A DNA stretch of 64,000 nt from Anaerostipes butyraticus (lineage in GTDB: Bacteria; Bacillota; Clostridia; Lachnospirales; Lachnospiraceae), in the NCBI RefSeq assembly GCF_016586355.1, contig NZ_BLYI01000031.1, positions 62,001 to 126,000 of the forward strand, given 5' to 3'. The translations under genes were made by a program, and so were the position numbers. The notes beneath the pieces were generated by a model that was not told the DNA's origin, searched no databases, and saw only the letters and a list, made by a program, of their open reading frames with translations. Every line of letters begins with the position of its first letter. Positions within the stretch are counted from its first letter, which is position 1. This document shows, one piece after another, positions 1 through 64,000 of this stretch.

Positions 1-104
1 AATTCTATTTTACAGATGTGCTGTGGCCGGACTTTAACAAAAAGGAATTGAAAAAAGCGATCGAGTACTATAATGGACGCGATCGAAGATTTGGAGGAAT
101 TTAA
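1..104 (+). CDS. uppS: Isoprenyl (undecaprenyl) diphosphate synthase, C-terminal end only
   Basis: The first 104 bases hold the last 33 codons (reading from base 3) of an open frame ending at a TAA at 102-104. The residues include DVLWPDF near the start and [11 protein letters not shown] at the end, which is the typical C-terminus of cis-prenyltransferases that make the lipid carrier for peptidoglycan and wall polymers. The rest of the gene lies before the window. The cdsA ribosome binding site (GGAGG, 93-97) is inside its last codons, so the two are probably co-translated. UppS next to CdsA is the common order in Firmicutes. Confidence 0.85.
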
Positions 105-107
105 TTT

Positions 108-920
108 ATGTTTAAGCAACGATTGTTAAGCGGTATTGTATTAGTACTTATTGCTGTATTCGCATTGTATATGGGAGGAATGGTCACTTTGGCAGCGACT
201 CTGATCATATCTCTGATCGGATACAGCGAACTGCTCAGAATTTTTCATATTGAGAAATCTTCTCTGGCAGTGATTGGATATACCGGATGTATCCTGTTCT
301 ATGTAGCAATGTTTTTTGACCTGGCACAATGGACTGTTCCGATCATTATCCTGTTTTTGATCGTACTGCTGGGATGTTATGTGATTCGTTTTCCGAAATA
401 TAAATTAAACCAGATGATGGGCTGTTTCTTCGGGTTTATTTATGTGGGCATTATGCTTTCTTATATTTATCAGCTGAGAATTATCCAGAATGGCGGCGAA
501 TTTGTGGTTCTGCTGTTTTTGGCTGCCTGGGGAAATGATACCCTGGCGTACTGTGTTGGCATGCTGATCGGAAAACACAAACTGACACCGGAACTGAGTC
601 CGAAAAAGAGCATCGAAGGATTTGTCGGCGGTATTTTAGGAGCTGTGATCCTTGGACTGATCTATGGATTTTATATTAAGACCAGGCTGCGTCTTTCTTT
701 TGATCCAGTGGTTATGTTCCCGATTATCTGCGGTGTTGGCGCTGTGATCTCTGTCATTGGGGATCTGGCCGCTTCTGCGATCAAGAGAGATGCCGGAATC
801 AAAGACTATGGTTCTCTGATCCCGGGCCATGGCGGAATCTTAGACCGATTTGACAGCATTCTTCTGATTGCGCCTGTTGTTTATTATCTTATGGTCATGA
901 TTTCAGGAGGAACTATTTAA
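108..920 (+). CDS. cdsA: Phosphatidate cytidylyltransferase (CDP-diglyceride synthase)
   Basis: This 270-aa integral membrane enzyme makes CDP-diacylglycerol from phosphatidic acid and CTP, the precursor of phosphatidylglycerol and cardiolipin. It has about eight hydrophobic segments. The C-terminal family signature is present at about residues 223-250, with SAIKRD, then KDYG, then GHGGILDRFDS, and SPKKSIEG at 164-171. The ATG at 108 is three bases after the uppS stop and has GGAGG 10 bases upstream. Length is normal for the family. It is the second gene of the uppS-cdsA-dxr-rseP-ispG-polC operon. Confidence 0.95.
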   Translation: MFKQRLLSGIVLVLIAVFALYMGGMVTLAATLIISLIGYSELLRIFHIEKSSLAVIGYTGCILFYVAMFFDLAQWTVPIIILFLIVLLGCYVIRFPKYKLNQMMGCFFGFIYVGIMLSYIYQLRIIQNGGEFVVLLFLAAWGNDTLAYCVGMLIGKHKLTPELSPKKSIEGFVGGILGAVILGLIYGFYIKTRLRLSFDPVVMFPIICGVGAVISVIGDLAASAIKRDAGIKDYGSLIPGHGGILDRFDSILLIAPVVYYLMVMISGGTI

Positions 921-2060
921 ATGAAATATCTTTCTATCATTGGATCCACAGGATCCATCGGCACTCAGACACTTGAGATCGTTCGTTCCAACAGCGATCT
1001 TGGCGTTACAGCGCTGGCTGCCGGGAAGAATATAGATTTACTGGAACAGCAGATCCGGGAGTTTTCACCCAAAATTGCGGCTGTATATGACGAACAGAAG
1101 GCAAAAGAACTAAAAGTCCGTGTACAGGATCTTGATGTCAGAATCGTATCCGGTATGGACGGTCTGCTGGAAACAGCAGGTGAGCCTTCCTGTTCGATTG
1201 TTGTAACAGCGATTGTCGGCATGATTGGAATTCGTCCAACGATCGCTGCCATGAAGGCAGGCAAGGATATTGCATTGGCAAATAAGGAAACTCTTGTAAC
1301 GGCAGGTCATATCATCATGCCGATGGCAGAGAAACTGGGAGTTCGGATTTATCCGGTAGACAGTGAGCATTCCGCGATCTTTCAGTGCCTGCAAAGCGGT
1401 GACAGAAAAGATCTGGACTCATTGATCATAACAGCATCCGGAGGGCCGTTCCGGAATAAGACGAAAGAAGAGCTTGCATATGTAACGGTGGAAGATGCTT
1501 TAAAACATCCAAACTGGTCTATGGGACGAAAGATTACAATAGATTCCGCAACCCTGGTGAACAAAGGTCTGGAAGTGATAGAAGCAAAGTGGCTGTTTGA
1601 CGTCGATTTTGATCATATTCATGTAGTTGTCCAGCCGCAGAGCGTGATTCATTCGATGATACAATACAAAGACGGCAGCGTTATGGCACAGCTTGGTACA
1701 CCGGATATGAAACTGCCGATCCAGTATGCGCTGTTTTATCCGGAACACCGTCCTCTGGCAGGTGAACGTCTGGACTTTGCGGCAATGAAGGAGATTTCAT
1801 TTTTTAAACCTCCGGAAGACGTACTGCGAGGGCTCCCTCTGGCACGCAGGGCGGGAAGAATGGGCGGCAGCATGCCGACCGTGTTTAACGCGGCCAATGA
1901 AAAGGCAGTTGCTCTGTTTTTAGACCGGAAGATCCGCTTTTTGGATATATATGACATCATTGAAGACGCGATGGATGCCCATACGAACATAGAAAATCCG
2001 TCTCTGGAACAGGTACTGGAAACGGAACAGTGGGTATATGAGCATATAGAAAGCAGGTAG
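921..2060 (+). CDS. dxr: 1-deoxy-D-xylulose-5-phosphate reductoisomerase
   Basis: This 379-aa enzyme performs the second step of the MEP isoprenoid pathway, converting DXP to MEP with NADPH. The N-terminal NADPH-binding loop GSTGSIG is at residues 8-14, and the metal/substrate motif VDSEHSA is at about 146-152. SMGRKITIDSATL and NKGLEVIEA follow as expected. Its ATG abuts the cdsA TAA directly, with AGGAGG at 905-910. Together with ispG 1 kb downstream it shows that the organism uses the MEP pathway. Confidence 0.97.
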   Translation: MKYLSIIGSTGSIGTQTLEIVRSNSDLGVTALAAGKNIDLLEQQIREFSPKIAAVYDEQKAKELKVRVQDLDVRIVSGMDGLLETAGEPSCSIVVTAIVGMIGIRPTIAAMKAGKDIALANKETLVTAGHIIMPMAEKLGVRIYPVDSEHSAIFQCLQSGDRKDLDSLIITASGGPFRNKTKEELAYVTVEDALKHPNWSMGRKITIDSATLVNKGLEVIEAKWLFDVDFDHIHVVVQPQSVIHSMIQYKDGSVMAQLGTPDMKLPIQYALFYPEHRPLAGERLDFAAMKEISFFKPPEDVLRGLPLARRAGRMGGSMPTVFNAANEKAVALFLDRKIRFLDIYDIIEDAMDAHTNIENPSLEQVLETEQWVYEHIESR

Positions 2061-2064
2061 ATTA

Positions 2065-3096
2065 TTGAATATTATCATTGCAGTTTTAATTTTTGGAATC
2101 ATTATTATTGTCCATGAACTGGGACATTTCCTGGTGGCAAAGAAAAACGGCATCCAGGTGGATGAGTTCTGCATTGGACTGGGACCTACCGTTATAGGAA
2201 AACAGATTGGCGATACTTTTTATTCTATTCATCTGCTTCCGTTTGGAGGCGCATGTATGATGGGAGAAGATGAGGATCGTCCGGAACAGAATGCCTTTAA
2301 CAACAAATCCGTATGGGCCAGAATGGCGGTGATATTTGCCGGTCCGTTTTTTAACTTTGTTCTGGCATTTTTATTTTCTGTCATTGTAGTAGGAATGTCA
2401 GGAGCTGATATTCCTCAGATTGATTCTGTCCAGAAAGGATCTCCGGCAGCCGAGGCCGGCATAAAGGCAGGAGATGTTATGACAAGTGTAGATGGTGACA
2501 GGATCCATAACTATCGTGAATTTTCCTATTATATGTATCTTGACTACAAAGGCGGCGCCATTCCTCTGACGGTCGATCGGAACGGGAAAGAAATCGCGAT
2601 GAATGTAACGCCTGAATATAATAAGGAACAGAATCAGTATATAATTGGCATTACATGGCCTGGATACCAAAAAGTCGGACCGTTAAAAACTCTGGAATAC
2701 AGTTTCCGGGAAGTCGGTCTGCAGATTAAAATTACAGTGAAAAGTGTAGGAATGCTGATTTCAAGACAGCTGGGACTGCAGGATCTTTCCGGTCCGGTAG
2801 GCATTGTGAAAGTTGTCGGAGATCAGTATAATGAAGCGGCAAAATACGGAGCTGTGACGGTATTTTTAACCATGCTCAATATGGCGATCCTGATCAGCGC
2901 GAACCTGGGAGTGATGAACCTTCTTCCTCTGCCGGCATTGGACGGCGGACGGCTTCTTTTTCTGATCATAGAAGCGATTCGCGGAAAGGCGGTTCCAAGA
3001 GAAATGGAGGCGGCTGTTCATACGTTTGGATTACTCCTCCTTCTTGCGCTGATGGTATTTGTCATGTATCAGGATATTACGAAGATATTCCTCTAA
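2065..3096 (+). CDS. rseP: RseP-family site-2 zinc metalloprotease
   Basis: This 343-aa polytopic membrane protease belongs to family M50 and cleaves substrates within the membrane. The zinc motif HELGH is at residues 17-21, and the second motif LPALDGGR is near residue 290. A PDZ domain sits between them (about 110-200, with AAEAGIKAGD). The start is TTG at 2065, four bases after the dxr stop, with only a weak ribosome binding site, so translation is probably coupled to dxr. In Firmicutes the homologue RasP/YluC trims anti-sigma factors and signal peptides; the substrate here is unknown. Confidence 0.94.
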   Translation: MNIIIAVLIFGIIIIVHELGHFLVAKKNGIQVDEFCIGLGPTVIGKQIGDTFYSIHLLPFGGACMMGEDEDRPEQNAFNNKSVWARMAVIFAGPFFNFVLAFLFSVIVVGMSGADIPQIDSVQKGSPAAEAGIKAGDVMTSVDGDRIHNYREFSYYMYLDYKGGAIPLTVDRNGKEIAMNVTPEYNKEQNQYIIGITWPGYQKVGPLKTLEYSFREVGLQIKITVKSVGMLISRQLGLQDLSGPVGIVKVVGDQYNEAAKYGAVTVFLTMLNMAILISANLGVMNLLPLPALDGGRLLFLIIEAIRGKAVPREMEAAVHTFGLLLLLALMVFVMYQDITKIFL

Positions 3097-3109
3097 AGGA
3101 GGCGTTTTT

Positions 3110-4171
3110 ATGTATACAAGAAAACAGACCAGAGTCGTAGAAATTGGAAATGTGAAGATTGGCGGTGGAAATCCGGTTGCGATCCAGTCTATGACCAATA
3201 CGAAAACAGAAGATGTGGAAGCTACCGTAAAACAAATCCTGGCTTTGGAAAAAGCGGGATGTGAGATTGTGCGGTGTACGGTGCCGACCCAGGAAGCTGC
3301 CAAAGCGCTTGGAGAAATCAAGAAAAGGATCCATATTCCGCTGGTGGCTGATATCCACTTTAATTACAAACTGGCCATCGCAGCCATGGAAAACGGAGCC
3401 GATAAAATCCGGATCAATCCGGGAAATATTGGCGGTGAGGAAAATATCCGAAAAGTGGTAGAGACAGCTAAAAAGTATCATGTGCCGATCCGCGTCGGCG
3501 TCAACAGCGGATCTCTTGAAAAACCACTGGTGGAAAAATACCATGGGGTAACAGCTCAGGGACTTGTGGAAAGCGCATTGGACAAGGTCCGCCTTTTGGA
3601 AGCGTTTGATTTTCATGATATTGTCGTCAGCATCAAATCTTCCAATGTTTTGATGTGTGCAGATGCCTACCGGCTGGTTGCGGAACAGATTGATTATCCT
3701 CTTCATGTGGGCATCACGGAAGCGGGAACCGTATACAGCGGCAATATTAAATCTGCAGCTGGTCTTGGAATCATTCTTTATCAGGGAATCGGAGATACGA
3801 TTCGCGTTTCTCTGACCGGAGATCCGGTAAATGAAATTACCAGTGCAAAGCTGATCTTGAAAACACTGGGACTGCGTCAGGGCGGAATTGAGGTTGTTTC
3901 ATGCCCAACCTGCGGAAGAACCAATATTGATCTGATTTCACTGGCGAATCAGGTAGAGACCATGGCCAGCGACTTTGAACATTTAAATATCAAAGTTGCA
4001 GTTATGGGATGCGTGGTAAACGGCCCGGGTGAAGCGAAAGAAGCGGATGTTGGAATTGCCGGAGGAATTGGCGAAGGTCTGCTGATCAAAAAAGGCGAAG
4101 TTATCCGCAAAGTGCCGGAAGATGAACTGCTTGATACATTAAGAAATGAATTGGAACATTGGGGTGAATAG
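3110..4171 (+). CDS. ispG: 4-hydroxy-3-methylbut-2-enyl diphosphate synthase (flavodoxin/ferredoxin type)
   Basis: This 353-aa iron-sulfur enzyme makes HMBPP from MEcPP, the next-to-last step of the MEP pathway. The [4Fe-4S] ligands are visible: SCPTCGR in the C-terminal third and MGCVVNGPGEA about 35 residues later. The open frame runs 51 bases further upstream into rseP, but ATG 3110 is chosen because AAAGGAGG lies 7 bases before it and the family begins with a short TRKQTR-type N-terminus. It sits between rseP and polC, as in other Lachnospiraceae-like genomes. Confidence 0.96.
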   Translation: MYTRKQTRVVEIGNVKIGGGNPVAIQSMTNTKTEDVEATVKQILALEKAGCEIVRCTVPTQEAAKALGEIKKRIHIPLVADIHFNYKLAIAAMENGADKIRINPGNIGGEENIRKVVETAKKYHVPIRVGVNSGSLEKPLVEKYHGVTAQGLVESALDKVRLLEAFDFHDIVVSIKSSNVLMCADAYRLVAEQIDYPLHVGITEAGTVYSGNIKSAAGLGIILYQGIGDTIRVSLTGDPVNEITSAKLILKTLGLRQGGIEVVSCPTCGRTNIDLISLANQVETMASDFEHLNIKVAVMGCVVNGPGEAKEADVGIAGGIGEGLLIKKGEVIRKVPEDELLDTLRNELEHWGE

Positions 4172-4173
4172 AA

Positions 4174-7100
4174 ATGTCAGGGGCAGCAAAACCTTTTTTT
4201 ACTGTATTTCCGGACCTGAAGGTGTCTGATGCCTTCCATTCGATGTTTGAGTCTGTGGACATACAGGACATTACTTTAAAAAAACGAGATAACATGCTGA
4301 GAATTTCTTTCTGCTGTGATCATCTGATTTCCAGGGTGGATACCTGGCGGATGGAACAGCAGATTCGGGAACAGCTGTTTTCCAAACGCTATATTAAGAT
4401 ACGGTTTCATGAAACCTATCATCTCTCTGACCAGTATAATTTAAAATACCTGATGGAACATTATATGAAAAGCTTCCTCTTTGAACTAAAGGGCAAAGGA
4501 GAGGTTATTTTTAATGTTGTCAGAAAAGGTGATTATAAAGTTGAAGGGAATGTGATTACTTTTTATTTTGAAGATACCTTTGTAAACCGGAGCAAGGCAT
4601 CGGCGATCAAAGACTATTTTGAGGGTGTCATGAAAGACCGGTTCCATATGGAAATCAAAGTAGGGTTTGATTTTTCCCGGCAGCATGAAAGAAACCTGAG
4701 AGATGAAAGTGATTACCGGCTTCAGCAGGAAATCCATGCAATTGTGGAACACGCGGATACGGCAGAACAGGAACACAAAGAAGAGAAAAAAATACGCAAA
4801 AAAGCGGCGGCTGCAAAGAAAAGTGAAAACAGATTTCGTAAAAACAGGAGACCGAAAGATGATCCAACGCTTCTTTATGGAAGAAACTGTGACGGCGATC
4901 TGACAGAAATCAAAGATATTTATGATGAGATTGGTGAAGTCGTTGTTCATGGTCAGATCACATTTCTTGAGACGAGAGAAATCCGCAATGAAAAGACAAT
5001 CATCATCTTTCATGTTACAGATTTTACGGATTCTATCAGCTGTAAGATCTTTGTGAAGAATGAACAGCTTCCGGAAATTCTGGACAGTCTGAAAAAGGGA
5101 GGATTTTATCGGATTAAGGCAGTTGCCATGTATGATAAATTTGACCGTGAGATTTCTCTTGGGTCTGTTGCGGGAATTAAAGCAATTCCGGATTTCAGGA
5201 AAAAGAGACAGGATACATCCATGGATAAAAGAGTGGAGCTTCATCTGCATACTGTTATGAGTGATAATGACAGCGTTGTACAGATCAAGGATGTGGTAAA
5301 ACGAGCCCATGACTGGGGACATCCAGCGCTTGCCATCACAGATCACGGTGTCCTGCAGGCCTTTCCGATTGCCCGTCATGCGTATGAAGACCTTCACCTT
5401 GCGGAAGATGATCCTTTTAAAATCATTTATGGAGTAGAAGGGTATTTTGTAGATGATCTTGGGGATCTGGCGATTGACTCCAGGGGACAGACCCTGGATC
5501 AGGAATATGTTGTTTTTGATATTGAGACGACAGGATTTAACAGTGAGAATGACCGCATCATTGAAATTGGAGCAGTTAAGGTTGTTCATGGTCAGATTAC
5601 AGAGACATTCAGTGAATTCGTAAATCCACAGAGGCCGATCCCATATAAGATCACTCAGCTGACAACGATTACAGATGATATGGTAAAAGATGCCGGCATC
5701 ATTGAAGAAATTCTTCCGAAATTTCTGGATTTTTGTGAGGGAGCGGTACTGGTGGCTCATAATGCCGGCTTTGATACCGGATTCATCCGGGCAAACTGCC
5801 GGAGGCTGAAACTGCCTTATGAGTATACTGCAGTCGATACCCTTGGACTTGCCAGATGTCTGATGCCTCATCTTGGAAAATATACGCTGGATAATATATG
5901 TAAGCATTTAAATATCGTCCTTGAGACCCATCATCGTGCTGTGGATGACGCAACCGCAACTGGAAAGATTTTTGTTGAATTTATCTCTATGCTGAAAGAA
6001 AGAGAAATTGAAAACCTGGATCAGGTCAACGATTTTGCCGCCCAGAGTACGGATCTTGTAAAAAAGGGACGGATGCGTCATGGTATTTTGCTGGTAAAGA
6101 ATAATACAGGAAGAGTGAACTTAAATCGTCTTGTATCGGAATCCCATATTAATTATTTCAATCGAAAACCGCGTATGCCTAAGTCACTGATCGACCGATA
6201 CCGGGATGGCCTGATCGTCGGCTCAGCCTGTGAAGCAGGAGAACTCTACAGCGCTCTGGTGGATCAGCGGTCCGATGAAGATATCGCAAGAATTGTTTCC
6301 TTTTACGATTATCTGGAAATCCAGCCGGTGGGAAATAATGAATTTATGATTCACTCAGATAAATATGAAAATATTAATTCAGAGGAAGATATCCAGCGCC
6401 TGAATCAGAAGATCGTTGAGCTGGGAGAAGAATTTCATAAACCGGTGATTGCTACCTGTGACGTTCATTTTCTGGATCCGGATGATTCGATTTACCGTTC
6501 CATCCTGATGGCAGGAAAAGGCTTTAAGGACGCAGATCAGCAGCCTCCGCTGTATTTCCGGACGACAGAAGAAATGCTGGATGAATTTGCTTATCTTGGA
6601 AGTGATAAAGCCAGAGAAGTGGTCATTACAAATCCAAATAAGATCAATGATATGATTGAAAATATTTCTCCGATCCATCCGGACAAATGTCCCCCGGTTA
6701 TTGAAAATTCAGACCAGGAGCTGAGAGAAATCTGTTATAATAAAGCGCATGAGATTTATGGCCCGGATCTGCCGCAGAGAGTCACAAACCGTCTGGAAAA
6801 AGAACTGACTTCCATTATCGGAAACGGCTATGCAGTATTGTATATCATTGCGCAGAAGCTGGTATGGGATTCCAACGACCATGGCTATCTGGTTGGATCC
6901 CGTGGCTCTGTCGGATCTTCTTTTGCGGCAACCATGGCGGGAATTACTGAGGTAAACCCTCTTCCGGCTCATTATATATGCCCAAACTGTCATTACGTGG
7001 ATTTTGATTCTGAGCAGGTACAGGAATACGCGAAAAAGGGTATGTCTGGGTTTGATATGCCGGACGCTGTCTGTCCGAAATGCGGAACGAAACTGATCAA

Positions 7101-8589
7101 GGAAGGACAGGATATTCCGTTTGAGACATTCCTCGGATTCAAAGGAGATAAAGAGCCGGATATTGACCTGAACTTTTCCGGAGAATATCAGGGAAAAGCT
7201 CATGCTTATGTAGAAGTCATTTTCGGAAAAGGAAAGGCTTTCCGTGCCGGTACCATAGGTACTCTGGCGGAAAAAACCGCTTATGGATATGTTCTAAAAT
7301 ATCTGGAAGAAAGAGGCATCAGCAAGCGCCGCTGCGAGATCGAACGTCTGGCGGCAGGCTGCACCGGAGTCAAACGAACGACGGGACAGCATCCGGGAGG
7401 AATTATTGTTGTGCCTCATGATAAAGAAATTTATGATTTCACCGCTATCCAGCACCCGGCAAATGATATGAATACACCGATCATCACGACACATTTTGAG
7501 TATCATTCCATTGACCAGAATCTTCTGAAACTGGATATTCTCGGACACGATGATCCGTCTATGATCCGAAGGATGGAAGATATCACGGGAATTGACTCCC
7601 ATACCATTCCTCTGGACGACAAAGGAGTCATGGGCCTGTTTCATGGAACAGAGACTCTGGGCATCAAACCGGAAGATATTGACGGGACACCGCTGGGATC
7701 TCTGGGAGTTCCGGAGTTTGGAACAGATTTCGTTATCCAGATGCTTCAGGATACCCATCCGCAGAGTTTTTCCGATCTGGTGCGTATTTCCGGATTGTCT
7801 CACGGAACCGATGTATGGCTTGGCAATGCGCAGACATTGATCGAAAATGGAGATGCCACAATTTCCACTGCCATCTGCTGTCGAGATGATATCATGGTTT
7901 ACCTGATCAATCAGGGACTGGATGAAGCTCTGGCGTTTACGATCATGGAAGGAGTTCGAAAAGGAAAAGGGCTGAAACCTGAACAGGAAGAAGCCATGAG
8001 AGAAAAAGGAGTTCCTGAATGGTATATCTGGTCCTGTAAACAGATCAAATATATGTTCCCGAAGGCTCATGCCGCTGCGTATGTTATGATGGCATGGCGA
8101 ATCGCGTGGTATAAGGTATATCATCCGCTGGCATATTATGCGGCTTATTTCAGTATCCGGGCAAAGGCATTTTCTTATGAAGATATGTGTCTTGGAAAAG
8201 AACATTTGGATGAAAGGATCCGCCAGATAAAAAATACTCCAAAACATGAGGTAAAAAACGCGGATCTGGATCTTCTGCGTGAAATGAAGATTGCCGATGA
8301 AATGTATGCCAGAGGGTATGAATTTATGCCAATCGACATTTATAAAGCGAAAGCGAAAGATTTTCAGGTAATTGACGGAAAGATCATGCCGGCTTTTACC
8401 AGCATTGACGGTATGGGAGAAAAGGCCGCTCTTCAGGTAGAAGAGGCAGCCAGAGGGGAAGCGTTTACGTCTCTTGAAAATTTCAGGAACCGGACGAAAG
8501 CGCCGCAGGCCTGCATTGACAAAATGAAGGAACTGGGAATTATGGGGGATCTGGAAGAAACCGACCAGCTGTCCTTTAATTTTATTTAA
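4174..8589 (+). CDS. polC: DNA polymerase III PolC-type, alpha subunit
   Basis: This 1471-aa protein is the Gram-positive replicative polymerase with built-in proofreading. In order one sees an N-terminal tau-binding region with a lysine-rich linker (about 185-225), an OB domain (about 240-330), a PHP domain starting at VELHLHT (about 351), an inserted DEDD exonuclease (FDIETTG at about 447, later HHRAVDDA), and the C-family palm and fingers. A four-cysteine zinc cluster CPNC/CPKC is at about 935-970. Length is usual for clostridial PolC. ATG 4174 lies two bases after the ispG stop. Long antisense frames within it are shadows. Confidence 0.97.
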   Translation: MSGAAKPFFTVFPDLKVSDAFHSMFESVDIQDITLKKRDNMLRISFCCDHLISRVDTWRMEQQIREQLFSKRYIKIRFHETYHLSDQYNLKYLMEHYMKSFLFELKGKGEVIFNVVRKGDYKVEGNVITFYFEDTFVNRSKASAIKDYFEGVMKDRFHMEIKVGFDFSRQHERNLRDESDYRLQQEIHAIVEHADTAEQEHKEEKKIRKKAAAAKKSENRFRKNRRPKDDPTLLYGRNCDGDLTEIKDIYDEIGEVVVHGQITFLETREIRNEKTIIIFHVTDFTDSISCKIFVKNEQLPEILDSLKKGGFYRIKAVAMYDKFDREISLGSVAGIKAIPDFRKKRQDTSMDKRVELHLHTVMSDNDSVVQIKDVVKRAHDWGHPALAITDHGVLQAFPIARHAYEDLHLAEDDPFKIIYGVEGYFVDDLGDLAIDSRGQTLDQEYVVFDIETTGFNSENDRIIEIGAVKVVHGQITETFSEFVNPQRPIPYKITQLTTITDDMVKDAGIIEEILPKFLDFCEGAVLVAHNAGFDTGFIRANCRRLKLPYEYTAVDTLGLARCLMPHLGKYTLDNICKHLNIVLETHHRAVDDATATGKIFVEFISMLKEREIENLDQVNDFAAQSTDLVKKGRMRHGILLVKNNTGRVNLNRLVSESHINYFNRKPRMPKSLIDRYRDGLIVGSACEAGELYSALVDQRSDEDIARIVSFYDYLEIQPVGNNEFMIHSDKYENINSEEDIQRLNQKIVELGEEFHKPVIATCDVHFLDPDDSIYRSILMAGKGFKDADQQPPLYFRTTEEMLDEFAYLGSDKAREVVITNPNKINDMIENISPIHPDKCPPVIENSDQELREICYNKAHEIYGPDLPQRVTNRLEKELTSIIGNGYAVLYIIAQKLVWDSNDHGYLVGSRGSVGSSFAATMAGITEVNPLPAHYICPNCHYVDFDSEQVQEYAKKGMSGFDMPDAVCPKCGTKLIKEGQDIPFETFLGFKGDKEPDIDLNFSGEYQGKAHAYVEVIFGKGKAFRAGTIGTLAEKTAYGYVLKYLEERGISKRRCEIERLAAGCTGVKRTTGQHPGGIIVVPHDKEIYDFTAIQHPANDMNTPIITTHFEYHSIDQNLLKLDILGHDDPSMIRRMEDITGIDSHTIPLDDKGVMGLFHGTETLGIKPEDIDGTPLGSLGVPEFGTDFVIQMLQDTHPQSFSDLVRISGLSHGTDVWLGNAQTLIENGDATISTAICCRDDIMVYLINQGLDEALAFTIMEGVRKGKGLKPEQEEAMREKGVPEWYIWSCKQIKYMFPKAHAAAYVMMAWRIAWYKVYHPLAYYAAYFSIRAKAFSYEDMCLGKEHLDERIRQIKNTPKHEVKNADLDLLREMKIADEMYARGYEFMPIDIYKAKAKDFQVIDGKIMPAFTSIDGMGEKAALQVEEAARGEAFTSLENFRNRTKAPQACIDKMKELGIMGDLEETDQLSFNFI

Positions 8590-8608
8590 CAATTTTTACT
8601 AAAATCCC

Positions 8609-8637
8609 TTGTCAAGTACTATCTTTCATGATAGAAT
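8609..8637 (+). promoter_or_regulatory. Sigma-A promoter of the rimP-nusA-infB operon
   Basis: TTGTCA at 8609-8614 and TAGAAT at 8632-8637 are separated by exactly 17 bases, each with one mismatch to consensus. The site follows the polC stop by 20 bases and is the only good promoter before rimP. It predicts a leader of about 165 nt. Confidence 0.75.
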
Positions 8638-8643
8638 AAAAGA

Positions 8644-8807
8644 AGCTTAAGAAATTACTGATAGGAGTGGGCGCAAGTCCACTCTTATTGTTTGTGTAGA
8701 TATCCGAACACAGACAGCACAAAGCAGCCTGCGTTCACGAGGAAACAGCCTGACAGGTTCCAAGTGTCCGCTTGACATGATCAAAACAGATGGAAAGGGA
8801 TGATATT
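8644..8807 (+). promoter_or_regulatory. Structured 5' leader of the rimP-nusA operon
   Basis: About 165 bases lie between the predicted start of transcription and rimP. A hairpin GAGTGG/CCACTC (8665-8670 with 8679-8684) is followed by TGTGT/ACACA (around 8693-8714) and further short stems. No terminator-like U run and no ORF are obvious. Leaders before rimP-nusA are sites of control by NusA or RimP in some bacteria; here a regulatory role is inference. Confidence 0.4.
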
Positions 8808-9272
8808 TTGGCAAAACATACGGAGATTGAAAACAGAACAGAAGCTATGGTTCTTCCAATCATTGAAGAAAATGGATTTGAACTGGTTGATGTAGAATAT
8901 GTAAAGGAGGGGGCCAACTGGTATCTGAGAGTCTATGCGGACAAAGAAGGAGGCATCAGCATCGATGACTGTGTTCTTATAAGCCGTGCTCTGGAAGAAA
9001 AGCTGGATGAGGAAGATTTTATTGAAGATGCCTACATTCTGGAAGTCAGCTCTCCGGGTCTGGGACGGCCGCTGAAAAAGGAAAAAGATTATCTTCGCAG
9101 TATTGGAAAATCCATTGATATCAAATTGTATCAGGCTGTGGACAAACAAAAAGAATTTACAGGAATTTTAAAAGACTATTCCAAAGATCGTATCATTCTG
9201 GAAATTGATGGTAACGACATGGAATTTGAAATGAAGGGCATTGCGCAGGCCCGTCTGTCATTAGATTTTTAA
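8808..9272 (+). CDS. rimP: Ribosome maturation factor RimP
   Basis: This protein of about 154 aa assists 30S subunit maturation. The N-terminal domain has RTEAMVLPIIEENGFELVDVEY-like spacing with WYLRVY and a DDC segment, and the C-terminal Sm-like barrel begins near SPGLGRPL. The frame is open from an ATG at 8790, but TTG 8808 is preferred: AAAGGGA lies 7 bases upstream of it, ATG 8790 has no ribosome binding site, and the shorter N-terminus matches the family. First gene of the operon with nusA. Confidence 0.93.
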   Translation: MAKHTEIENRTEAMVLPIIEENGFELVDVEYVKEGANWYLRVYADKEGGISIDDCVLISRALEEKLDEEDFIEDAYILEVSSPGLGRPLKKEKDYLRSIGKSIDIKLYQAVDKQKEFTGILKDYSKDRIILEIDGNDMEFEMKGIAQARLSLDF

Positions 9273-9288
9273 GGAGGAAAAAGAAAAA

Positions 9289-10545
9289 ATGAACGAATTA
9301 ATTGCAGCATTAAATCAGTTAGAAAAAGAAAAAGGAATTGACAAGGATGTCATCATGGAGGCCATTGAAAATTCTTTGCTTGCTGCATGTAAGAGGGACT
9401 TTGGCAGCGCGGATAATGTAGTGGTCAACATGGATCGGGAGACCGGAGACATCTATGTTTATGCTTTAAAAGAAGTGGTAGAAGAAGTCATGGATCCTGC
9501 ATTGGAGATCAGTCTTGGCAAAGCAAAAGCGATGAATCAGAAATATGAACTTGGAGATCAGGTTCGTGTGGAAATCACGCCGAAAGATTTCGGACGAATC
9601 GCAGCAATGCACGCCAGAAGTGTTATTGTACAGAAAATCAAGGAAGAAGAAAGAAGAGTCGTATATGACCATTTCTACTGCAAAGAAAAAGATATTGTAA
9701 CAGGTGTCGTTCAGAGATATGTTGGAGAAAATGTCAGCGTCAGCCTGGATGACAGAACAGATGCTCTTCTGATGAAATCAGAACAGATCAAGGGAGAAGT
9801 TTTCCGTCCGACAGAGCGGATCAAGCTTTATATCGTTGAAGTAAAAGAAACAAACCGCGGACCGAGGATCCTTGTATCACGAACACATCCGGATCTGGTA
9901 AAACGCCTGTTTGAAAAAGAAGTGGCAGAAATCCAGGACGGCACAGTAGAAATTAAAAATATTGTGAGAGAAGCAGGATCCAGAACTAAAATGGCAGTAT
10001 GGTCCAATGATGAAAATGTGGATCCGGTCGGAGCCTGTGTCGGTTTAAACGGCGCAAGAGTCAACGCGATTGTAAATGACCTGAAAGGGGAAAAAATTGA
10101 TATTATCAACTGGAACGAAGACCCTTGCATCTTTATTGAAAACGCGTTAAGTCCGTCCAAAGTCGTATCCGTAACGGCTGATGTGGAGGAAAAGAGCGCG
10201 GAAGTCGTAGTTCCTGATTATCAGCTGTCTCTTGCTATTGGAAAAGAAGGACAGAACGCAAGACTTGCTGCCCGCCTTACAGGATATAAGATTGATATTA
10301 AGAGTGAATCCCAGGCTCAGGAAGAAGCTTTAAAGAAAGAGATGGAAGAAGAGACGTCTGACGATCTTCAGGATCTTAACGATGAGCTGGATCTTGATTT
10401 CCAGGAAACTGCAGATGAAGAAGACAGCTTTGCAGAAGAAGAAACTGAAGTATCTTCTGAGGAAGAAGAAATTTCAGATGATATGGAATCCGAAGAACCG
10501 GAATCTGAAGAAACAGAGATGTCAGATGAAGAAAATGAAGAGTAA
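9289..10545 (+). CDS. nusA: Transcription termination/antitermination factor NusA
   Basis: This 418-aa RNA polymerase-binding protein has an N-terminal RNAP-binding domain, an S1 domain (about residues 130-200) and two KH domains, with the second KH motif LAIGKEGQNARLAARLTG near residue 325. After residue about 350 there is an acidic tail of roughly 70 residues made almost entirely of E, D and S, in place of the C-terminal repeats of proteobacterial NusA. AAGGAGGA at 9271-9278 precedes the ATG. It modulates pausing and termination, and typically its own operon. Confidence 0.95.
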   Translation: MNELIAALNQLEKEKGIDKDVIMEAIENSLLAACKRDFGSADNVVVNMDRETGDIYVYALKEVVEEVMDPALEISLGKAKAMNQKYELGDQVRVEITPKDFGRIAAMHARSVIVQKIKEEERRVVYDHFYCKEKDIVTGVVQRYVGENVSVSLDDRTDALLMKSEQIKGEVFRPTERIKLYIVEVKETNRGPRILVSRTHPDLVKRLFEKEVAEIQDGTVEIKNIVREAGSRTKMAVWSNDENVDPVGACVGLNGARVNAIVNDLKGEKIDIINWNEDPCIFIENALSPSKVVSVTADVEEKSAEVVVPDYQLSLAIGKEGQNARLAARLTGYKIDIKSESQAQEEALKKEMEEETSDDLQDLNDELDLDFQETADEEDSFAEEETEVSSEEEEISDDMESEEPESEETEMSDEENEE

Positions 10546-10559
10546 CAGGATGTGATAGA

Positions 10560-10829
10560 ATGAACAATCGAAAAGTTCCTACGAGAAAATGCATTGGATG
10601 CGGAGAACAGAAAGAAAAACGGGACCTGGTGCGTATTGTACGTACCAAGGAAGGAGAAATCACGATTGACGCAACGGGAAAGAAGAACGGCAGAGGAGCT
10701 TATATCTGCAAGTCCAATGATTGTCTTGCGAAAGCAGTCAGATCAAAAGGTCTGGAACGTTCGTTTAAGATGGCAATTCCCGAAGAAATTTATGAACAGC
10801 TGGAAAAGGAGATGAAAGAAATTGAATAA
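10560..10829 (+). CDS. rnpM: RNase P modulator RnpM (YlxR, DUF448)
   Basis: This small basic protein of 89 aa has the YlxR signature near its start: PTRKCIGCGEQKEK, then LVRIVRT, and NGRGAYIC in the middle. YlxR proteins bind nucleic acid and have been described as modulators of RNase P activity in Bacillus. The gene lies between nusA and ylxQ as in most Firmicutes and its last eight bases overlap ylxQ. Function is assigned by family. Confidence 0.92.
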   Translation: MNNRKVPTRKCIGCGEQKEKRDLVRIVRTKEGEITIDATGKKNGRGAYICKSNDCLAKAVRSKGLERSFKMAIPEEIYEQLEKEMKEIE

Positions 10830-11139
10830 GATCTTATCGACCCTTGGTCTATGTATGAGATCCGGAAATCTGTCCAGCGGTGATTTCGCAGTTTCAGAAG
10901 CAGTTCGAAAAAAAAACGCGTGTTTGGTCATTGTGGCCATGGATGCTTCTGAGAATACAAAAAAGAAATTTCGAAATCTGTGCAACCATTATCAGGTGCC
11001 TCTTTATTTCTGGTGCGACAGGGAACAGCTCGGCCATGCCGTAGGCAAGGATTTCAGAGCATCCATTGCGGTAACGGATCAGGGATTTTCTAACGCAGTC
11101 CGCAAACAGCTTGATAAGGAATCAATTATGGAGGTGTAA
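10822..11139 (+). CDS. ylxQ: L7Ae-family ribosomal/kink-turn protein YlxQ
   Basis: This 105-aa protein belongs to the L7Ae/L30e/Gadd45 family of K-turn RNA binders. The visible features are the N-terminal ILSTLGLCMRSGNLSSGD segment, VIVAMDASENTKKK, and a C-terminal GKDFRASIAVTDQGF. The start is TTG 10822, with AAAGGAGA 10 bases before it, overlapping the end of rnpM, so the two are translationally coupled. It lies directly ahead of infB. Confidence 0.88.
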   Translation: MNKILSTLGLCMRSGNLSSGDFAVSEAVRKKNACLVIVAMDASENTKKKFRNLCNHYQVPLYFWCDREQLGHAVGKDFRASIAVTDQGFSNAVRKQLDKESIMEV

Positions 11140-11142
11140 TAT

Positions 11143-13467
11143 ATGGCAAAATTCAGAGTATATGAAGTTGCAAAGAAATTGGGAAAAGATAACAAAGAAA
11201 TTTTGGAAATACTGAAATCAAATCAGATTGATGTAAAAAACCATATGAGTATGGTAAGTGATGACCAGGTAGCCATTGTGGAAAAAGCATTAGCGCCGAA
11301 AAAAAATACATCTTCTTCAAAAAAACAGAATTTTAAGAAACAGGAAAACGGCCGAAAAGACGGAAAAGGCGGACAGAACCGGAATCAGAATGGTGACCGC
11401 CGGAGAAATGGGAAAAATCAGCCGAATAACCGGAATGAAAATAAAGATCATAACAAGAATGAAAACCGGAAAGACTTTAAAAACCAGAGAAACAATCAGA
11501 AAAATCAAAAGAATAAAAAACAGGATGGAGATCGTAAAATTTTGAGAAAAGAAAACCCTCAGAATTCCCAGAAATTCAATCATAAAAATAATAAAAAGAA
11601 CAAAAAATTTAATAAGAACCAGCCGCAGGAACAGAGAAGGAAAAAGAAGACATCAGGACCTGGAGCATTTATTAAGCCGGAGCCGGTGAAAAAACCGGAA
11701 ATTGACCCGGATGTGCCAGTAAAAATTCCGCCAATGCTTACTTTGAAAGAACTGGCGGACGCTTTGTCCATTCCAGCCAATGATATTATCAAAAAACTGC
11801 TGATCAGCGGAGGCGGAATGCTGAATCTGAACTCAGAACTGGATTTTGAGAAAGCAGAAGAAATTGCGCTGGAATTTGACCGTCTGGTAGAAATGGAACA
11901 GCAGGTGGATGTTATTGAAGAAATCCTGAAAGATGACGAGGAAGACGATGAGAGCAAAATGGTGGAAAGGCCGCCCGTTGTCTGTGTCATGGGTCATGTT
12001 GACCACGGAAAAACCTCTCTTCTCGATAAAATTCGTTCTACCCATGTAACTACAGGAGAAGCCGGCGGAATTACCCAGCATATCGGTGCTTATACGGTGG
12101 AAACCGCCAATGGAAAAATCACATTCCTGGATACACCGGGACATGAAGCATTCACATCCATGCGTATGCGTGGAGCACAGTCAACCGATATTGCAATTCT
12201 TGTTGTCGCTGCAGATGACGGTGTTATGCCGCAGACTGTTGAGGCCATCAACCATGCAAAAGCTGCAGAAGTCGAGATTATCGTAGCGATCAATAAGATT
12301 GACAAAGAAAGCGCCAATATCGAACGTGTAAAACAGGAACTGACAGAATATGAACTGATTCCGGAAGACTGGGGAGGAAGCACAATTTTCTGTCCGGTTT
12401 CCGCTCATACAGGAGAAGGAATTCCAGAACTCCTGGATATGGTATCTCTGACCGCCGAAGTACTTGAGTTAAAGGCAAATCCAGACCGCAAGGCAAGAGG
12501 AATCGTTCTGGAAGCACAGCTTGACAAAGGAAGAGGCCCGGTTGCCACTGTCCTGGTACAGAAAGGTACACTTCATGTAGGAGACGCGATCGCTGTTGGA
12601 AATGCTCACGGTAAAGTTCGTGCCATGATCAATGACAAAGGAAAAAGAATCAAATCCGCCGGACCATCTACTCCGGTTGAGATTCTCGGATTAAGCGAAG
12701 TGCCATATGCCGGTGAAGTTTGCATGGCAATGGACAGTGAAAAAGAAGCACGTGCCGTGGCAGAAAAATTCATTGCCTATGGCAGAGAAAAAATGCTTTC
12801 TGAAACGAAGAGCCAGCTGTCTCTGGATGATCTCTTTGATCAGATTCAGGCAGGCAGCGTAAAAGAATTAAACATTATCGTAAAAGCAGACGTACAGGGA
12901 TCTGTAGAGGCAGTGAAACAGAGCCTTGAAAAATTATCGAACGATGAAGTGGCAGTTAAAGTAATCCACGGAGGCGTTGGAGCAATCAATGAATCCGATG
13001 TTATGCTTGCCTCCGCTTCCAATGCGATCATCATTGGATTTAATGTTCGTCCGGAGCCTGCAGCAAAAGACGCTGCAGCGGCAGACAAAGTTGATATGAG
13101 ATTATACCGCGTTATTTACAATGCAATTGAAGATATCGAATCTGCGATGAAAGGTATGCTGGATCCGGAATTTGTTGAAAAAGTCACAGGTCATGCTGAA
13201 GTACGGCAGCTGTTTAAGGCATCCGGAGTTGGAACGATCGCAGGATCTTATGTAACAGACGGAACTATTCAGCGAGACAGTTCTGCAAGGGTGATCCGTG
13301 ATGGAATTGTAATCCATGAAGGCAAACTTGCGTCTATTCAGAGAGGAAAAGATGCAGTCAAAGAAGTTCGAAGCGGCTTTGAGTGTGGTCTGGTTATGGA
13401 AAACTTCAATGATATCAAAGAAGGTGATCAGATCGAATCATTCGTTATGGAAGAAGTTCCTAGATAA
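11143..13467 (+). CDS. infB: Translation initiation factor IF-2
   Basis: This 774-aa GTPase delivers initiator tRNA to the 30S subunit. Residues about 55-175 are a low-complexity stretch rich in K, N, Q and R, followed by the IF2 N-domain ([13 protein letters not shown]). The GTPase domain starts near residue 283 with GHVDHGKT, then DTPGHEAF and NKID. Domains II-IV follow to the end. It starts four bases after ylxQ with GGAGGTG upstream. The basic linker is variable among Firmicutes. Confidence 0.96.
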
Positions 13468-13498
13468 GTTCTGCTGAATTGATGAAAAGGAGTCAGTT

Positions 13499-13849
13499 AT
13501 GAGAAAAAACAGCATTAAAAATACACGAATCAACGGTGAAGTGCAGCGGGAATTAAGCCGTATCATCAGCCGGGAGATCAAAGATCCAAGGATTGCGCCT
13601 ATGACTTCCGTCGTAGACGCGGTCGTAACATCAGATCTGAAACAGTGCAAGGTGTATATCAGCGTTCTGGGAGACCAGGAAGCAAAAGACAAGACGATGG
13701 AAGGGCTGAACAGCGCAGTGGGATATATTCGGCGCGAACTTGCCCATACGGTCAATTTAAGAAATACACCTGAGATTACCTTTATTTTGGACGATTCGAT
13801 TGAATATGGCGTGGAAATGTCAAAGAAAATTGATGAACTGCAAAAATAA
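13499..13849 (+). CDS. rbfA: 30S ribosome-binding factor RbfA
   Basis: This 116-aa single KH-like domain protein acts late in 30S maturation and cold adaptation. It has the family pattern RINGEVQRELSRIISREIKDPR at the start, then VTSDLKQCKVYISVLG and TPEITFILDDSIEYG near the end. AAAAGGAG lies about 8 bases before ATG 13499. It follows infB by 31 bases in the usual infB-rbfA order. Confidence 0.94.
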   Translation: MRKNSIKNTRINGEVQRELSRIISREIKDPRIAPMTSVVDAVVTSDLKQCKVYISVLGDQEAKDKTMEGLNSAVGYIRRELAHTVNLRNTPEITFILDDSIEYGVEMSKKIDELQK

Positions 13850-13860
13850 GGAGTTTCATT

Positions 13861-14805
13861 ATGAAAGAATTTATGGAGCAAATTGAATGTGCCCAGACCA
13901 TTGGGATTACCGGGCACATTCACCCCGATGGGGATTGTATTGGAAGCTGTCTTGCACTGAGACAATACATTTCCGAAAAATATCCGGAAAAACAGACGGA
14001 CGTCTATCTGGAACCAATCAGTGACGAATTTTTGTTTTTAAGCGGCGCAGGGCAGATTCTGACAATACCGAAAAATGAAAAATACGATTTGTTTTTTGTA
14101 CTGGACTGCAGCAGTGAGGACCGGTTTGAACCTTTTTCCAGCCTGGTCCGCAATGCGGATACTGTCTTCTGCATTGATCATCATATCAGCAATCAGGGAA
14201 TGGGAAATTATTGTATCGCAGATCCGAAAGCAAGCGCAACCTGCGAAGTTCTGTGTGATTTGATCCCACTTGAAGAAGTATCCTTAAAATGCGCGGAATG
14301 TCTTTATACCGGCATTGTTCATGACACCGGAGTTTTTAAACATTCTAATACAACGAAAAAAACGATGATCTATGCGGGAGAACTTCTGGAAAAAGGAATC
14401 CATCATTCAAAGATCATTGACGAAACGTTTTTCCAGAAAACATATGTGCAGAATCTCGCCCTTGGCAGAGCGCTGCTGAACAGTCGTCTGTTTTGTGACG
14501 GAACCATTATCTGCTCCGGGTTATCTCAGGAAGAACTGGATCAGCTGGGAGCTGTTCCTTCAGATGTAAATGGCATTATTGACCAGCTGCGGGTAACAAA
14601 AGGAGCAGAAACCGCCGTCTTTTTATATCCTTTGAAAAATGGAGGCGTAAAGGTGAGCATGCGTTCCAATGGGAAAGTCAATGTTTCATCCATTGCCCAG
14701 GAATTTGGAGGAGGCGGACACATTCTTGCAGCCGGATGCACCATGTTTGGAAGTTTTGAACAGATAGAAAAACAGCTGCTTCCTAAGATAAAAGAACAGC
14801 TATAG
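13861..14805 (+). CDS. nrnA: DHH-family bifunctional oligoribonuclease/PAP phosphatase
   Basis: This 314-aa DHH/DHHA1 phosphoesterase degrades short RNAs (nano-RNA) and dephosphorylates pAp. Metal-binding motifs are visible in order: GHIHPDGDCIGS at residues 18-29, VLDCSS at about 80, IDHHIS at about 105, HDTGVF at about 157, and the DHHA1 motif GGGGHILAAG at about 282. It lies between rbfA and truB, a normal place in clostridia, 11 bases after rbfA with AAGGAG upstream. Confidence 0.93.
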   Translation: MKEFMEQIECAQTIGITGHIHPDGDCIGSCLALRQYISEKYPEKQTDVYLEPISDEFLFLSGAGQILTIPKNEKYDLFFVLDCSSEDRFEPFSSLVRNADTVFCIDHHISNQGMGNYCIADPKASATCEVLCDLIPLEEVSLKCAECLYTGIVHDTGVFKHSNTTKKTMIYAGELLEKGIHHSKIIDETFFQKTYVQNLALGRALLNSRLFCDGTIICSGLSQEELDQLGAVPSDVNGIIDQLRVTKGAETAVFLYPLKNGGVKVSMRSNGKVNVSSIAQEFGGGGHILAAGCTMFGSFEQIEKQLLPKIKEQL

Positions 14806-14813
14806 AGGTTGAT

Positions 14814-15713
14814 ATGTTAAACGGAATCATCAATGTATATAAAGAGCAGGGATTTACATCCCATGACGTCGTAGCAAAACTAAGGGGCATTCTCAGGCAG
14901 AAAAAGATCGGTCATACGGGAACACTGGATCCTAACGCAGTTGGCGTGCTTCCGGTCTGTCTGGGAAGAGGAACCAAACTCTGCGATATGCTGACGGCAA
15001 CAAAAAAACAATATGAAACGACATTCCTGCTGGGAAAAGAAACAGATACGGAAGATATCTGGGGAGTGGAAACAGCTGTTTTCCCGGTCCCTGAATCTGA
15101 GGATGCTGTAAAGGAAGCTGTCTTTTCTTTTATAGGGGAATACGATCAGATTCCGCCGATGTACTCTGCAAAAAAAGTACAGGGCAGGAAGCTGTATGAA
15201 CTGGCGCGGGAAGGAAAGGTTATCGAAAGGAAACCGCAGAAAGTAAGGATTTATGAAATATCTGATCTGAAAATCAATCTTCCGGAAGTTTCCATGACAG
15301 TAACCTGCAGCAAGGGTACTTATATCCGGAGTCTCTGCCGTGACATCGGCAGAAAACTTCAAAGCGGCGCCTGTATGACAAAACTGACCAGAACCAGATC
15401 CAGCGGATTTCGAATCGAAGCATCCCATACCCTGGAAGAGATTGAAAAAGCAGCAAAAGAAGACCGGGTCAGTGAATATATCATTCCGGTAGAGAAAGTT
15501 TTTTCTTCTCTCCAAAAGGGAACGGTGCGCAAAAACTGCAACAAACTGCTTTATAACGGGAACCCTCTGAAGCTGTCCTGCTTCTGCGAAACCGGTCTTG
15601 ATACCGGAAGGATGCTTCGCGTTTATGATGAAGAAGGACATTTTATAGGGGTCTACAGATGGAAAAAGCAGATGTTCTTTCCTGACAAAATATTTTATGA
15701 CCAAAATGATTGA
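14814..15713 (+). CDS. truB: tRNA pseudouridine-55 synthase TruB
   Basis: This 299-aa enzyme makes pseudouridine in the T-loop of tRNAs. The catalytic motif GHTGTLDPNAVGVLP is at residues 33-47 with the catalytic Asp at 39. YDQIPPMYSAKKVQGRKLYELAR and the CSKGTYIRSLCRDIG segment are also canonical. The ATG follows the nrnA stop by eight bases. It precedes ribF as in most bacteria. Confidence 0.96.
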   Translation: MLNGIINVYKEQGFTSHDVVAKLRGILRQKKIGHTGTLDPNAVGVLPVCLGRGTKLCDMLTATKKQYETTFLLGKETDTEDIWGVETAVFPVPESEDAVKEAVFSFIGEYDQIPPMYSAKKVQGRKLYELAREGKVIERKPQKVRIYEISDLKINLPEVSMTVTCSKGTYIRSLCRDIGRKLQSGACMTKLTRTRSSGFRIEASHTLEEIEKAAKEDRVSEYIIPVEKVFSSLQKGTVRKNCNKLLYNGNPLKLSCFCETGLDTGRMLRVYDEEGHFIGVYRWKKQMFFPDKIFYDQND

Positions 15714-15722
15714 GAGGAAGCC

Positions 15723-16649
15723 ATGGAGTACATTCACGATACTGAAAAATTTCAATTTCATAATACCGTTGTTGCCCTTGGAAAATTTGATGGAATGCAC
15801 AAAGGTCATCAGCTGATTTTTGACAAACTGATCCAATATAAAAAAGAAGGGTGTAAAGCTGCGGTTTTTTCTTTTGACCGGCCGCCGATGAATATGCTGA
15901 AACATAAGGACGTCAGTGTGATTTATACCCATGTTGAGAAAACAAAACTGCTTTCTGAACGGGGAATTGATATTTACATTGAACATCCTTTTACGGAAGC
16001 CTTTTCCCGCCTTCAGCCGGAAGATTTTGTGAAAGAAATTCTGTTGAAAAAAATGGGAATGAAAATTCTGGTTGTTGGAGACGACTGTGGATTTGGATAT
16101 AAAAGAAGAGGAAATGTGGAACTTTTAAAACAGATGGAAAAAGATCATGATTTCCGGCTGATCGTAATTCCAAAACTTGAATTAAATGGAGCCATTGTAT
16201 CAAGTACCAGAATCCGAAGTCTGTTAAAAGAAGGAAAGATCGAAGAAGCAAACGTACTGATGGATACTCCATTTATGATCTATGGACCTGTGGTCCATGG
16301 AAATCATCTGGGAAAAGAAGTGCTTGGCATTCCTACCGCTAATCAGGTGCCGGACAGTGAGAAACTGCTGCCGCCAAACGGAGTCTATGTATCCAGAATC
16401 TATTACAAAGGCCGGCAGTATTACGGAATCAGCAATATTGGGACAAAACCAACAATTGAAGGGAAAAAACATATGGGTGTGGAAACCTATATTCTGGATT
16501 TCCACAAAGATATATATCATAAAGAAATCAGGGTGGAACTGCTGCATTATAAGAGGCCGGAAATGAAATTTGAGTCTCTGGACGCATTAAGCCGGCAGAT
16601 GCATAAAGACGCTGATTTTGCCAGAAAATATGTGGAGAAAAATTTTTAA
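15723..16649 (+). CDS. ribF: Bifunctional riboflavin kinase / FAD synthetase
   Basis: This 308-aa protein converts riboflavin to FMN and FAD. The N-terminal nucleotidyltransferase domain shows GKFDGMHKGHQ at about residues 20-30 and SSTRIRSLLKEG near 160. The C-terminal riboflavin kinase domain has GKEVLGIPTANQ and NGVYVSRIYY. It is the last gene of the rimP operon and a hairpin follows directly after its stop codon. Confidence 0.95.
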   Translation: MEYIHDTEKFQFHNTVVALGKFDGMHKGHQLIFDKLIQYKKEGCKAAVFSFDRPPMNMLKHKDVSVIYTHVEKTKLLSERGIDIYIEHPFTEAFSRLQPEDFVKEILLKKMGMKILVVGDDCGFGYKRRGNVELLKQMEKDHDFRLIVIPKLELNGAIVSSTRIRSLLKEGKIEEANVLMDTPFMIYGPVVHGNHLGKEVLGIPTANQVPDSEKLLPPNGVYVSRIYYKGRQYYGISNIGTKPTIEGKKHMGVETYILDFHKDIYHKEIRVELLHYKRPEMKFESLDALSRQMHKDADFARKYVEKNF

Positions 16650-16674
16650 AGGATCCTTTTTGCAGGGATCCTTT
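16648..16674 (+). terminator. Stem-loop terminator after ribF
   Basis: AAAGGATCC (16648-16656) pairs with GGATCCTTT (16666-16674) around a T-rich loop. The downstream run is only ACTTG, so it may be a weak intrinsic terminator, but its position at the end of a nine-gene operon supports the role. Confidence 0.55.
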
Positions 16675-16676
16675 AC

Positions 16677-16705
16677 TTGTATCCATTTAAAAAATCAGGT
16701 ATACT
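16677..16705 (+). promoter_or_regulatory. Possible promoter of the cytidylate-kinase-like gene
   Basis: TATACT at 16700-16705 has a good match to a -10 element. A weak -35 (TTGTAT, 16677-16682) lies 17 bases upstream, directly after the ribF hairpin. Confidence 0.4.
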
Positions 16706-16760
16706 ATAAACAAGAGATAACTAACTTGATTTTACCCTTTTGGGGAAGGGAGCGATTCAT

Positions 16761-17384
16761 ATGAGTACAAAAACAATCATTACGATCGAAAGGCAGTATG
16801 GAAGTGGAGGTCATCTGATCGGGCAGAAACTTGCAGAAGATCTTGACATTCCGTTTTATGATGGGGAACTCATCAAGGTTGCTGCAAAAGAGAGCGGTAT
16901 CTGCGAAGAGATTTTTGAAAGTTTTGATGAGAAACCAACGACAAGTTTTCTGTATTCCCTTGTGATGGATCCGTATTCTCTTGGATATAATTCCAATTCA
17001 TTTGATCTTCCATTGAATCACAAAGTATTTCTGGCTGCGTTTGATACGATCAAAGACATTGCGTCTAAGGGACCTTGTGTATTTGTGGGCCGCTGTGCAG
17101 ATTATGCTTTGGAAGATTTTGATAATTGTCTCAGTGTGTATATTCATGCGCCGTTCGAGGACCGCATCAAGAGGATCGAAGATGTCTACGAGGTTCCTTC
17201 TGACAAGAGCAAAGAAGTGCTGATCAAGAAAGATAAGCAGCGTTCCAGCTATTACAACTACTATAGTTCTAATAAATGGGGAGATGCAAAATCTTATGAT
17301 CTGTGCCTGGACAGCAGTTACCTTGGAATTGAAGGAAGTGTTGATCTGATCAAACAGGTGATCAAAATGAAGGAAGCTCAGTAA
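16761..17384 (+). CDS. Cytidylate kinase-like family protein
   Basis: This 207-aa P-loop protein belongs to the cytidylate kinase-like family often seen in clostridia. It starts with ITIERQYGSGGHLIGQKLAEDL, the GSGG loop replacing the classical GxGKG(S/T) loop, followed by IPFYDGELI. GPCVFVGRCADYAL and FEDRIKRI are also typical. ATG 16761 is chosen because AAGGGAG lies 8 bases upstream; the frame is open a little further. The physiological substrate of this family is not firmly established, so kinase activity is an inference. Confidence 0.8.
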   Translation: MSTKTIITIERQYGSGGHLIGQKLAEDLDIPFYDGELIKVAAKESGICEEIFESFDEKPTTSFLYSLVMDPYSLGYNSNSFDLPLNHKVFLAAFDTIKDIASKGPCVFVGRCADYALEDFDNCLSVYIHAPFEDRIKRIEDVYEVPSDKSKEVLIKKDKQRSSYYNYYSSNKWGDAKSYDLCLDSSYLGIEGSVDLIKQVIKMKEAQ

Positions 17385-17409
17385 AAACATAGTGTTCGGA
17401 AGATGATCA

Positions 17410-17958
17410 ATGTATACATATGAAGAATTAAACGATTTTGTGCACAGCTGCACACGATGTCCTCTATCCCGCACAAGGCATCAGTCTGTCATGGGCAGGG
17501 GAAATCTGTATTCCAGGATTTTACTGATTGCAGAGGCGCCGGGACAGACGGAAGATCAGACAGGGATTCCATTTACAGGGAGATCCGGTCAGATTTTTGA
17601 TCAGATGCTGTCGGCCGCAGGAATGTCCCGGGAGGAGATATACCTTACGAATATCGTAAAATGCCGGCCTCCGGGAAACCGGGATCCTCTTGCACAGGAA
17701 CAGGAAGCGTGTATGCCGTATTTAAAGTATGAGACCTTACTGATACGGCCGGAGATGATCATTTGTCTGGGGCGCATCGCCGCTCAGAGGATCATACGCC
17801 CGGAATTCCGGATTACCAGGGAACATGGAACCTTCTTGAAACGAAAGGATGTATGGCTGACGGCCGTATATCATCCATCAGCTGTTTTAAGGGATCCATC
17901 CAAATATGATGAAACTGTCCGGGATCTGATTGCAGCGAAAAAGAAACTCGGCAGCTGA
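17410..17958 (+). CDS. Uracil-DNA glycosylase, family 4 (iron-sulfur type)
   Basis: This 182-aa protein removes uracil from DNA. The four cysteines that bind the [4Fe-4S] cluster are at residues 14, 17, 85 and 101 (CTRC, KCRPP and EACMP). Motif 1 EAPGQTEDQTG is at about 42-52, and the C-terminal motif YHPSAVLRDPSK is also present. It starts 25 bases after the kinase-like gene and could be co-transcribed with it. A strong convergent terminator follows. Confidence 0.93.
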   Translation: MYTYEELNDFVHSCTRCPLSRTRHQSVMGRGNLYSRILLIAEAPGQTEDQTGIPFTGRSGQIFDQMLSAAGMSREEIYLTNIVKCRPPGNRDPLAQEQEACMPYLKYETLLIRPEMIICLGRIAAQRIIRPEFRITREHGTFLKRKDVWLTAVYHPSAVLRDPSKYDETVRDLIAAKKKLGS

Positions 17959-17968
17959 GAGCAAAATA

Positions 17969-18007
17969 ACAGCCTTATGTGTCATAATCCATGATACATA
18001 AGGCTGT
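17969..18007. terminator. Bidirectional terminator between udg and the recombinase gene
   Basis: ACAGCCTTATGT (17969-17980) pairs perfectly with ACATAAGGCTGT (17996-18007), and the stem extends inward through GTCAT/ATGAT. T-rich sequence lies on the plus side and AAAATAA (giving U on the minus side) on the other. It separates two converging genes. Confidence 0.85.
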
Positions 18008-18015
18008 CTGTTTTT

Positions 18016-19086
18016 CTATTCTGGTTTCTTTTCTCTTAGAACGACTTTTCCTGCAGCCTGCCGCCTCCTGGTATCCGACATGGCGGCATAATGTTTTCTT
18101 GTGGTGTTGACATCGGAGTGTCCCAGAACCTCTGCTACCAGATAGATATCATCGGTCTCCTGGTAAAGAGCCGTGCCATAGGTGCTGCGAAGTTTATGCG
18201 GCGTGATCTTCTTCAAAGGAGTCACCTCCCTGGCATATTTTTTTACCAGATTCTGTACCGCCTGAACTCCAATCCGTTTTCTCTGCATGGAGTAAAAAAG
18301 GGCATCTTCATGGCCTTCCCTCGGGATCACTTTTGCGCGGGATCCTTCGATATACTGTTCCAGGGCATCTGCCACTTCATTTCCGAAGTATACGGTCATC
18401 TCTTTGCGGCCTTTACGAATCAGATGAAGACCGTTGCTTTTAAAATCCACATCATCGAGGTTTAACCCTACCAGTTCCGATACACGGATTCCGGTTCCCA
18501 GAAGGAGGGTGATGATGGCAAAATCCCGTTCTTTTGTTTTCTCATAGTATGCTTTTTTCTGACCGGTGAGATTTTCACCGCCTTTTTCAACAAAATCAAG
18601 AAGAGAAGCAACTTCATCCGGCTCCAGACGGATAATTTCCTTCTCCCGGATTTTTGGCATATCCACAAGGAGAGTTGGATTTTTCCCGATCATCTGCCGT
18701 TTATAGTAATAGCCGTAAAAAGAACGAAGAGCGGACATTTTACGAAAGACTCCCTGTTCGGTATTCTGCATATGCTTGTGACTCTCGTCAGATTCATAGA
18801 CTTTAAGATATTCCATATATTCTTCCAGATCTACAGATTCAATGTTATCCAGATCAGAGACTTCGAAATCCTGAATGGAATAATTGCGGTAAACCGGATT
18901 TTCCTCCATTAAAAAATGAAAAAATACGCGGATATCATAGGCATAGGCGATTCTTGTCCGCACCTGTGTCGTGGAGTCAATAGCACGGAAAAAATCTTTT
19001 GCAAATGGAGGAAGCGTCTTGATCAGTTCTCGCAGCTTTATTGTCTGTCTCGCATTCAGGTCATCGTAATATGTAGGTGCTTTCAT
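18016..19086 (-). CDS. Tyrosine recombinase (XerC/XerD-like integrase)
   Basis: This 356-aa protein has an N-terminal SAM-like core-binding domain (about 20-150) and a C-terminal catalytic domain. The active-site residues are visible: Arg in GTGIRVSELVG (about 201), HKLR (His 297, Arg 300), LGHSDVNTT (His 323) and the nucleophile Tyr 333 in RKHYAAMS. Start ATG 19086 is preferred over an upstream ATG in frame because AAGGAGG lies about 10 bases before it. No attachment sites or mobile genes surround it, so it is more likely a resident Xer-type enzyme than a phage integrase, but this cannot be settled here. Confidence 0.88.
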   Translation of the reverse strand: MKAPTYYDDLNARQTIKLRELIKTLPPFAKDFFRAIDSTTQVRTRIAYAYDIRVFFHFLMEENPVYRNYSIQDFEVSDLDNIESVDLEEYMEYLKVYESDESHKHMQNTEQGVFRKMSALRSFYGYYYKRQMIGKNPTLLVDMPKIREKEIIRLEPDEVASLLDFVEKGGENLTGQKKAYYEKTKERDFAIITLLLGTGIRVSELVGLNLDDVDFKSNGLHLIRKGRKEMTVYFGNEVADALEQYIEGSRAKVIPREGHEDALFYSMQRKRIGVQAVQNLVKKYAREVTPLKKITPHKLRSTYGTALYQETDDIYLVAEVLGHSDVNTTRKHYAAMSDTRRRQAAGKVVLREKKPE

Positions 19087-19113
19087 ATTGATATTCCTCC
19101 TTTTTTGCTGTGT

Positions 19114-19129
19114 TATACAGCTCTGTATA
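19114..19129. promoter_or_regulatory. Inverted repeat upstream of the recombinase gene
   Basis: TATACAG (19114-19120) and CTGTATA (19123-19129) form perfect 7-base arms with a two-base spacer. It lies 28 bases upstream of the recombinase start, near a minus-strand TATAAC. It may be an operator for the recombinase gene; the regulator is unknown. Confidence 0.35.
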
Positions 19130-19186
19130 CAGATAATTTTAGCACAGGGATTTTTCATGGTCAAATAACAAAAAAAGTGTGTTCTG

Positions 19187-19195
19187 TGTTATACT
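19187..19195 (+). promoter_or_regulatory. Extended -10 promoter of the OLD-family gene
   Basis: TGTTATACT (19187-19195) is an extended -10 (TGN plus TATACT) 21 bases before the start codon. No clear -35 is seen. Confidence 0.45.
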
Positions 19196-19216
19196 GGATT
19201 TACAGGAGGAAAGCCT

Positions 19217-21085
19217 ATGGAGATCACTCGTTTATCCATTCGAAATTTCAAATCCATCCGTTATATGACACTGACGGATATTGATAAAGCATTAATTCTG
19301 GTGGGCCGTAACAATGCGGGAAAATCTTCGGTTCTCCATGCTCTGAGAGCCGTAGAAGGATCTTATAAAATCACACCGATGGATTTTAATGAAACCATGC
19401 AGAATATTGAGATCAGCCTTACGCTGGCCATTACAGAAGAAGATCTGAAAATTTTTCATAAACACGGCTATGTCAGTCCGTACAAAAAATATGATCTCTG
19501 GCTGAAAGATTTTTATACAAAACTCCCTTCCTGCCGGGACGGAGAACTTTCTTTTACATTTATTGCCAACAAAGAAGGAAAGAAACGTTTCTATGACGGA
19601 GTAAGGAAGCACAACAAATATATCCAGCAGATTTTCCCGCCGATCTATTTTATTGGCACGGAGCGCAACCTGTGGCAGATGCAGGAGGATCTTCTTCTGA
19701 TCCAGGAGTCTGATCTGCTTAAGATCATGAGAACAAACTGCTGTATGTTTGATGAAGCAAAGCCATGCCGTCATTGCTTTCATTGTATCGGGCTGATCAA
19801 TCAGAAAGTCCCGGAAGCCTTAAATGCCTTTGAAGCGGCAAAATTGTTTGAATATAAGCTTTACCAGCTTAACGTGGATCAGTTTGAAAAGCGTGTCAAT
19901 CGAAGTTTCCATAAAAACGGCGGCCACGAAGATATTATTTTTTCTATGAATTATGATGTCAACGAAATGCTGCAGGTAAACGCAGAAGCTTATAATCAGG
20001 AAAGGGACTCAACCATACCAGTCCAGAAACTGGGACGGGGAATGAAAAGCATTTATATGCTGTCTTTAATGGAAGCATACGCAGAAGATGAAAATCAGAT
20101 TCCTTCGATCATTATGGTGGAAGATCCGGAAATGTTTCTGCATCCAAAACTTCAGAAAACATCCAGTGAGATCCTATATCGCCTGTCTCAGAAAAATCAG
20201 GTGATCTTTACAACCCATTCCCCTCATCTGCTGTCGAATTTCGGAAGCCGTCAGATCCGGCAGATCATTTTGGATGATGAAGCCTATTCCATCGCAAAGG
20301 AAAGAACCAATATCGGGGCAATTCTGGACGATCTGGGATATAATGCGGCAGATCTTATGAATGTGGATTTCGTTTTTATCGTTGAAGGCAAGCAGGATAA
20401 ATACCGTCTGCCAATGCTTCTGGAACATTATTATTCCGATATTCATAGCGAGGATGGAAGACTGAACCGGATTTCGATTCTTACGACTAACAGCTGCACT
20501 AATATTAAGACATATGCCAATTTAAAGTATATGAATCAGGTGTATATGAGAGATCAGTTTCTTATGATCCGGGACAGTGACGGTAAAGATCCGGATGAAC
20601 TGGGACGTCAGCTGTGTAAATATTATGATGAGAGGAATCTGACAGATGTCGATCAGCTTCCGAAAGTAACCAGAAGAAATGTACTGATTTTAAAATATTA
20701 TTCTTTTGAAAATTATTTTCTAAATCCCGAAATTATGAGGAAGTTAGAGATCATTCCGTCGGAAGAATCTTTTTACGAGATTTTATTTGATAAATGGAAA
20801 GAATATCTGCACCGGCTCAAAAGCGGACGGCATCTGCTGGAAGTGATGGGCAGGGACTTTCAGTCGCCTCAGGATATGAAGGAGCACATGGAGCTGATTA
20901 AGATTTATCTAAGAGGACATAATTTATTTGACATCTTCTATGGGCCGTATAAAAAGCAGGAGAGAGAACTTCTGCAAAAATATATTGCCATTGCTCCGAG
21001 AGATGATTTTAAAGATATACTGGATGCGATTGATGATTTTATATACTTTGAGAGCAAGAAAAAACAGAAGCCGGAAACGGATTGA
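19217..21085 (+). CDS. OLD-family ATPase with Toprim nuclease domain and a cysteine cluster
   Basis: This 622-aa protein combines an ABC-type ATPase with a C-terminal Toprim domain. Walker A GRNNAGKSS is at residues 30-38, the signature-like LGRGMKS at 272-278, Walker B IIMVEDPE at 298-305 and H-loop FTTHSPH near 334. The Toprim begins with FIVEGKQDK (Glu 390) and contains RDSDG at 452-456. Between Walker A and the signature lies CC-x7-C-x2-C-x2-C (residues 175-190), which is not part of the usual OLD core. No UvrD-like helicase follows, so it resembles class 1 OLD nucleases. AGGAGGAAAG precedes ATG 19217. Role in DNA repair or phage defence is inference. Confidence 0.82.
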   Translation: MEITRLSIRNFKSIRYMTLTDIDKALILVGRNNAGKSSVLHALRAVEGSYKITPMDFNETMQNIEISLTLAITEEDLKIFHKHGYVSPYKKYDLWLKDFYTKLPSCRDGELSFTFIANKEGKKRFYDGVRKHNKYIQQIFPPIYFIGTERNLWQMQEDLLLIQESDLLKIMRTNCCMFDEAKPCRHCFHCIGLINQKVPEALNAFEAAKLFEYKLYQLNVDQFEKRVNRSFHKNGGHEDIIFSMNYDVNEMLQVNAEAYNQERDSTIPVQKLGRGMKSIYMLSLMEAYAEDENQIPSIIMVEDPEMFLHPKLQKTSSEILYRLSQKNQVIFTTHSPHLLSNFGSRQIRQIILDDEAYSIAKERTNIGAILDDLGYNAADLMNVDFVFIVEGKQDKYRLPMLLEHYYSDIHSEDGRLNRISILTTNSCTNIKTYANLKYMNQVYMRDQFLMIRDSDGKDPDELGRQLCKYYDERNLTDVDQLPKVTRRNVLILKYYSFENYFLNPEIMRKLEIIPSEESFYEILFDKWKEYLHRLKSGRHLLEVMGRDFQSPQDMKEHMELIKIYLRGHNLFDIFYGPYKKQERELLQKYIAIAPRDDFKDILDAIDDFIYFESKKKQKPETD

Positions 21086-21097
21086 AAGGAGGTTCTT

Positions 21098-21709
21098 ATG
21101 AAAAATAAGAGTACGATGTTTCAGCTTACTTATGGACTGTTTGTTCTGTCTGCCAGAGACGGCGAAAAAGACAATGGATGTATTGTCAATACGGTGGAAC
21201 AGGTCACCGATTCTCCAAATCGTATCATTGCAGTGGTCAATCAATCCAATTACACTCATGACATGATTCTTAAGACAGGGCAGTTCAATGTCTCCATTTT
21301 ATCGGAAAAAGCGTCTTTTGACCTGTTTCGGCGCTTTGGATTTCAAAGCGGCAGAGATGTGGATAAACTGGAAGGCTGGAGCGGCTATAAACGTGCGGAG
21401 AATGGCATTATCTATGTGACAGAAGGAACCAATGGATATTTATGCGCAAAAGTCACAGATACGGTAGATCTGGGAAGCCATACGATGTTTATAGCCCAGG
21501 TGGAAGATGGTGATGTCCTTGACGATACGGAATCTGTCACCTATTCTTATTATCATAAACATATTAAGCCTCAGCCAGCAGAGACAAAAACAACAGGATG
21601 GAGATGTAAAATCTGCGGATATGTCTACGAAGGAGAAGAACTCCCGCCTGATTTTATCTGCCCTTTGTGCAAGCATGGCGCAGCGGACTTTGAAAAAATT
21701 GAATCTTAG
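21098..21709 (+). CDS. Flavin reductase-rubredoxin fusion protein
   Basis: This 203-aa protein has an N-terminal FMN-binding flavin reductase domain (about 1-160, with GLFVLSARDG and FNVSILSEKA) and a C-terminal rubredoxin domain. The iron site is given by WRCKICGYVYEGEELP and FICPLCKHG, i.e. two CxxC pairs. This architecture is that of high-molecular-weight rubredoxin (Hrb), which passes electrons from NAD(P)H to diiron flavoproteins that reduce O2 or NO in anaerobes. No such flavoprotein is next to it here. GGAGG lies before the ATG, 12 bases after the OLD gene, so they may share a transcript. Confidence 0.92.
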   Translation: MKNKSTMFQLTYGLFVLSARDGEKDNGCIVNTVEQVTDSPNRIIAVVNQSNYTHDMILKTGQFNVSILSEKASFDLFRRFGFQSGRDVDKLEGWSGYKRAENGIIYVTEGTNGYLCAKVTDTVDLGSHTMFIAQVEDGDVLDDTESVTYSYYHKHIKPQPAETKTTGWRCKICGYVYEGEELPPDFICPLCKHGAADFEKIES

Positions 21710-21711
21710 GA

Positions 21712-21740
21712 TTGATTTCATGTAAATCCGGTGTTATAAT
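21712..21740 (+). promoter_or_regulatory. Promoter of the thrS T-box leader
   Basis: TTGATT (21712-21717) and TATAAT (21735-21740) are 17 bases apart, and TG at 21732-21733 adds an extended -10. The -35 starts just after the stop codon of the preceding gene. Confidence 0.85.
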
Positions 21741-21991
21741 GTGTGAGAAATAGGAAAAGCGTTGAAGAGAAGAGTAATCTGTGAAAGGCTTCCAGAGAGA
21801 GATGTATTTTGCTGAGAGCATCTTAAGCGTCATAGCAGATGAAGACCACCTCGGAGTGGCTGTAAACCAGCCCGGCCGACACCGTTACCGTCATGAATGA
21901 GAGGCCTGCAGGGAAATCATTCCTCAGGCAACCAGGGTGGAACCGCGTAATGAATACGTCCCATGGATCGAAAAGATCCATGGGTTTTTTT
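21741..21991 (+). promoter_or_regulatory. T-box riboswitch (threonine) upstream of thrS
   Basis: The conserved T-box AGGGTGGAACCGCG is at 21932-21945. Stem I shows AGAGTA followed by ATCTG (about 21766-21777), pairing with CAGAT at about 21836-21840, after which comes GAAGACCA, giving ACC (Thr, 21845-21847) as the likely specifier followed by A. The terminator stem CCCATGGATC/GATCCATGGG (21960-21969 with 21975-21984) is followed by seven T. Uncharged tRNA-Thr should favour the antiterminator and read-through into thrS. Confidence 0.9.
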
Positions 21992-22084
21992 ATTTCATGG
22001 GAAATTGTTTTTTCACTGAAATAAAAACTCTGTTGTGTTTTTCCTGTAATCAGAAGAAAACAATTATGAAAGGGAGATAAAGAC

Positions 22085-24013
22085 ATGAAAATTACACTCA
22101 AAGATGGCTCTGTAAAAGAATACGGACAGGCAATGTCAGTGATCGATATCGCAAAAGATATCAGTGAAGGTCTTGCGCGCGCAGCCTGCGCAGGCGAATT
22201 AAATGGGGAAGTAGTCGATTTAAGAACTGTAATTGAAGATGACTGCAGCCTGAACATTCTTACATTTGATTCTGACGAAGGAAAGAAAGCTTTTCGTCAC
22301 ACAGCTTCCCATATTTTAGCTCAGGCAGTGAAACGAATTTATCCGGAAACAAAACTGGCCATTGGACCATCCATTGACAATGGATTTTATTACGATATGG
22401 AAAAAGATACGCCTTTTACTCAGGATGATCTGGAAAAGATTGAAAAAGAGATGAAAAAGATTGTAAAAGAAAATCTTGAGATCACATGTTTTACAAAACC
22501 AAGAGAAGAGGCCATTGCTTTTATGAAAGAGCGTAATGAGCCATATAAAGTTGAACTGATCGAAGATCTTCCGGAAGATTCCGTGATCAGCTTCTACCAG
22601 CAGGGAGAATTTGTGGATCTCTGTGCTGGTCCGCATCTGATGACAACAAAGCCGGTAAAAGCATTTAAGCTGACCAGCATCGCAGGCGCTTACTGGCGCG
22701 GAGATGAACATAATCAGATGCTGACACGTATTTACGGTACCGCATTTACAAAAAAAGCAGATCTGAATGATTATCTGACCACGATTGAAGAAGCAAAAAA
22801 ACGTGACCACAGAAAACTCGGAAAAGAACTCGGCCTCTTTATGATGAGAGAAGAAGGACCGGGATTCCCATTTTTCCTTCCAAAAGGAATGGTTCTGAAA
22901 AATACACTTCTGGATTACTGGAGAGACATTCATACAAAAGCCGGATATGTAGAAATTTCCACTCCGATCATGTTAAGCCGTCATCTCTGGGAAACATCTG
23001 GACACTGGGATCACTATAAAGAAAATATGTATACGACAGTCATCGATGACGAAGACTTTGCCATCAAGCCGATGAACTGTCCGGGAGGCGTTCTCGTATA
23101 TCAGTCTGAACCTCGTTCTTATCGTGATCTTCCGCTTCGAATGGGTGAACTTGGTCTGGTACACCGTCATGAAAAATCAGGACAGCTCCATGGATTAATG
23201 CGTGTGCGCTGTTTTACACAGGATGATGCCCATATTTTCATGACACCGGATCAGATTAAAGACGAAATCAAAGGCGTTGCAGAGTTGATCGATCAGGTAT
23301 ACAGCCTGTTTGGATTCAAATATCATGTAGAGCTGTCTACTCGTCCGGAAGACAGTATGGGAAGCGATGAAGACTGGGAGCTTGCAACGGATTCTCTTCG
23401 TGCGGCATTAGAAGATCTTGGACTCGATTATGTTGTAAATGAAGGAGACGGAGCATTCTACGGACCAAAGATTGACTTCCATCTGGAAGATTCTCTTGGA
23501 AGAACCTGGCAGTGTGGAACTATCCAGCTGGATTTCCAGCTTCCGCTGCGATTTGATCTTCACTATGTAGGAGCAGACGGAGAGAAACATCGCCCAATCA
23601 TGATCCATCGCGTTGCTTTTGGTTCCATTGAGCGCTTCATCGGTATTTTGATCGAGCATTTTGCTGGAGCTTTCCCAACATGGCTGTCACCGGTACAGGT
23701 GGAAGTTATCCCGATTTCCGACAAACATCTGGAATATGGACAGAAAGTTCTGGATGAATTAAAAGCGGCAGGAATCCGCGCTGAAATCGATACGAGAGCT
23801 GAAAAAATGGGATACAAGATCCGGGAGGCTCAGCTTCATAAGATTCCTTATATGCTGGTTATCGGTGGAAAAGAAGAAGAAAATAATGCGGTTTCCGTCA
23901 GAAGCCGTTTCAAAGGCGATGAGGGTCAGAGATCTCTTGCTGAATTCATTTCTGATATTAAGGCAGAGATCGATTCGAAAGAAAATCGTCCGGTCGAGAA
24001 GGATGACAAGTAG
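22085..24013 (+). CDS. thrS: Threonyl-tRNA synthetase
   Basis: This 642-aa class II synthetase has the TGS domain (1-60), the ThrRS/AlaRS second editing domain with FRHTASHILAQA and later DLCAGPH, the catalytic core with MNCPGG and VHRHEKSGQLHGLMRVRCF-type sequence, and an anticodon-binding domain (about 540-635). Length is normal. AAAGGGAGAT precedes ATG 22085. Regulation by the T-box leader is direct from sequence. Confidence 0.97.
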   Translation: MKITLKDGSVKEYGQAMSVIDIAKDISEGLARAACAGELNGEVVDLRTVIEDDCSLNILTFDSDEGKKAFRHTASHILAQAVKRIYPETKLAIGPSIDNGFYYDMEKDTPFTQDDLEKIEKEMKKIVKENLEITCFTKPREEAIAFMKERNEPYKVELIEDLPEDSVISFYQQGEFVDLCAGPHLMTTKPVKAFKLTSIAGAYWRGDEHNQMLTRIYGTAFTKKADLNDYLTTIEEAKKRDHRKLGKELGLFMMREEGPGFPFFLPKGMVLKNTLLDYWRDIHTKAGYVEISTPIMLSRHLWETSGHWDHYKENMYTTVIDDEDFAIKPMNCPGGVLVYQSEPRSYRDLPLRMGELGLVHRHEKSGQLHGLMRVRCFTQDDAHIFMTPDQIKDEIKGVAELIDQVYSLFGFKYHVELSTRPEDSMGSDEDWELATDSLRAALEDLGLDYVVNEGDGAFYGPKIDFHLEDSLGRTWQCGTIQLDFQLPLRFDLHYVGADGEKHRPIMIHRVAFGSIERFIGILIEHFAGAFPTWLSPVQVEVIPISDKHLEYGQKVLDELKAAGIRAEIDTRAEKMGYKIREAQLHKIPYMLVIGGKEEENNAVSVRSRFKGDEGQRSLAEFISDIKAEIDSKENRPVEKDDK

Positions 24014-24047
24014 AATTTGTCCTTTATATACAAAGTAAAAATATTGC

Positions 24048-24096
24048 ATTCCCGCTGCAGTCAGAACTGGTTCGTTCTGCTGCAGCGGGAATTTTT
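24048..24096 (+). terminator. Intrinsic terminator after thrS
   Basis: ATTCCCGCTGCAG (24048-24060) pairs with CTGCAGCGGGAAT (24080-24092), and CAGAAC/GTTCTG extends the stem inside. A run of T follows. Confidence 0.9.
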
Positions 24097-24164
24097 CTGT
24101 TCTGATTCCATAAAAATGGAAAAAAAGAAGAAAAAAGGATAAATAGTAATATTGTTATAAAAAT

Positions 24165-24195
24165 TTGACTTAATTTTAATTAATTAAGATATAAA
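24165..24195 (+). promoter_or_regulatory. Candidate promoter with palindromic operator upstream of feoAB
   Basis: CTTAATT (24169-24175) and AATTAAG (24182-24188) form perfect 7-base arms with a 6-base spacer. They lie between a TTGACT (24165-24170) and a TATAAA (24190-24195), 19 bases apart. The position suggests a repressor site; the regulator is not known. An AT-rich palindrome could also arise by chance in this AT-rich stretch. Confidence 0.35.
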
Positions 24196-24269
24196 GAGAT
24201 GATTGTTATAAAATTTGGAACTGAATCCACCTGATTCCGAAAAAAATTCTCCGATTTTAACACTTTTAT

Positions 24270-24309
24270 TGAAAATAATTCTCGAAAACCTCTGACATTC
24301 TGTTATAAT
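24270..24309 (+). promoter_or_regulatory. feoAB promoter with Fur-box-like sequence
   Basis: TGTTATAAT (24301-24309) is an extended -10 promoter 43 bases before feoA. Just upstream, TGAAAATAATTCTCG (24270-24284) matches 11 of 14 defined positions of the 7-1-7 Fur box. Binding of an iron-responsive repressor there would block the promoter; this is inferred from the pattern and from the iron-transport genes downstream. Confidence 0.5.
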
Positions 24310-24352
24310 AAATTTGAGTTAAATAAAACTAATCTGATAGGAGGCTAAGAGA

Positions 24353-24589
24353 TTGGAACAAACGATAAAGTTAAGTCAGGGGCGGATTGGAAATACATAC
24401 ACCGTTCAGAAAATGGAACTTCCGATCAACATTGAAAAACGACTGGAAGCCCTTGGAATGACCCACGGAACTTCCGTTCTCATTTTAAACAGTAAGAGCA
24501 GAGGAGTCCTGATCGTTAAAGTCAGGGGAACCCGATTTGCCCTTGGACGTAATATTACAGAAAACATACAAGTGGGAGGGACAGCATGA
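24353..24589 (+). CDS. feoA: Ferrous iron transport protein FeoA
   Basis: This 78-aa cytoplasmic SH3-like protein assists FeoB. It shows the FeoA pattern: an N-terminal strand, MELPINIEKRLEALGMTHGTSVLIL, then GVLIVKVRGTRFALGRNITENIQV. The start is TTG 24353 with TAGGAGG 8 bases upstream; no ATG gives a full-length domain. Its last four bases overlap feoB. Confidence 0.93.
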   Translation: MEQTIKLSQGRIGNTYTVQKMELPINIEKRLEALGMTHGTSVLILNSKSRGVLIVKVRGTRFALGRNITENIQVGGTA

Positions 24590-26628
24590 AAGAAGATTTG
24601 ACGATAGGATTTATTGGAAATCCCAATTGTGGAAAAACTACTTTATTTAACGCATATACCGGAGCAAATTTGAAAGTAGCCAACTGGCCTGGAGTTACTG
24701 TAGAGCGGATGGAAGGTGCCATTAAGGATCATGATCTGAACATTCGTCTGGTTGACCTTCCAGGAACCTACAGTCTGACATCCTATACGATGGAAGAGCA
24801 GGTTTCCAGGCAGTTTATTATGAGTGATGAAGTTGACGTTATTGTTGATGTGGCGGATGCATCTTCTCTGGAAAGGAACTTATATCTGACCCTTCAGCTT
24901 TTAGAACTTGGAAAACCGGTCGTTCTTGCTCTTAATATGATGGATATTGTAGCAAAAAGAGGAATGGAAATTGATACACATCGTCTTCCGGAGATGCTGG
25001 GAATTCCGGTGATCCCGGTTTCTGCAAGAAAACGAACAGGACTTGATATCCTGCTTCACGCGGCAGCTCATCATAAGGACAATCAAAGGCCGGATCGGCT
25101 GATCCATGAACATAAGCGGGCATATCATCACCATCATAATCATCATGCAGAATATGCCATGGTCTATTCCGATGAAATAGAAGATAAGATCGATGAGATC
25201 ATTGCCTGTATGGAAGAAAAGTATCCGGGGCTGGACAATTACCGGTGGCTGGCGATCAAACAGCTGGAGCAGGATCAGGAAGTAACAGCGAACTATCCGG
25301 TGGATCTCCCTGATGTCATCGATAAAAACTATGAATCTGAAATCATCAACCAGAAATACGATTTTATTCAGGAAATCATAGACGAGGTTGTTGTGAATAA
25401 AAACCGTCAGGAAGCTCTGACAGAAAAGGCAGACCGGATTTTGACCCACAGGATCTTCAGTATCCCGATTTTCCTTGGAATCATGGCTCTTGTCTTTTTC
25501 CTTACTTTTACGATTGGTGACTGGCTGAAAGGATATTTCGAGCTGGGACTTGAAATTTTTTCTGCATGGGTATCCCATGGACTTGAAAGTCTTCATGTCA
25601 ATGCAATGCTGCAGTCACTGATTGTAGACGGAATCATCACAGGAGTAGGAGGTATCCTGACATTCCTTCCAAATATTTTCATTTTATTCCTGGCACTGGC
25701 CTTCCTGGAAGACAGTGGATATATGGCCAGAGTTGCCTATGTCATGGAGGGAATCATGAGCAAACTTGGGCTTTCCGGAAGAGCTTTTATTCCTATGATT
25801 CTTGGGTTTGGCTGTACAGTGCCGGCAATCATGGCGTCCAGAGCTTTGGAAAATCCAAGAGACCGTTATAAAGTAATGCTGGTTACGCCTTTTATGAGCT
25901 GCAGTGCAAGACTTCCGATTTACATTTTATTTTCCGGCATGTTTTTCCCGGAAAATCCTATGATTGCAGCTTATTCCATGTACATTATCGGCCTGGTCAT
26001 TGCTATTTTGATTGCGGCAGTGATTCATCTGATCGACCGGAAAACCAGTCCTAATTATCTGCTGATCGAACTTCCGGAATATAAGGCGCCAAGCGCGAGA
26101 ACCATAGCAATCTACGTGTGGGAAAAGGTAAAGGATTATCTGACCAAAGCAGGAACAACGATTTTTGTAGCCTCCATTTTGATGTGGATCATCCTGAACT
26201 TTGGATTTAGCGGATACACAACGGAAATGGCAGACAGTTTCGGAGCATCCATTGGAAAAATTCTGGTTCCGTTTTTTGCGCCGATCGGTCTTGGTTTCTG
26301 GCAGATAGCCGTAGCGCTGATTGCCGGAATTTCAGCAAAAGAAGTAGTAGTATCCAGCTGTGCCGTTTTATTTGGAATTCCTAACATCAATGCGCCGGCA
26401 GGAATGAATATGATGCATTCCATTCTGGAAGGAATAGGATTCGGACAGCTGAATGCATTTTGTCTGATGGTATTCTGTCTTTTATACATTCCGTGCGCTG
26501 CAACACTGGCAACCATCCGGAAAGAATCCGGAAGCTGGAAGCACATGGGCTTTGCGGCATTGTTCCAGCTGGTTGTTGCATGGATTGTCACCTTCCTGAT
26601 CTATCAGATTGGAAGCGCCGTCCTGTAA
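24586..26628 (+). CDS. feoB: Ferrous iron transporter FeoB
   Basis: This 680-aa protein imports Fe(II). The N-terminal G domain has GNPNCGKT (11-18), DLPG (57-60) and NMMD (117-120), followed by a helical GDI domain and about eight or more membrane segments. GCTVPAI and GLGFWQ-type gate regions are present. A histidine-rich stretch, with HHHHNHH at residues 181-187 and further His at 174 and 176, sits at the start of the GDI linker; this is not conserved in the family and may bind metal. ATG 24586 overlaps the feoA stop, so the two are coupled. No feoC is seen. Confidence 0.95.
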   Translation: MKEDLTIGFIGNPNCGKTTLFNAYTGANLKVANWPGVTVERMEGAIKDHDLNIRLVDLPGTYSLTSYTMEEQVSRQFIMSDEVDVIVDVADASSLERNLYLTLQLLELGKPVVLALNMMDIVAKRGMEIDTHRLPEMLGIPVIPVSARKRTGLDILLHAAAHHKDNQRPDRLIHEHKRAYHHHHNHHAEYAMVYSDEIEDKIDEIIACMEEKYPGLDNYRWLAIKQLEQDQEVTANYPVDLPDVIDKNYESEIINQKYDFIQEIIDEVVVNKNRQEALTEKADRILTHRIFSIPIFLGIMALVFFLTFTIGDWLKGYFELGLEIFSAWVSHGLESLHVNAMLQSLIVDGIITGVGGILTFLPNIFILFLALAFLEDSGYMARVAYVMEGIMSKLGLSGRAFIPMILGFGCTVPAIMASRALENPRDRYKVMLVTPFMSCSARLPIYILFSGMFFPENPMIAAYSMYIIGLVIAILIAAVIHLIDRKTSPNYLLIELPEYKAPSARTIAIYVWEKVKDYLTKAGTTIFVASILMWIILNFGFSGYTTEMADSFGASIGKILVPFFAPIGLGFWQIAVALIAGISAKEVVVSSCAVLFGIPNINAPAGMNMMHSILEGIGFGQLNAFCLMVFCLLYIPCAATLATIRKESGSWKHMGFAALFQLVVAWIVTFLIYQIGSAVL

Positions 26629-26654
26629 AAATAAATGTTTCATAATCATGATCT

Positions 26655-26690
26655 AATCCCGTGGAAGATTTTTCACGGGATTCTTTTTGC
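26655..26690 (+). terminator. Terminator after feoB
   Basis: AATCCCGTG (26655-26663) pairs with CACGGGATT (26674-26682), followed by CTTTTTG. Confidence 0.85.
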
Positions 26691-26743
26691 CTGAAACCGG
26701 GTTTCTTAAGAATTTCTTTATGAAATATTTTGATTTCCTACAC

Positions 26744-26772
26744 TTGTAAGATTTAAGCCGCTGTGATATAGT
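26744..26772 (+). promoter_or_regulatory. Promoter of the 306-aa membrane protein gene
   Basis: TTGTAA (26744-26749) and TATAGT (26767-26772) have a 17-base spacer. Confidence 0.6.
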
Positions 26773-26841
26773 GAAACCAGCATAAGTTTTAGAAAACGAA
26801 ACAGCAGATACAATTTGTGGAACGGAAAGGATGAACATATT

Positions 26842-27762
26842 ATGATAAAGAATGAATCTATTCTGGTGCGGATTTTGGGGAAATCAGCCTCTGTCATTTT
26901 CTTTATTTCCCTCCTTTGTCTGGGAGTGTCTCTCTGCCTGGAGCCAATCTGCACTTCAACGGTGCAGAATACAGTCTTAAACAGCACCATGAGTGATTAT
27001 ATGACCAACGCCATCGTTCAGGAAAATGAATCATCCGAACATAACACGGCGTCGGATTCTGCGGCAGAAAGCCGGTCAGATGCTTCACAAAACAGCGGGA
27101 TTACAGAACGCCAGATCCAGAAAGTGGAGGAAATCGTGCAGTCCAGCCCTGAAATGAGGGAACTGGTATCCAGATATCTGGAACAGTATGCCGGTTATCT
27201 GGAAAACGGACAGATGGATACATTATCAGATGCGGAAAAGAAGAAACTCCTGGAATCAGTCAATGATGAGATTCTGGATACCATAGAGAAAGAACAACAG
27301 ACAGCCTTAAGCAGCGCCGATCGTCAGAAATACAAAGATGCTCTGGAAGAGAAAGAAAACGAAGTGCTGGATACCTTGGATACAATGCCGGCTCAGATGG
27401 GAAAGACAATGCCGGACGCCGCAAAAGCACTTAAGACTTATGGGAAAGCTGTATCAGCGTCCACGCAGACAGGATTAGCTTTAGCGGCGGCCATATCAGG
27501 AATTCTTGTCATTTTATGCAGAAGGCAGGGAATGCGGTGGATGAAATCCCTGGGAATATCTGCATTAACAGACGGAATCCTTATTGCGGCGGCAATGCCT
27601 TTTGCCATTGGAATCATGGCCGTTTTTCTTACCAATCAGTTTCTTGGGCAGACAGGAAACATTGATATCAGTATCTGTCATCAGACTGGAGGAATCATGG
27701 CAGGAGCAGGATTTATTTTGATTCTTGTTTATCTGATTTATAAAAAATGGAAGCAAAAATAA
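26842..27762 (+). CDS. Unrecognised membrane protein with a large charged extracytoplasmic domain
   Basis: I do not recognise this 306-aa protein. It has an N-terminal membrane segment (about 15-38, an IFFISLLCLGVSLCL core), then roughly 160 residues that are hydrophilic, rich in E, S, D and Q and predicted helical (with EEIVQSSPEMRELVSRYLEQY), and three membrane segments at the C-terminus ending in KKWKQK. The long middle part would lie outside if the N-terminus is inside. ATG 26842 is preferred to TTG 26815 because GGAAAGG precedes it. It has its own promoter and stands alone downstream of feoAB. Confidence 0.75.
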   Translation: MIKNESILVRILGKSASVIFFISLLCLGVSLCLEPICTSTVQNTVLNSTMSDYMTNAIVQENESSEHNTASDSAAESRSDASQNSGITERQIQKVEEIVQSSPEMRELVSRYLEQYAGYLENGQMDTLSDAEKKKLLESVNDEILDTIEKEQQTALSSADRQKYKDALEEKENEVLDTLDTMPAQMGKTMPDAAKALKTYGKAVSASTQTGLALAAAISGILVILCRRQGMRWMKSLGISALTDGILIAAAMPFAIGIMAVFLTNQFLGQTGNIDISICHQTGGIMAGAGFILILVYLIYKKWKQK

Positions 27763-28033
27763 TAAGATAGAAAAACAGGAGGAAGGACGGCTTTATTTAT
27801 GGAAAGAAGCCTTCTTTCTGCTTTTTTGCACAATCTATAATTTAAATCGGTATTTTGCGTATAGATTGAAATCCCTCCATAACCACTCTCCATGATGGCC
27901 TGGACCATCGATTTTCATTTTCAAAAACATGTCTCAAAAAGAAACAAAAAAAAGAACATTTTCAATGAAAAAATTTTTTCATGAAAATGCTCCTGTTTCA
28001 TCTTTCATTTCATCTCAGATTCAAATTTAATTT
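27763..28033. other. Intergenic region with weak hairpins, no gene seen
   Basis: This stretch separates a plus-strand gene from converging minus-strand genes. At 27805-27840 a GGCTT/AAGCC stem is followed by TTTTTT, a possible terminator for the plus gene. The part at 27840-27940 shows no ORF with a ribosome binding site, no promoter and no repeat that I can support. Confidence 0.5.
27957..27989 (-). terminator. Terminator hairpin downstream of the 51-aa gene
   Basis: CATTTTCA-A-TGAAAAAA (27957-27973) pairs with TTTTTTCATGAAAATG (27974-27989) apart from one bulged A. On the minus strand it is followed by TTCTTTTTTTTG, so it can terminate the small gene at 28034-28189. Confidence 0.6.
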
Positions 28034-28189
28034 TTAGAAACTCAGATATTTTTTCTTTTTCAGGAGATTTGCGCCTGAGGCGATCAGAAGAACCCCGGCT
28101 GCAATACCAAAACAGATGGAAAGGATTCCTAAGATCAGACTGCTGGCTCCTGAATGTTTCATTGTCAAATAAATTTTTTCCGTCTCCAT
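28034..28189 (-). CDS. Small single-span membrane protein, 51 aa
   Basis: The frame from ATG 28189 to TAA 28034 encodes 51 residues beginning METEKIYLTMKHSGAS, with one strong hydrophobic segment (about 18-40, a LILGILSICFGIAAGVLLIAS-like core) and a basic end LLKKKKYLSF. A GGAGG lies 9 bases before the ATG, a TTGTAC-17-TATAGT promoter lies upstream and a hairpin terminator lies downstream, so it looks like a complete transcription unit. I do not recognise a family. It could also be the remnant of a longer membrane protein. Confidence 0.65.
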   Translation of the reverse strand: METEKIYLTMKHSGASSLILGILSICFGIAAGVLLIASGANLLKKKKYLSF

Positions 28190-28229
28190 GTTGCTGGACC
28201 TCCATTTTCCTTTTTATGTTATGTATAAT

Positions 28230-28258
28230 ACTATACAGCTTTCTATTGTTCTGTACAA
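28230..28258 (-). promoter_or_regulatory. Promoter of the 51-aa membrane protein gene
   Basis: On the minus strand TTGTAC (28253-28258) and TATAGT (28230-28235) are 17 bases apart. The -10 is about 40 bases before the start codon. Confidence 0.65.
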
Positions 28259-28262
28259 GGAT

Positions 28263-28802
28263 TTACTGCTGATTTAACAGTCTTTTCCGCTCTTTCCAGT
28301 CCGGAAGGAATTTTGTCATCAGCTGATGGAATCTTGTATTATGACTGGGTTCCAGCAAATGACAAAGTTCGTGGACGACCACATATTCAATGCAGTCATC
28401 TGGATATACAGCCAGCTGAAGATTGATCCGAATCCGGCCGGTCTTTGTACTGCAGCTGCCCCAGATGGTCTTCATACTGCGAAGTGTGAAACTTTGCGCA
28501 TGTACTCCCATGACCGGTTCCCATTTTTCGGAAAACTGATGGATTTTCTCCATAAGTAAATTTTTTTGTTCATCCGTGATCACAGCGGAAAAGTGAGATG
28601 ACTTCTTACGGATCATCTTCTCGTGATTTTTCACGATCCAGTCTGATTTTTTCTGGATAAAATCAAGGATCACTTCTTCTCCTGCCCGCTTTGGAGCAGT
28701 GATCAGGATATCACCGTTGGGCGGTTTTATGTAAATATTAATGTTTTTGATGGATCTCCGGTCAATTCTGGCCGGAATGCCGCAAATCTGTATTTCTTTC
28801 AT
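28263..28802 (-). CDS. YgjP/M48-like zinc metallopeptidase (DUF45)
   Basis: This 179-aa protein is a YgjP-type (WLM/DUF45) zincin. The motif VVHELCHLLEPSHNTRF holds HExxH and the third His ligand. The upstream TIWGSCSTKTGRIRINLQL segment is also characteristic. Members are usually annotated as metal-dependent hydrolases linked to type I restriction or stand-alone; the substrate is unknown. It is the last gene of the minus-strand series that includes the UbiB kinase, 18 bases after it. Confidence 0.88.
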   Translation of the reverse strand: MKEIQICGIPARIDRRSIKNINIYIKPPNGDILITAPKRAGEEVILDFIQKKSDWIVKNHEKMIRKKSSHFSAVITDEQKNLLMEKIHQFSEKWEPVMGVHAQSFTLRSMKTIWGSCSTKTGRIRINLQLAVYPDDCIEYVVVHELCHLLEPSHNTRFHQLMTKFLPDWKERKRLLNQQ

Positions 28803-28820
28803 GTTTCGTTCCTTCTGCTG

Positions 28821-30425
28821 CTACTTCTTCTTCCGCCTCAGAATCATGGATATCAAAAGATACAGCATGAAAATTCCGCCGAGGCAGAAACCGGCAAACG
28901 CAAGCCATGGCATATGAAAAATCTGAGGACTGATGTCTGTCAGACACAAGATGGCTGAACTGCACCAGAAAACCGCCGCAAGAACCGTCAGGATCAGATG
29001 ATTGATATGATGTCCCATCTCCTCTTTGAGGCCTCTTGTCTCTGATGATTCCAGGTTAATGCGAATCTGTCCGTTTTTTGTAATGTTCAAAAGATCAGAC
29101 AGCTGAGCCGGAATTTCCAGCGATTTTTTTGATGAAGAATAAATATCTCTCAGACTGTGCCTGAGTTCCTTTTTTATATCAAATTCCTTTGCCATAATGG
29201 CAGACATATGCGTCGTCAGAATCTGAAGCATATTGACTTTTGGAGAACAGATTTTCAAAGTTCCTTCCATGGTGATCATGCTTCTGGCCAGAAGTGTAAT
29301 GTCTGATGGTACAGAGATCTCATGGGTTTTCAAAAGATCCAGAAAATCTTCCATCAGCTCTCCTACATTCATGGTTCCAAAATCCATATTCATATAGCGG
29401 CCGACCAGATCGTCCAGATCTGTATAAAGCTGAGCATGATTGATTTTATGCTTTGGGGTGCCAAAAGACAAAAAAGCATTCTTAAGCTCATAAATATCAT
29501 TTTTTAAAATGGCGGAAATCGCTCTCTTCAAGATCGCTTTATAGTGATCTGACAGATGTCCTGCCATTCCCAGATCCAGCCATGCGATCTTTCCATCGGA
29601 AATCCAAAGATTTCCAGGATGAGGATCGGCATGAAAAAAGCCGTCTTCCAAAATCTGCTTACAGAAATTCTCAGCGGCCTTTTCCCCGATTTCCAGCATA
29701 TCATATCCTAATTCCTCCAGAGACGCCGTCTGATCAATCTGGATTCCATCGATATAACTCATAACGAGAAGTCTGCAGCTGGAATACTCACGGTATACTT
29801 TCGGACAGGTGATATAAGAAATCTCTTTCTGATTGTTATAAAACAGCTCCAGATGATCGGCTTCTTTAAAGAAATCCATCTCTTCTTTCGTTGTCTCCCA
29901 CATCTCATCGATAATACCGCGAAAATCAATCAGGTCTCCGGTGCCTGCCGCAAAATTCAGAAGCCCGGAAGCCTTTTTTATCAGGGCAATGTCCTGCGCC
30001 ATGGTCTCTTTAATCCCGGGACGCTGAACTTTCAGGACCACAGGTTCTCCCGTTTTTAAAACAGCTTTATGCACCTGTGCAATGGATGCGGATCCAAGAG
30101 GTCTGGAATCAATCTGAAGGAAAACCTGCTCCGGCGGTTCCCCCAGCTCTTGTTCCAGTACCCCAAGAATCACATCAAACGGAAGAGGTTTTACATCGGT
30201 TCTCAATCTTGAGAGCTGTTTACAATACTTTTCCGGGATCATGTCAGAACGCATGGACATGATCTGCCCAAGTTTCACATAAGTAGGTCCCAAATCCTCC
30301 AGGATTGCGCAAAGTTTATCCGGCTGGATTCCCTGGGTAATGTGATATCGTTTCAGTACAGATAAAATCTCTCGGAGACGTCCTTTGGAATTATGCTCTT
30401 TGGTGTTTTTTTCTTCCTGTTTCAT
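28821..30425 (-). CDS. UbiB/AarF (ABC1) atypical protein kinase
   Basis: This 534-aa protein belongs to the UbiB family. It has the KxGQ motif region (YVKLGQIMSMRSDMIP), the alanine-rich SASIAQVHKA loop, VVLKVQRPG with the ATP-binding lysine, the catalytic HADPHPGN and the LDLG metal-binding motif. Two membrane segments are at the C-terminus (about 475-530), ending in RRKKK. In other bacteria the family supports ubiquinone synthesis or lipid handling; this organism probably makes no ubiquinone, so the role is unknown. A phasin-like gene precedes it by 9 bases. Confidence 0.92.
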   Translation of the reverse strand: MKQEEKNTKEHNSKGRLREILSVLKRYHITQGIQPDKLCAILEDLGPTYVKLGQIMSMRSDMIPEKYCKQLSRLRTDVKPLPFDVILGVLEQELGEPPEQVFLQIDSRPLGSASIAQVHKAVLKTGEPVVLKVQRPGIKETMAQDIALIKKASGLLNFAAGTGDLIDFRGIIDEMWETTKEEMDFFKEADHLELFYNNQKEISYITCPKVYREYSSCRLLVMSYIDGIQIDQTASLEELGYDMLEIGEKAAENFCKQILEDGFFHADPHPGNLWISDGKIAWLDLGMAGHLSDHYKAILKRAISAILKNDIYELKNAFLSFGTPKHKINHAQLYTDLDDLVGRYMNMDFGTMNVGELMEDFLDLLKTHEISVPSDITLLARSMITMEGTLKICSPKVNMLQILTTHMSAIMAKEFDIKKELRHSLRDIYSSSKKSLEIPAQLSDLLNITKNGQIRINLESSETRGLKEEMGHHINHLILTVLAAVFWCSSAILCLTDISPQIFHMPWLAFAGFCLGGIFMLYLLISMILRRKKK

Positions 30426-30434
30426 GATGCATCC

Positions 30435-30782
30435 TTACGCTTCCGTGGAATGACCGTCCTCTTCTTTTTCTTCTGCTTTGTTTTTATTGGCTGCTTCTAC
30501 TTCTGCAATTCGTTCTTTTAATTTCTGAAGTTCTTCTGCAGACATATTCTCTACAGAATCAAAGGCATCACTGAAATTCTTGGTTACATTGACAGAAACA
30601 TGCTCTTTTATTTTATCCTTCGCATTGCGCTTAAGCTCTTCATTGAATCCCCTGCCCTGTTCTACCGTAAGTTCTCCTTTTTCTACCAGTTTGTCAATGA
30701 TATCTTTGGTTGTTTCTGCTGTTGTGGCGGCGGCACCTACGCCGGCCAGAAATATCTTTTTTACTCCTTCTCCGAATTCCAT
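30435..30782 (-). CDS. Phasin-like helical protein
   Basis: This 115-aa protein has an N-terminal GVKKIFLAGVGAAATTAETTKDIIDKLVEKGELT segment and then a long amphipathic coiled coil with VNVTKNF and EELQKLKERIAEVEAANK, ending in a charged tail. This is the pattern of the phasin (PhaF/PhaI-like) superfamily. No polyhydroxyalkanoate synthase is in the window, and such proteins beside UbiB kinases are common in clostridia, so a role with the kinase rather than storage granules is plausible but unproven. Confidence 0.75.
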   Translation of the reverse strand: MEFGEGVKKIFLAGVGAAATTAETTKDIIDKLVEKGELTVEQGRGFNEELKRNAKDKIKEHVSVNVTKNFSDAFDSVENMSAEELQKLKERIAEVEAANKNKAEEKEEDGHSTEA

Positions 30783-30837
30783 AGGTCATCCTTCCTTTCT
30801 TTGAAATCTGCTGTTTTTTGTTACTTCTATTTTAGCA

Positions 30838-31278
30838 TTAAAGATTCTCAAGGACAATGGTAAAAGGTCCGTCATTGATCAGAGAAACCTGCATTTCGGC
30901 GCCAAATTCTCCGGTTTCTACAACCGGTATTTCCTTTTTGCACTGCCGGATCATGTATTCATACAATGCTTCTGCCGCTGCAGGATCTCCTGCCTCGATA
31001 AAGCTCGGACGGTTTCCTTTTCTGCAGTTTGCATATAACGTAAACTGTGACACCAGAAGAAGCTGACCGCCTACATCTTTCAGGGAAAGGTTTGTCTTCC
31101 CATTCTCATCTTCAAAAATGCGCAGTCCCAGCATTTTTCGGATATATTTATCTGCAGTTTCTTCTGTATCCTCTTTCCCTACACCGATCAGAACAAGAAA
31201 TCCTTTTTGAATCTTTCCAATTACATTTTCCTGAACTGAGACAGACGCCTCGCTGACACGCTGAATTACTAATTTCAT
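30838..31278 (-). CDS. dtd: D-aminoacyl-tRNA deacylase
   Basis: This 146-aa enzyme hydrolyses D-amino acids mischarged to tRNA. The active-site motifs are [17 protein letters not shown] in the middle and [10 protein letters not shown] at the C-terminus. Length is typical. It starts three bases after ttcA, in a minus-strand operon with ttcA and a GNAT gene. Confidence 0.96.
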
Positions 31279-31281
31279 AAT

Positions 31282-32037
31282 TTACTTCTCCTTCTTTTTC
31301 TCTCGTTTTCTTGGGGGATTTTTCGGCGGCCATCCTTTCAGATCCGCATTTACGATTGCCTGGAACATATGATCCCTGGCGCCCGGATGATCCTGATCCA
31401 GTTTTCGGATCAGCTGTTTTGCATATTCCCTCTTTGTATTGCCGTCCATAGGACATGGGCTTTTGGCAACAGGGAGTTCCATTTTGTTCTGGAATCCGAT
31501 GATATCTTCTTCATTCATATACATCAGCGGCCGAATCACCGTAAGATCCATCCGGTCCAGATAGGTAACCGGTGAGAAACAGTGAATCCGGCTCTCAAAA
31601 ATCATGGACATCATCAGGGTTTCTACCATATCCGCTTTATGGTGTCCATAGGCGACTTTATTGCATCCCAGTTCTTTTATCTTTTCATTTAACGCGCCTT
31701 TCCGCATTTTTGCACAGAGAGAGCAGGGATTGGTCTCTTTGCGTTTTTCAAATACAATATCCGCAATTTCAGTAGAAACGATCGTGTAAGGTACATTTAA
31801 TTTTTCACATAATTCCTGAATTTTATTCAGATGAAAATTGCCGAATCCTAAATCTACTGTGATAGCATGAATTTCAAAATGATTTGGATAAAAGATCCTT
31901 AAATGCGCCAGTGCGTATAATAAAGTCAAGCTGTCTTTTCCCCCGGAAATTCCCAGCGCAATGCGGTCTCCTTCTTCTATCATGCCGTAATCATCCACCG
32001 CTTTTCGAACACGGCTTAATACCTGCTGTAATTTCAA
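31282..32037 (-). CDS. ttcA: tRNA 2-thiocytidine synthetase-like PP-loop ATPase
   Basis: This 251-aa protein carries the PP-loop SGGKDSLTLL at about residues 30-39, the CSLCAKMRKG motif with two cysteines and SPCPMDGNTKREYA with a third, fitting the [4Fe-4S]-dependent TtcA group that makes 2-thiocytidine at tRNA position 32. The start is TTG 32037 with GAGGAGG about 8 bases upstream; no ATG fits better. TilS is excluded by the Cys motifs and length. Family assignment is solid, the modified base in this organism is inferred. Confidence 0.85.
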   Translation of the reverse strand: MKLQQVLSRVRKAVDDYGMIEEGDRIALGISGGKDSLTLLYALAHLRIFYPNHFEIHAITVDLGFGNFHLNKIQELCEKLNVPYTIVSTEIADIVFEKRKETNPCSLCAKMRKGALNEKIKELGCNKVAYGHHKADMVETLMMSMIFESRIHCFSPVTYLDRMDLTVIRPLMYMNEEDIIGFQNKMELPVAKSPCPMDGNTKREYAKQLIRKLDQDHPGARDHMFQAIVNADLKGWPPKNPPRKREKKKEK

Positions 32038-32052
32038 TTCTTTATCCTCCTC

Positions 32053-32649
32053 TTATTCTACAATGTCATTTAATATTGATTCAGGCAGAACGCCCTGCAG
32101 CGTCTCCTGATAACGAAAATCCGTCTGTACTCCCGAAAGAGGTGACTTTGTAATTCGAAAACCATACTGATAATATATGCTGACTGCCCGATAACTCCAG
32201 GTCTGTGTATGAAGAAACACAGCCTTCCCGGGATCTGTCCTGGAAAATAAAGAAAGAGCGTATGAAATGACTGCGTGTCCGATTCCTTTTCCCTGAACAT
32301 CCGGCGCTGTGCTGACCCAGTGGAGAATCGGCCAGTAACATCCGTTTTCTGTTTTCATCCATGCAGACGCCGTGGCACAGATTCTGTTATCTTCATCAAC
32401 GACAAAACACATTCGAAAAGGAAGCAGCCGGCGGTGCGGCAAAAAAACTTTTTGAAAATACGCAAGCGCTTCTTCCCTGGAAGAAAATTCTTTTACGGAA
32501 GTCTCCAGATCTGCCCATGCTGTTTCATCTCCTTCTTCATACATCTTAAAGGAATATCCATCTGGCAAATATGCGGGTTTCCATGTGGAAGCTGTGACGT
32601 GATCGGCTTTCATGATAATATCTGAATATGGCAGACTTTTCTCTAACAT
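32053..32649 (-). CDS. GNAT-family N-acetyltransferase
   Basis: This 198-aa protein has the GNAT core in its C-terminal half: AWMKTENGCYWPILHWVSTAPDVQGKGIGHAVISYAL, where VQGKGIG is the acetyl-CoA loop. The N-terminal 90 residues are less typical. GGAGAA is 10 bases upstream of the ATG. The substrate is unknown. It is the first gene of the run ending in the YgjP gene, 15 bases ahead of ttcA. Confidence 0.82.
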   Translation of the reverse strand: MLEKSLPYSDIIMKADHVTASTWKPAYLPDGYSFKMYEEGDETAWADLETSVKEFSSREEALAYFQKVFLPHRRLLPFRMCFVVDEDNRICATASAWMKTENGCYWPILHWVSTAPDVQGKGIGHAVISYALSLFSRTDPGKAVFLHTQTWSYRAVSIYYQYGFRITKSPLSGVQTDFRYQETLQGVLPESILNDIVE

Positions 32650-32680
32650 CTTAATTCTCCGGTTTTCTCAAATGAAAGAA

Positions 32681-32710
32681 AAGGCCAGGGATGTTAAAAT
32701 CTCTGACCTT
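32681..32710 (-). terminator. Terminator after ilvC
   Basis: On the minus strand AAGGTCAGAGA pairs with TCCCTGGCCTT (32681-32710) with one mismatch and a wobble, followed by TTCTTTCATTT. Confidence 0.7.
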
Positions 32711-32735
32711 CTATGTATTACAAGCTCTGAAAATC

Positions 32736-33803
<1,068 letters not shown>

Positions 33804-33837
33804 TTAGCGTAATTGATACTGCCGGATTCAGCCGCTG

Positions 33838-34335
33838 CTAAAAAGAAGCTACGGTTGTATCCCCTCTGGTCAGACCAGTTGCTCCGGTGCGAACCAGTTC
33901 CAAAATTTCAAAATCGTTGATCAGATTGATAAAAGCTTCAATCTTGCTTACATTTCCTGTAAGTTCCATCATCAGAGTATCTGAAGAGACATCTACAACC
34001 TTGGCTCTGAAAATATCAGCGATCGTGATAATCTCCTGCTTCTCTGCTTTGGAAGCCCGGACTTTGATAAGAATCAGTTCTCTGCAGACGGATTCATTCT
34101 GCTTCAGTTCGAAAATCTTAACGACATCCTCCAGCTTGGACAGCTGGTTTTTAATCTGAAGAAGAATCATATCGTCTCCGCTTACCGCAATCGTCATCCG
34201 GGTGAACTTCTCGTTCTGTGTCGGACTTGCGGTAATACTGTCAATATTATATCCGCGTCTTGTAAAAAGCCCGGATACACGGCTCAGAACACCAGGAGTA
34301 TTCTCAACCAAAATAGAAAGAACTATCTGTTTCAC
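33838..34335 (-). CDS. ilvN: Acetolactate synthase small (regulatory) subunit
   Basis: This 165-aa ACT-domain protein gives valine feedback control to acetolactate synthase. The N-terminal ACT segment LVENTPGVLSRVSGLFTRRGYNIDSI and VSSDTLMMELTG in the second half are typical. The start is GTG 34335 with AAGGATG upstream. It has a near-consensus promoter, then ilvC follows. The catalytic subunit ilvB must be elsewhere in the genome. Confidence 0.95.
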   Translation of the reverse strand: MKQIVLSILVENTPGVLSRVSGLFTRRGYNIDSITASPTQNEKFTRMTIAVSGDDMILLQIKNQLSKLEDVVKIFELKQNESVCRELILIKVRASKAEKQEIITIADIFRAKVVDVSSDTLMMELTGNVSKIEAFINLINDFEILELVRTGATGLTRGDTTVASF

Positions 34336-34395
34336 TTAATTCACATCCTTTTCTCAGATGTAATGTATACATACACCACATTCATATTGTCTTTT

Positions 34396-34424
34396 ATTCT
34401 ACCAATTCTGCATATATGTGTCAA
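34396..34424 (-). promoter_or_regulatory. Promoter of ilvN-ilvC
   Basis: On the minus strand TTGACA (34419-34424) and TAGAAT (34396-34401) are separated by 17 bases. The leader to the GTG is about 55 bases with no T-box or attenuator visible. Confidence 0.85.
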
Positions 34425-34520
34425 GAAGCGATTCTGCCAAAGCCAGGAAAGAATTCTGTTTTGCAGGATTCTCCGCCTGCGGCAGGCCGCATGGGAGGCA
34501 TTTTTCTTTCAATTTCCTGT

Positions 34521-34551
34521 GAAATAAAAATCCCCCGCAGAGGCGCGGGGG
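34521..34551 (-). terminator. Terminator after the LCP-family gene
   Basis: CCCCCGC and GCGGGGG (34532-34538 with 34545-34551) form a GC-rich stem, followed on the minus strand by ATTTTTATTT. Confidence 0.92.
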
Positions 34552-34566
34552 ACAAAACAATTTCTA

Positions 34567-35808
34567 TTACTCCTGCTCTTCCGGCTGCTGCGGAGCCGCT
34601 GTCGTTGCGGGCGCTGCTGTCGTTGCAGGGGCCGTTGTTGCTTCTGTCTGACGTTCCGTCGTGCTTCTTGTAGATCTGGTAGCAGACGTTGCCGAAGTGC
34701 TTCGATAAGCTCTTCTCGTAGAATACGTAGAGGCAGACGTACTCCTCGTAGACGATGTAGTGCCTGAAGTACTCGACGTTGAAGATGAGGATGATCTTGA
34801 ATATCCAAATGTTTCAACATTGGATGTGCCTCCGTATTCTTTGGCCCAGTCTTTTTCGGAACCTTTATTGAAAAGGAAGTATTCCAGTGCCGCTTTATTG
34901 GCATCGAAATTAATGAAAAATACAAACATATTACTCTGTGCACGGCCTTGTACATAGGTGCCTTCCAGAGGAATTCTCTGCTGGTCAATTTCAGTTGTTC
35001 CCAGAGAAATCACTTTTGTCACAAGACTCTTAAGATAACTTGCATCCATATCTGTAGAGACATCTGATAATGCATCCAGTGCGATATCCGCAATCTTCGT
35101 CGGACTCTGATCCAGAACTTTGTTCAGCGCTGCCTGAAGCACAGCACGCTGGCGTCCGGTACGTCCGAAGTCGCCGTCACCGTATTTCTGGGAAACGACA
35201 TGACGGATCCGGGAATATCCCAGTGCCTGATTACCATTTAATATCTGTTTTCCTGCTTTTACATTTCGATATTTTGCCTTGGAAATATAGTTGGTGGAAT
35301 TTAAATATTCTGCTTCTTTTTCTTCCAGTGAGATCTCGATTCCTCCAACTTTGTCAATTACCTTCTCAAATGTTTCAAAATCAACAACACAGTATTTGTC
35401 AATCTTAATACCAAAATTCTTCGCGATTGTCTGATAAAGAAGTTCCACGCCGCCATATGCATATGCCGCGTTAAGCTTGTTATGTCCATGACCCGGAATC
35501 TCTACATAAATATCGCGCATCAGGGATGTAAGTTTCAGTTCCTTGGTATCCTGATTGATCGTTGCGATCATGATACTGTCAGAACGTCCATGGTCTCCTT
35601 TAATCGCTCCATGATCCGATCCGACTAAAAGTATATTGATGACATCGCTGTCGGATAACAGGTCATCTCCTACATCAACGCTGCTTAAGCTTTCCCCTGT
35701 ATTAATGGAAGCTTCCAGTCGTGCATCATAGTATCCTAAAACACTGCCGGCAGCAATGCCGATAATCAGAAAGATACTCAAGATGATCTTGAATTGTTTG
35801 ATTTTCAT
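34567..35808 (-). CDS. LytR-CpsA-Psr (LCP) family wall polymer transferase
   Basis: This 413-aa protein has a short cytoplasmic end, one membrane anchor (about 8-28) and an extracellular LCP domain (about 55-330) with LLVGSDHG, GRSDSIMIATIN, SLMRDIYVEIPGHGHNKLNAAYAYGG in pieces and SRIRHV. These enzymes attach teichoic acid-like or capsular polymers to peptidoglycan. The last 75-80 residues are a low-complexity S/T/R-rich tail ending in A/T/P repeats and EEQE, like a wall-spanning linker. ATG 35808 is chosen over upstream frames because AGGAGG is 6 bases before it. Confidence 0.92.
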   Translation of the reverse strand: MKIKQFKIILSIFLIIGIAAGSVLGYYDARLEASINTGESLSSVDVGDDLLSDSDVINILLVGSDHGAIKGDHGRSDSIMIATINQDTKELKLTSLMRDIYVEIPGHGHNKLNAAYAYGGVELLYQTIAKNFGIKIDKYCVVDFETFEKVIDKVGGIEISLEEKEAEYLNSTNYISKAKYRNVKAGKQILNGNQALGYSRIRHVVSQKYGDGDFGRTGRQRAVLQAALNKVLDQSPTKIADIALDALSDVSTDMDASYLKSLVTKVISLGTTEIDQQRIPLEGTYVQGRAQSNMFVFFINFDANKAALEYFLFNKGSEKDWAKEYGGTSNVETFGYSRSSSSSTSSTSGTTSSTRSTSASTYSTRRAYRSTSATSATRSTRSTTERQTEATTAPATTAAPATTAAPQQPEEQE

Positions 35809-35845
35809 TTGTGCCCTCCTCATTTCTCCTAATTCACAGTTCCAC

Positions 35846-35854
35846 ATTATAGCA
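35846..35854 (-). promoter_or_regulatory. Extended -10 promoter of the LCP gene
   Basis: TGCTATAAT on the minus strand (35846-35854) lies about 38 bases before the start codon. The -35 is weak. Confidence 0.55.
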
Positions 35855-35920
35855 TATTTTTGACAAAAACAGTAGACTATTTTATTAAGATTTCCTGAAG
35901 ATGTATATGCCGCGCTTTTT

Positions 35921-36832
35921 TTATGATTCCCAGTAAGCAGGATTCATAGTGATTTTCATAATAAACCACTGCGGAAGCCGGTGGTAGTTCCGGCCCAATT
36001 TATAGCCGATCAGCTTGCATCCGCTGTCCAGAATATATTTTGGAATCAGATAAATCTTTTTCTTTCGAATCAGATGCTTTAATGTGGAAAGGACCATCTT
36101 AACACCTTCGGATTCAGATTTGACTTTCAGGAACAATCCGCCGTAGTCAGTCTGGGAAACGGCCAGATCAAAGTTTCGGTGGAGCTGTTCCATTGCGGTA
36201 TAATCATGCCAGTGCCATACAACTGCGTCAGCAGCGTAGGCAATAGACATTCCGGCTTCGATCATTTTGGAAGCCATGATCATGTCTTCATTAAAAATTG
36301 TTTTGTGAATAAATCCTCCAAGGGCATCATATGCTTCTTTCCGGTATGCGCTGCAGACATTAGAACAGAAAAAAGTTTTAATGCCCAGTGTCGGAAGATC
36401 CTCTTTTGTCTTAATCCGGCTCTCCTTTGGATAATTAAAGATCCTCGTATAATATTCAATGTAATTTTTCTTCGGATCCGCGATTTGACGCCCATAAGCC
36501 GCGCTGACAGAAGGATTTTCAAATGATTTTAACAGATTCTCGATCAAAAACTGATCCTTCGGGATGGCATCATCTGTCATAAACATGATGATATCCGCGT
36601 CCGATAAAGACGCCCCGTAATCTCTCGTTTTTCCATGATCAAAATCTTTTTTTTCGATATGATAGACCTCCATCCCTTCATATAAGGATGGAAGATCTTC
36701 TGGGAAAAAAGTTTCTTCCGTATTGATAATAATAAGCCGGTCCGGTTTTCTTGTCTGCTGTGCCAGACGGCGCAGAGATTTTCGAAATTTTTCTCCGGGC
36801 TTATAGGTCGGAATGATCAAATCTGCTTTCAT
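35921..36832 (-). CDS. Glycosyltransferase family 2
   Basis: This 303-aa GT-A protein starts with DLIIPTYKPGEKFRKSLRRL and continues with DRLIIINTEE, FDHGKTRDYG, IIMFMTDDAIP (the metal-binding acidic pair) and FNEDMIMASKMIEAG. The C-terminus is amphipathic. It resembles rhamnosyltransferase-type GT2 enzymes of cell-surface glycan synthesis. It lies 14 bases after the topoisomerase gene and upstream of the LCP gene; a link with LCP-mediated glycan attachment is plausible. Sugar specificity is unknown. Confidence 0.85.
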   Translation of the reverse strand: MKADLIIPTYKPGEKFRKSLRRLAQQTRKPDRLIIINTEETFFPEDLPSLYEGMEVYHIEKKDFDHGKTRDYGASLSDADIIMFMTDDAIPKDQFLIENLLKSFENPSVSAAYGRQIADPKKNYIEYYTRIFNYPKESRIKTKEDLPTLGIKTFFCSNVCSAYRKEAYDALGGFIHKTIFNEDMIMASKMIEAGMSIAYAADAVVWHWHDYTAMEQLHRNFDLAVSQTDYGGLFLKVKSESEGVKMVLSTLKHLIRKKKIYLIPKYILDSGCKLIGYKLGRNYHRLPQWFIMKITMNPAYWES

Positions 36833-36846
36833 AGGACTCTCCTTTC

Positions 36847-39096
36847 TTAACGTCGGATCTTAGACCCCTTGGTATCGCGTTTTGCAAGCTTCAGCTTATT
36901 AAATTCCAGCTTTTTCTCCTTGTACATAATGCCGGTGATCTGCTGTGCTTCCATAACATAGGCATTCGAAACCACATCGTTCTTTCCAAGTTTTATTCCT
37001 TTCACACCAACAGCACCTTTTTTCTTGCATGGAACTTCTTCCAGCAGGAATTTTAAGAACATACCCGATTTAGTCTGGAGAATGATCTTATCTTCCTGGC
37101 TGGTATCTACCGGGATGATCCGCACCAATTCATCGTCAGAAGCAAGTTTGGTGGAAGCTACGGTTCTTTTCATCGCTTTTAGCTCTTGTCCATCCATAAC
37201 TTTCAGCATACCGTTTGCGGTTACAAAAAGAAGTTTGGATGAATGAACGGTTTCAGCAGCCATTACCTCAATGATCGCTTCTTTTCCACTGTCATAATTT
37301 CCTAAATTGTCAATCGGAGTGCCCTTATCCCGGTATTTTCCCGCAGGAATATCCAGAGCTTTGATCTGGTGCATAAATCCCTGATTAGTAAAGATACAGA
37401 TCTTATCAGTGTTCATGCACGGTACAACATATTTATAATCCTGATATACATTGGCTTTATTCCGTTCATACGTGGCTTTGTCGAATGTCTTGGAATACCC
37501 GAAACGATCCATAATAAAATAGATCTGTTCTTCTTTTACCGGCGCTTCAATATAAACTGCCTCTTTTCCATTTTCAATCACTGTTCGTCTTTCTCGTCCA
37601 AATTCTTTTTTGAAAGCGTCAAGTTCTTTTCGAATTACTTTTTTCATGGATGATGGATTTTCCAGAATATCTTCATATTCCCGGATTTTTTCCATAATTT
37701 CTTCATACTCTTCTTTCAGTGCAAGAATTTCCAGCCCGATCAGACGGTGAAGTCTTAAATCCAGGATTGCAGATGCCTGTTTCTCTGTAAAATGGAGCCT
37801 GGATGCTTCAATCATGGAATCAGAAGAGCGGAATCTGATTTTTCCGGTTTCTCCTTTAGTAAGACATGCTTTTACTTCTTTCTGGCTTTCGCTGCCTCGT
37901 ATGATCTCAATGATCAGATCGATGATATCGCATGCCTGAATCAGCCCTTCTTTGATTTCTTTTTGCTCGTACAGTTTCTTTAAAAGCGTTTCATATTTTC
38001 TTCTTGTTACCTCATAGTGGAATTTTGTATGATACGCGATGATATCTTTCAGACTCAGAGTTTCCGGTCTGCTATTTACAATGGCCAGCATATTCACACC
38101 AAAAGTATCCTCAAGCTTTGTTTTTTTATACAGAAGGTTTTTCAGACGCTCAATATCTGTTCCCTTCCGCAGTTCCAGGACAATCCGGATGCCTTCCTTG
38201 GAAGATTCATTGGAAATATCCAGAATATCTGTTGTTTTTTTCGTTTCGATCAGGCTGACGACATCGGACAAAAATTTTGATATATTATTTCCAATCATCG
38301 TATATGGAATTTCCGTAATAACCAGCTTATCCTTCTCGCCTCTTTTCTTTCCCGGCTCAAATACTACTTTTCCGCGCAGTTTCAATTTTCCGCTTCCGGA
38401 AGAGTAAATGTCTAAAAGTTCTTTCTGATTTACAACCAGGCCTCCGGTAGGAAAATCCGGGCCGGGAATGTATTCCATCAGCTCCTCATTGGTAATGCTT
38501 TCCTTTCTCATATAAGCCTTAACCGCGTCAATGACCTCTCCAAGATTATGAGGCGGTATGTTCGTTGTCATTCCAACGGCGATTCCATCCGCTCCGTTTA
38601 CAAGAAGATTCGGAATTTTTACAGGAAGTACTTCCGGCTCCCGTTCCGTTTCATCAAAATTAGGGACAAAATCTACAACATTTTTATCCAGATCTGCAAG
38701 ATACGCTTCCTGGGTGATTTTCTGAAGCCGTGCCTCTGTATAACGCATTGCCGCAGCTCCGTCTCCTTCAATGGAACCAAAGTTTCCATGACCATCTACC
38801 AGAGGAAGCCCCTTTTTAAAATCCTGGGACATTACTACCAGGGCATCGTAAATGGAACTGTCTCCATGGGGATGATATTTACCCATGGTATCTCCTACGA
38901 TTCTGGCAGATTTCCTATGAGGTCTGTCATAACGAAGTCCCAGCTCATCCATGGCATACAGAACTCTTCTCTGTACCGGTTTTAATCCGTCCCTTACATC
39001 CGGAAGAGCTCTGGAACAAATAACGCTCATGGCATAATCAATATAAGATTTCTGCATTACTTCAGAAAATTCTGCTCTAATAATCTGTTCTGACAT
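36847..39096 (-). CDS. parC: Topoisomerase IV subunit A-like (type IIA topoisomerase A subunit)
   Basis: This 749-aa protein has the breakage-reunion domain with LPDVRDGLKPVQRR (31-44), GDTMGKYHPHGDSSIYD (68-84) and the catalytic Tyr 119 in AAMRYTEAR. The C-terminal beta-pinwheel (about 500-740) lacks a canonical GyrA box (QRRGGKG); its nearest match is KKKGAVGVKG, and the protein is shorter than typical GyrA, so ParC is preferred over GyrA. The QRDR shows Ser at the usual positions. It follows parE with a 38-base gap. Confidence 0.85.
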   Translation of the reverse strand: MSEQIIRAEFSEVMQKSYIDYAMSVICSRALPDVRDGLKPVQRRVLYAMDELGLRYDRPHRKSARIVGDTMGKYHPHGDSSIYDALVVMSQDFKKGLPLVDGHGNFGSIEGDGAAAMRYTEARLQKITQEAYLADLDKNVVDFVPNFDETEREPEVLPVKIPNLLVNGADGIAVGMTTNIPPHNLGEVIDAVKAYMRKESITNEELMEYIPGPDFPTGGLVVNQKELLDIYSSGSGKLKLRGKVVFEPGKKRGEKDKLVITEIPYTMIGNNISKFLSDVVSLIETKKTTDILDISNESSKEGIRIVLELRKGTDIERLKNLLYKKTKLEDTFGVNMLAIVNSRPETLSLKDIIAYHTKFHYEVTRRKYETLLKKLYEQKEIKEGLIQACDIIDLIIEIIRGSESQKEVKACLTKGETGKIRFRSSDSMIEASRLHFTEKQASAILDLRLHRLIGLEILALKEEYEEIMEKIREYEDILENPSSMKKVIRKELDAFKKEFGRERRTVIENGKEAVYIEAPVKEEQIYFIMDRFGYSKTFDKATYERNKANVYQDYKYVVPCMNTDKICIFTNQGFMHQIKALDIPAGKYRDKGTPIDNLGNYDSGKEAIIEVMAAETVHSSKLLFVTANGMLKVMDGQELKAMKRTVASTKLASDDELVRIIPVDTSQEDKIILQTKSGMFLKFLLEEVPCKKKGAVGVKGIKLGKNDVVSNAYVMEAQQITGIMYKEKKLEFNKLKLAKRDTKGSKIRR

Positions 39097-39134
39097 AAGT
39101 TTTCCTTTCTAATACGCTCAATTCTTATCCACAG

Positions 39135-41048
39135 TTATACATCCAGTATTGCTTCTTCGGCATTTTCATATATAAACTGTCTTCTTGGAAGGACATCGCT
39201 TCCCATCAGCATGGAGGTTACATCCGATGCCATTCTGGCGTCTTCAATCTCAATCTGTTTCAATGTCCGGGTTTCCGGATTTAACGTTGTTTCCCACAGC
39301 TGTTCCGCGTCCATCTCTCCCAGACCTTTATATCTCTGCAGAGTAAATGATCCGTTATGCTGTTTTCTGTATCTGCTGAGCGCTGCGTCGTCATAAAGAT
39401 ACTCCTCCGGTCCTTTTTTTGGCACGGCTTTATACAGCGGCGGCGTTGCCAGATATACATGTCCATGGGAAATCAGTTCCGGCATAAAGCGGTAGAAGAA
39501 TGTCAGCAGAAGCGTTGCGATATGCGCTCCATCCACATCCGCATCTGTCATGATGATGATCTTGTGATACCGAAGTTTGCTGATATCAAAATCATTGCCG
39601 TATCCTTCTGAGAATCCGCATCCAAACGCGTTGATCATCGTCTTAATTTCCGCATTTGCAAGGACTTTATCAATGGATGCTTTCTCTACATTTAATATTT
39701 TCCCCCGGATTGGAAGAATGGCCTGTGTTTTTCGGTTGCGGGCGGTTTTGGCGGAACCTCCTGCCGAATCTCCTTCTACGATAAAAATTTCGCATTCTTC
39801 TGCTTTCCGGCTCTCACAGTTGGAAAGTTTTCCGTTGCTGTCAATGGAAAGTTTCTGTTTTACCAGCATATTGGTTTTGGCTTTTTCTTCTGCCTTCCGG
39901 ATTTTAGCTGATTTTTCCGCACAGGCCAGCACCTTTTTTAAGGTATCCAGATTTTTATCAAAATACAGAACTGTCTCTTCTCCGGTAATCTCCCCGACTA
40001 CTTTTCCGGCATCTGGATTGTCCAGTTTTGTCTTTGTCTGGCCTTCAAATCTTGGATCTGGATGCTTAACTGAAATGATTGCCGTCATTCCGTTTCTGAC
40101 ATCGGCTCCTGTAAAATTCGGATCTTTTTCCTTCAGCATACCGATTTCTCTGGCATACTGATTCATTACGGTCGTAAATTTGGTTTTAAATCCTGTAATA
40201 TGGGTTCCGCCCTCTACCGTATAAATATTATTGCAGAATCCCAGGATATTTTCTCCGAAATCTTCCGTATACTGAAAGGCTGCTTCTGCCTCAATTCCAT
40301 CCACGGAACCTTTAAAATAAATCGGTTCGTGAATGGCTTTTTTCCCTTCGTTCAGTTTTTTTACATAAGCGCAGATGCCGTCAGGTTCATGATAATCAAC
40401 GGAGGTCTCTTCTCCTTTTCTCCGATTCATATAATGAATGGTCAGTTTCGGATTCAGATATGCTGTTTCGTGCAGACGATTGCGCACCATCGCAGCTTTA
40501 AAGTATGTTTTATCGAAAATTTCAGGATCCGGAAGAAACTGTACTTTTGTTCCGGTTTCTGATTTTCTGCACGTTCCGATCACTTCCAGAGGGGTCAGAA
40601 TCTTTCCCCTGGAATATTTCTGCTGATAAATTTTTCCATTTTGTTTTATGGTTACTGTAAGCCAGGTAGACAAAGCATTTACCACAGAAGCTCCGACTCC
40701 ATGAAGTCCTCCGGAAATTTTGTATCCTCCGTCTCCGAATTTTCCTCCGGCATGGAGCATGGTAAATACCATTTCTACAGCTGGAATTCCTGTTTTTTCA
40801 TTAATTCCCACCGGGATTCCTCTTCCGTTATCTGAAATAACAGCAGTTCCATCGTCCTCCAAAGACACTGTGATATCATCGCAGTACCCTGCAAGAAATT
40901 CATCCACTGAGTTATCCACGATTTCATAAATCAGATGGTTCAGTCCTTTTGTGGATACACTTCCTATATACATACCGGGACGTTTTCTGACAGCCTCCAG
41001 GCCTTCCAGAACGGAAATGCTGTTTGCGTCATACGTACGTTTCGCCAT
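39135..41048 (-). CDS. parE: Topoisomerase IV subunit B-like (type IIA topoisomerase B subunit)
   Basis: This 637-aa ATPase subunit has the GHKL fold (IVDNSVDEFLAGYCDD, DNGRGIPVG, GGLHGVGASVVNALS), a transducer domain and a Toprim domain with EGDSAGGSAK and DADVDGAHI. ATG 41048 is preferred to an upstream in-frame ATG because AGGAGGAG lies about 13 bases before it. It is ahead of parC in one operon. Gyrase and topo IV B subunits are hard to separate by motif, so the call rests on the partner. Confidence 0.85.
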   Translation of the reverse strand: MAKRTYDANSISVLEGLEAVRKRPGMYIGSVSTKGLNHLIYEIVDNSVDEFLAGYCDDITVSLEDDGTAVISDNGRGIPVGINEKTGIPAVEMVFTMLHAGGKFGDGGYKISGGLHGVGASVVNALSTWLTVTIKQNGKIYQQKYSRGKILTPLEVIGTCRKSETGTKVQFLPDPEIFDKTYFKAAMVRNRLHETAYLNPKLTIHYMNRRKGEETSVDYHEPDGICAYVKKLNEGKKAIHEPIYFKGSVDGIEAEAAFQYTEDFGENILGFCNNIYTVEGGTHITGFKTKFTTVMNQYAREIGMLKEKDPNFTGADVRNGMTAIISVKHPDPRFEGQTKTKLDNPDAGKVVGEITGEETVLYFDKNLDTLKKVLACAEKSAKIRKAEEKAKTNMLVKQKLSIDSNGKLSNCESRKAEECEIFIVEGDSAGGSAKTARNRKTQAILPIRGKILNVEKASIDKVLANAEIKTMINAFGCGFSEGYGNDFDISKLRYHKIIIMTDADVDGAHIATLLLTFFYRFMPELISHGHVYLATPPLYKAVPKKGPEEYLYDDAALSRYRKQHNGSFTLQRYKGLGEMDAEQLWETTLNPETRTLKQIEIEDARMASDVTSMLMGSDVLPRRQFIYENAEEAILDV

Positions 41049-41088
41049 AGTTGTATCTCTCCTCCTCACATTCAAGATAATCTTACTA

Positions 41089-41117
41089 AGTTTAGCACAG
41101 AAACGTTTGTTTTACAA
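41089..41117 (-). promoter_or_regulatory. Promoter of parE-parC
   Basis: On the minus strand TTGTAA (41112-41117) and TAAACT (41089-41094) are 17 bases apart, 40 bases before the parE start. Confidence 0.6.
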
Positions 41118-41141
41118 ACTTCTTTCAATTTTCGATATAAG

Positions 41142-41170
41142 TTGACATAATACACCAAAAATTTTATAAT
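41142..41170 (+). promoter_or_regulatory. Consensus sigma-A promoter of the lipoprotein gene
   Basis: TTGACA (41142-41147) and TATAAT (41165-41170) are both perfect matches with a 17-base spacer. It diverges from the parE promoter 25 bases away. Confidence 0.95.
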
Positions 41171-41202
41171 GGCAGTGAAAAAAAACAGAAAGGAAAACAA
41201 CA

Positions 41203-41868
41203 ATGAGGTGTAGGTTATTAAAAAAAGCAGCCGTAGGAGTTTTTCTTGCGGTTATGTCTCTTTCTATCTGCAGCTGCGGAACAGAAAAAGAGGCCAAAAG
41301 TCCGGAAGCAACAATGGAAGCATTTTATCAGCTGATCGTATATCAGGATACCGGCGCCATTGTAAAACTTGGTATTGACCAGAAGGAGGCGCAGGAGACT
41401 CTGGATGAGTATCAGTCATCTATGATCTCGGCAATTCAGAATCAGTTTAAGAACGCGGGAATTTCCATCAGCAAATCAGAATCTTCAGACATCCTGGATG
41501 TGATCACGGATTCCTTTCAGAAGCTGGATTATAAAGTCAGTTTGAAAAAAAGAGATGGAAAAGAGGCTTCTGTCACAGTTTCCAGTCAGTATATCCATTA
41601 TCTGGATCTGTTTCAGCAGGCAGCCGATGAGACGATCAATGAATTAAAACCGAAGCATATTGAGAATTTGTCCGATGCAAAAAAACTGCTGATCGAGAAT
41701 ATCAAAACTTCTTTTCAAAACGCTGAGATCTCAAAAGATATGCACAGCAAAACTTTTGATCTGAAGAATAAAAAGATTAAAAGCGGAAAACATTCTGTAC
41801 GTCTCTTCTTTCCGGAAGATGCAGAAGAGACCGGATCAAAACTTATGGAACTTGTTTCAGACAAATAA
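41203..41868 (+). CDS. Putative lipoprotein, DUF5105-like
   Basis: This 221-aa protein has a lipoprotein signal peptide: MRCRLLKKAAVG, a hydrophobic core and the lipobox LSICSCG, with Cys at about residue 23 or 25. The mature part is helical and charged, with EATMEAFYQLIVYQDTGAIVKLG near the N-terminus, which resembles DUF5105-type clostridial lipoproteins. The function is unknown. A perfect consensus promoter suggests strong constitutive expression. AAAGGA lies before the ATG. Confidence 0.78.
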   Translation: MRCRLLKKAAVGVFLAVMSLSICSCGTEKEAKSPEATMEAFYQLIVYQDTGAIVKLGIDQKEAQETLDEYQSSMISAIQNQFKNAGISISKSESSDILDVITDSFQKLDYKVSLKKRDGKEASVTVSSQYIHYLDLFQQAADETINELKPKHIENLSDAKKLLIENIKTSFQNAEISKDMHSKTFDLKNKKIKSGKHSVRLFFPEDAEETGSKLMELVSDK

Positions 41869-41877
41869 AAAAGTTTT

Positions 41878-41919
41878 CAGCAGTCCTTCCTCAAAAACAG
41901 GGAGCGGCTGCTGTTTTTT
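41878..41919. terminator. Terminator between the converging lipoprotein and sigma factor genes
   Basis: CAGCAG (41878-41883) and CTGCTG (41908-41913) enclose a partly paired stem, followed by TTTTTT on the plus strand and AAAAAAG upstream (U-rich for the minus strand). Confidence 0.75.
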
Positions 41920-42467
41920 CAGATATCTTTATCTCTGGCTAACAGCCGTCTCAGATTCTTTCTTGCTTCACTGCATTTTGCCTTTACATTGCGCTCCGAC
42001 ATATGGAACATATCTGCAATTTCCTTGCATTTAAACCCGTATACATAACGAAATAGCAGAATATCTCTCTGCTGTTCCGGAAGTTTGTTCAGCTTTTCTT
42101 TCAATGCATGGAGATCGATCAGCTGAAGGTAATTGTCATTGGGATCTTCTACATAATCACCCTCTGTTCCGTCATCATAGGTCAAAGCCTCATGGGCGTT
42201 TTGTTTCTCTTCCTTTAAAAATGAATATGCCGTATTTTTCACCATCGCGATTAAAAAATAAGAAATCTCCTCCTCTGGAACCTTTAAAATACTGTTGGGA
42301 TATAACAGAGCTTTTTCAAATACCGTCTGCATAATATCCTCTGCCAGATCTGAGTCCTTCACATAATTCTTGGCAACAAAAAACAGCCTTTTTGAATACA
42401 ATGCGTATAATCTCTCAATGTACCTTACGGCATATTTCCCAATCGGTTTCCTCTTTCGTAACTTCAT
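41919..42467 (-). CDS. Sigma-70 family RNA polymerase sigma factor, ECF type
   Basis: This 182-aa protein has region 2 (YIERLYALYSKRLFFVAKNYVKDSDLAEDIMQTVFEKAL-like) and region 4 (KLPEQQRDILLFRYVYGFKCKEIADMFHMSERNVKAKCSEA), the helix-turn-helix being EIADMFHMSERNVK. Size fits the ECF group. No anti-sigma factor is next to it; the lipoprotein gene converges on it and fliB-like genes are upstream. Its own promoter is of housekeeping type, so autoregulation is not evident. Confidence 0.9.
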   Translation of the reverse strand: MKLRKRKPIGKYAVRYIERLYALYSKRLFFVAKNYVKDSDLAEDIMQTVFEKALLYPNSILKVPEEEISYFLIAMVKNTAYSFLKEEKQNAHEALTYDDGTEGDYVEDPNDNYLQLIDLHALKEKLNKLPEQQRDILLFRYVYGFKCKEIADMFHMSERNVKAKCSEARKNLRRLLARDKDI

Positions 42468-42507
42468 CTATATTCTTCTCTCTTGTACGTTTTCTTTTGC
42501 ACTTTTA

Positions 42508-42536
42508 ATTATAGAGATATACTGTTCAGTTGTAAA
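42508..42536 (-). promoter_or_regulatory. Promoter of the ECF sigma gene
   Basis: On the minus strand TTTACA (42531-42536) and TATAAT (42508-42513) have a 17-base spacer. GTTCA/TGAAC arms around 42524-42545 flank the -35 and could be an operator, but this is weak. Confidence 0.75.
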
Positions 42537-42586
42537 TAAGTGAACTGTAAAAAACTTAACAACTTTTCAATATTCACCATATTTTC

Positions 42587-43579
42587 TTAAGAATTAAACA
42601 GCAATTCTTCCCACACTGTCTGCAAATTTTCCTCAGAATATTCAATTTCTTTTGAATACTGTTTTGCGGTTTCAAGCCGTTTTTTGTCTTGTTCTTTCTC
42701 CGGGTAAATATCCAGAATCCAGCCAATGATCAGACAGCTTAAAACACAAAACTGTACTTTTCCGTATAGATTAAAGTCTTCTGAAGCAGCAGTCAGGTGC
42801 CGGAACATAAAGTAAATACAGAGCTGTTCCCAGAATGGATCCTCTGCAAAAGAAGCGCCTTCTGATCTGAGCTTTGCCTCATGAAGAATTTTTGACCATT
42901 GTTCATCCATAACATCCAGATCTTCATAAAAAGACAGCCAGAATTTCCTGGATTCGTCAGACGAAAGAGTTAAAAACCGTTCTTTCTCTTCTGAAAAAAT
43001 CCAGTCCTTTGATACTGGCTGTGAACTGTTCAGCCACTGCTGTGCCTGCCATCCATATTCAAGAATCTGTGCCATTCTTTTTTCTATTTTTATGGAACGG
43101 TTCTGCAGGATGTTAATCATATTTTCCCGGACAGACAATAAAAATGAAACGATTTCATCACAAGAGGACGGTCCGTAATCTAAAAAACGAACCATGCCCG
43201 TCCTGTTCAGAATCAGGCGTGCCGCTTCTTCACAGGCAATTCCGAGGCCTTTTTCCTGAATGCCGCCGCAGTCATGAAAAAAGCGGGGATGATTTGTACA
43301 GATTTCACACAAAGTCTCTTCTCCCAGATTAAGATACAGGTCACAAAGATTTTCCTGATTTAAAAATACACATCTTCCTCTTTCATCTGTGCGAAAATGA
43401 GGAACCGGTTCCATTGAAATCCCTTCCGCCAGGCGTTCTGCCATATCTCCTTTTGTCCGGCGGTAAAAATTTAATGCTTCCTGATCAATATCAATTTCCC
43501 ATCCAATGCAGCAGTTGTCTCTGCATCGGGATCCAATGCACGAAAATTGTTCATAATAATCCGGTATTTTCCCTTTCAT
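42587..43579 (-). CDS. FliB-family lysine N-methylase-like protein
   Basis: This 330-aa protein has the cysteine-rich N-terminus of the FliB family: FSCIGSRCRDNCCIGWEIDID, then RCVFLNQENLCDLYLNLGEETLCEICTNHPRF, which probably binds an iron-sulfur or zinc cluster. FliB methylates flagellin lysines in enterics. No flagellar genes are in this window and similar proteins occur widely in non-motile clostridia, so the substrate is unknown. It overlaps the upstream SatD-like gene by four bases (ATGA) and is co-translated with it. Confidence 0.85.
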   Translation of the reverse strand: MKGKIPDYYEQFSCIGSRCRDNCCIGWEIDIDQEALNFYRRTKGDMAERLAEGISMEPVPHFRTDERGRCVFLNQENLCDLYLNLGEETLCEICTNHPRFFHDCGGIQEKGLGIACEEAARLILNRTGMVRFLDYGPSSCDEIVSFLLSVRENMINILQNRSIKIEKRMAQILEYGWQAQQWLNSSQPVSKDWIFSEEKERFLTLSSDESRKFWLSFYEDLDVMDEQWSKILHEAKLRSEGASFAEDPFWEQLCIYFMFRHLTAASEDFNLYGKVQFCVLSCLIIGWILDIYPEKEQDKKRLETAKQYSKEIEYSEENLQTVWEELLFNS

Positions 43580-44247
43580 ATATACTCTTTCCTTTCTCCA
43601 ATCTGTGAAAATATTTCATTTAATGTATCCATGACTTCCTGATAGGTGTAATAGCTGCCTCCGGCCAGGCTCTTTTGCACACTGGACTGAGTAATCCCCA
43701 GCCTTTTGGCGGCTTTTGCCTGTCCGCCTCCGTATTTCATATAATCTGTGATGACCTCCCGCTGATGTCTGGTCCATCCTTTTTTCAAGGACGTTATCAG
43801 CATGAAAATCGTATTGATCAGATGAGTTACTTCTTCATGATCTCCGCTGCATACCATATAGTAATCTGTAGTAAAAGACGCATTCCGGTTATTTTGTTCC
43901 CTCAGAAATTTCCAGGCATCCTGCGCATTTTGAAACGCAGCACTCCGGGCTTCCCAGGAAGAAGCCGGCTGTTTTTCAGGAGAAGATTTTCCAATGCCAA
44001 TTCCCCATCTTATTCCTGACGGACAGACCGCTTCTTCAAAGTCCTGTATCAGATTCATCAAAACCGATCCCTGCCGCAGCAGTCCGTGAAATTCATTTTT
44101 CTGAACCAGGGTACAGGACTGTACCAGCTCCTTTTGATATTTTTTATTGATGGATTTCAAAGCCTTTTGTGCTGTTTCATAATCTTCATCTGTATTCAGA
44201 TGTCCTAAAAGAGCAATATAAGGTTCATAATAAAAAAAGAAATACAT
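43576..44247 (-). CDS. SatD-family protein with C-terminal HTH
   Basis: This 223-aa protein resembles the SatD family (described as a partner of SatE in streptococci). The N-terminal part has YIALLGHLN and a WGIGIG strand. The C-terminal segment TRHQREVITDYMKYGGGQAKAAKRLGITQSSVQKSL is a clear helix-turn-helix, so DNA binding is likely. It lies just upstream of the FliB-like gene. A pair of direct repeats is found upstream. Function is not established for the family. Confidence 0.65.
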   Translation of the reverse strand: MYFFFYYEPYIALLGHLNTDEDYETAQKALKSINKKYQKELVQSCTLVQKNEFHGLLRQGSVLMNLIQDFEEAVCPSGIRWGIGIGKSSPEKQPASSWEARSAAFQNAQDAWKFLREQNNRNASFTTDYYMVCSGDHEEVTHLINTIFMLITSLKKGWTRHQREVITDYMKYGGGQAKAAKRLGITQSSVQKSLAGGSYYTYQEVMDTLNEIFSQIGERKEYI

Positions 44248-44266
44248 GATAACCTCCTGTCCCTCT

Positions 44267-44331
44267 ATTATACATAAAAAATAGGAATTATGAAATATTA
44301 TTCTAAAATAATGAATAAATTAATATTATTC
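44267..44331 (-). promoter_or_regulatory. Upstream region of satD-like gene: TATAAT and direct repeats
   Basis: TATAAT on the minus strand (44267-44272) is 20 bases from the start codon. Upstream, AATATTATTC occurs twice (44294-44303 and 44322-44331), 28 bases apart. These may be operator half-sites for the HTH protein; the region is very AT-rich so chance is possible. Confidence 0.4.
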
Positions 44332-44366
44332 CTTTTTATTTTATAGAAAGCTCCGTTTCTATGAAA

Positions 44367-44406
44367 TAAAAAAACAAGAGAACGGTCATCCGGCACCTTT
44401 CCCTTG
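44367..44406 (-). terminator. Terminator after the PRD regulator gene
   Basis: CAAGAGAACGGT (44375-44386) and ACCTTTCCCTTG (44395-44406) pair in 11 of 12 positions, followed on the minus strand by seven T. Confidence 0.88.
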
Positions 44407-44426
44407 CTTTTTCCTTTATCATATTT

Positions 44427-46553
44427 TTACGATTCCTGTCCGCCTTTTTTGCGCATCATTGTTTCATAATAAGTTCCCAGACTGTTTTCCAGATGAATTT
44501 CGACAGTGCGCCGGTCTTTCCGCTTTAATGCAGCTAAAATCTGTTCCTTTTCTGCCAGGGCGCCGCTGATCTCACTCATAACTTCACGGTACACTCTGAT
44601 TTTTGCCTTTGGAATCAGCATAACGATAGCCCCCTGGATTTCTTCTAATTCTTCTTCCACTTCTTCTCTTAACGGCTCTGGCAATACAATATAACCGAAT
44701 CGGCAGTGCTGCACGCCGCGTGTCTCACAATGGAGAAACAGTACATTCATGCTTGGGATATATGTATTGGAAATCTCTTCTCTCTTCATCAAGTCCCGGG
44801 TGATCGTTTCTGCATTTTCCTCATTCCGGGCAAACAGACTGCCCGCACACTGAATCAGCATTTTTTTGGATGGTATGTCTGCTTCAGAGGCGATTTTAAT
44901 ATTGTCAAGCACCTGAAGTATTTCTTTTCCCAGTTCAACCATATATTCGATGCCGCTCCGGCTGATCCGCCGTATGCGGTGTTCTGTCTTTGACGGATGT
45001 TCTGTATCCGCTGTACGGTTTTTCTCCAGTTCCGCAAGTTTATTGCGGATCATAATCTTATCCGGTCCCATCAGGACAGACCCTACGCACAGATTTGGAA
45101 ATGGAAGATCCAGCTCTGCAGTGGAAATGATAAGATCGATGCCTTCTTCTTTTAAAGCATCAATATCCAGCTCTGCTGTAGAAAGTACCTTCCGGACACG
45201 GATTTCCGGAAATTCTTTCTGAATCTGCACTGACAGCATATGAGACGTTCCGATTCCATATGGACAGGCAATGCAGATAGAATATTTTTCACTGTCTGAC
45301 ACCTTTTTTTCCACCGCTGCACAGAAATACATGGCAATAAATCCCAGTTCACCGTTCGGGATTTCTTCCACATCCAGCTCCCGTTTCAAAAAACCGCAGG
45401 CGGCTTTGGTCGCCTCATAGATATTTTCATAAGATTCTCTCAGCATATCCAGATGTCCGTTTTCTGAAAACACCCCCATTTTGATTCGATTGATCGCAGG
45501 CCTCATATGATTGCACAGTCCATCGATCAAAACAGGATCATCCAGAAAATCCGTATCCAGGAGCTGTTCCATGTTAATAACGATTTTAATTACAATCTGC
45601 CGGATCTTAAAGCTCTCTTCTTCGTATTTGCTTTCATTTTTATTCTTCCAGATCTTTTCGCTCAGAAGCTGTATGGCAATACAGTAAATTTCTCCTTCAG
45701 AGATTGGAAATCCTACTATCTGCCCAATTTTGCTGCCGATCCAGTTGGATACCTGACATTCCGGAAGATGCATGATAGACATCAGATCTTTCTCTTTTCC
45801 ACTGATCGAATGTCCGGTTTTCAGCCGATTGATCGTAAGAAGCAGATATAAAATAAAATGCAGCCGGGAATGCTCCGTATACTGAATGTTCAGAACCCTC
45901 TGCGTCTCACTTACGATAACGATAAGCTGTTCCAGCACTTCCTGCGGAAGCTGCTGAAAGTATTGTCCTGAAGGAAGCTTATTTTCTTTTTTAAAAAGAT
46001 ATTGAAGATTCTTCTCTTTCAGCTGTTTTTGAAATAAAACAGATGCAGCCTGCCGGTAATCTTCTTCTTTTCCTTCCCAGCTGATGCCGAGCCCCGGTCT
46101 GCGGATCAGCGAAAGATTGTAGTGTTCCATCCATTGATCGACTTCATCCAGATCACTTGCCAGAGTTCCGTCAGAGACATGAAACAAGGACGTAAAATAA
46201 AAATATTTTAAGGGTTCTTCATCCGTAAAAAGTTCAGCCAGAATTCTGTCCTGGCGTTCTTCTTTTGTAAAAGCATTTTTTCGATGATCCATCTGTACCA
46301 GTTCCTGCAGAAACTTTCGTGTTTCCTGATCTTCATCTACATATAATCCGACTCTGGGCTTTTTTACAAGGCGGAAATCATTTTCCTCAAACCATTCATT
46401 GATCTTTGGCAGTTCCCGCAGAATGGTTCTGGAACTTAATTTTAATTTTTCGGATATGGTTTGTACGGTAATCGGATGATCGGATGTAAACTGTGACAGT
46501 ATTTTTATAATTTCTTTTTGCCGCTTGGACAATCCGGAGTTTTTTGACGTCAT
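44427..46553 (-). CDS. PRD-domain transcriptional regulator, MtlR/BglG type
   Basis: This 708-aa protein has N-terminal HTH domains (SKRQKEIIKILSQ and TVQTISEKLKLSSRTILREL), two PTS regulation domains with histidines (about 190-400), an EIIB-like domain with CPYGIGTSHML (about 415-500) and a C-terminal EIIA-like domain with FLHCETRGVQHCRFGYIVL. This is the layout of MtlR/ManR activators, which respond to PTS phosphorylation. No PTS transporter or sugar gene is nearby, so the target operon is unknown. Confidence 0.9.
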   Translation of the reverse strand: MTSKNSGLSKRQKEIIKILSQFTSDHPITVQTISEKLKLSSRTILRELPKINEWFEENDFRLVKKPRVGLYVDEDQETRKFLQELVQMDHRKNAFTKEERQDRILAELFTDEEPLKYFYFTSLFHVSDGTLASDLDEVDQWMEHYNLSLIRRPGLGISWEGKEEDYRQAASVLFQKQLKEKNLQYLFKKENKLPSGQYFQQLPQEVLEQLIVIVSETQRVLNIQYTEHSRLHFILYLLLTINRLKTGHSISGKEKDLMSIMHLPECQVSNWIGSKIGQIVGFPISEGEIYCIAIQLLSEKIWKNKNESKYEEESFKIRQIVIKIVINMEQLLDTDFLDDPVLIDGLCNHMRPAINRIKMGVFSENGHLDMLRESYENIYEATKAACGFLKRELDVEEIPNGELGFIAMYFCAAVEKKVSDSEKYSICIACPYGIGTSHMLSVQIQKEFPEIRVRKVLSTAELDIDALKEEGIDLIISTAELDLPFPNLCVGSVLMGPDKIMIRNKLAELEKNRTADTEHPSKTEHRIRRISRSGIEYMVELGKEILQVLDNIKIASEADIPSKKMLIQCAGSLFARNEENAETITRDLMKREEISNTYIPSMNVLFLHCETRGVQHCRFGYIVLPEPLREEVEEELEEIQGAIVMLIPKAKIRVYREVMSEISGALAEKEQILAALKRKDRRTVEIHLENSLGTYYETMMRKKGGQES

Positions 46554-46575
46554 TTCATCATTCCTTTCTATTCAT

Positions 46576-46604
46576 ATTATATGATTATATTTTTATCAGC
46601 ACAA
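46576..46604 (-). promoter_or_regulatory. Promoter of the PRD regulator gene
   Basis: On the minus strand TTGTGC (46599-46604) and TATAAT (46576-46581) have a 17-base spacer. Confidence 0.6.
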
Positions 46605-46670
46605 GAAAATTTTCGCCAAAACCTTATAATGGGAAGTGTTTTCATTTCATAGAAAAGCAATTTCTTATAA

Positions 46671-46701
46671 AACGAAAAAAGAACCGGTAAAATACCGGTT
46701 C
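46671..46701 (-). terminator. Terminator after the VTT-domain gene
   Basis: GAACCGGTA (46681-46689) pairs with TACCGGTTC (46693-46701), and the minus strand continues with TTTTTTCG. Confidence 0.92.
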
Positions 46702-46741
46702 CAGAGGAATATATTTCAGATACCATACAAATGATTATCCG

Positions 46742-47311
46742 TCAGCCGATCAGTCCAACAGCACTGTAAAAGATAAGGGATGCAGGACGTCCGATGAGCA
46801 GGATCAGCGCAAATTTTGTTGTTTTCATTTCCGTCAGTCCTGCCAGCATACACAGTACATCATCCGGGAATCCCGGAAGAATGATTGCAGCAGCAAACAT
46901 CAGATCAAATTTTCTGCCGCTGTTGATCTTGGACATATATTTGTCGTAAACGTCCGCTGCAACCAGACGTTTTACAAAATTCTGTCCGTATCTTCTGGCA
47001 AGATAGAAATTAATAAAAGAACCTATGATAATTCCGATGTAACTGTACAGGAAAGACCAGAATGGGCCAAACATAAAAACACCGGCCAGGCAGGTCACCC
47101 CTCCCGGGATCAGCGGGAAAACCACCTGTGTGATCTGAAGAAGAATAAAGATCAATGGCGCCAGTATCCCTGCCGTCCCGATCAGAAGCTGCAGTTCCTG
47201 TTTATTTGTAAAAAGACCTGCCCCCATTCCGTAAATGACAAATACAGCCATTGCCGCAAGAAAAAGGACTGTTGTTCCATTGGTTACATATTTCATTGCT
47301 TTGCTGTTCAT
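46742..47311 (-). CDS. VTT-domain (SNARE-associated/TVP38-like) membrane protein
   Basis: This 189-aa polytopic protein of the DedA/TVP38 superfamily has five to six membrane segments. The VTT core shows FPLIPGGVTCLAGVFMFGPFWSFLYSYIG and the re-entrant PGFPDDVLCMLAGLTEM, with FYLARRYGQ between them. Relatives have been implicated in lipid carrier recycling or membrane homeostasis; the specific role here is unknown. ATG 47311 is chosen because AAGGATGG precedes it and a TATAAT lies 37 bases upstream at 47348-47353, inside the longer frame. Confidence 0.85.
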   Translation of the reverse strand: MNSKAMKYVTNGTTVLFLAAMAVFVIYGMGAGLFTNKQELQLLIGTAGILAPLIFILLQITQVVFPLIPGGVTCLAGVFMFGPFWSFLYSYIGIIIGSFINFYLARRYGQNFVKRLVAADVYDKYMSKINSGRKFDLMFAAAIILPGFPDDVLCMLAGLTEMKTTKFALILLIGRPASLIFYSAVGLIG

Positions 47312-47413
47312 CCTACCACCATCCTTTGTATCATATCTTTTGATTCTATTATACATGCTGTTTATGACATCCGCCATAAGACTCCCTTACAAAATTCTTA
47401 CAGTTTCGTAAGA

Positions 47414-49525
47414 TTACAGTTTAATTTTTGACAGTGCTTCCGCAAATGCATTGTTGATCGGTGCTTCCGCTTCTTTCTGCTGTTTTTTCAGATAACGGCT
47501 GACTTCTTTTTTGCTCATGGCTTTCCCTTCTTTTGCTTTTCTTGCCTTAAATGCGGAGAGTTTTTCTTTATGGCCGCAGGAGCAGATAAATTTCTGATTT
47601 TCTCCTTCACCGACCAGTTCCATTTTCTTATGGCATACCGGGCAGCGGGCGTTGGTAAGTCGTGCAATTGTTTTTTTGTATCCGCAGTTTCTGTCCTGAC
47701 AAACCAGCAGTCTGCCATGTTTCCCATTAACAGACAGCAGGAATTTTCCACACTGCGGGCATTTCTGCCGGGTCATATTATCATGATGGAAGGTTCCATC
47801 TGCTGACTTGATATCCTGAATCAGAGCCTGGGTATAGTTTTGGATTTCTTTCATAAATTTCTGATCATTTTGTGTCCCATTGGCAATAGCCGTCAGCTTT
47901 CTTTCCCAGTCGGCTGTCAGTTCCGCTTTTTTCAGATCAGAAGGAACCAGATCCAGAAGCTGTTTTCCCTTGGATGTGATCTTAATTTCATTTCCGTCTT
48001 TTTCCAGAAGATAGCTTCGGAACAGTTTGTCGATAATATCTGCTCTGGTTGCCACGGTTCCCAGACCTTTTTTATCCATCTGATCGATCAGCGTACCTTC
48101 TGTATATCGTCCCGGCGCTTTTGTTTTTCCCTCTGTCATAACCGGAGCATCGCACACATACTGTTTTCCTTCCTCCGGAAGATCCGGAAGATTTGTCATC
48201 ATATTTTCTTCCTGTTCCTGATCTTCACAGGCATCCTTCCATCCGGCTTTCTTTTGAAGAACTGCCTTTGCCTGAAGCTGTTCTCCTGAAATTTCTCCCC
48301 GAATGCGGATCTGTTCGGAAACAGAAGGTTCCATTAAGACCGCAAAGAAACGGCGGACTACCATATCATAGATTTTGCGCTCATCAGCAGACAGTTCCAT
48401 CAGCCGGACAGACTGTTCTGTCGGAATGATCGCATGATGATCTGAAACCTTTTTATCATTCACAAACCGCCGGTTTCCTTTGATCTCTTTTCGCAGAAGA
48501 AGTGCTGCTGTCTTTTTGTATGGGCCGGCCGCGGATGCTTTGATTCTGTCTTTTAATGTGTCTGTCATATCACTGGTCAGATATCTGGAATCTGTTCTTG
48601 GATAAGTTAGGATTTTATGGTGTTCATACAGACTTTGCATAAGATTTAAGGTCTGTTTTGGAGAAAACCCATATCGCTTGCTTGCTTCTTTTTGCAGAGC
48701 TGTCAGATCATACAATTCCGGAGCATATGTTTTCTTTTCTTTCCTCTCTACCTTCTTTACAGTTATCTTCTGTGCTTTTAATTTCTTTCCAATGTTCTGT
48801 GCCAGTTCCTTTTTGAAAATCCTCTGATTTCCATTCTTTCCTTCCCAGACAAAAGTCATTCCCAAAGCCGAAACTTTCCATCCGTAGTAAGTTTCCGGCT
48901 GAAATTTTCGGATCTCTTCTTCTCTCTGGGCAATCATGGCAAGAGTCGGCGTCTGCACTCTTCCGCAGGACAGCTGCGCATTATATTTGCAGGTGAGAGC
49001 TCTGGTGGCATTGATTCCCACCAGCCAGTCTGCTTCTGCCCTGGAGCGGGCAGCACGAAAAAGATTTTCATATTCTTTTCCTTTTTTCAAATGGGCAAAG
49101 CCGTCTTTGATGGCCTTATCTGTTACAGAGGAAATCCAGAGACGGAAAAGAGGCTTTTTATTTCCGGACATCTGCAGGATCCATCGTGCCACCAGTTCTC
49201 CTTCCCGTCCGGCATCTGTAGCGATGATGATACTGGAAATATCATTGCGGTGGATCAGCTTTTTTACTGCCTGAAACTGCCCGGATGTCTTGCGCAGAAC
49301 CGTCAGTTTCCATTGTTTCGGCATCATCGGCAGAGTATCCATATCCCATGTTTTGTATTCTTTGCCATATTGTTCCGGATCAGCAAGAGACACCAGATGC
49401 CCCAAAGCCCATGTCACGACATAATCCTTTCCTTCTATATAATTTTTTGTTTTATTGTGACAGCCTAAAACCCGTGCAATATCTCTTGCAACGGAAGGCT
49501 TTTCTGCTAAAACCAGCTGTTTCAT
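47414..49525 (-). CDS. topB: DNA topoisomerase III
   Basis: This 703-aa type IA topoisomerase has a Toprim domain (LVLAEKPSVARDIARVLG at the start, then ATDAGREGEL) and the catalytic Tyr 308 in ILTYPRTDSRYL. The C-terminus carries two Cys4 zinc ribbons (CPQCGKFL with CQDRNCGY, then CPVCHKKM with CSCG). AAGGAA precedes the ATG. In clostridia topB copies occur both as chromosomal and as plasmid/ICE genes; no conjugation genes are here, so it is taken as chromosomal. Confidence 0.94.
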   Translation of the reverse strand: MKQLVLAEKPSVARDIARVLGCHNKTKNYIEGKDYVVTWALGHLVSLADPEQYGKEYKTWDMDTLPMMPKQWKLTVLRKTSGQFQAVKKLIHRNDISSIIIATDAGREGELVARWILQMSGNKKPLFRLWISSVTDKAIKDGFAHLKKGKEYENLFRAARSRAEADWLVGINATRALTCKYNAQLSCGRVQTPTLAMIAQREEEIRKFQPETYYGWKVSALGMTFVWEGKNGNQRIFKKELAQNIGKKLKAQKITVKKVERKEKKTYAPELYDLTALQKEASKRYGFSPKQTLNLMQSLYEHHKILTYPRTDSRYLTSDMTDTLKDRIKASAAGPYKKTAALLLRKEIKGNRRFVNDKKVSDHHAIIPTEQSVRLMELSADERKIYDMVVRRFFAVLMEPSVSEQIRIRGEISGEQLQAKAVLQKKAGWKDACEDQEQEENMMTNLPDLPEEGKQYVCDAPVMTEGKTKAPGRYTEGTLIDQMDKKGLGTVATRADIIDKLFRSYLLEKDGNEIKITSKGKQLLDLVPSDLKKAELTADWERKLTAIANGTQNDQKFMKEIQNYTQALIQDIKSADGTFHHDNMTRQKCPQCGKFLLSVNGKHGRLLVCQDRNCGYKKTIARLTNARCPVCHKKMELVGEGENQKFICSCGHKEKLSAFKARKAKEGKAMSKKEVSRYLKKQQKEAEAPINNAFAEALSKIKL

Positions 49526-49543
49526 AAATCTGTTCCTTCCTGT

Positions 49544-49571
49544 TTGATTCTTTCTTCTCCTATACTATAAT
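49544..49571 (+). promoter_or_regulatory. Promoter of yfcE
   Basis: TTGATT (49544-49549) and TATAAT (49566-49571) are 16 bases apart, about 40 bases before the ATG. Confidence 0.6.
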
Positions 49572-49610
49572 GGAAATATCAAAAATAATCTACGAAAGAA
49601 GGGAATTTTT

Positions 49611-50156
49611 ATGAAATTAATGATAGCCTCCGATCTTCATGGCTCAGCTTATTACTGCCGACAGATGTTTGACGCTGTAAAAAAAGAGCAGCCGGAAAAG
49701 CTCCTGCTGCTGGGGGATCTGCTGTACCATGGTCCAAGGAACGACCTTCCAGAAGAATATGATCCGAAAAGTGTAATTTCCATGCTCAATCAGCATAAAG
49801 ACAAAATTTTATGCGTTCGCGGCAACTGTGATGCCGAAGTTGATCAAATGGTGCTGGATTTTCCAATCCAGAGTGACTCCTGTATTCTGTATCTGGAAGG
49901 ACAGATGATCTTTGCGTCTCATGGGCATATTGATTCCGAAGAACATCCGCCAAAACTTCAGAAAGGCGATATCCTGTTAAATGGTCATACCCATATTCCG
50001 GCATGGAAAGAGCATGACGATTTTCTTTATTTAAATCCGGGATCGGTCTCCATTCCAAAAGAAAATTCTCCTCACAGCTATATGATCATAGAAGATCAGA
50101 CAATTTACTGGAAAGAGATGCATGGTCAGATTTATCATACGTTAAATCTGGCATAA
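49611..50156 (+). CDS. yfcE: YfcE/MJ0936-family metallophosphodiesterase
   Basis: This 181-aa calcineurin-like enzyme has all metal motifs in order: DLHGS near the start, LGDLLYHGPRN, VRGNCDAEVD, SHGH and NGHTHIP, then LNPGSVSIPK. Homologues hydrolyse artificial phosphodiesters and the physiological substrate is unclear. AGAAGGGA precedes the ATG. It converges on the membrane protein gene at 50172. Confidence 0.92.
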   Translation: MKLMIASDLHGSAYYCRQMFDAVKKEQPEKLLLLGDLLYHGPRNDLPEEYDPKSVISMLNQHKDKILCVRGNCDAEVDQMVLDFPIQSDSCILYLEGQMIFASHGHIDSEEHPPKLQKGDILLNGHTHIPAWKEHDDFLYLNPGSVSIPKENSPHSYMIIEDQTIYWKEMHGQIYHTLNLA

Positions 50157-50171
50157 AGAACACAGCGTTTC

Positions 50172-50834
50172 TCATTCAGAAAGAAAAACGGCTTCGATTC
50201 CTTTGGTTACTTTATTGGTCTGTTTGGTAACCTGCCCGACAAAAAGGGCTGCCGCAATGGTTCCTTCTCTGATACCGTCCAGAGTTTTAAGAAATACCAG
50301 GGACAAAACGATGGCAATGCATACCAGAGTCACATCAAAGATCACCTTCATATTTCCAAACCGGATCGGAGCCTTTTTGCAGATGGCAAGAACAATGCCT
50401 TCCCCTGCTGTCGTCACAAGATTTGCCATAACTTCCACACTGACACCCAGAGCGATCAGAACAATGCCGATTATACACAAAAGCCATTGTTGGAAATAAT
50501 TTGAAACATCAATCGGTGCGATCACATATTCCGCCACGTCAATCATAGTTCCAAATACGATGGCCGCAGGAATCTGCAGAAGCTGAAACCATTCATAGTC
50601 TCTGCGCAGAATTCCAATCTGAATCAGTACAAACATGATATTCATAATGATCGTGGTCGTCCCTACAGACAGCCTGGAAATTACAGATGTAACATAAGGA
50701 ACACTGGAAATCGGCGATGTTCCGAGAGCTGCTTTGATGGAAAAAGCCACGCCGAATGCCATGATGCTGAGGCCAAGGCACAGAAAAAGGAAACGGCGGA
50801 TCGGATAATCTATTTTTCTCTTATTCTGGCTCAT
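50172..50834 (-). CDS. YczE/YyaS/YitT-family membrane protein
   Basis: This 220-aa protein has five to six membrane segments and the YczE-type opening RRFLFLCLGLSIMAFGVAFSIKAALGTSP. Later segments include TTAGEGIVLAICKKAPIRFGNMKVIFD, another family hallmark. Function is unknown. Its start overlaps the end of the MarR gene by four bases, so the regulator and the membrane protein are one unit; transport of a compound sensed by MarR is a reasonable guess only. Confidence 0.85.
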   Translation of the reverse strand: MSQNKRKIDYPIRRFLFLCLGLSIMAFGVAFSIKAALGTSPISSVPYVTSVISRLSVGTTTIIMNIMFVLIQIGILRRDYEWFQLLQIPAAIVFGTMIDVAEYVIAPIDVSNYFQQWLLCIIGIVLIALGVSVEVMANLVTTAGEGIVLAICKKAPIRFGNMKVIFDVTLVCIAIVLSLVFLKTLDGIREGTIAAALFVGQVTKQTNKVTKGIEAVFLSE

Positions 50835-51271
50835 TTTTCCACCTTCTTTCCTGCGGCCTGGGCCTGCATGGAATCACATAATTTCGTCAGCAGTTCTTTT
50901 AATTCCGCCACTTCTCCTTCTGACAGATCACTGGCAGCCGCTGCTTCTACGCCATGAAAAATACCGGTCAGCTGCCGGGCAGCTTCTTCTCCTTTTTGGG
51001 TCATGGAGACATATAACGACCTGCGGTTCCCTTCCTTCTGACGGCGGACGACAAGTCCGGCCTTTTCCATGCGCAGCAGAATACTTCCCACTGTCGCCTG
51101 TTCAATTTCACAATAGGAAGCGATGGTTTTCTGATCCGCTTCCTTATATTTCTGTAAAAATTCCAAAATCTTCGGCTGTCCGGACGTCAGACCGATCTTT
51201 CCGATCTCTGCCTGGATCTGCCGGTAAAACATTGCATGAGTCTTCATTAAAAGATAATGTAAACTTTCCAT
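50831..51271 (-). CDS. MarR-family transcriptional regulator
   Basis: This 146-aa protein has the winged-helix MarR fold: GLTSGQPKILEFLQKYKEADQKTIASYCEIEQATVGSILLRMEKAGLVVRRQ, with the wing at NRRSLYVSMT. ATG 51271 is preferred to an upstream frame because AAGGAG lies 9-10 bases before it. A perfect 14-base palindrome just upstream overlaps the promoter, supporting autorepression. Coupled to the YczE-like gene. Confidence 0.92.
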   Translation of the reverse strand: MESLHYLLMKTHAMFYRQIQAEIGKIGLTSGQPKILEFLQKYKEADQKTIASYCEIEQATVGSILLRMEKAGLVVRRQKEGNRRSLYVSMTQKGEEAARQLTGIFHGVEAAAASDLSEGEVAELKELLTKLCDSMQAQAAGKKVEK

Positions 51272-51290
51272 ATTTATAACACTCCTTATT

Positions 51291-51311
51291 ATAAGAATTC
51301 TTATTATAACA
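51291..51311 (-). promoter_or_regulatory. Promoter and palindromic operator of the MarR gene
   Basis: ATAAGAATTCTTAT (51291-51304) is a perfect palindrome. An extended -10 on the minus strand, TGTTATAAT (51303-51311), overlaps its edge, so a dimer on the palindrome would block transcription. Confidence 0.6.
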
Positions 51312-51353
51312 AAACTTATTGTATCTCTGGCTGAATGCAATGTCAAGAAGGCA

Positions 51354-51387
51354 GAAAAAATGCCGGCTGAATCGCCACAGCCGGCAT
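51354..51387 (-). terminator. Terminator of the sirtuin-macrodomain operon
   Basis: ATGCCGGCTG (51360-51369) pairs with CAGCCGGCAT (51378-51387), followed on the minus strand by six T (51354-51359). Confidence 0.92.
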
Positions 51388-51400
51388 AAGGTCTGAAATT

Positions 51401-51655
51401 TTATTCTTTGATCACATCGTCAATCGTATCAAAAGGAATTCCTTCATTTTCTCCATTATCTTTGTGCATATATAAGATGTCATCTTCTTCTGTGTATCTG
51501 GCAAATTCAATCTGCATAAAGGTTCCTTTTCTTTCTTTGCCATCCAGTGTCTTCACCCGGATATGATCATTCTGAGAAATAAATAAGACTTCTCTGCTGC
51601 CGTCCTGATCTTCTTTTTCCAGATGTACACCTGGAAGTACGCTGATAAATTCCAT
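51401..51655 (-). CDS. Unrecognised 84-aa protein downstream of the macrodomain gene
   Basis: I do not recognise this small acidic protein. The sequence is dominated by short alternating strands (VLFISQNDHIRVKTLDGKERKG, then EDDILYMHKDNG, then IPFDTIDDVIKE in pieces), suggesting a small beta barrel of the SH3/Sm kind. AAGGAG is 8 bases before the ATG. It lies 71 bases after the macrodomain gene and before a strong terminator, with no clear promoter of its own, so it is probably the third gene of the operon. Confidence 0.7.
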   Translation of the reverse strand: MEFISVLPGVHLEKEDQDGSREVLFISQNDHIRVKTLDGKERKGTFMQIEFARYTEEDDILYMHKDNGENEGIPFDTIDDVIKE

Positions 51656-51726
51656 ATCTTTTCTCCTTCTCTCGTGATGGATTTATTTTACTGCAAACAG
51701 AATCAGAATGCAATGCAGCAAATCTG

Positions 51727-52560
51727 TTATGACAGCAGAGCATGATAGTACTGTTCATCGATTTCCTTAAATACATTAAAAATAATCCGGTCAAAGTTTT
51801 CCGCATGCTGATCCAGAAAATCAGAAACCGTTTTTACCGCGATTTTTGCGGCCTCATCATTTGGAAAATGAAATTCTCCTGTGGAAATACAGCAAAAGGC
51901 CACAGAGCGGATGTTATGTTCCAGACAGCATTTCAGGACGCTTTCGTAACAGTTTTTCAGGTCATGTTCCAGTTTCCGGTTCAGGCGGTACCCTACGATC
52001 GGTCCTACCGTATGGATCACATATTCTGCCGGAAGATTATATCCTTTTGTCAGCATTGCCTGGCCGGTCGGTTCCTCGTAGCGCCGGCCAAAACGGACTC
52101 TCTTCTGATTCATACGGCAGTTACACTCTTCCCGCAGCTCGATTCCAGCCGCGCTGTGGATGGCGTTATCAATGCAGCGGTGGCATGGGATAAAGCATCC
52201 GAGCATCTGAGAATTGGCCGCGTTTACAATGGCGCCTGCCGCAAGTCTTGTAATGTCTCCTTTCCAGACAGAAATTTTATCTGCATGTGGATGGAAACTA
52301 TGGTATTCTTCCTGTATGGTCGGAATCTCAGATAAGGTTACGATACCCTTTTCCCTGGCCTCTTCTTCCAGAAATTCATCCTGGACTTTCAGGACTTCTT
52401 CCGGCATTTCCCCCGGCATCCGAATATTCATCAGAGATCGGAGCACCATCCGCTTGCTGTCATAATCGTCATCTACTTCCAGACTGCTGTACTGCACAGA
52501 ATCTTCTTTGAATACTTCCAGAAGATAATCCAGACGCTCTTCCTGATTTGAAAATTTCAT
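51727..52560 (-). CDS. Zinc-type macrodomain protein-ADP-ribose hydrolase
   Basis: This 277-aa protein has an N-terminal helical region (1-90) and a macrodomain. The ADP-ribose loop is VWKGDITRLAAGAIVNAANSQ (98-118), followed by the Zn-macro signature GCFIPCHRCIDNAIH, with Cys 122, Cys 126, His 127, Cys 129 and His 135, of which a subset should bind zinc. HTVGPIVGYR and SIAFCCISTGEF-like strands follow. Zn-containing macrodomains linked to class M sirtuins remove ADP-ribose from the sirtuin's target. ATG 52560 has AAGGAG 8 bases upstream; it follows the sirtuin gene by 18 bases. Confidence 0.9.
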   Translation of the reverse strand: MKFSNQEERLDYLLEVFKEDSVQYSSLEVDDDYDSKRMVLRSLMNIRMPGEMPEEVLKVQDEFLEEEAREKGIVTLSEIPTIQEEYHSFHPHADKISVWKGDITRLAAGAIVNAANSQMLGCFIPCHRCIDNAIHSAAGIELREECNCRMNQKRVRFGRRYEEPTGQAMLTKGYNLPAEYVIHTVGPIVGYRLNRKLEHDLKNCYESVLKCCLEHNIRSVAFCCISTGEFHFPNDEAAKIAVKTVSDFLDQHAENFDRIIFNVFKEIDEQYYHALLS

Positions 52561-52578
52561 CACTCTCACTCCTTCTTT

Positions 52579-53520
52579 TTACTGATCCAGCGCATGCAGC
52601 AGATCGTACACACTTTGTTTCATATCGGCGTTAATTCCAATGGCCCGGCTTCCGAGACTTTCCGGAACAACGGCTTCATTCAGATTCAGCCGGATCAGGG
52701 TCATATTTTTATTTTCCCGGGCAAGTTTCTCAAAAGGAAATCTTACGATCACCGGCGTATTAAACCCAATGCCCAGCTCCAGAAGAACTGTCTTACCGCT
52801 TTTGCACTGTTCCACAAAACTGCCGAACCGTTTTTCTGCCTCATGCCACTGTTCATCTTCCACAAAGGAATCATCACAACGCAGGTTCATTGCCATTGGG
52901 CCGCCGCATACCGGGCATTTCGGAACCATATGGGAAGGAATCAGACAGTCCTTCCTTGCGGCGTTCATCTGTTTCATCATTTCCACATCATCATACGTCC
53001 TTGGATGACAGCCTCTCATGCACTGGATCCGCCCGTAATCTCCCTGGGCGGCAAAAATATGCTCAGAACCGAAATCCGCTTTATAAAACTGATGGTCTGT
53101 ATTGGTGGTGAGAACGAAATATTCCTTATCTTTTACAATCTCCTTAAGCTGCCGGTAAAGAGGAAGAGCCGGCAAAGCGATACGGTTTACATATACATGT
53201 TTGGACCAGTATCCCCATCGGGCTTCTTCACTTGGAAACGGATAAAATCCCGCACTGTACATATCTGTCATTCCGTACTTATCAATGAATTCCGCGAAAT
53301 TTCTCTGAAATCGTTCGCCGCTGTAAGTTAATCCTGCTGCCGCTGAAAGACCTGCGCCGGCTCCGATGAAAATCTGATCTGCATGCTGAATGGCTTTGGC
53401 AGCAGACTGAATCTGCTCATCGTATGGAGTTTTCTGAAATATATAGTCACTGGCAGGAACTCTGCAGAGGAAATTCTGGAAAGTCACTTTTGGTTTTCTT
53501 GATTTCAATTTTTCAAACAT
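52579..53520 (-). CDS. Class M sirtuin-like (SirTM) protein ADP-ribosyltransferase candidate
   Basis: This 313-aa Sir2 fold protein has FIGAGAGLSAAAGL at 51-64 and TTNTDHQF at 138-145 for NAD binding. At the place of the catalytic His of deacylase sirtuins it has Gln 159 in AAQGDYG. Zinc cysteines are CMRGC (167, 171) and CPVC (202, 205). Gln in this position and linkage to a Zn-macrodomain are known marks of SirTM enzymes, which ADP-ribosylate a lipoylated GcvH-like protein in staphylococci and streptococci. Neither GcvH-L nor LplA2 is near here. Activity is inference. Confidence 0.88.
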   Translation of the reverse strand: MFEKLKSRKPKVTFQNFLCRVPASDYIFQKTPYDEQIQSAAKAIQHADQIFIGAGAGLSAAAGLTYSGERFQRNFAEFIDKYGMTDMYSAGFYPFPSEEARWGYWSKHVYVNRIALPALPLYRQLKEIVKDKEYFVLTTNTDHQFYKADFGSEHIFAAQGDYGRIQCMRGCHPRTYDDVEMMKQMNAARKDCLIPSHMVPKCPVCGGPMAMNLRCDDSFVEDEQWHEAEKRFGSFVEQCKSGKTVLLELGIGFNTPVIVRFPFEKLARENKNMTLIRLNLNEAVVPESLGSRAIGINADMKQSVYDLLHALDQ

Positions 53521-53589
53521 TCCCTTTGCACTCCTTTATGATCTTAACAAAAGATTTTGTTGTAACTCTTATAATTACTTCTTGTTTAT

Positions 53590-53618
53590 AATATAGCGCA
53601 GCCTTGTTGTAATGTCAA
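53590..53618 (-). promoter_or_regulatory. Promoter of the sirtuin-macrodomain operon
   Basis: On the minus strand TTGACA (53613-53618) and TATATT (53590-53595) are 17 bases apart. The transcribed leader contains AACAAAA-GA-TTTTGTT (53546-53561), a perfect inverted repeat, and three TTGTAA-type words flank the promoter; these may be operator sites. Confidence 0.7.
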
Positions 53619-53645
53619 TAGTTACAATTAAATCCAGACAGCATG

Positions 53646-53768
53646 TCACAAAAGTTCATTGAAATATGAATGCCAGTATTCCTCTGGAACAAAAGAATGA
53701 GCGTTCATATTTCCAAAAAGCCATAGCTCCATAAACTGCTCTGTATCTAATATCTGAAATTCTCGAAT
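53646..53768 (-). pseudogene. GNAT acetyltransferase remnant
   Basis: About 40 codons ending at TGA 53646 encode IREFQILDTE, ELWLFGNMNAHSFVPEEYW and HSYFNELL. This resembles the N-terminal end of small GNAT acetyltransferases, which carry E(I/L)WL..N..AHSF(I/V)P.EYW, but the remaining two thirds of the domain are missing. Its start overlaps the last codons of the MFS gene in another frame. It looks like a gene truncated at the edge of the MarR-MFS unit, possibly during integration. Recognition rests on memory of the family pattern. Confidence 0.5.
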
Positions 53769-54991
53769 CCTCTTTTCTTCCTCCTGCACCTTTCTGAATA
53801 TAGGATTAAAACACCGGCAGTAAGAATAATCATGCACAAACCAGAGATGAAAAACCAGACATTTACACCTACTTTTTCTGCTATTGGGCTGCTAAAAAGT
53901 AAGCCAATGGGCATTGTCACAGAAGAAATCAAAGTAAGTACCGAAAATGCCCGCCCCATTTTTTCCGGGGATATGGTTTCCTGCATATAGGCAGTCAGCG
54001 GGATTGTATGGACATTTCCAGAAGCACCTAAACAGATACAACCTCCTGCAAAGAAAAACCAGCCAGCATAAGTCTGCGGTATGATACCGCAGATCAGCGA
54101 CATAACTCCCATTCCGAACAAACCGATAAAGGAAACTCTGATTTTCCGAATTATCTTTAGAACGCTGGAAAATAAAAGGGAAGATGCCATCATACCGATT
54201 GCAAAAGATAATTCCACAGCACTGCCATACATTGCCGACAACTTAAAATAGTCGCTTGTCATGAGTGGATAAAAGGAAGATAATGGCGCATAGAATAGCA
54301 TACAGAGAGCTTCCGCAATCACGATATAAAACAACTTTTTATCTTCTTTGAATACCTGCAATCCCTCTTTTATTTCTGCTATAAAATGCTGTTCTTCCCG
54401 CTCTGCTTTTTCAAGTTCTGGGATTTTAACGACTGCTAACGCGATACTTGCTAAAATTGCCCCCGCCACATCACTCATTAAAACGATTGACATCGGGAAA
54501 ATCGCAAATAAAGACGCACCAATTACCGGTCCCAGTAAAAAAGAGCCTGAATTTAGAAACTGCATCCATCCATTTGTTTTTACTAATTGGTCTTTTGGTA
54601 CAAGCTGCGGAATAATTGACTGTATTGCTGGTTGCTGAAATGTGCTTCCAATCCCCCGGACACATAGCATAACAAATACCGTCCACACAGGCAGGTCAAA
54701 AAAGAATAGTAATAATGCATAAATTAACGCAACCGCTCCCATTGCCATGTCCGAAAAAATAGAGATGAATTTTCGGTTATAACGGTCAGCCGCAATTCCT
54801 GCCAGCGGACTGAACAGGGTCATTGGAAGATAGGCAACAAGCCCTGATACTCCTAACATTAACGGCGAAGATGTTTTTTCAGCAAGCCACCAAATAAGAG
54901 CAAACTGAACACCGTGACTTCCTAACATTGAAACTGCCTGTCCCAATGCAACAATCATAAACTGCGATTTCCATTTTTGTATTTTTTCCAT
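53747..54991 (-). CDS. MFS efflux transporter, DHA3/MefA-like
   Basis: This 414-aa protein has 12 predicted membrane segments and the MFS loop motif GIAADRYNRK between segments 2 and 3. The N-terminus WKSQFMIVALGQAVSMLGSHGVQFALIWWLAEKTSSP in pieces is that of the MefA/CmlR-type group of drug exporters. It has a higher A+T content than its flanks. ATG 54991 is chosen because GAGAGGA lies 9 bases upstream. It is downstream of a MarR gene and of a leader with a short ORF and a hairpin, so drug-induced expression is plausible; the substrate is unknown. Confidence 0.87.
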   Translation of the reverse strand: MEKIQKWKSQFMIVALGQAVSMLGSHGVQFALIWWLAEKTSSPLMLGVSGLVAYLPMTLFSPLAGIAADRYNRKFISIFSDMAMGAVALIYALLLFFFDLPVWTVFVMLCVRGIGSTFQQPAIQSIIPQLVPKDQLVKTNGWMQFLNSGSFLLGPVIGASLFAIFPMSIVLMSDVAGAILASIALAVVKIPELEKAEREEQHFIAEIKEGLQVFKEDKKLFYIVIAEALCMLFYAPLSSFYPLMTSDYFKLSAMYGSAVELSFAIGMMASSLLFSSVLKIIRKIRVSFIGLFGMGVMSLICGIIPQTYAGWFFFAGGCICLGASGNVHTIPLTAYMQETISPEKMGRAFSVLTLISSVTMPIGLLFSSPIAEKVGVNVWFFISGLCMIILTAGVLILYSERCRRKKRGFENFRY

Positions 54992-55030
54992 ATCAAATTG
55001 TCCTCTCATTTTCAAAATAGTTTTTCAAAC

Positions 55031-55093
55031 AGGGGACAATATCGAATGTGATCATCCCCTTATTATGCTGCTGCCGACATCAAGCCACCTCCC
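55031..55093 (-). promoter_or_regulatory. Possible attenuation leader with a five-codon ORF before the MFS gene
   Basis: On the minus strand GGGAGG (55088-55093) is 7 bases before ATG 55080, which opens a frame reading MSAAA then TAA (55063-55080). It is followed by a hairpin with arms AGGGGA/TCCCCT (55031-55036 and 55055-55060), then the MFS gene. Leader peptides of this sort control some ribosome-drug resistance genes. The reading is speculative. Confidence 0.35.
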
Positions 55094-55116
55094 TTCAAAA
55101 GATTTTATTTCTGTTT

Positions 55117-55548
55117 TTATAACATGGCTTCCAAATATTTTCTTAATCCGTCACGATATTTTTTCGTAAGCGTCAGATATTGCTGCTGTTCCTCCGCTGT
55201 CCATTCATTCCAGATTTTGTTTTCAATCTCGTGCAGAGGTATTATTTTTTCTGATGAAAATTTCTTTCCCTTTTCAGTCAGGCAGAGAATTGTATTTCTG
55301 CCTTTCCCTTGTTTCAAATATACGATTTCCTCTTTTTCCAATTTGCGAATGGCAGAATTGATTGTCTGGCGGCTGATACCTGTAAGTTTACTTATTTCAC
55401 TTTGCAGACATTTACCACCTTTCTCACAGAGTACATATAAAATATTTTGAACGCTATCCGAAATACCCATTTTTACAGCCGCTTCGTGGTATAAAGCGTT
55501 GATTTCTCCTGCTAAATAGGTATATTGTCCCGTTTCTAAATAGTGCAA
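55117..55548 (-). CDS. MarR-family regulator of the MFS exporter
   Basis: This protein of about 143 aa has a winged helix: SVQNILYVLCEKGGKCLQSEISKLTGISRQTINSAIRKLEKEEIVYLKQ, wing GRNTILCLTEKG. The start is taken as TTG 55548, because AAGGAGGAGG is 6-8 bases before it; the frame upstream of it reads through the operators (giving MMYEIGQ), which is not coding. It precedes the MFS gene by 125 bases in the same direction. Two identical operators in its promoter argue for autorepression. Confidence 0.88.
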   Translation of the reverse strand: MHYLETGQYTYLAGEINALYHEAAVKMGISDSVQNILYVLCEKGGKCLQSEISKLTGISRQTINSAIRKLEKEEIVYLKQGKGRNTILCLTEKGKKFSSEKIIPLHEIENKIWNEWTAEEQQQYLTLTKKYRDGLRKYLEAML

Positions 55549-55569
55549 TTTTTTCCTCCTCCTTGATTG

Positions 55570-55618
55570 TCCGATTTCGTACATCATTTATTATATCCGA
55601 TTTCGTACATAAGTCAAT
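55570..55618 (-). promoter_or_regulatory. Promoter with two identical operators for the MarR-MFS unit
   Basis: TCCGATTTCGTACAT occurs twice (55570-55584 and 55596-55610), 26 bases start to start. On the minus strand TTGACT (55613-55618) and TATAAT (55591-55596) are 16 bases apart, so one operator fills the spacer and the other lies just after the -10. Confidence 0.85.
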
Positions 55619-55768
55619 AGACTTTTTGTTTTTTGAATCCGGATCTTTTTTAAACGAGGGGCAGTCTCAAATTTTCATCTGTATATCACCTCTTTTTGTC
55701 TCTCTTAAGCAGCTTACCTTACATTTATCTGACATTTCCGACAGAATCCGTAAAATCGTCCTGTCCGG

Positions 55769-55777
55769 TGCTATAAT
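55769..55777 (+). promoter_or_regulatory. Extended -10 promoter of the VanZ-RDD gene
   Basis: TGCTATAAT (55769-55777) lies 23 bases before the start codon. The -35 is poor. Bases 55619-55768 show no gene. Confidence 0.5.
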
Positions 55778-55799
55778 CTGAGTGAAAGGAAGTGATTAT

Positions 55800-56909
55800 A
55801 TGGAACTGTATGCTGACATCATAAAAGAAGCACTGCTCTTCTTCCCTGTGCTTGCTTTCTTTGTAACCATCCCTTATATCATTCATAATTACCGGAAATT
55901 TGGCTCTGTTCTCAGTCTTAGAATTCTCATCGTCTATTCCTTTGTTCTGTACCTTCTCTGTGCTTATTTTCTTGTGATCCTTCCGCTTCCATCCAGGCAG
56001 GAAGCAGCTCTTTTAACTGGCCCGAGACTGCAGCTGATTCCGTTTCATTTTGCGGCGGATATCATCAAAGAAGCCGGTTCCGGCGGTATTCTTTCCTATA
56101 TCAATAACCCTGCATTATTTCAGATGCTGTTTAATGTCGCCATGACCATTCCTTTCGGAATGTATCTGCGGTATTATTTTCAGTGGTCACGAAAAAAGAC
56201 GCTGGCCGCGTCTTTCCTTCTTTCTCTCTTCTTTGAACTTACTCAGCTTTCCGGATTGTATTTCTATTATCCGAGAAGCTACCGCCTGTTTGATGTGGAC
56301 GATCTGATGGCAAATACACTGGGAGGAATTCTTGGTTATTATCTCACGGGTCCTTTTCTGAAAGTCCTCCCCAACAGACAGCAGATGGATGCCGTCAGTT
56401 TCCGCAGAGGACGTGAAGTCTCCCTTGCAAGAAGGCTTACCGCCATCGTCATTGACATCACAGCGGCTGTATTGCTTGGAGGGGCCGCAGCTGTTTTATG
56501 CCGGATCTGTTCTGTCACCATACCGTATCTTTCATGGATTGTCTGTTTCGGATACTTTGTTCTTCTTCCGGCTTTTTACGGCGGACAAACCTTTGGAAAA
56601 CGCCTGACCGGAACGAAAATCGCTGCCGTCAGCAGACAAAATGCCGTCTGGTACCAGTATGTGATCCGCGGTGTTTCTATCTTTCTGGGTCTGTATGGTA
56701 TTCCAAGGCTCGTCTATGAGTTCCTGGAGTTCTGTGCCAGGTATCATGTCATAACAGAATATGGAACTTTATTTCTCTCCGGTCTGTTTGCTGCCGGATA
56801 CTGCTTCTATTTTGTGTTTGCAGCTGTTATGATGGCCCTTCACAAACCATTGTTTTATGAAAAAATATCCCGCACCCAGGTGATCAGCACTGTCCGGCGC
56901 CGCTTATGA
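55800..56909 (+). CDS. VanZ-RDD fusion membrane protein
   Basis: This 369-aa protein begins with a VanZ-like domain (about 1-190): five membrane segments, the NVAMTIPFGMYLRYYF region, FFELTQLSGLYFYYPRSYRLFDVDDLMANTLGGILGY in pieces. It is followed by an RDD domain (about 205-360) with ARRLTAIVIDITAAVLL and GQTFGKRLTGTKI. VanZ proteins give low teicoplanin resistance in enterococci, but chromosomal VanZ-RDD proteins are common in Firmicutes with unknown function. ATG 55800 follows AAAGGA by 9 bases. Its end overlaps the converging aldehyde dehydrogenase gene by six bases. Confidence 0.88.
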   Translation: MELYADIIKEALLFFPVLAFFVTIPYIIHNYRKFGSVLSLRILIVYSFVLYLLCAYFLVILPLPSRQEAALLTGPRLQLIPFHFAADIIKEAGSGGILSYINNPALFQMLFNVAMTIPFGMYLRYYFQWSRKKTLAASFLLSLFFELTQLSGLYFYYPRSYRLFDVDDLMANTLGGILGYYLTGPFLKVLPNRQQMDAVSFRRGREVSLARRLTAIVIDITAAVLLGGAAAVLCRICSVTIPYLSWIVCFGYFVLLPAFYGGQTFGKRLTGTKIAAVSRQNAVWYQYVIRGVSIFLGLYGIPRLVYEFLEFCARYHVITEYGTLFLSGLFAAGYCFYFVFAAVMMALHKPLFYEKISRTQVISTVRRRL

Positions 56910-58283
56910 CCTGCCAAGGAAGAGACGGATTATTTTTTCCTTTATTGTATTATAAGGCATATATCGAACAGGAAGATCGATGCGGTCCGATTTCTTCAGG
57001 ATATTTTTCCTGTGGGAAAAGGTTTCAAAACTGTCTTTTCCATGATAAGAGCCCATGCCGCTTTCCCCGACTCCGCCAAATCCCATAGAGGAAGAAGCCA
57101 GATGCATGATCGTGTCGTTGACACACCCTCCGCCGTAAGACAGCCCATCCATAATCTCTCTTTCTGCCTGACGGTTTCTGGTAAACAGATAAAGGGCAAG
57201 GGGTTTTGGGCGCTTTGCGATGTATGCTTTGGCATCTTCAAGAGTCTCATAAGAAAGAACCGGCAGCAGCGGACCGAAAATTTCTTCCTGCATCAAAGGA
57301 GCCTGGAGATCTGGGTTTCGCAGGATCGTCGGTGCGATTTTTCTTGTCTTTTTATCGCCGTATCCGCCGGCTGCAATCTCTCCCTGTTCCATCATTCCCA
57401 TCAGCCTCTTATAATGCCGCCTGCTTACAATGGATGGATAGTCTGGATGAATGACCGGATTTTCTCCGTACATCACCCGGATCCAGTATTTCAGATACAT
57501 GACCAGCTCTTTTTCTACAGTCTTGTCTGCCAGAATATAATCCGGAGCCACACATACCTGTCCGGCATTTAAAAGTTTCCCGAAAATGATTCGTTTTGCC
57601 GCCATTTTGATATTGGCGCTTTTTTCCACAATGCAGGGACTTTTGCCGCCCAGTTCCAGTGTAACCGGAGTCAGATGAGCCGCCGCTTTCTGCATGACAA
57701 TTTTCCCGACAGGAACACTTCCGGTAAAGAAAATGTAATCGAATGTCTGATCCAGAAGTCTCTGGCTTGTCTCCTTTCCGCCAGGGATAACACAGACATA
57801 TTTAGGCGGGAATACAGCGCGCAGAATCTTTTTTAAGATTCTGGCGGATTCCGGCGCATATTCCGATGGTTTGATCACACAGCAGTTCCCGGCGGCTATG
57901 GCACCGGCCAGTGGCTGCAGGGACAGTAAAAATGGGAAATTCCAAGGTGCCGTGATCAGCACAACGCCGTAAGGCTCTGTTATCTGAAAACACTTGGAAG
58001 GAAACTGCGCCAGAGGCGCTCTGATTTTCTTTGGTTCCATCCACTTTTTTAAATGGCGTCTCAGATAAGCAATTTCCTCTAAGATCATCCCGATTTCTGT
58101 CATGTAAGATTCCGCGGAGGACTTGTTAAGATCCCTTTTCAGGGCCTGCTTTATCTGGGGTTCATAGCTGGAAACAGCCTGTTCCAGGCGTGTCAGCGCT
58201 TTTATCCGAAATGCGAAAGACCGGGTCTTTCCAGTATTATAAAATTGTCTTTGATTCTCTAAAATTTCTGTCATATTACTCAT
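56904..58283 (-). CDS. Aldehyde dehydrogenase, class 3-like
   Basis: This 459-aa NAD(P)-dependent enzyme has PWNFPFLLSLQPLAGAIAAGNC, FTGSVPVGK, VTLELGGKSPCIV with the general base Glu, and the catalytic Cys in LLNAGQVCVAPDY. The C-terminus has MGFGGVGESGMGSYHGKDSFETFSH. Length and lack of an N-terminal extension fit the class 3/AlkH-type group acting on medium- or long-chain aldehydes. No clear ribosome binding site is seen, so the start at 58283 or 58274 is uncertain. Confidence 0.9.
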   Translation of the reverse strand: MSNMTEILENQRQFYNTGKTRSFAFRIKALTRLEQAVSSYEPQIKQALKRDLNKSSAESYMTEIGMILEEIAYLRRHLKKWMEPKKIRAPLAQFPSKCFQITEPYGVVLITAPWNFPFLLSLQPLAGAIAAGNCCVIKPSEYAPESARILKKILRAVFPPKYVCVIPGGKETSQRLLDQTFDYIFFTGSVPVGKIVMQKAAAHLTPVTLELGGKSPCIVEKSANIKMAAKRIIFGKLLNAGQVCVAPDYILADKTVEKELVMYLKYWIRVMYGENPVIHPDYPSIVSRRHYKRLMGMMEQGEIAAGGYGDKKTRKIAPTILRNPDLQAPLMQEEIFGPLLPVLSYETLEDAKAYIAKRPKPLALYLFTRNRQAEREIMDGLSYGGGCVNDTIMHLASSSMGFGGVGESGMGSYHGKDSFETFSHRKNILKKSDRIDLPVRYMPYNTIKEKIIRLFLGRS

Positions 58284-58340
58284 AAAATCATTTTACTGCA
58301 AATATAAGGGGAATGCAACGGACCTCCGTGCGGCAAAATC

Positions 58341-58379
58341 CCTGAAAATTTTGCATATTTTCAGGGGCTGTGATAAGAT
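58341..58379 (+). promoter_or_regulatory. Promoter of truA with overlapping inverted repeat
   Basis: TTGCAT (58351-58356) and TAAGAT (58374-58379) have a 17-base spacer. CCTGAAAAT (58341-58349) and ATTTTCAGG (58357-58365) form a perfect inverted repeat that covers the -35. Confidence 0.5.
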
Positions 58380-58408
58380 GAGGAAAATTGTCATGAAAGG
58401 ATTACAAA

Positions 58409-59155
58409 ATGAAACGAAACATTCGATTATTAATAGAATATGACGGCGGCCGCTACCGCGGCTGGCAGAAGCAGGGAAAGAACGCTGATGCAGATACCAT
58501 TCAGGGCCGTCTGGAACAGGTACTGTCCAGGATGACAGGAGAAGACGTCCAGCTGATCGGCTCCGGGCGGACCGATGCGGGAGTGCACGCCCTGGGGCAG
58601 GTGGCAAATTTTCATACGGACTGCGGCATGTCCTGTGGAGAAATCAGAGATTATCTGACCCGGTATCTTCCTGCTGACATTGGAATATTAAAAGTCTCCG
58701 ATGCGGGAGAGAGATTTCACAGCCGGTTAAACGCAGCTGAAAAAACATACTGCTACCGGATTGCGGTTCCTGGCGTTCCCCATGTGTTTGACCGAAAATA
58801 TCTCTGGCATTTTCCGGAACCACTGGATATGAAAAAAATGGAACAGGCAGCTGATTTTTTGACTGGCCGGCATGACTTTAAAGGATTTTCCTCTATTAAG
58901 CGGACAAAAAAATCAACGGTAAGAGAACTTTATGCCATTGATATTGAGAAGAAAGAAAAGGAAATCCTGATTTCCTTTACGGGAAATGGATTTCTTCACA
59001 ATATGGTTCGAATCCTGACCGGTACTCTTGTAGAAATTGGCTGCGGCAGAAAGCAGCCGGAAGATGTCCTGACCGTCTTGCAGACAAAAGACCGGCAGGA
59101 TGCGGGAATGACGGCTCCGCCTCAGGGATTGTTCCTTGTGTCTGTGAAATATTAA
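58409..59155 (+). CDS. truA: tRNA pseudouridine(38-40) synthase TruA
   Basis: This 248-aa enzyme modifies the anticodon arm of tRNAs. The catalytic motif GSGRTDAGVHALGQVANF (Asp at about 54) and LLIEYDGGRYRGWQ near the start are canonical, as are HDFKGFSS and FLHNMVRILTGTLVEIG. AAAGGA is 7 bases before the ATG. It stands alone. Confidence 0.97.
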   Translation: MKRNIRLLIEYDGGRYRGWQKQGKNADADTIQGRLEQVLSRMTGEDVQLIGSGRTDAGVHALGQVANFHTDCGMSCGEIRDYLTRYLPADIGILKVSDAGERFHSRLNAAEKTYCYRIAVPGVPHVFDRKYLWHFPEPLDMKKMEQAADFLTGRHDFKGFSSIKRTKKSTVRELYAIDIEKKEKEILISFTGNGFLHNMVRILTGTLVEIGCGRKQPEDVLTVLQTKDRQDAGMTAPPQGLFLVSVKY

Positions 59156-59208
59156 ATGCGGAGCGTTTTTATTTCACAGGAACGGGGTTTTCTGAGAAAT
59201 GAAAAGAA

Positions 59209-59246
59209 GATGAGCGCAGGCAGAATATTCTGCAGACTCGCTCATC
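59209..59246. terminator. Hairpin between truA and the DUF4405 gene
   Basis: GATGAGCG (59209-59216) pairs with CGCTCATC (59239-59246), and GCAGAATATTCTGC inside is a perfect palindrome. T-rich sequence on the minus strand (TTCTTTTC) makes it a terminator mainly for the minus-strand operon. Confidence 0.7.
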
Positions 59247-59266
59247 CTCAAAGTGGGTTGGCATTG

Positions 59267-59941
59267 TTATGATTTTTTCCTGCATTTTGAAAGGAACAGG
59301 CTGATCTGGCTGGAAATAAAGATAAAACATCCCATCATGGCCAGATAATCGAGATAAAAAGATACTTTGGATTCTCCAAAATCCAGGAAAACAAACATGG
59401 TGCGCAGCAGCATATAGTCTAATAGTCTTCTCTGGAAAAAGACGTACAGACCGTAAACGGCAACGCCGGCTCCAATGATATATTTCACGATCGCTGTTCC
59501 TGCGGATGGTTTGCTGCCTTTCTTCCGGAACATATTCATGAGCATTCTCCAGTGGAGTCCGATATGAAGGGACATGATGACGAATCCCCAGTAATTGGAT
59601 GCCATATGCAGCTGTCTTGCAAAAGACATGTTTCCATCGATGTTCAGGAATGCAAATACGTGCCTGGACATCATGATTCCGCTTATCATCAGCCCGATCA
59701 TGGCGGCAAACAGCAGAAAATTGATTATCAGCCGGAACACTCGATCCAGGGAATATTTCCCTTTCGGCAGATTTTTATACCACTGAATGTTCAGAACATG
59801 ATGGATGATGAATAAAAGGAATATGGCAGCTCCAAACCATTCATGAAGATCATCTCCCCAATAGTGATATCCCATCAGCAGCAAAAGCAGAATGGTCATC
59901 AAAAGATCGACCATCATCTTAGTTACAGTTTTTCTGGTCAT
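59267..59941 (-). CDS. DUF4405/cytochrome b561-like membrane protein
   Basis: This 224-aa protein has five to six membrane segments. Histidines sit in membrane segments in pairs, in HEWFGAAIFLLFIIHHVLN and in QLHMASNYWGFVIMSLHIGLHW, a pattern expected for bis-heme or quinone-reacting cytochrome b-like proteins of the DUF4405 group. ATG 59941 is preferred to an upstream ATG because AAAGGAG lies close before it. It is 22 bases after the ferredoxin-containing reductase gene, which may be its electron partner; heme binding is inference. Confidence 0.82.
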   Translation of the reverse strand: MTRKTVTKMMVDLLMTILLLLLMGYHYWGDDLHEWFGAAIFLLFIIHHVLNIQWYKNLPKGKYSLDRVFRLIINFLLFAAMIGLMISGIMMSRHVFAFLNIDGNMSFARQLHMASNYWGFVIMSLHIGLHWRMLMNMFRKKGSKPSAGTAIVKYIIGAGVAVYGLYVFFQRRLLDYMLLRTMFVFLDFGESKVSFYLDYLAMMGCFIFISSQISLFLSKCRKKS

Positions 59942-59963
59942 AGATTCTCCTTTTTGCATGATG

Positions 59964-61103
59964 TTACAGATCTGCAGGCTGTTTTAGTTTTTCTGCAAAA
60001 TCTGCCATCGCTTCTGATATTTTTAACTGCTGCGGACAGACAGCCTCGCAGCTTCTGCATCCGATGCATGCATCAGGACGTTTGTCTTCGTCCAGGGCGT
60101 CCACCGCATTACGGGTAATAAAACCGGTGTGATAACGGCTTTCATTGTAAAGAGATAAAAGTGTTGGAATATCCAGATGCTTCGGGCATCTGCTCGTACA
60201 ATAGCGGCAGGCTGTACATGGAAGAATATCCAGCATACTGTCTGTTACGTCCATTAACGCATTCATTTCTTTTTCTGTTAACGGTTTGCTTTCTTTATAG
60301 GTCTCTATATTATCTTTTAACTGTTTCATATTGGACATACCGGACAATACCATGGTCACACCCGGTATGCTCTGCAGAAAACGGAACCCCCATGCCGGAT
60401 CCTCTTCTTCCGGGCGGAGCGCTTTCAGTTTCCGGCTGTTTTCTTCTGATAATACCGCAAGTTTTCCGCCGCGCAGCGGTTCCATGACCCAGATTGGAAT
60501 CTTCCGTTCATTGAGAAGTTCCACCTTAGCTTTTGCATCCTGAAGTTTCCAGTCCAGATAGTTTAACTGGATCTGACAGAATTCCATATGTTCTCCGTAA
60601 GCATCCAGAAAACGTTTTAATGTATCGTAACGTCCATGACAGGAAAAGCCGAGATGACGGATTCTTCCGTTTTCTTTCTGCTGGAGCAGATATTTTAAAA
60701 TACCATTCTTCTCATCCAGGTATGGATCAATGTTCTTCTCATATACATTGTGGAACAGATAGAAATCGAAATACTCTACGCCGCATTTGCGGATCTGTTC
60801 TTCAAAAATCTCTTCCACTTTTCCCATATTGGACAAGTCATATCCTGGAAATTTCGTTGCCAGATAATAGCTGTCCCTCGGATAATTTCCCAGGATGCGT
60901 CCGGTGACAATCTCTGACTGGCCGTTATGATAGCCAAAAGCCGTATCATAATAATTAATTCCCTGCTTCATGGCATAATCAATCATCTCTTCGGCTGCTT
61001 TCTCATCAATATCTGCGTCTGAGCCGCCTTCTATCAGCGGCAGGCGCATGGCGCCAAGTCCAAGAGCAGATAATTTCATTCCCTGAAAATCTTTATATAT
61101 CAT
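59964..61103 (-). CDS. Aldo/keto reductase with C-terminal 2x[4Fe-4S] ferredoxin domain
   Basis: This 379-aa protein has an AKR barrel (1-285) with the tetrad Asp and Tyr in YYDTAFGYHNGQ, Lys in LATKFPG and His in LFHNVY. The C-terminal ferredoxin domain has CTACRYCTSRCP and CIGCRSCEAVCP, two full cluster motifs. Such proteins are common in anaerobes and may couple carbonyl reduction to low-potential electrons. GGAGAG precedes the ATG. A MerR-type promoter lies upstream. First gene of an operon with the DUF4405 protein. Confidence 0.92.
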   Translation of the reverse strand: MIYKDFQGMKLSALGLGAMRLPLIEGGSDADIDEKAAEEMIDYAMKQGINYYDTAFGYHNGQSEIVTGRILGNYPRDSYYLATKFPGYDLSNMGKVEEIFEEQIRKCGVEYFDFYLFHNVYEKNIDPYLDEKNGILKYLLQQKENGRIRHLGFSCHGRYDTLKRFLDAYGEHMEFCQIQLNYLDWKLQDAKAKVELLNERKIPIWVMEPLRGGKLAVLSEENSRKLKALRPEEEDPAWGFRFLQSIPGVTMVLSGMSNMKQLKDNIETYKESKPLTEKEMNALMDVTDSMLDILPCTACRYCTSRCPKHLDIPTLLSLYNESRYHTGFITRNAVDALDEDKRPDACIGCRSCEAVCPQQLKISEAMADFAEKLKQPADL

Positions 61104-61149
61104 ATTGTTCTCTCCTTCCTTTTTCCTCTGTCCATAAATATTTAATTAT

Positions 61150-61180
61150 ACCATAACACTTAAACTTCACTTTAAGTCAA
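61150..61180 (-). promoter_or_regulatory. MerR-type promoter/operator of the AKR-DUF4405 operon
   Basis: On the minus strand TTGACT (61175-61180) and TATGGT (61150-61155) are 19 bases apart. The long spacer holds a perfect inverted repeat ACTTAAA-6-TTTAAGT (61158-61177). A 19-base spacer with an internal palindrome is the hallmark of MerR-family promoters, and this arm sequence is common for them. No merR-like gene is in the window. Confidence 0.75.
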
Positions 61181-61189
61181 GGAGAAAAC

Positions 61190-61215
61190 GAAAAACCATC
61201 CGCTTTTGACATGGT
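61190..61215 (-). terminator. Weak terminator after the flavodoxin-like gene
   Basis: ACCAT (61195-61199) pairs with ATGGT (61211-61215), and the minus strand continues with TTTTTCG. Confidence 0.45.
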
Positions 61216-61742
61216 CAGGACAGCTGCCTTCCTGCTTCATAGGCTTCTGTCATCGCTTTTGTACCGATGACTTCACCTTTCTGCCATACCCGCTCGCCCC
61301 ATATGATATTTTGCACGGAGCATCCGAGATTCTCAAGAATGGCGCAAAGTTCTTCTCCTGTTCTTCGCAGACCCTGTCTGCCGTCATGGCCGGTTACGAT
61401 CACAAAGGCTTTTTTACCGCCCAGATCCTGCCATTTCGGGAGCAGACGGTCGATCATAACCTTCATTTGTCCGCTCATTGTCAGGAAATAGGTCGGAGAA
61501 GCGAGAACCAGCATATCGGCTTCCTCTGCCTTTTGAAGAAGATCCGCCATATCATCCTGCTGAACACAGGAACCGGTCCGGAAACATGCGTAGCATGCCC
61601 GGCAGGGAGAAATCTCTTTCTCCCTGAGGGATATTTTTTCCACCTGATTTCCCGCTTCTTCGGCGCCGCGGATAAATTCATCGCATAACAAGTCTGAATT
61701 CCCTTTTGCACGAGGTCTTCCATTGATAACCAGTATTTTCAT
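61215..61742 (-). CDS. Flavodoxin-like NAD(P)H-dependent FMN oxidoreductase
   Basis: This 175-aa protein of the NADPH-dependent FMN reductase family starts with KILVINGRPRAKGNSDLL, the FMN phosphate loop, and continues with SPCRACYACFRTGSCVQQDDM, a cysteine-rich segment typical of the iron-sulfur flavoprotein (Isf)-like group, and ASPTYFLTMSGQMKVMIDR. ATG 61742 has GGAG nine bases upstream. It lies between two AKR genes. Whether the cysteines hold a cluster is not shown. Confidence 0.85.
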   Translation of the reverse strand: MKILVINGRPRAKGNSDLLCDEFIRGAEEAGNQVEKISLREKEISPCRACYACFRTGSCVQQDDMADLLQKAEEADMLVLASPTYFLTMSGQMKVMIDRLLPKWQDLGGKKAFVIVTGHDGRQGLRRTGEELCAILENLGCSVQNIIWGERVWQKGEVIGTKAMTEAYEAGRQLS

Positions 61743-61800
61743 ATGTTTCATCTCCAATAATAAATAGCCGTAAACATTGCAGATTCTTTTCTGTCTTGTA

Positions 61801-62607
61801 CTATCTCATTTCTTTTTCCCAGTAACGTATCACATTCAGCTGTGTCTGATCAGCCAGTTGTTCCAGTGATGCGATTTCTTCTTCTGTTAATTTAATTTCT
61901 GCTGCTTTTGCCGCATCCTCTGCCTGATAAACCTTTGTCACACCGATAATAGGCAGTGTCCCTTTTGCAATTGCCCATGCAGTCGGAATCTGCGCAGCAG
62001 CTGCATTATGATGATCTGCAATTTCTTCCAGTCTGGCATTTAGTTTTTCCAGCTGCGGCAGCATCGGATTGTACGTTCTTCCCCTGTCAGAATCTTCCGG
62101 AAACGGATGATCCGTATCATATTTTCCCGTCAAAGCTCCCTGCTCAAGCACCATATAGGAAAAGAAAAGAATATCATTTTCTCTGCAGTAATCCAGAATT
62201 CCGGATGTCTCAGAAGACCGGTTCAAAAGACTGTAGTGATTTTGGATTGCTGAAATCTTCAGCCCTTCTTTTGCAAGAATTTCTTCAGCCTCTTTAATCT
62301 CTGCCAGACTATGATTGGAAAGACCAATCTTACCGATTTTTCCGCTCTTTGCGAGAGGAATCAGTTTTGTTACCCATTTTGGCGCATCCATCGGATTGTG
62401 GATCCAGTAAAAATCCATATAATCTGTTCCCAGCAGTTCTGCGCTTTTTTCATACAGCGCTGTCACTGCATTTTCTGCGGCAGAATCCGCACACTGCGGA
62501 GTAAATTTATCTGAAATAAGATAACTGTCTCTTGGAATGGTTCCAAGAAAATCACCCAGAACTTTCTCAAACGCGCCCATGCCAATTCCTGTAAGATGTC
62601 TCTTCAA
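61801..62607 (-). pseudogene. N-terminally truncated aldo/keto reductase
   Basis: The 268 codons (or 259 from ATG 62580) match the AKR barrel from the second beta strand on: FEKVLGDFLGTIPRDSYLISDKF (pieces), the Lys in SDKF, the His in WIHNP, and GKIGLSNHS. The first 50-60 residues are missing, including the FDTAxxYG segment with catalytic Asp and Tyr. The 143 bases upstream hold a terminator and a promoter, not the missing part in another frame. Without the Asp and Tyr it is probably inactive. AGGA before ATG 62580 and an intact promoter mean it may still be expressed. Confidence 0.7.
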
Positions 62608-62615
62608 TTACCTGA

Positions 62616-62644
62616 ATTATATCATTTTAGAAAATCCCCATCAA
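62616..62644 (-). promoter_or_regulatory. Promoter upstream of the truncated AKR
   Basis: On the minus strand TTGATG (62639-62644) and TATAAT (62616-62621) have a 17-base spacer. Confidence 0.6.
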
Positions 62645-62693
62645 TTTACAATTCTCTTCATGATTCTGTTTGCAGACTTTGCCGCCGTTTTGT

Positions 62694-62747
62694 CTGCTAA
62701 AAAGAGACAGCGGGGATTGATATCGTTCCTCCCGACACTGTCTCTTT
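62694..62747 (-). terminator. Terminator after the TetR gene
   Basis: AAAGAGACAG (about 62700-62709) pairs with CTGTCTCTTT (about 62738-62747) and the minus strand continues with TTAGC after a short T run. The loop is long, about 28 bases. Confidence 0.7.
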
Positions 62748-62750
62748 GTT

Positions 62751-63347
62751 TCATTGTAATCTGGTTCCATAAGGATGTTCTTCTTTATCCTTCGTATCCT
62801 TCAAAAGTTCTCCCAGACCGATTCTTCTTAAATTTGTAATTCGTTCTGCCATAATCTCTGGAGGAACCGGCATATCTTCTTTGATCCATTCAATGGTCAG
62901 TCCGGCCGACGCCATAGAATGATATTTTGTGAAAAACCGAAGTTCCTCCATGACCGGTTTTTCTCCGGCGTTTTTTTCATACCATTTTTCATGGTATTGA
63001 AGATCCCATTCGAATGGATGTTCCAGCATATAGCGTTTCAGACAGTTTTGTCCGCACATCATAACAGCGGGTTTTAAAAAGAAATGATACGCTTCTGCCC
63101 GCAGAAAATAGTCCTTCAGATTTTCGTAATATCCTTTTCCTGCATCAAGGTCATGGAAATTTGTCATTACACGATCATAATAAATCCAGTGAATCAGATC
63201 GTCTTTATCCCTGAAATGATTATAAAATCCCTGCCTGCTGATTCCTGTCTTTTCCCGAATATCTTTAATGGTAATTGCTTTCAGCTCCTTTGTCCTGCAC
63301 AATTCCAGCAAGGCGTCTGCCACGATTTGTTTGATGTTAATTGCCAC
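62751..63347 (-). CDS. TetR/AcrR-family transcriptional regulator
   Basis: This 198-aa protein has the N-terminal HTH TIKDIREKTGISRQGFYNHFRDKDDLIHWIYYD, typical of TetR proteins with a DhaS/TetR_C-like ligand domain. The start is GTG 63347 with AAGGAG about 10 bases before it. It lies between an MFS gene and the truncated AKR, all on the minus strand. It may control one of these or the MFS gene. Confidence 0.88.
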   Translation of the reverse strand: MAINIKQIVADALLELCRTKELKAITIKDIREKTGISRQGFYNHFRDKDDLIHWIYYDRVMTNFHDLDAGKGYYENLKDYFLRAEAYHFFLKPAVMMCGQNCLKRYMLEHPFEWDLQYHEKWYEKNAGEKPVMEELRFFTKYHSMASAGLTIEWIKEDMPVPPEIMAERITNLRRIGLGELLKDTKDKEEHPYGTRLQ

Positions 63348-63427
63348 TTCTGTCCCGCTCCTTTCTTAATATTAATTTATCAGTTGTTTTTCTTCTAGGC
63401 AAATGCTTATATTTTATGGAACGTTAT

Positions 63428-63450
63428 TGACATCAGGCATAATTTTGTCA
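63428..63450. promoter_or_regulatory. Inverted repeat upstream of the TetR gene
   Basis: TGACA (63428-63432) and TGTCA (63446-63450) are arms of an imperfect palindrome with a 13-base spacer, in the 136 bases between the MFS and TetR genes. This could be a TetR operator; the arms are short. Confidence 0.3.
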
Positions 63451-63483
63451 TATTGGCAGACTGAAATTTTTACATAATTTCTT

Positions 63484-64000
63484 TTATGCTGTTTTAAGAA
63501 TCCTGTCCGTATTTTGCTCTTTTTTCTCTCTGCACACCCTCAGAACAATCAATAGGAAAGCACAGGCAATAAAGATAATGCCGCCCAAAATGATATACTG
63601 CGTTCCCAGACCGGAAAGGAAAAAGCCACATACAGAAGTTCCAATGGTCGTTCCCAGATTTGTGGATGCCAGAAAAAGCCCATTTGCGAAATCCGGAGCC
63701 TTCGGCGCAGCTGTCGCCAGCCAGTACTGATTAATATTGGCGGCTGCTCCGGCAAGAATTCCCCAGATCAATATAAGAACTGCCATTGGCACTGTGAAAT
63801 ATCCAAGGAAAAACATGACTGCGTAAACTCCCCCAAGAAGAAACGGAAAAGTTAAGACAAATCGGATCGGACGGCCGCTGAGCATCCTGCCGGCGATCAT
63901 ATTTCCGATCATGTTGGCCAAACCATATACAAGAAGAAGGATGCTGATCCGTCCGGAAGACAGCCTTGTCACTGTTTCCATGTATTCTGAAAGATAGCTG
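63484..64000 (-). CDS. MFS transporter, C-terminal half (cut by window end)
   Basis: The open frame continues past base 64000, reading SYLSEY before METVTRLSSGRISILLLVYGLANMIGN, which is the middle-to-late part of an MFS sugar/drug exporter of the AraJ/YdhP-like group. About 172 residues with five to six membrane segments are seen. The C-terminus is complete. The substrate is not known. The methionine at 63981 is internal, not a start. Confidence 0.85.
   Translation of the reverse strand, partial: SYLSEYMETVTRLSSGRISILLLVYGLANMIGNMIAGRMLSGRPIRFVLTFPFLLGGVYAVMFFLGYFTVPMAVLILIWGILAGAAANINQYWLATAAPKAPDFANGLFLASTNLGTTIGTSVCGFFLSGLGTQYIILGGIIFIACAFLLIVLRVCREKKEQNTDRILKTA

Follow-up and report, generated by a model that had tools for sequence, protein, structure and literature searches.

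Organization of the SirTM/Zn-macrodomain locus

The window analyzed here is a stretch of 64,000 nucleotides from the Anaerostipes butyraticus genome (contig NZ_BLYI01000031.1, positions 62,001 to 126,000). It carries two adjoining genes, for a predicted class M sirtuin (SirTM) and a Zn-dependent macrodomain (Zn-macro), together with the following features:

51360..51387, minus strand: terminator-like hairpin of 10 pairs followed by a T run, from the terminator scan
51401..51655, minus strand: 84-aa ORF between the macrodomain gene and the terminator, genus-only
51727..52560, minus strand: Zn-dependent macrodomain, 277 aa, protein-ADP-ribose hydrolase family, with Zn loop GCFIPCHRCIDNAIH and Dx3H
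52579..53520, minus strand: predicted class M sirtuin (SirTM), 313 aa, with Asn140, Gln159 and Arg214 equivalent to Asn118, Gln137 and Arg192 of Streptococcus pyogenes SirTM
53546..53561, no strand assigned: inverted repeat within the 5' leader, AACAAAA-TC-TTTTGTT, perfect and also conserved in the sister genome G001
53590..53618, minus strand: sigma-70-type promoter TTGACA-17-TATATT, 11/12 match
53607..53626, minus strand: predicted Rrf2-type (SifR/HypR-like) operator TGTAACTATTGACATTACAA, with TGTAA-N9-TTACA at 53608-53626, overlapping the -35 box

A preliminary description, made from the sequence alone, had proposed a Sir2-fold gene with Gln159 in place of the catalytic His, a Zn-macrodomain gene 18 bases downstream, one promoter and one terminator, and all four were recovered. 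The minus-strand sirtuin gene encodes FAAQGDYG, in which QG replaces the catalytic HG. It ends at 52579 and the macrodomain ATG lies at 52560 on the same strand, leaving a gap of 18 bases. The Zn loop begins at macrodomain residue 121, the promoter reads from 53618 to 53590 and the terminator stem from 51387 to 51360. Two elements had been overlooked: the short ORF of 84 aa and a conserved operator that overlaps the promoter.

The sirtuin had also been placed in class M, and this assignment is supported by its catalytic residues and its similarities. Asn140 and Arg214 correspond in the alignment to Asn118 and Arg192 of the S. pyogenes enzyme (numbering hand-counted, with an offset of 10 to the PDB chain), in which Asn and Arg together with Gln are reported in PMC4518038 to be required for transfer. 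Among PDB entries, S. pyogenes SirTM (5a3a) scored 203 bits (E 4.4e-59), and the SirTM of an Aerococcus extended operon matched with 191 bits and 34% identity. The only pointer to an ordinary NAD-dependent deacylase is a low-scoring hit to NF001753, a subfamily of deacylases (29.4 bits against a cut-off of 243). We consider such an enzyme extremely unlikely, as the best deacylase in the PDB reached 14.2 bits (E 0.17), Escherichia coli CobB gave no real BLASTP alignment and the catalytic His position is occupied by Gln in the window protein and by Q or E in 156/156 aligned copies of the first set of loci. The SirTM tree, built by a quick method, has no canonical-sirtuin outgroup, because three rows labelled canonical turned out to have Cys at the catalytic position and to be divergent copies resembling class M.

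The macrodomain matched Methanobrevibacter oralis Zn-Macro (8rsi, E 1.9e-68) and cleared the curated cut-off of NF003163 (307.9 vs 272 bits). The pattern C-x4-H-x-C-[IV]D-x3-H was present in 103 of 110 Zn-macrodomain copies above 150 bits. Computation showed that both enzymes have intact catalytic motifs and, by analogy with their homologues, the pair would attach and remove ADP-ribose.

The 84-aa ORF occurs in 9 of 98 genomes. These all belong to the genus (11 genomes), and three of them (G004, G005 and G008) have no close SirTM. It was therefore rejected as a third component and judged a bystander.

A predicted Rrf2-type operator at the SirTM promoter

Consensus sites were not commoner in the window than in shuffled sequences, with 7 promoter-like sites against a shuffle mean of 5.3 and 1 terminator-like site against a mean of 2.3, so that the promoter and terminator sites alone prove little. 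In the sister genome G001 the -10 box is identical and the -35 box differs by one base.

The predicted operator holds the only TGTAA-N9-TTACA in the window. This is the published operator core of the Rrf2 sensors SifR, which responds to quinones, and HypR (further papers cited: PMC6798810, PMC10715087). An extended form of the motif, written with the window site already seen, had three perfect matches in the whole genome (3.17 Mb) and none when reversed. One is the SirTM promoter; the other two are found on a different contig, where they precede rrf2 and PNPOx-PNPFD. A matrix whose training sites had been picked using that motif scored the best site in the window at 32.6 bits and the next at 13.7. 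The SirTM site of G001 has 2 mismatches, one of them in the -35 box. Allowing up to 2 mismatches, operators were found in 24 of 34 Rrf2-linked loci compared with 7 of 106 others, and in 11 of the named loci examined, which were the best 80 of at least 592. The exact TGTAA-N9-TTACA was not found in L098 and L102, two plasmid loci with an Rrf2 neighbour.

There is no Rrf2 gene beside the pair in the window. The Rrf2 protein encoded elsewhere in the genome (on C70, at L217:7125-7565) matches YwnA with 109 bits, and its Cys101 is invariant in 41/41 aligned rows, its own included. The motif of this C70 Rrf2, HENPNTDC, is one residue off HxxPNPxC, and the consensus of 41 relatives is HENPNPEC. The PNPOx-PNPFD module of the genome includes a weak FMN-reductase-type gene, and no YwnB-like match was found in the genome at E 1e-40.

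Locus history, neighbours and lipoylation partners

The genome G003 has the 703-aa gene, the 84-aa ORF and the adjoining flanking genes in one group that does not include the SirTM/Zn-macro pair, a layout in which the pair behaves as a gained unit. Relatives were present in 28 plasmid records, and in 11 of these a single place reached a coverage of at least 80%. Matches also occurred in 3 of 50,697 phage records; just one of the three covered most of the length, and it is a 5.5-kb record that is unannotated and marked unverified. The enzyme names given to the NAD-salvage genes are readings of the sequences.

Gain as a unit and the plasmid relatives would suit a toxin-antitoxin or phage-defence pair, in which a harmful SirTM is neutralized by the macrodomain. 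We regard this as unlikely, since the same genome holds a second SirTM without an adjoining Zn-macro, 24 of the 124 class M loci lack a Zn-macro up to a distance of 1.5 kb (3 of these 24 lie at a stretch end), no PADLOC family matched either protein and the promoter bears a stress-type operator.

SirTM-type genes were detected in 140 of the 299 genomes searched in the host's family, at a threshold that admits some array copies without a macrodomain. Genes of relatives were called by a longest-ORF script, and neighbour profiles built from the first 38 loci and the window were applied to 124 class M loci including these. Within 4 kb, Zn-macro was adjacent in 100 loci, followed by HxlR (49), the PNPOx-ferredoxin fusion PNPFD (46), Rrf2 (27), ACGX-type radical SAM (20), PNPOx-type flavoproteins (19) and YwnB-like reductases (17); the best PDB match of the latter is S. 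pneumoniae YwnB (4r01). Profile-free clustering of the neighbours put the same families first. In HxlR/DUF24 proteins such as YodB, sensing relies on an N-terminal Cys. The term ACGX system was not found among the literature matches listed.

A module family (Zn-macro apart) or a nitroreductase was found in 93 of the 124 loci compared with 1 of 32 control windows, the controls being 16 stretches of 20 kb at hand-chosen places in SirTM-positive genomes; the remaining 31 loci had no module family within 4 kb. Among the best 80 of at least 592 named loci, which may share genomes with the 124, 64 had at least one module family. An ABC ATPase was rejected as a linked family, as it lay near the pair in 18 loci but also in 6 of the 16 control stretches. 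In locus L074 of the congener G009, Rrf2, PNPOx, PNPFD, Zn-macro and SirTM are contiguous. The pair had been described as stand-alone, which is not supported in a functional sense: its promoter carries an Rrf2-type operator common to the rrf2 and PNPOx-PNPFD sites, and its relatives usually lie near such redox genes.

Association with the module extends beyond linkage. PNPFD was found in 70/140 SirTM-positive genomes and 8/159 others (p 7.5e-20, kinship ignored), and in 23/93 versus 8/159 (p 1.2e-5, kinship ignored) after dropping 47 genomes with linked copies, linkage being assigned by hand and the genome lists for these counts entered by hand. YwnB-like genes (25/140 vs 3/159) and PNPOx (23/140 vs 2/159) were distributed likewise, again with kinship ignored. 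The other 70 SirTM-positive genomes are below the PNPFD threshold, and 60 have neither PNPFD nor a strong GcvH, so that PNPFD is not a universal target.

Co-regulation differs from a substrate relationship, and the target may be unrelated to the redox module, for example a central metabolic or housekeeping protein, with the flavoproteins merely co-induced in a general stress cohort. We give this alternative serious weight, somewhat short of an even chance. It accords with the genomes below the PNPFD threshold, with the differing neighbours among loci and with the lack of any module gene adjoining the pair in the window. Against it, PNPFD co-occurs genome-wide even where unlinked, and the pair mostly shares its strand with the PNPFD, PNPOx and YwnB-like genes (44/46 in the PNPFD cluster; 28/28, 14/14 and 20/20, respectively, in the best 80 of at least 592 named loci).

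The substrate could also be a GcvH-like protein bearing a lipoyl group, as it is for the extended operon in staphylococci and streptococci; according to PMC11490716, GcvH-L is the sole protein for which modification by a SirTM is known. The preliminary description had seen neither GcvH-L nor LplA2 beside the pair, which the gene neighbourhood bears out, and had suggested that the substrate may differ in this lineage. In the genome, whose listed completeness is 100%, profile searches gave no match for GcvH/GcvH-L with a model that finds the GcvH-L of the Aerococcus extended operon at 65.6 bits, and none for LplA and LipB, for each of which control genomes were positive. A lipoylated GcvH-L is therefore very unlikely as the substrate here, which favors the earlier suggestion. 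GcvH was present in 21/140 SirTM-positive and 26/159 other genomes (p 0.87, 299 genomes, kinship ignored), and SirTM occurrence is thus independent of GcvH. GcvH-L beside the 80 named loci was sought with a one-sequence profile. The Zn-macro of a minimal operon is also reported to be unable to demodify GcvH-L (PMC11490716). The lipoyl route was rejected on these partners and this independence, and is nearly excluded, barring genes missing from the assembly or too divergent for the profiles.

Proposed regulation and comparison with known systems

We propose that SirTM as writer and Zn-macro as eraser would form a reversible protein mono-ADP-ribosylation switch belonging to the regulon of a SifR/YwnA-type Rrf2 repressor. 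This repressor would occupy the TGTAA-N9-TTACA element that covers the -35 box of the SirTM operon, as well as similar sites on another contig that precede its own gene and PNPOx-PNPFD. It would be released once its invariant cysteine has reacted with an electrophile, for example a quinone or hypohalous acid. Taken jointly, a pair within an electrophile-stress Rrf2 regulon acting on a non-lipoylated target is probable. The most plausible target would be one of the flavin/iron-sulphur proteins encoded in the co-regulated module (PNPOx, PNPFD) or else the regulator itself; both the sensing and the target are inferred here. PNPOx/PNPFD is put forward only tentatively, and that minimal pairs in general serve a flavin-binding split-barrel protein or a PNPOx-ferredoxin fusion is likewise possible but doubtful.

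If correct, reversible ADP-ribosylation would act as a switch on an electron-carrying flavo-iron-sulphur protein during quinone or disulphide stress, and lipoyl-independent SirTM signalling would be widespread in gut anaerobes. The target of SirTM/Zn-macro pairs outside the extended operon 'remains elusive' according to PMC11490716. The shared operator points to electrophiles as the likely inducer class and to PNPOx, PNPFD, Rrf2 and the FMN reductase-like protein as candidate partners; by naming an inducer class and a shortlist, it reduces this open question to a few simple assays.

The minimal SirTM/Zn-Macro operon itself is already in print, reported in 2015 (Rack, PMC4518038), with Lachnospiraceae among its carriers, and in 2024 (Ariza, PMC11490716), with substrate unknown. 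The window pair resembles it in its two adjoining genes, its QG motif, its Zn-loop macrodomain, whose best solved match is M. oralis MorMacro, and in having no adjoining GcvH-L or LplA. It differs by a partner module in trans and by the Rrf2 operator that the two have in common; the words ferredoxin, nitroreductase, pyridoxamine and Rrf2 do not occur in the main texts of these two papers.

The extended operon of staphylococci and Lactobacillales comprises LplA2, GcvH-L, OYE and LLM. It shares the same writer-eraser pair, at 34% identity between the Aerococcus and window sirtuins, and flavin-type oxidoreductases lie nearby in the Aerococcus locus L100. It differs in that the window genome yielded no lipoylation partner and the pair has no GcvH-L or LplA2 beside it, while L100 and L317 have no exact TGTAA-N9-TTACA and cluster with each other, away from the window SirTM, in the quick tree without canonical outgroup.

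The quinone-sensing SifR/YwnA regulon is described for S. pneumoniae and B. subtilis in PMC9218516, which also treats YodB and whose main text does not contain the words macrodomain and sirtuin. The window system differs from it in that no Rrf2 gene lies beside the pair and the genome has no YwnB-like match at E 1e-40. It resembles this regulon in the operator core at the SirTM promoter, in an Rrf2 with an HxxPN-type motif preceding one invariant Cys, and in the YwnB-like reductase of relatives and the weak FMN-reductase-type gene of its own module.

Enzyme pair and substrate

The two genes of the pair lie in the window as follows:

52579-53520, minus strand, SirTM gene (class M sirtuin by sequence)
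51727-52560, minus strand, Zn-macrodomain gene, 18 bases on from the SirTM gene

The preliminary description was right about the anatomy of the pair, including the places of both genes, the 18-base gap and Gln159; it did not mention the 84-aa ORF that precedes the terminator or the operator within the promoter. In a PDB comparison S. pyogenes SirTM (5a3a, 203 bits, E 4.4e-59) was the best solved match of the sirtuin and a fungal Mfs1 the next (115 bits); no deacylase scored above 14.2 bits (E 0.17). It is 34% identical (191 bits) to the SirTM of an Aerococcus extended operon and gave no real alignment with E. coli CobB. Asn140, Gln159 and Arg214 are the aligned counterparts of Asn118, Gln137 and Arg192, any of which kills the S. 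pyogenes enzyme when mutated, as reported in PMC4518038. The macrodomain passes NCBIfam's protein-ADP-ribose hydrolase threshold. Among solved structures it matches MorMacro best (8rsi, E 1.9e-68), which is described as coming from a minimal operon, i.e. SirTM and Zn-macrodomain alone (PMC11490716).

Pairs of this kind have been described before: Rack 2015 reports bacterial pairs in independent or extended operons, with Lachnospiraceae among the carriers (PMC4518038), and Ariza 2024 describes the minimal operon, whose macrodomain was unable to demodify GcvH-L and whose targets are termed elusive (PMC11490716).

The window belongs to contig C31 of a 3.17-Mb genome in 85 contigs, listed as 100% complete. 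The earlier suggestion that the substrate may differ from GcvH-L is backed by the genome search for gcvH-L and lplA2 proposed with it: profiles for GcvH (PF01597), LplA (TIGR00545) and LplA/LipB (PF21948) gave no match genome-wide. The PF01597 model does detect GcvH-L of the Aerococcus operon (65.6 bits), and the two ligase models match in the same 8 of 24 SirTM-positive genomes. SirTM is present in 140 of 299 genomes of the family (E up to 1e-30). Strong GcvH matches (E under 1e-20; 47 genomes) occur in 21/140 of these and 26/159 of the others (Fisher p 0.87). No GcvH match was listed between 100 and 43 bits, and GcvH-L-like scores are therefore missing from the family sample. Judged by these profile searches, lipoyl-GcvH-L is very unlikely for this genome, and we rule against a lipoyl substrate. 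In one SirTM-positive genome (G146:C90:3215-5412) a GcvH-type match lies within a 329-aa frame near a lipoate ligase, perhaps an unusual H-protein fusion.

Redox genes beside SirTM in relatives

Neighbours were counted within 4 kb in 124 class M loci with flanks, whose copies carry QG[DEK]Y. The Zn-macrodomain gene is adjacent in 100; HxlR occurs in 49, a PNPOx-ferredoxin fusion (PNPFD; PF01243 + 4Fe-4S) in 46, Rrf2 in 27, an ACGX-type radical SAM gene in 20, PNPOx in 19 and a YwnB-like gene in 17. Control windows (32 of nine kb, out of 16 arbitrary 20-kb stretches of SirTM-positive genomes) held PNPFD once, and none of the other neighbour families or nitroreductases of the neighbour type. At least one module family (Zn-macrodomain apart) or nitroreductase was found in 93/124 loci versus 1/32 controls (p 2.3e-14). 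Profile-free clustering put the same families at the top, behind only the pair itself, with HxlR on the strand opposite to the pair in 42/42 cases and PNPFD on that of the pair in 44/46; 36 of the 42 HxlR proteins have a CPVE-type N-terminal Cys. Among the named loci (the best 80 of at least 592), which include Bacteroidales, Oscillospiraceae and Streptococcus sciuri, the macrodomain gene is adjacent in 70, at least one of these neighbours is present in 64, HxlR in 40 (7 with a same-strand copy) and GcvH-L, sought by a one-sequence profile, in none. On a Treponema and an Enterococcus plasmid, the existing annotation places genes of Rrf2 and of the PNPOx family next to the pair. No Zn-macrodomain gene lies within 1.5 kb in 24 class M loci; three are at a stretch end, and in another (L051) it is one gene further along.

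In one locus (L099:2731-5271) the genes immediately ahead of the pair encode a peptide with ACGX repeats, the radical SAM enzyme belonging to it, a nitroreductase and a 4Fe-4S protein; for this locus and the recurrent radical SAM gene (20/124) a modified-peptide link is possible.

Genome-wide, in statistics that ignore phylogeny, PNPFD is found in 70/140 SirTM-positive versus 8/159 SirTM-negative genomes (p 7.5e-20), or 23/93 versus 8/159 without the 47 genomes with a linked copy (p 1.2e-5); the figures are 25/140 versus 3/159 for YwnB-like and 23/140 versus 2/159 for PNPOx. The 70 of 140 SirTM-positive genomes without PNPFD at the threshold used, and the 60 of 140 with neither PNPFD nor strong GcvH, count against PNPFD as an obligate target.

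One subclade forms tandem arrays of class M-like sirtuins. In 12 loci (L059, L075-L079, L101, L195-L199) an E-type copy (Gln to Glu) either adjoins a Q-type one or is separated from it by a single small ORF. All 12 E-type copies have also lost the catalytic Arg, and in the quick tree a branch with support 99 separates them from the other copies; the arrays look as if they combine an active subunit with an altered one. Rrf2 is present in 6/12, and the only array stretch in which a Zn-macrodomain was found is L059, as part of a separate SirTM/Zn-macrodomain pair ~3 kb away. Two arrays (L076:7965-14024, L077:8480-15465) continue, on sequence reading, into HD/nicotinamidase-, nicotinate phosphoribosyltransferase- and NadE-type genes, as if to remake NAD spent by the sirtuins. 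A very divergent sirtuin-like copy in congener loci L010, L017 and L019 (from 1480-1483 on) has CGNGDFFQC or CGSGDFFQC in place of QGDYG..QC, with Cys at the catalytic position and a changed GAGAG loop; it is class M-like, not a canonical sirtuin.

A shared operator

Many pair-associated Rrf2 genes are preceded by the palindrome TGTAAYNRTTGACATTACAW at the -35 position, and the genome under study contains:

53607-53626, minus strand, perfect TGTAAYNRTTGACATTACAW operator overlying the SirTM -35
L217:7125-9889 (contig C70), Rrf2, PNPOx, PNPFD and FMN reductase-like (weak match) genes in a row

The window has no further site even at 3 mismatches (shuffles, mean 0.08). Genome-wide there are three perfect matches: at the SirTM promoter, before rrf2 and before PNPOx (both C70), the last identical to the window site in all 20 bases. 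A site with 2 mismatches lies on contig C46 just before a short PNPOx-like gene. In this region (L359:1501-1932, C46:31241) the site immediately precedes the start codon of a 132-aa ORF that resembles the PNPFD front half and looks cut short. The reversed pattern gave no match in this genome and 4 over 12 genomes, versus 28 for the forward pattern. When up to 2 mismatches are allowed, sites are found in 24/34 Rrf2-linked loci versus 7/106 others, in 0/16 control stretches and in 11 of the named loci (best 80 of at least 592). With a weight matrix of 41 sites outside the lineage, the window site scored 32.6 bits and the next best 13.7, the pattern having been composed after the window site was seen and the training sites chosen with it. 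The core TGTAA-N9-TTACA of SifR and HypR was published independently of our pattern (PMC9218516); the window has exactly one, at the SirTM promoter (~0.1 expected in 64 kb, hand estimate). The exact core was not found in L098 or L102, both with an Rrf2 neighbour, and the SirTM site of the sister genome has 2 mismatches.

The SirTM leader also holds a perfect inverted repeat, AACAAAA-TC-TTTTGTT (53546-53561), which is kept in the sister genome and may be bound by a second regulator.

In one congener (G009, L074) Rrf2-PNPOx-PNPFD is directly followed by Zn-macrodomain and SirTM, and in another (G003, L329) the window's flanking genes sit together without the pair. Since these flanks are joined and the module, contiguous with the pair in G009, lies on C70 here, the pair was probably gained at the window site in this lineage, apart from its module. 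A second SirTM of the genome (L068:9357-10241; C31:31393-32214), 43% identical to that of the window, has an adjacent opposite-strand HxlR gene, no adjoining Zn-macrodomain and no good operator match (12 bits, weight matrix).

Regulator and proposed mechanism

The Rrf2 protein matches 1ylf (127 bits) and YwnA (1xd7, 109 bits), and its Cys101, after a HENPN motif, is invariant in 41/41 rows. By analogy with SifR/HypR, an electrophile or oxidant would modify this Cys, and, the operators being shared, repression of the SirTM/Zn-macrodomain operon and the C70 module would lift together. If the two enzymes act like their homologues, SirTM would use NAD to ADP-ribosylate a non-lipoylated protein, a modification that the Zn-macrodomain would take off again. 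Co-induced flavin split-barrel proteins are candidate clients, a proposal that we hold tentatively and on the doubtful side.

Among the matches listed, no paper mentions both YwnA/SifR and macrodomain, sirtuin, SirTM or protein-ADP-ribose hydrolase, and the main text of PMC9218516 contains neither "macrodomain" nor "sirtuin". No YwnB-like gene was found in this genome at E 1e-40. For the YwnB-like neighbour seen in relatives, the best PDB match is YwnB of S. pneumoniae (4r01, E 1.3e-74), which PMC9218516 describes as a SifR-controlled quinone reductase. According to the same source, SifR is released from DNA upon quinone modification of its motif Cys, and HxxPNPxC marks SifR/YwnA; the Rrf2 protein studied here differs from that motif by one residue.
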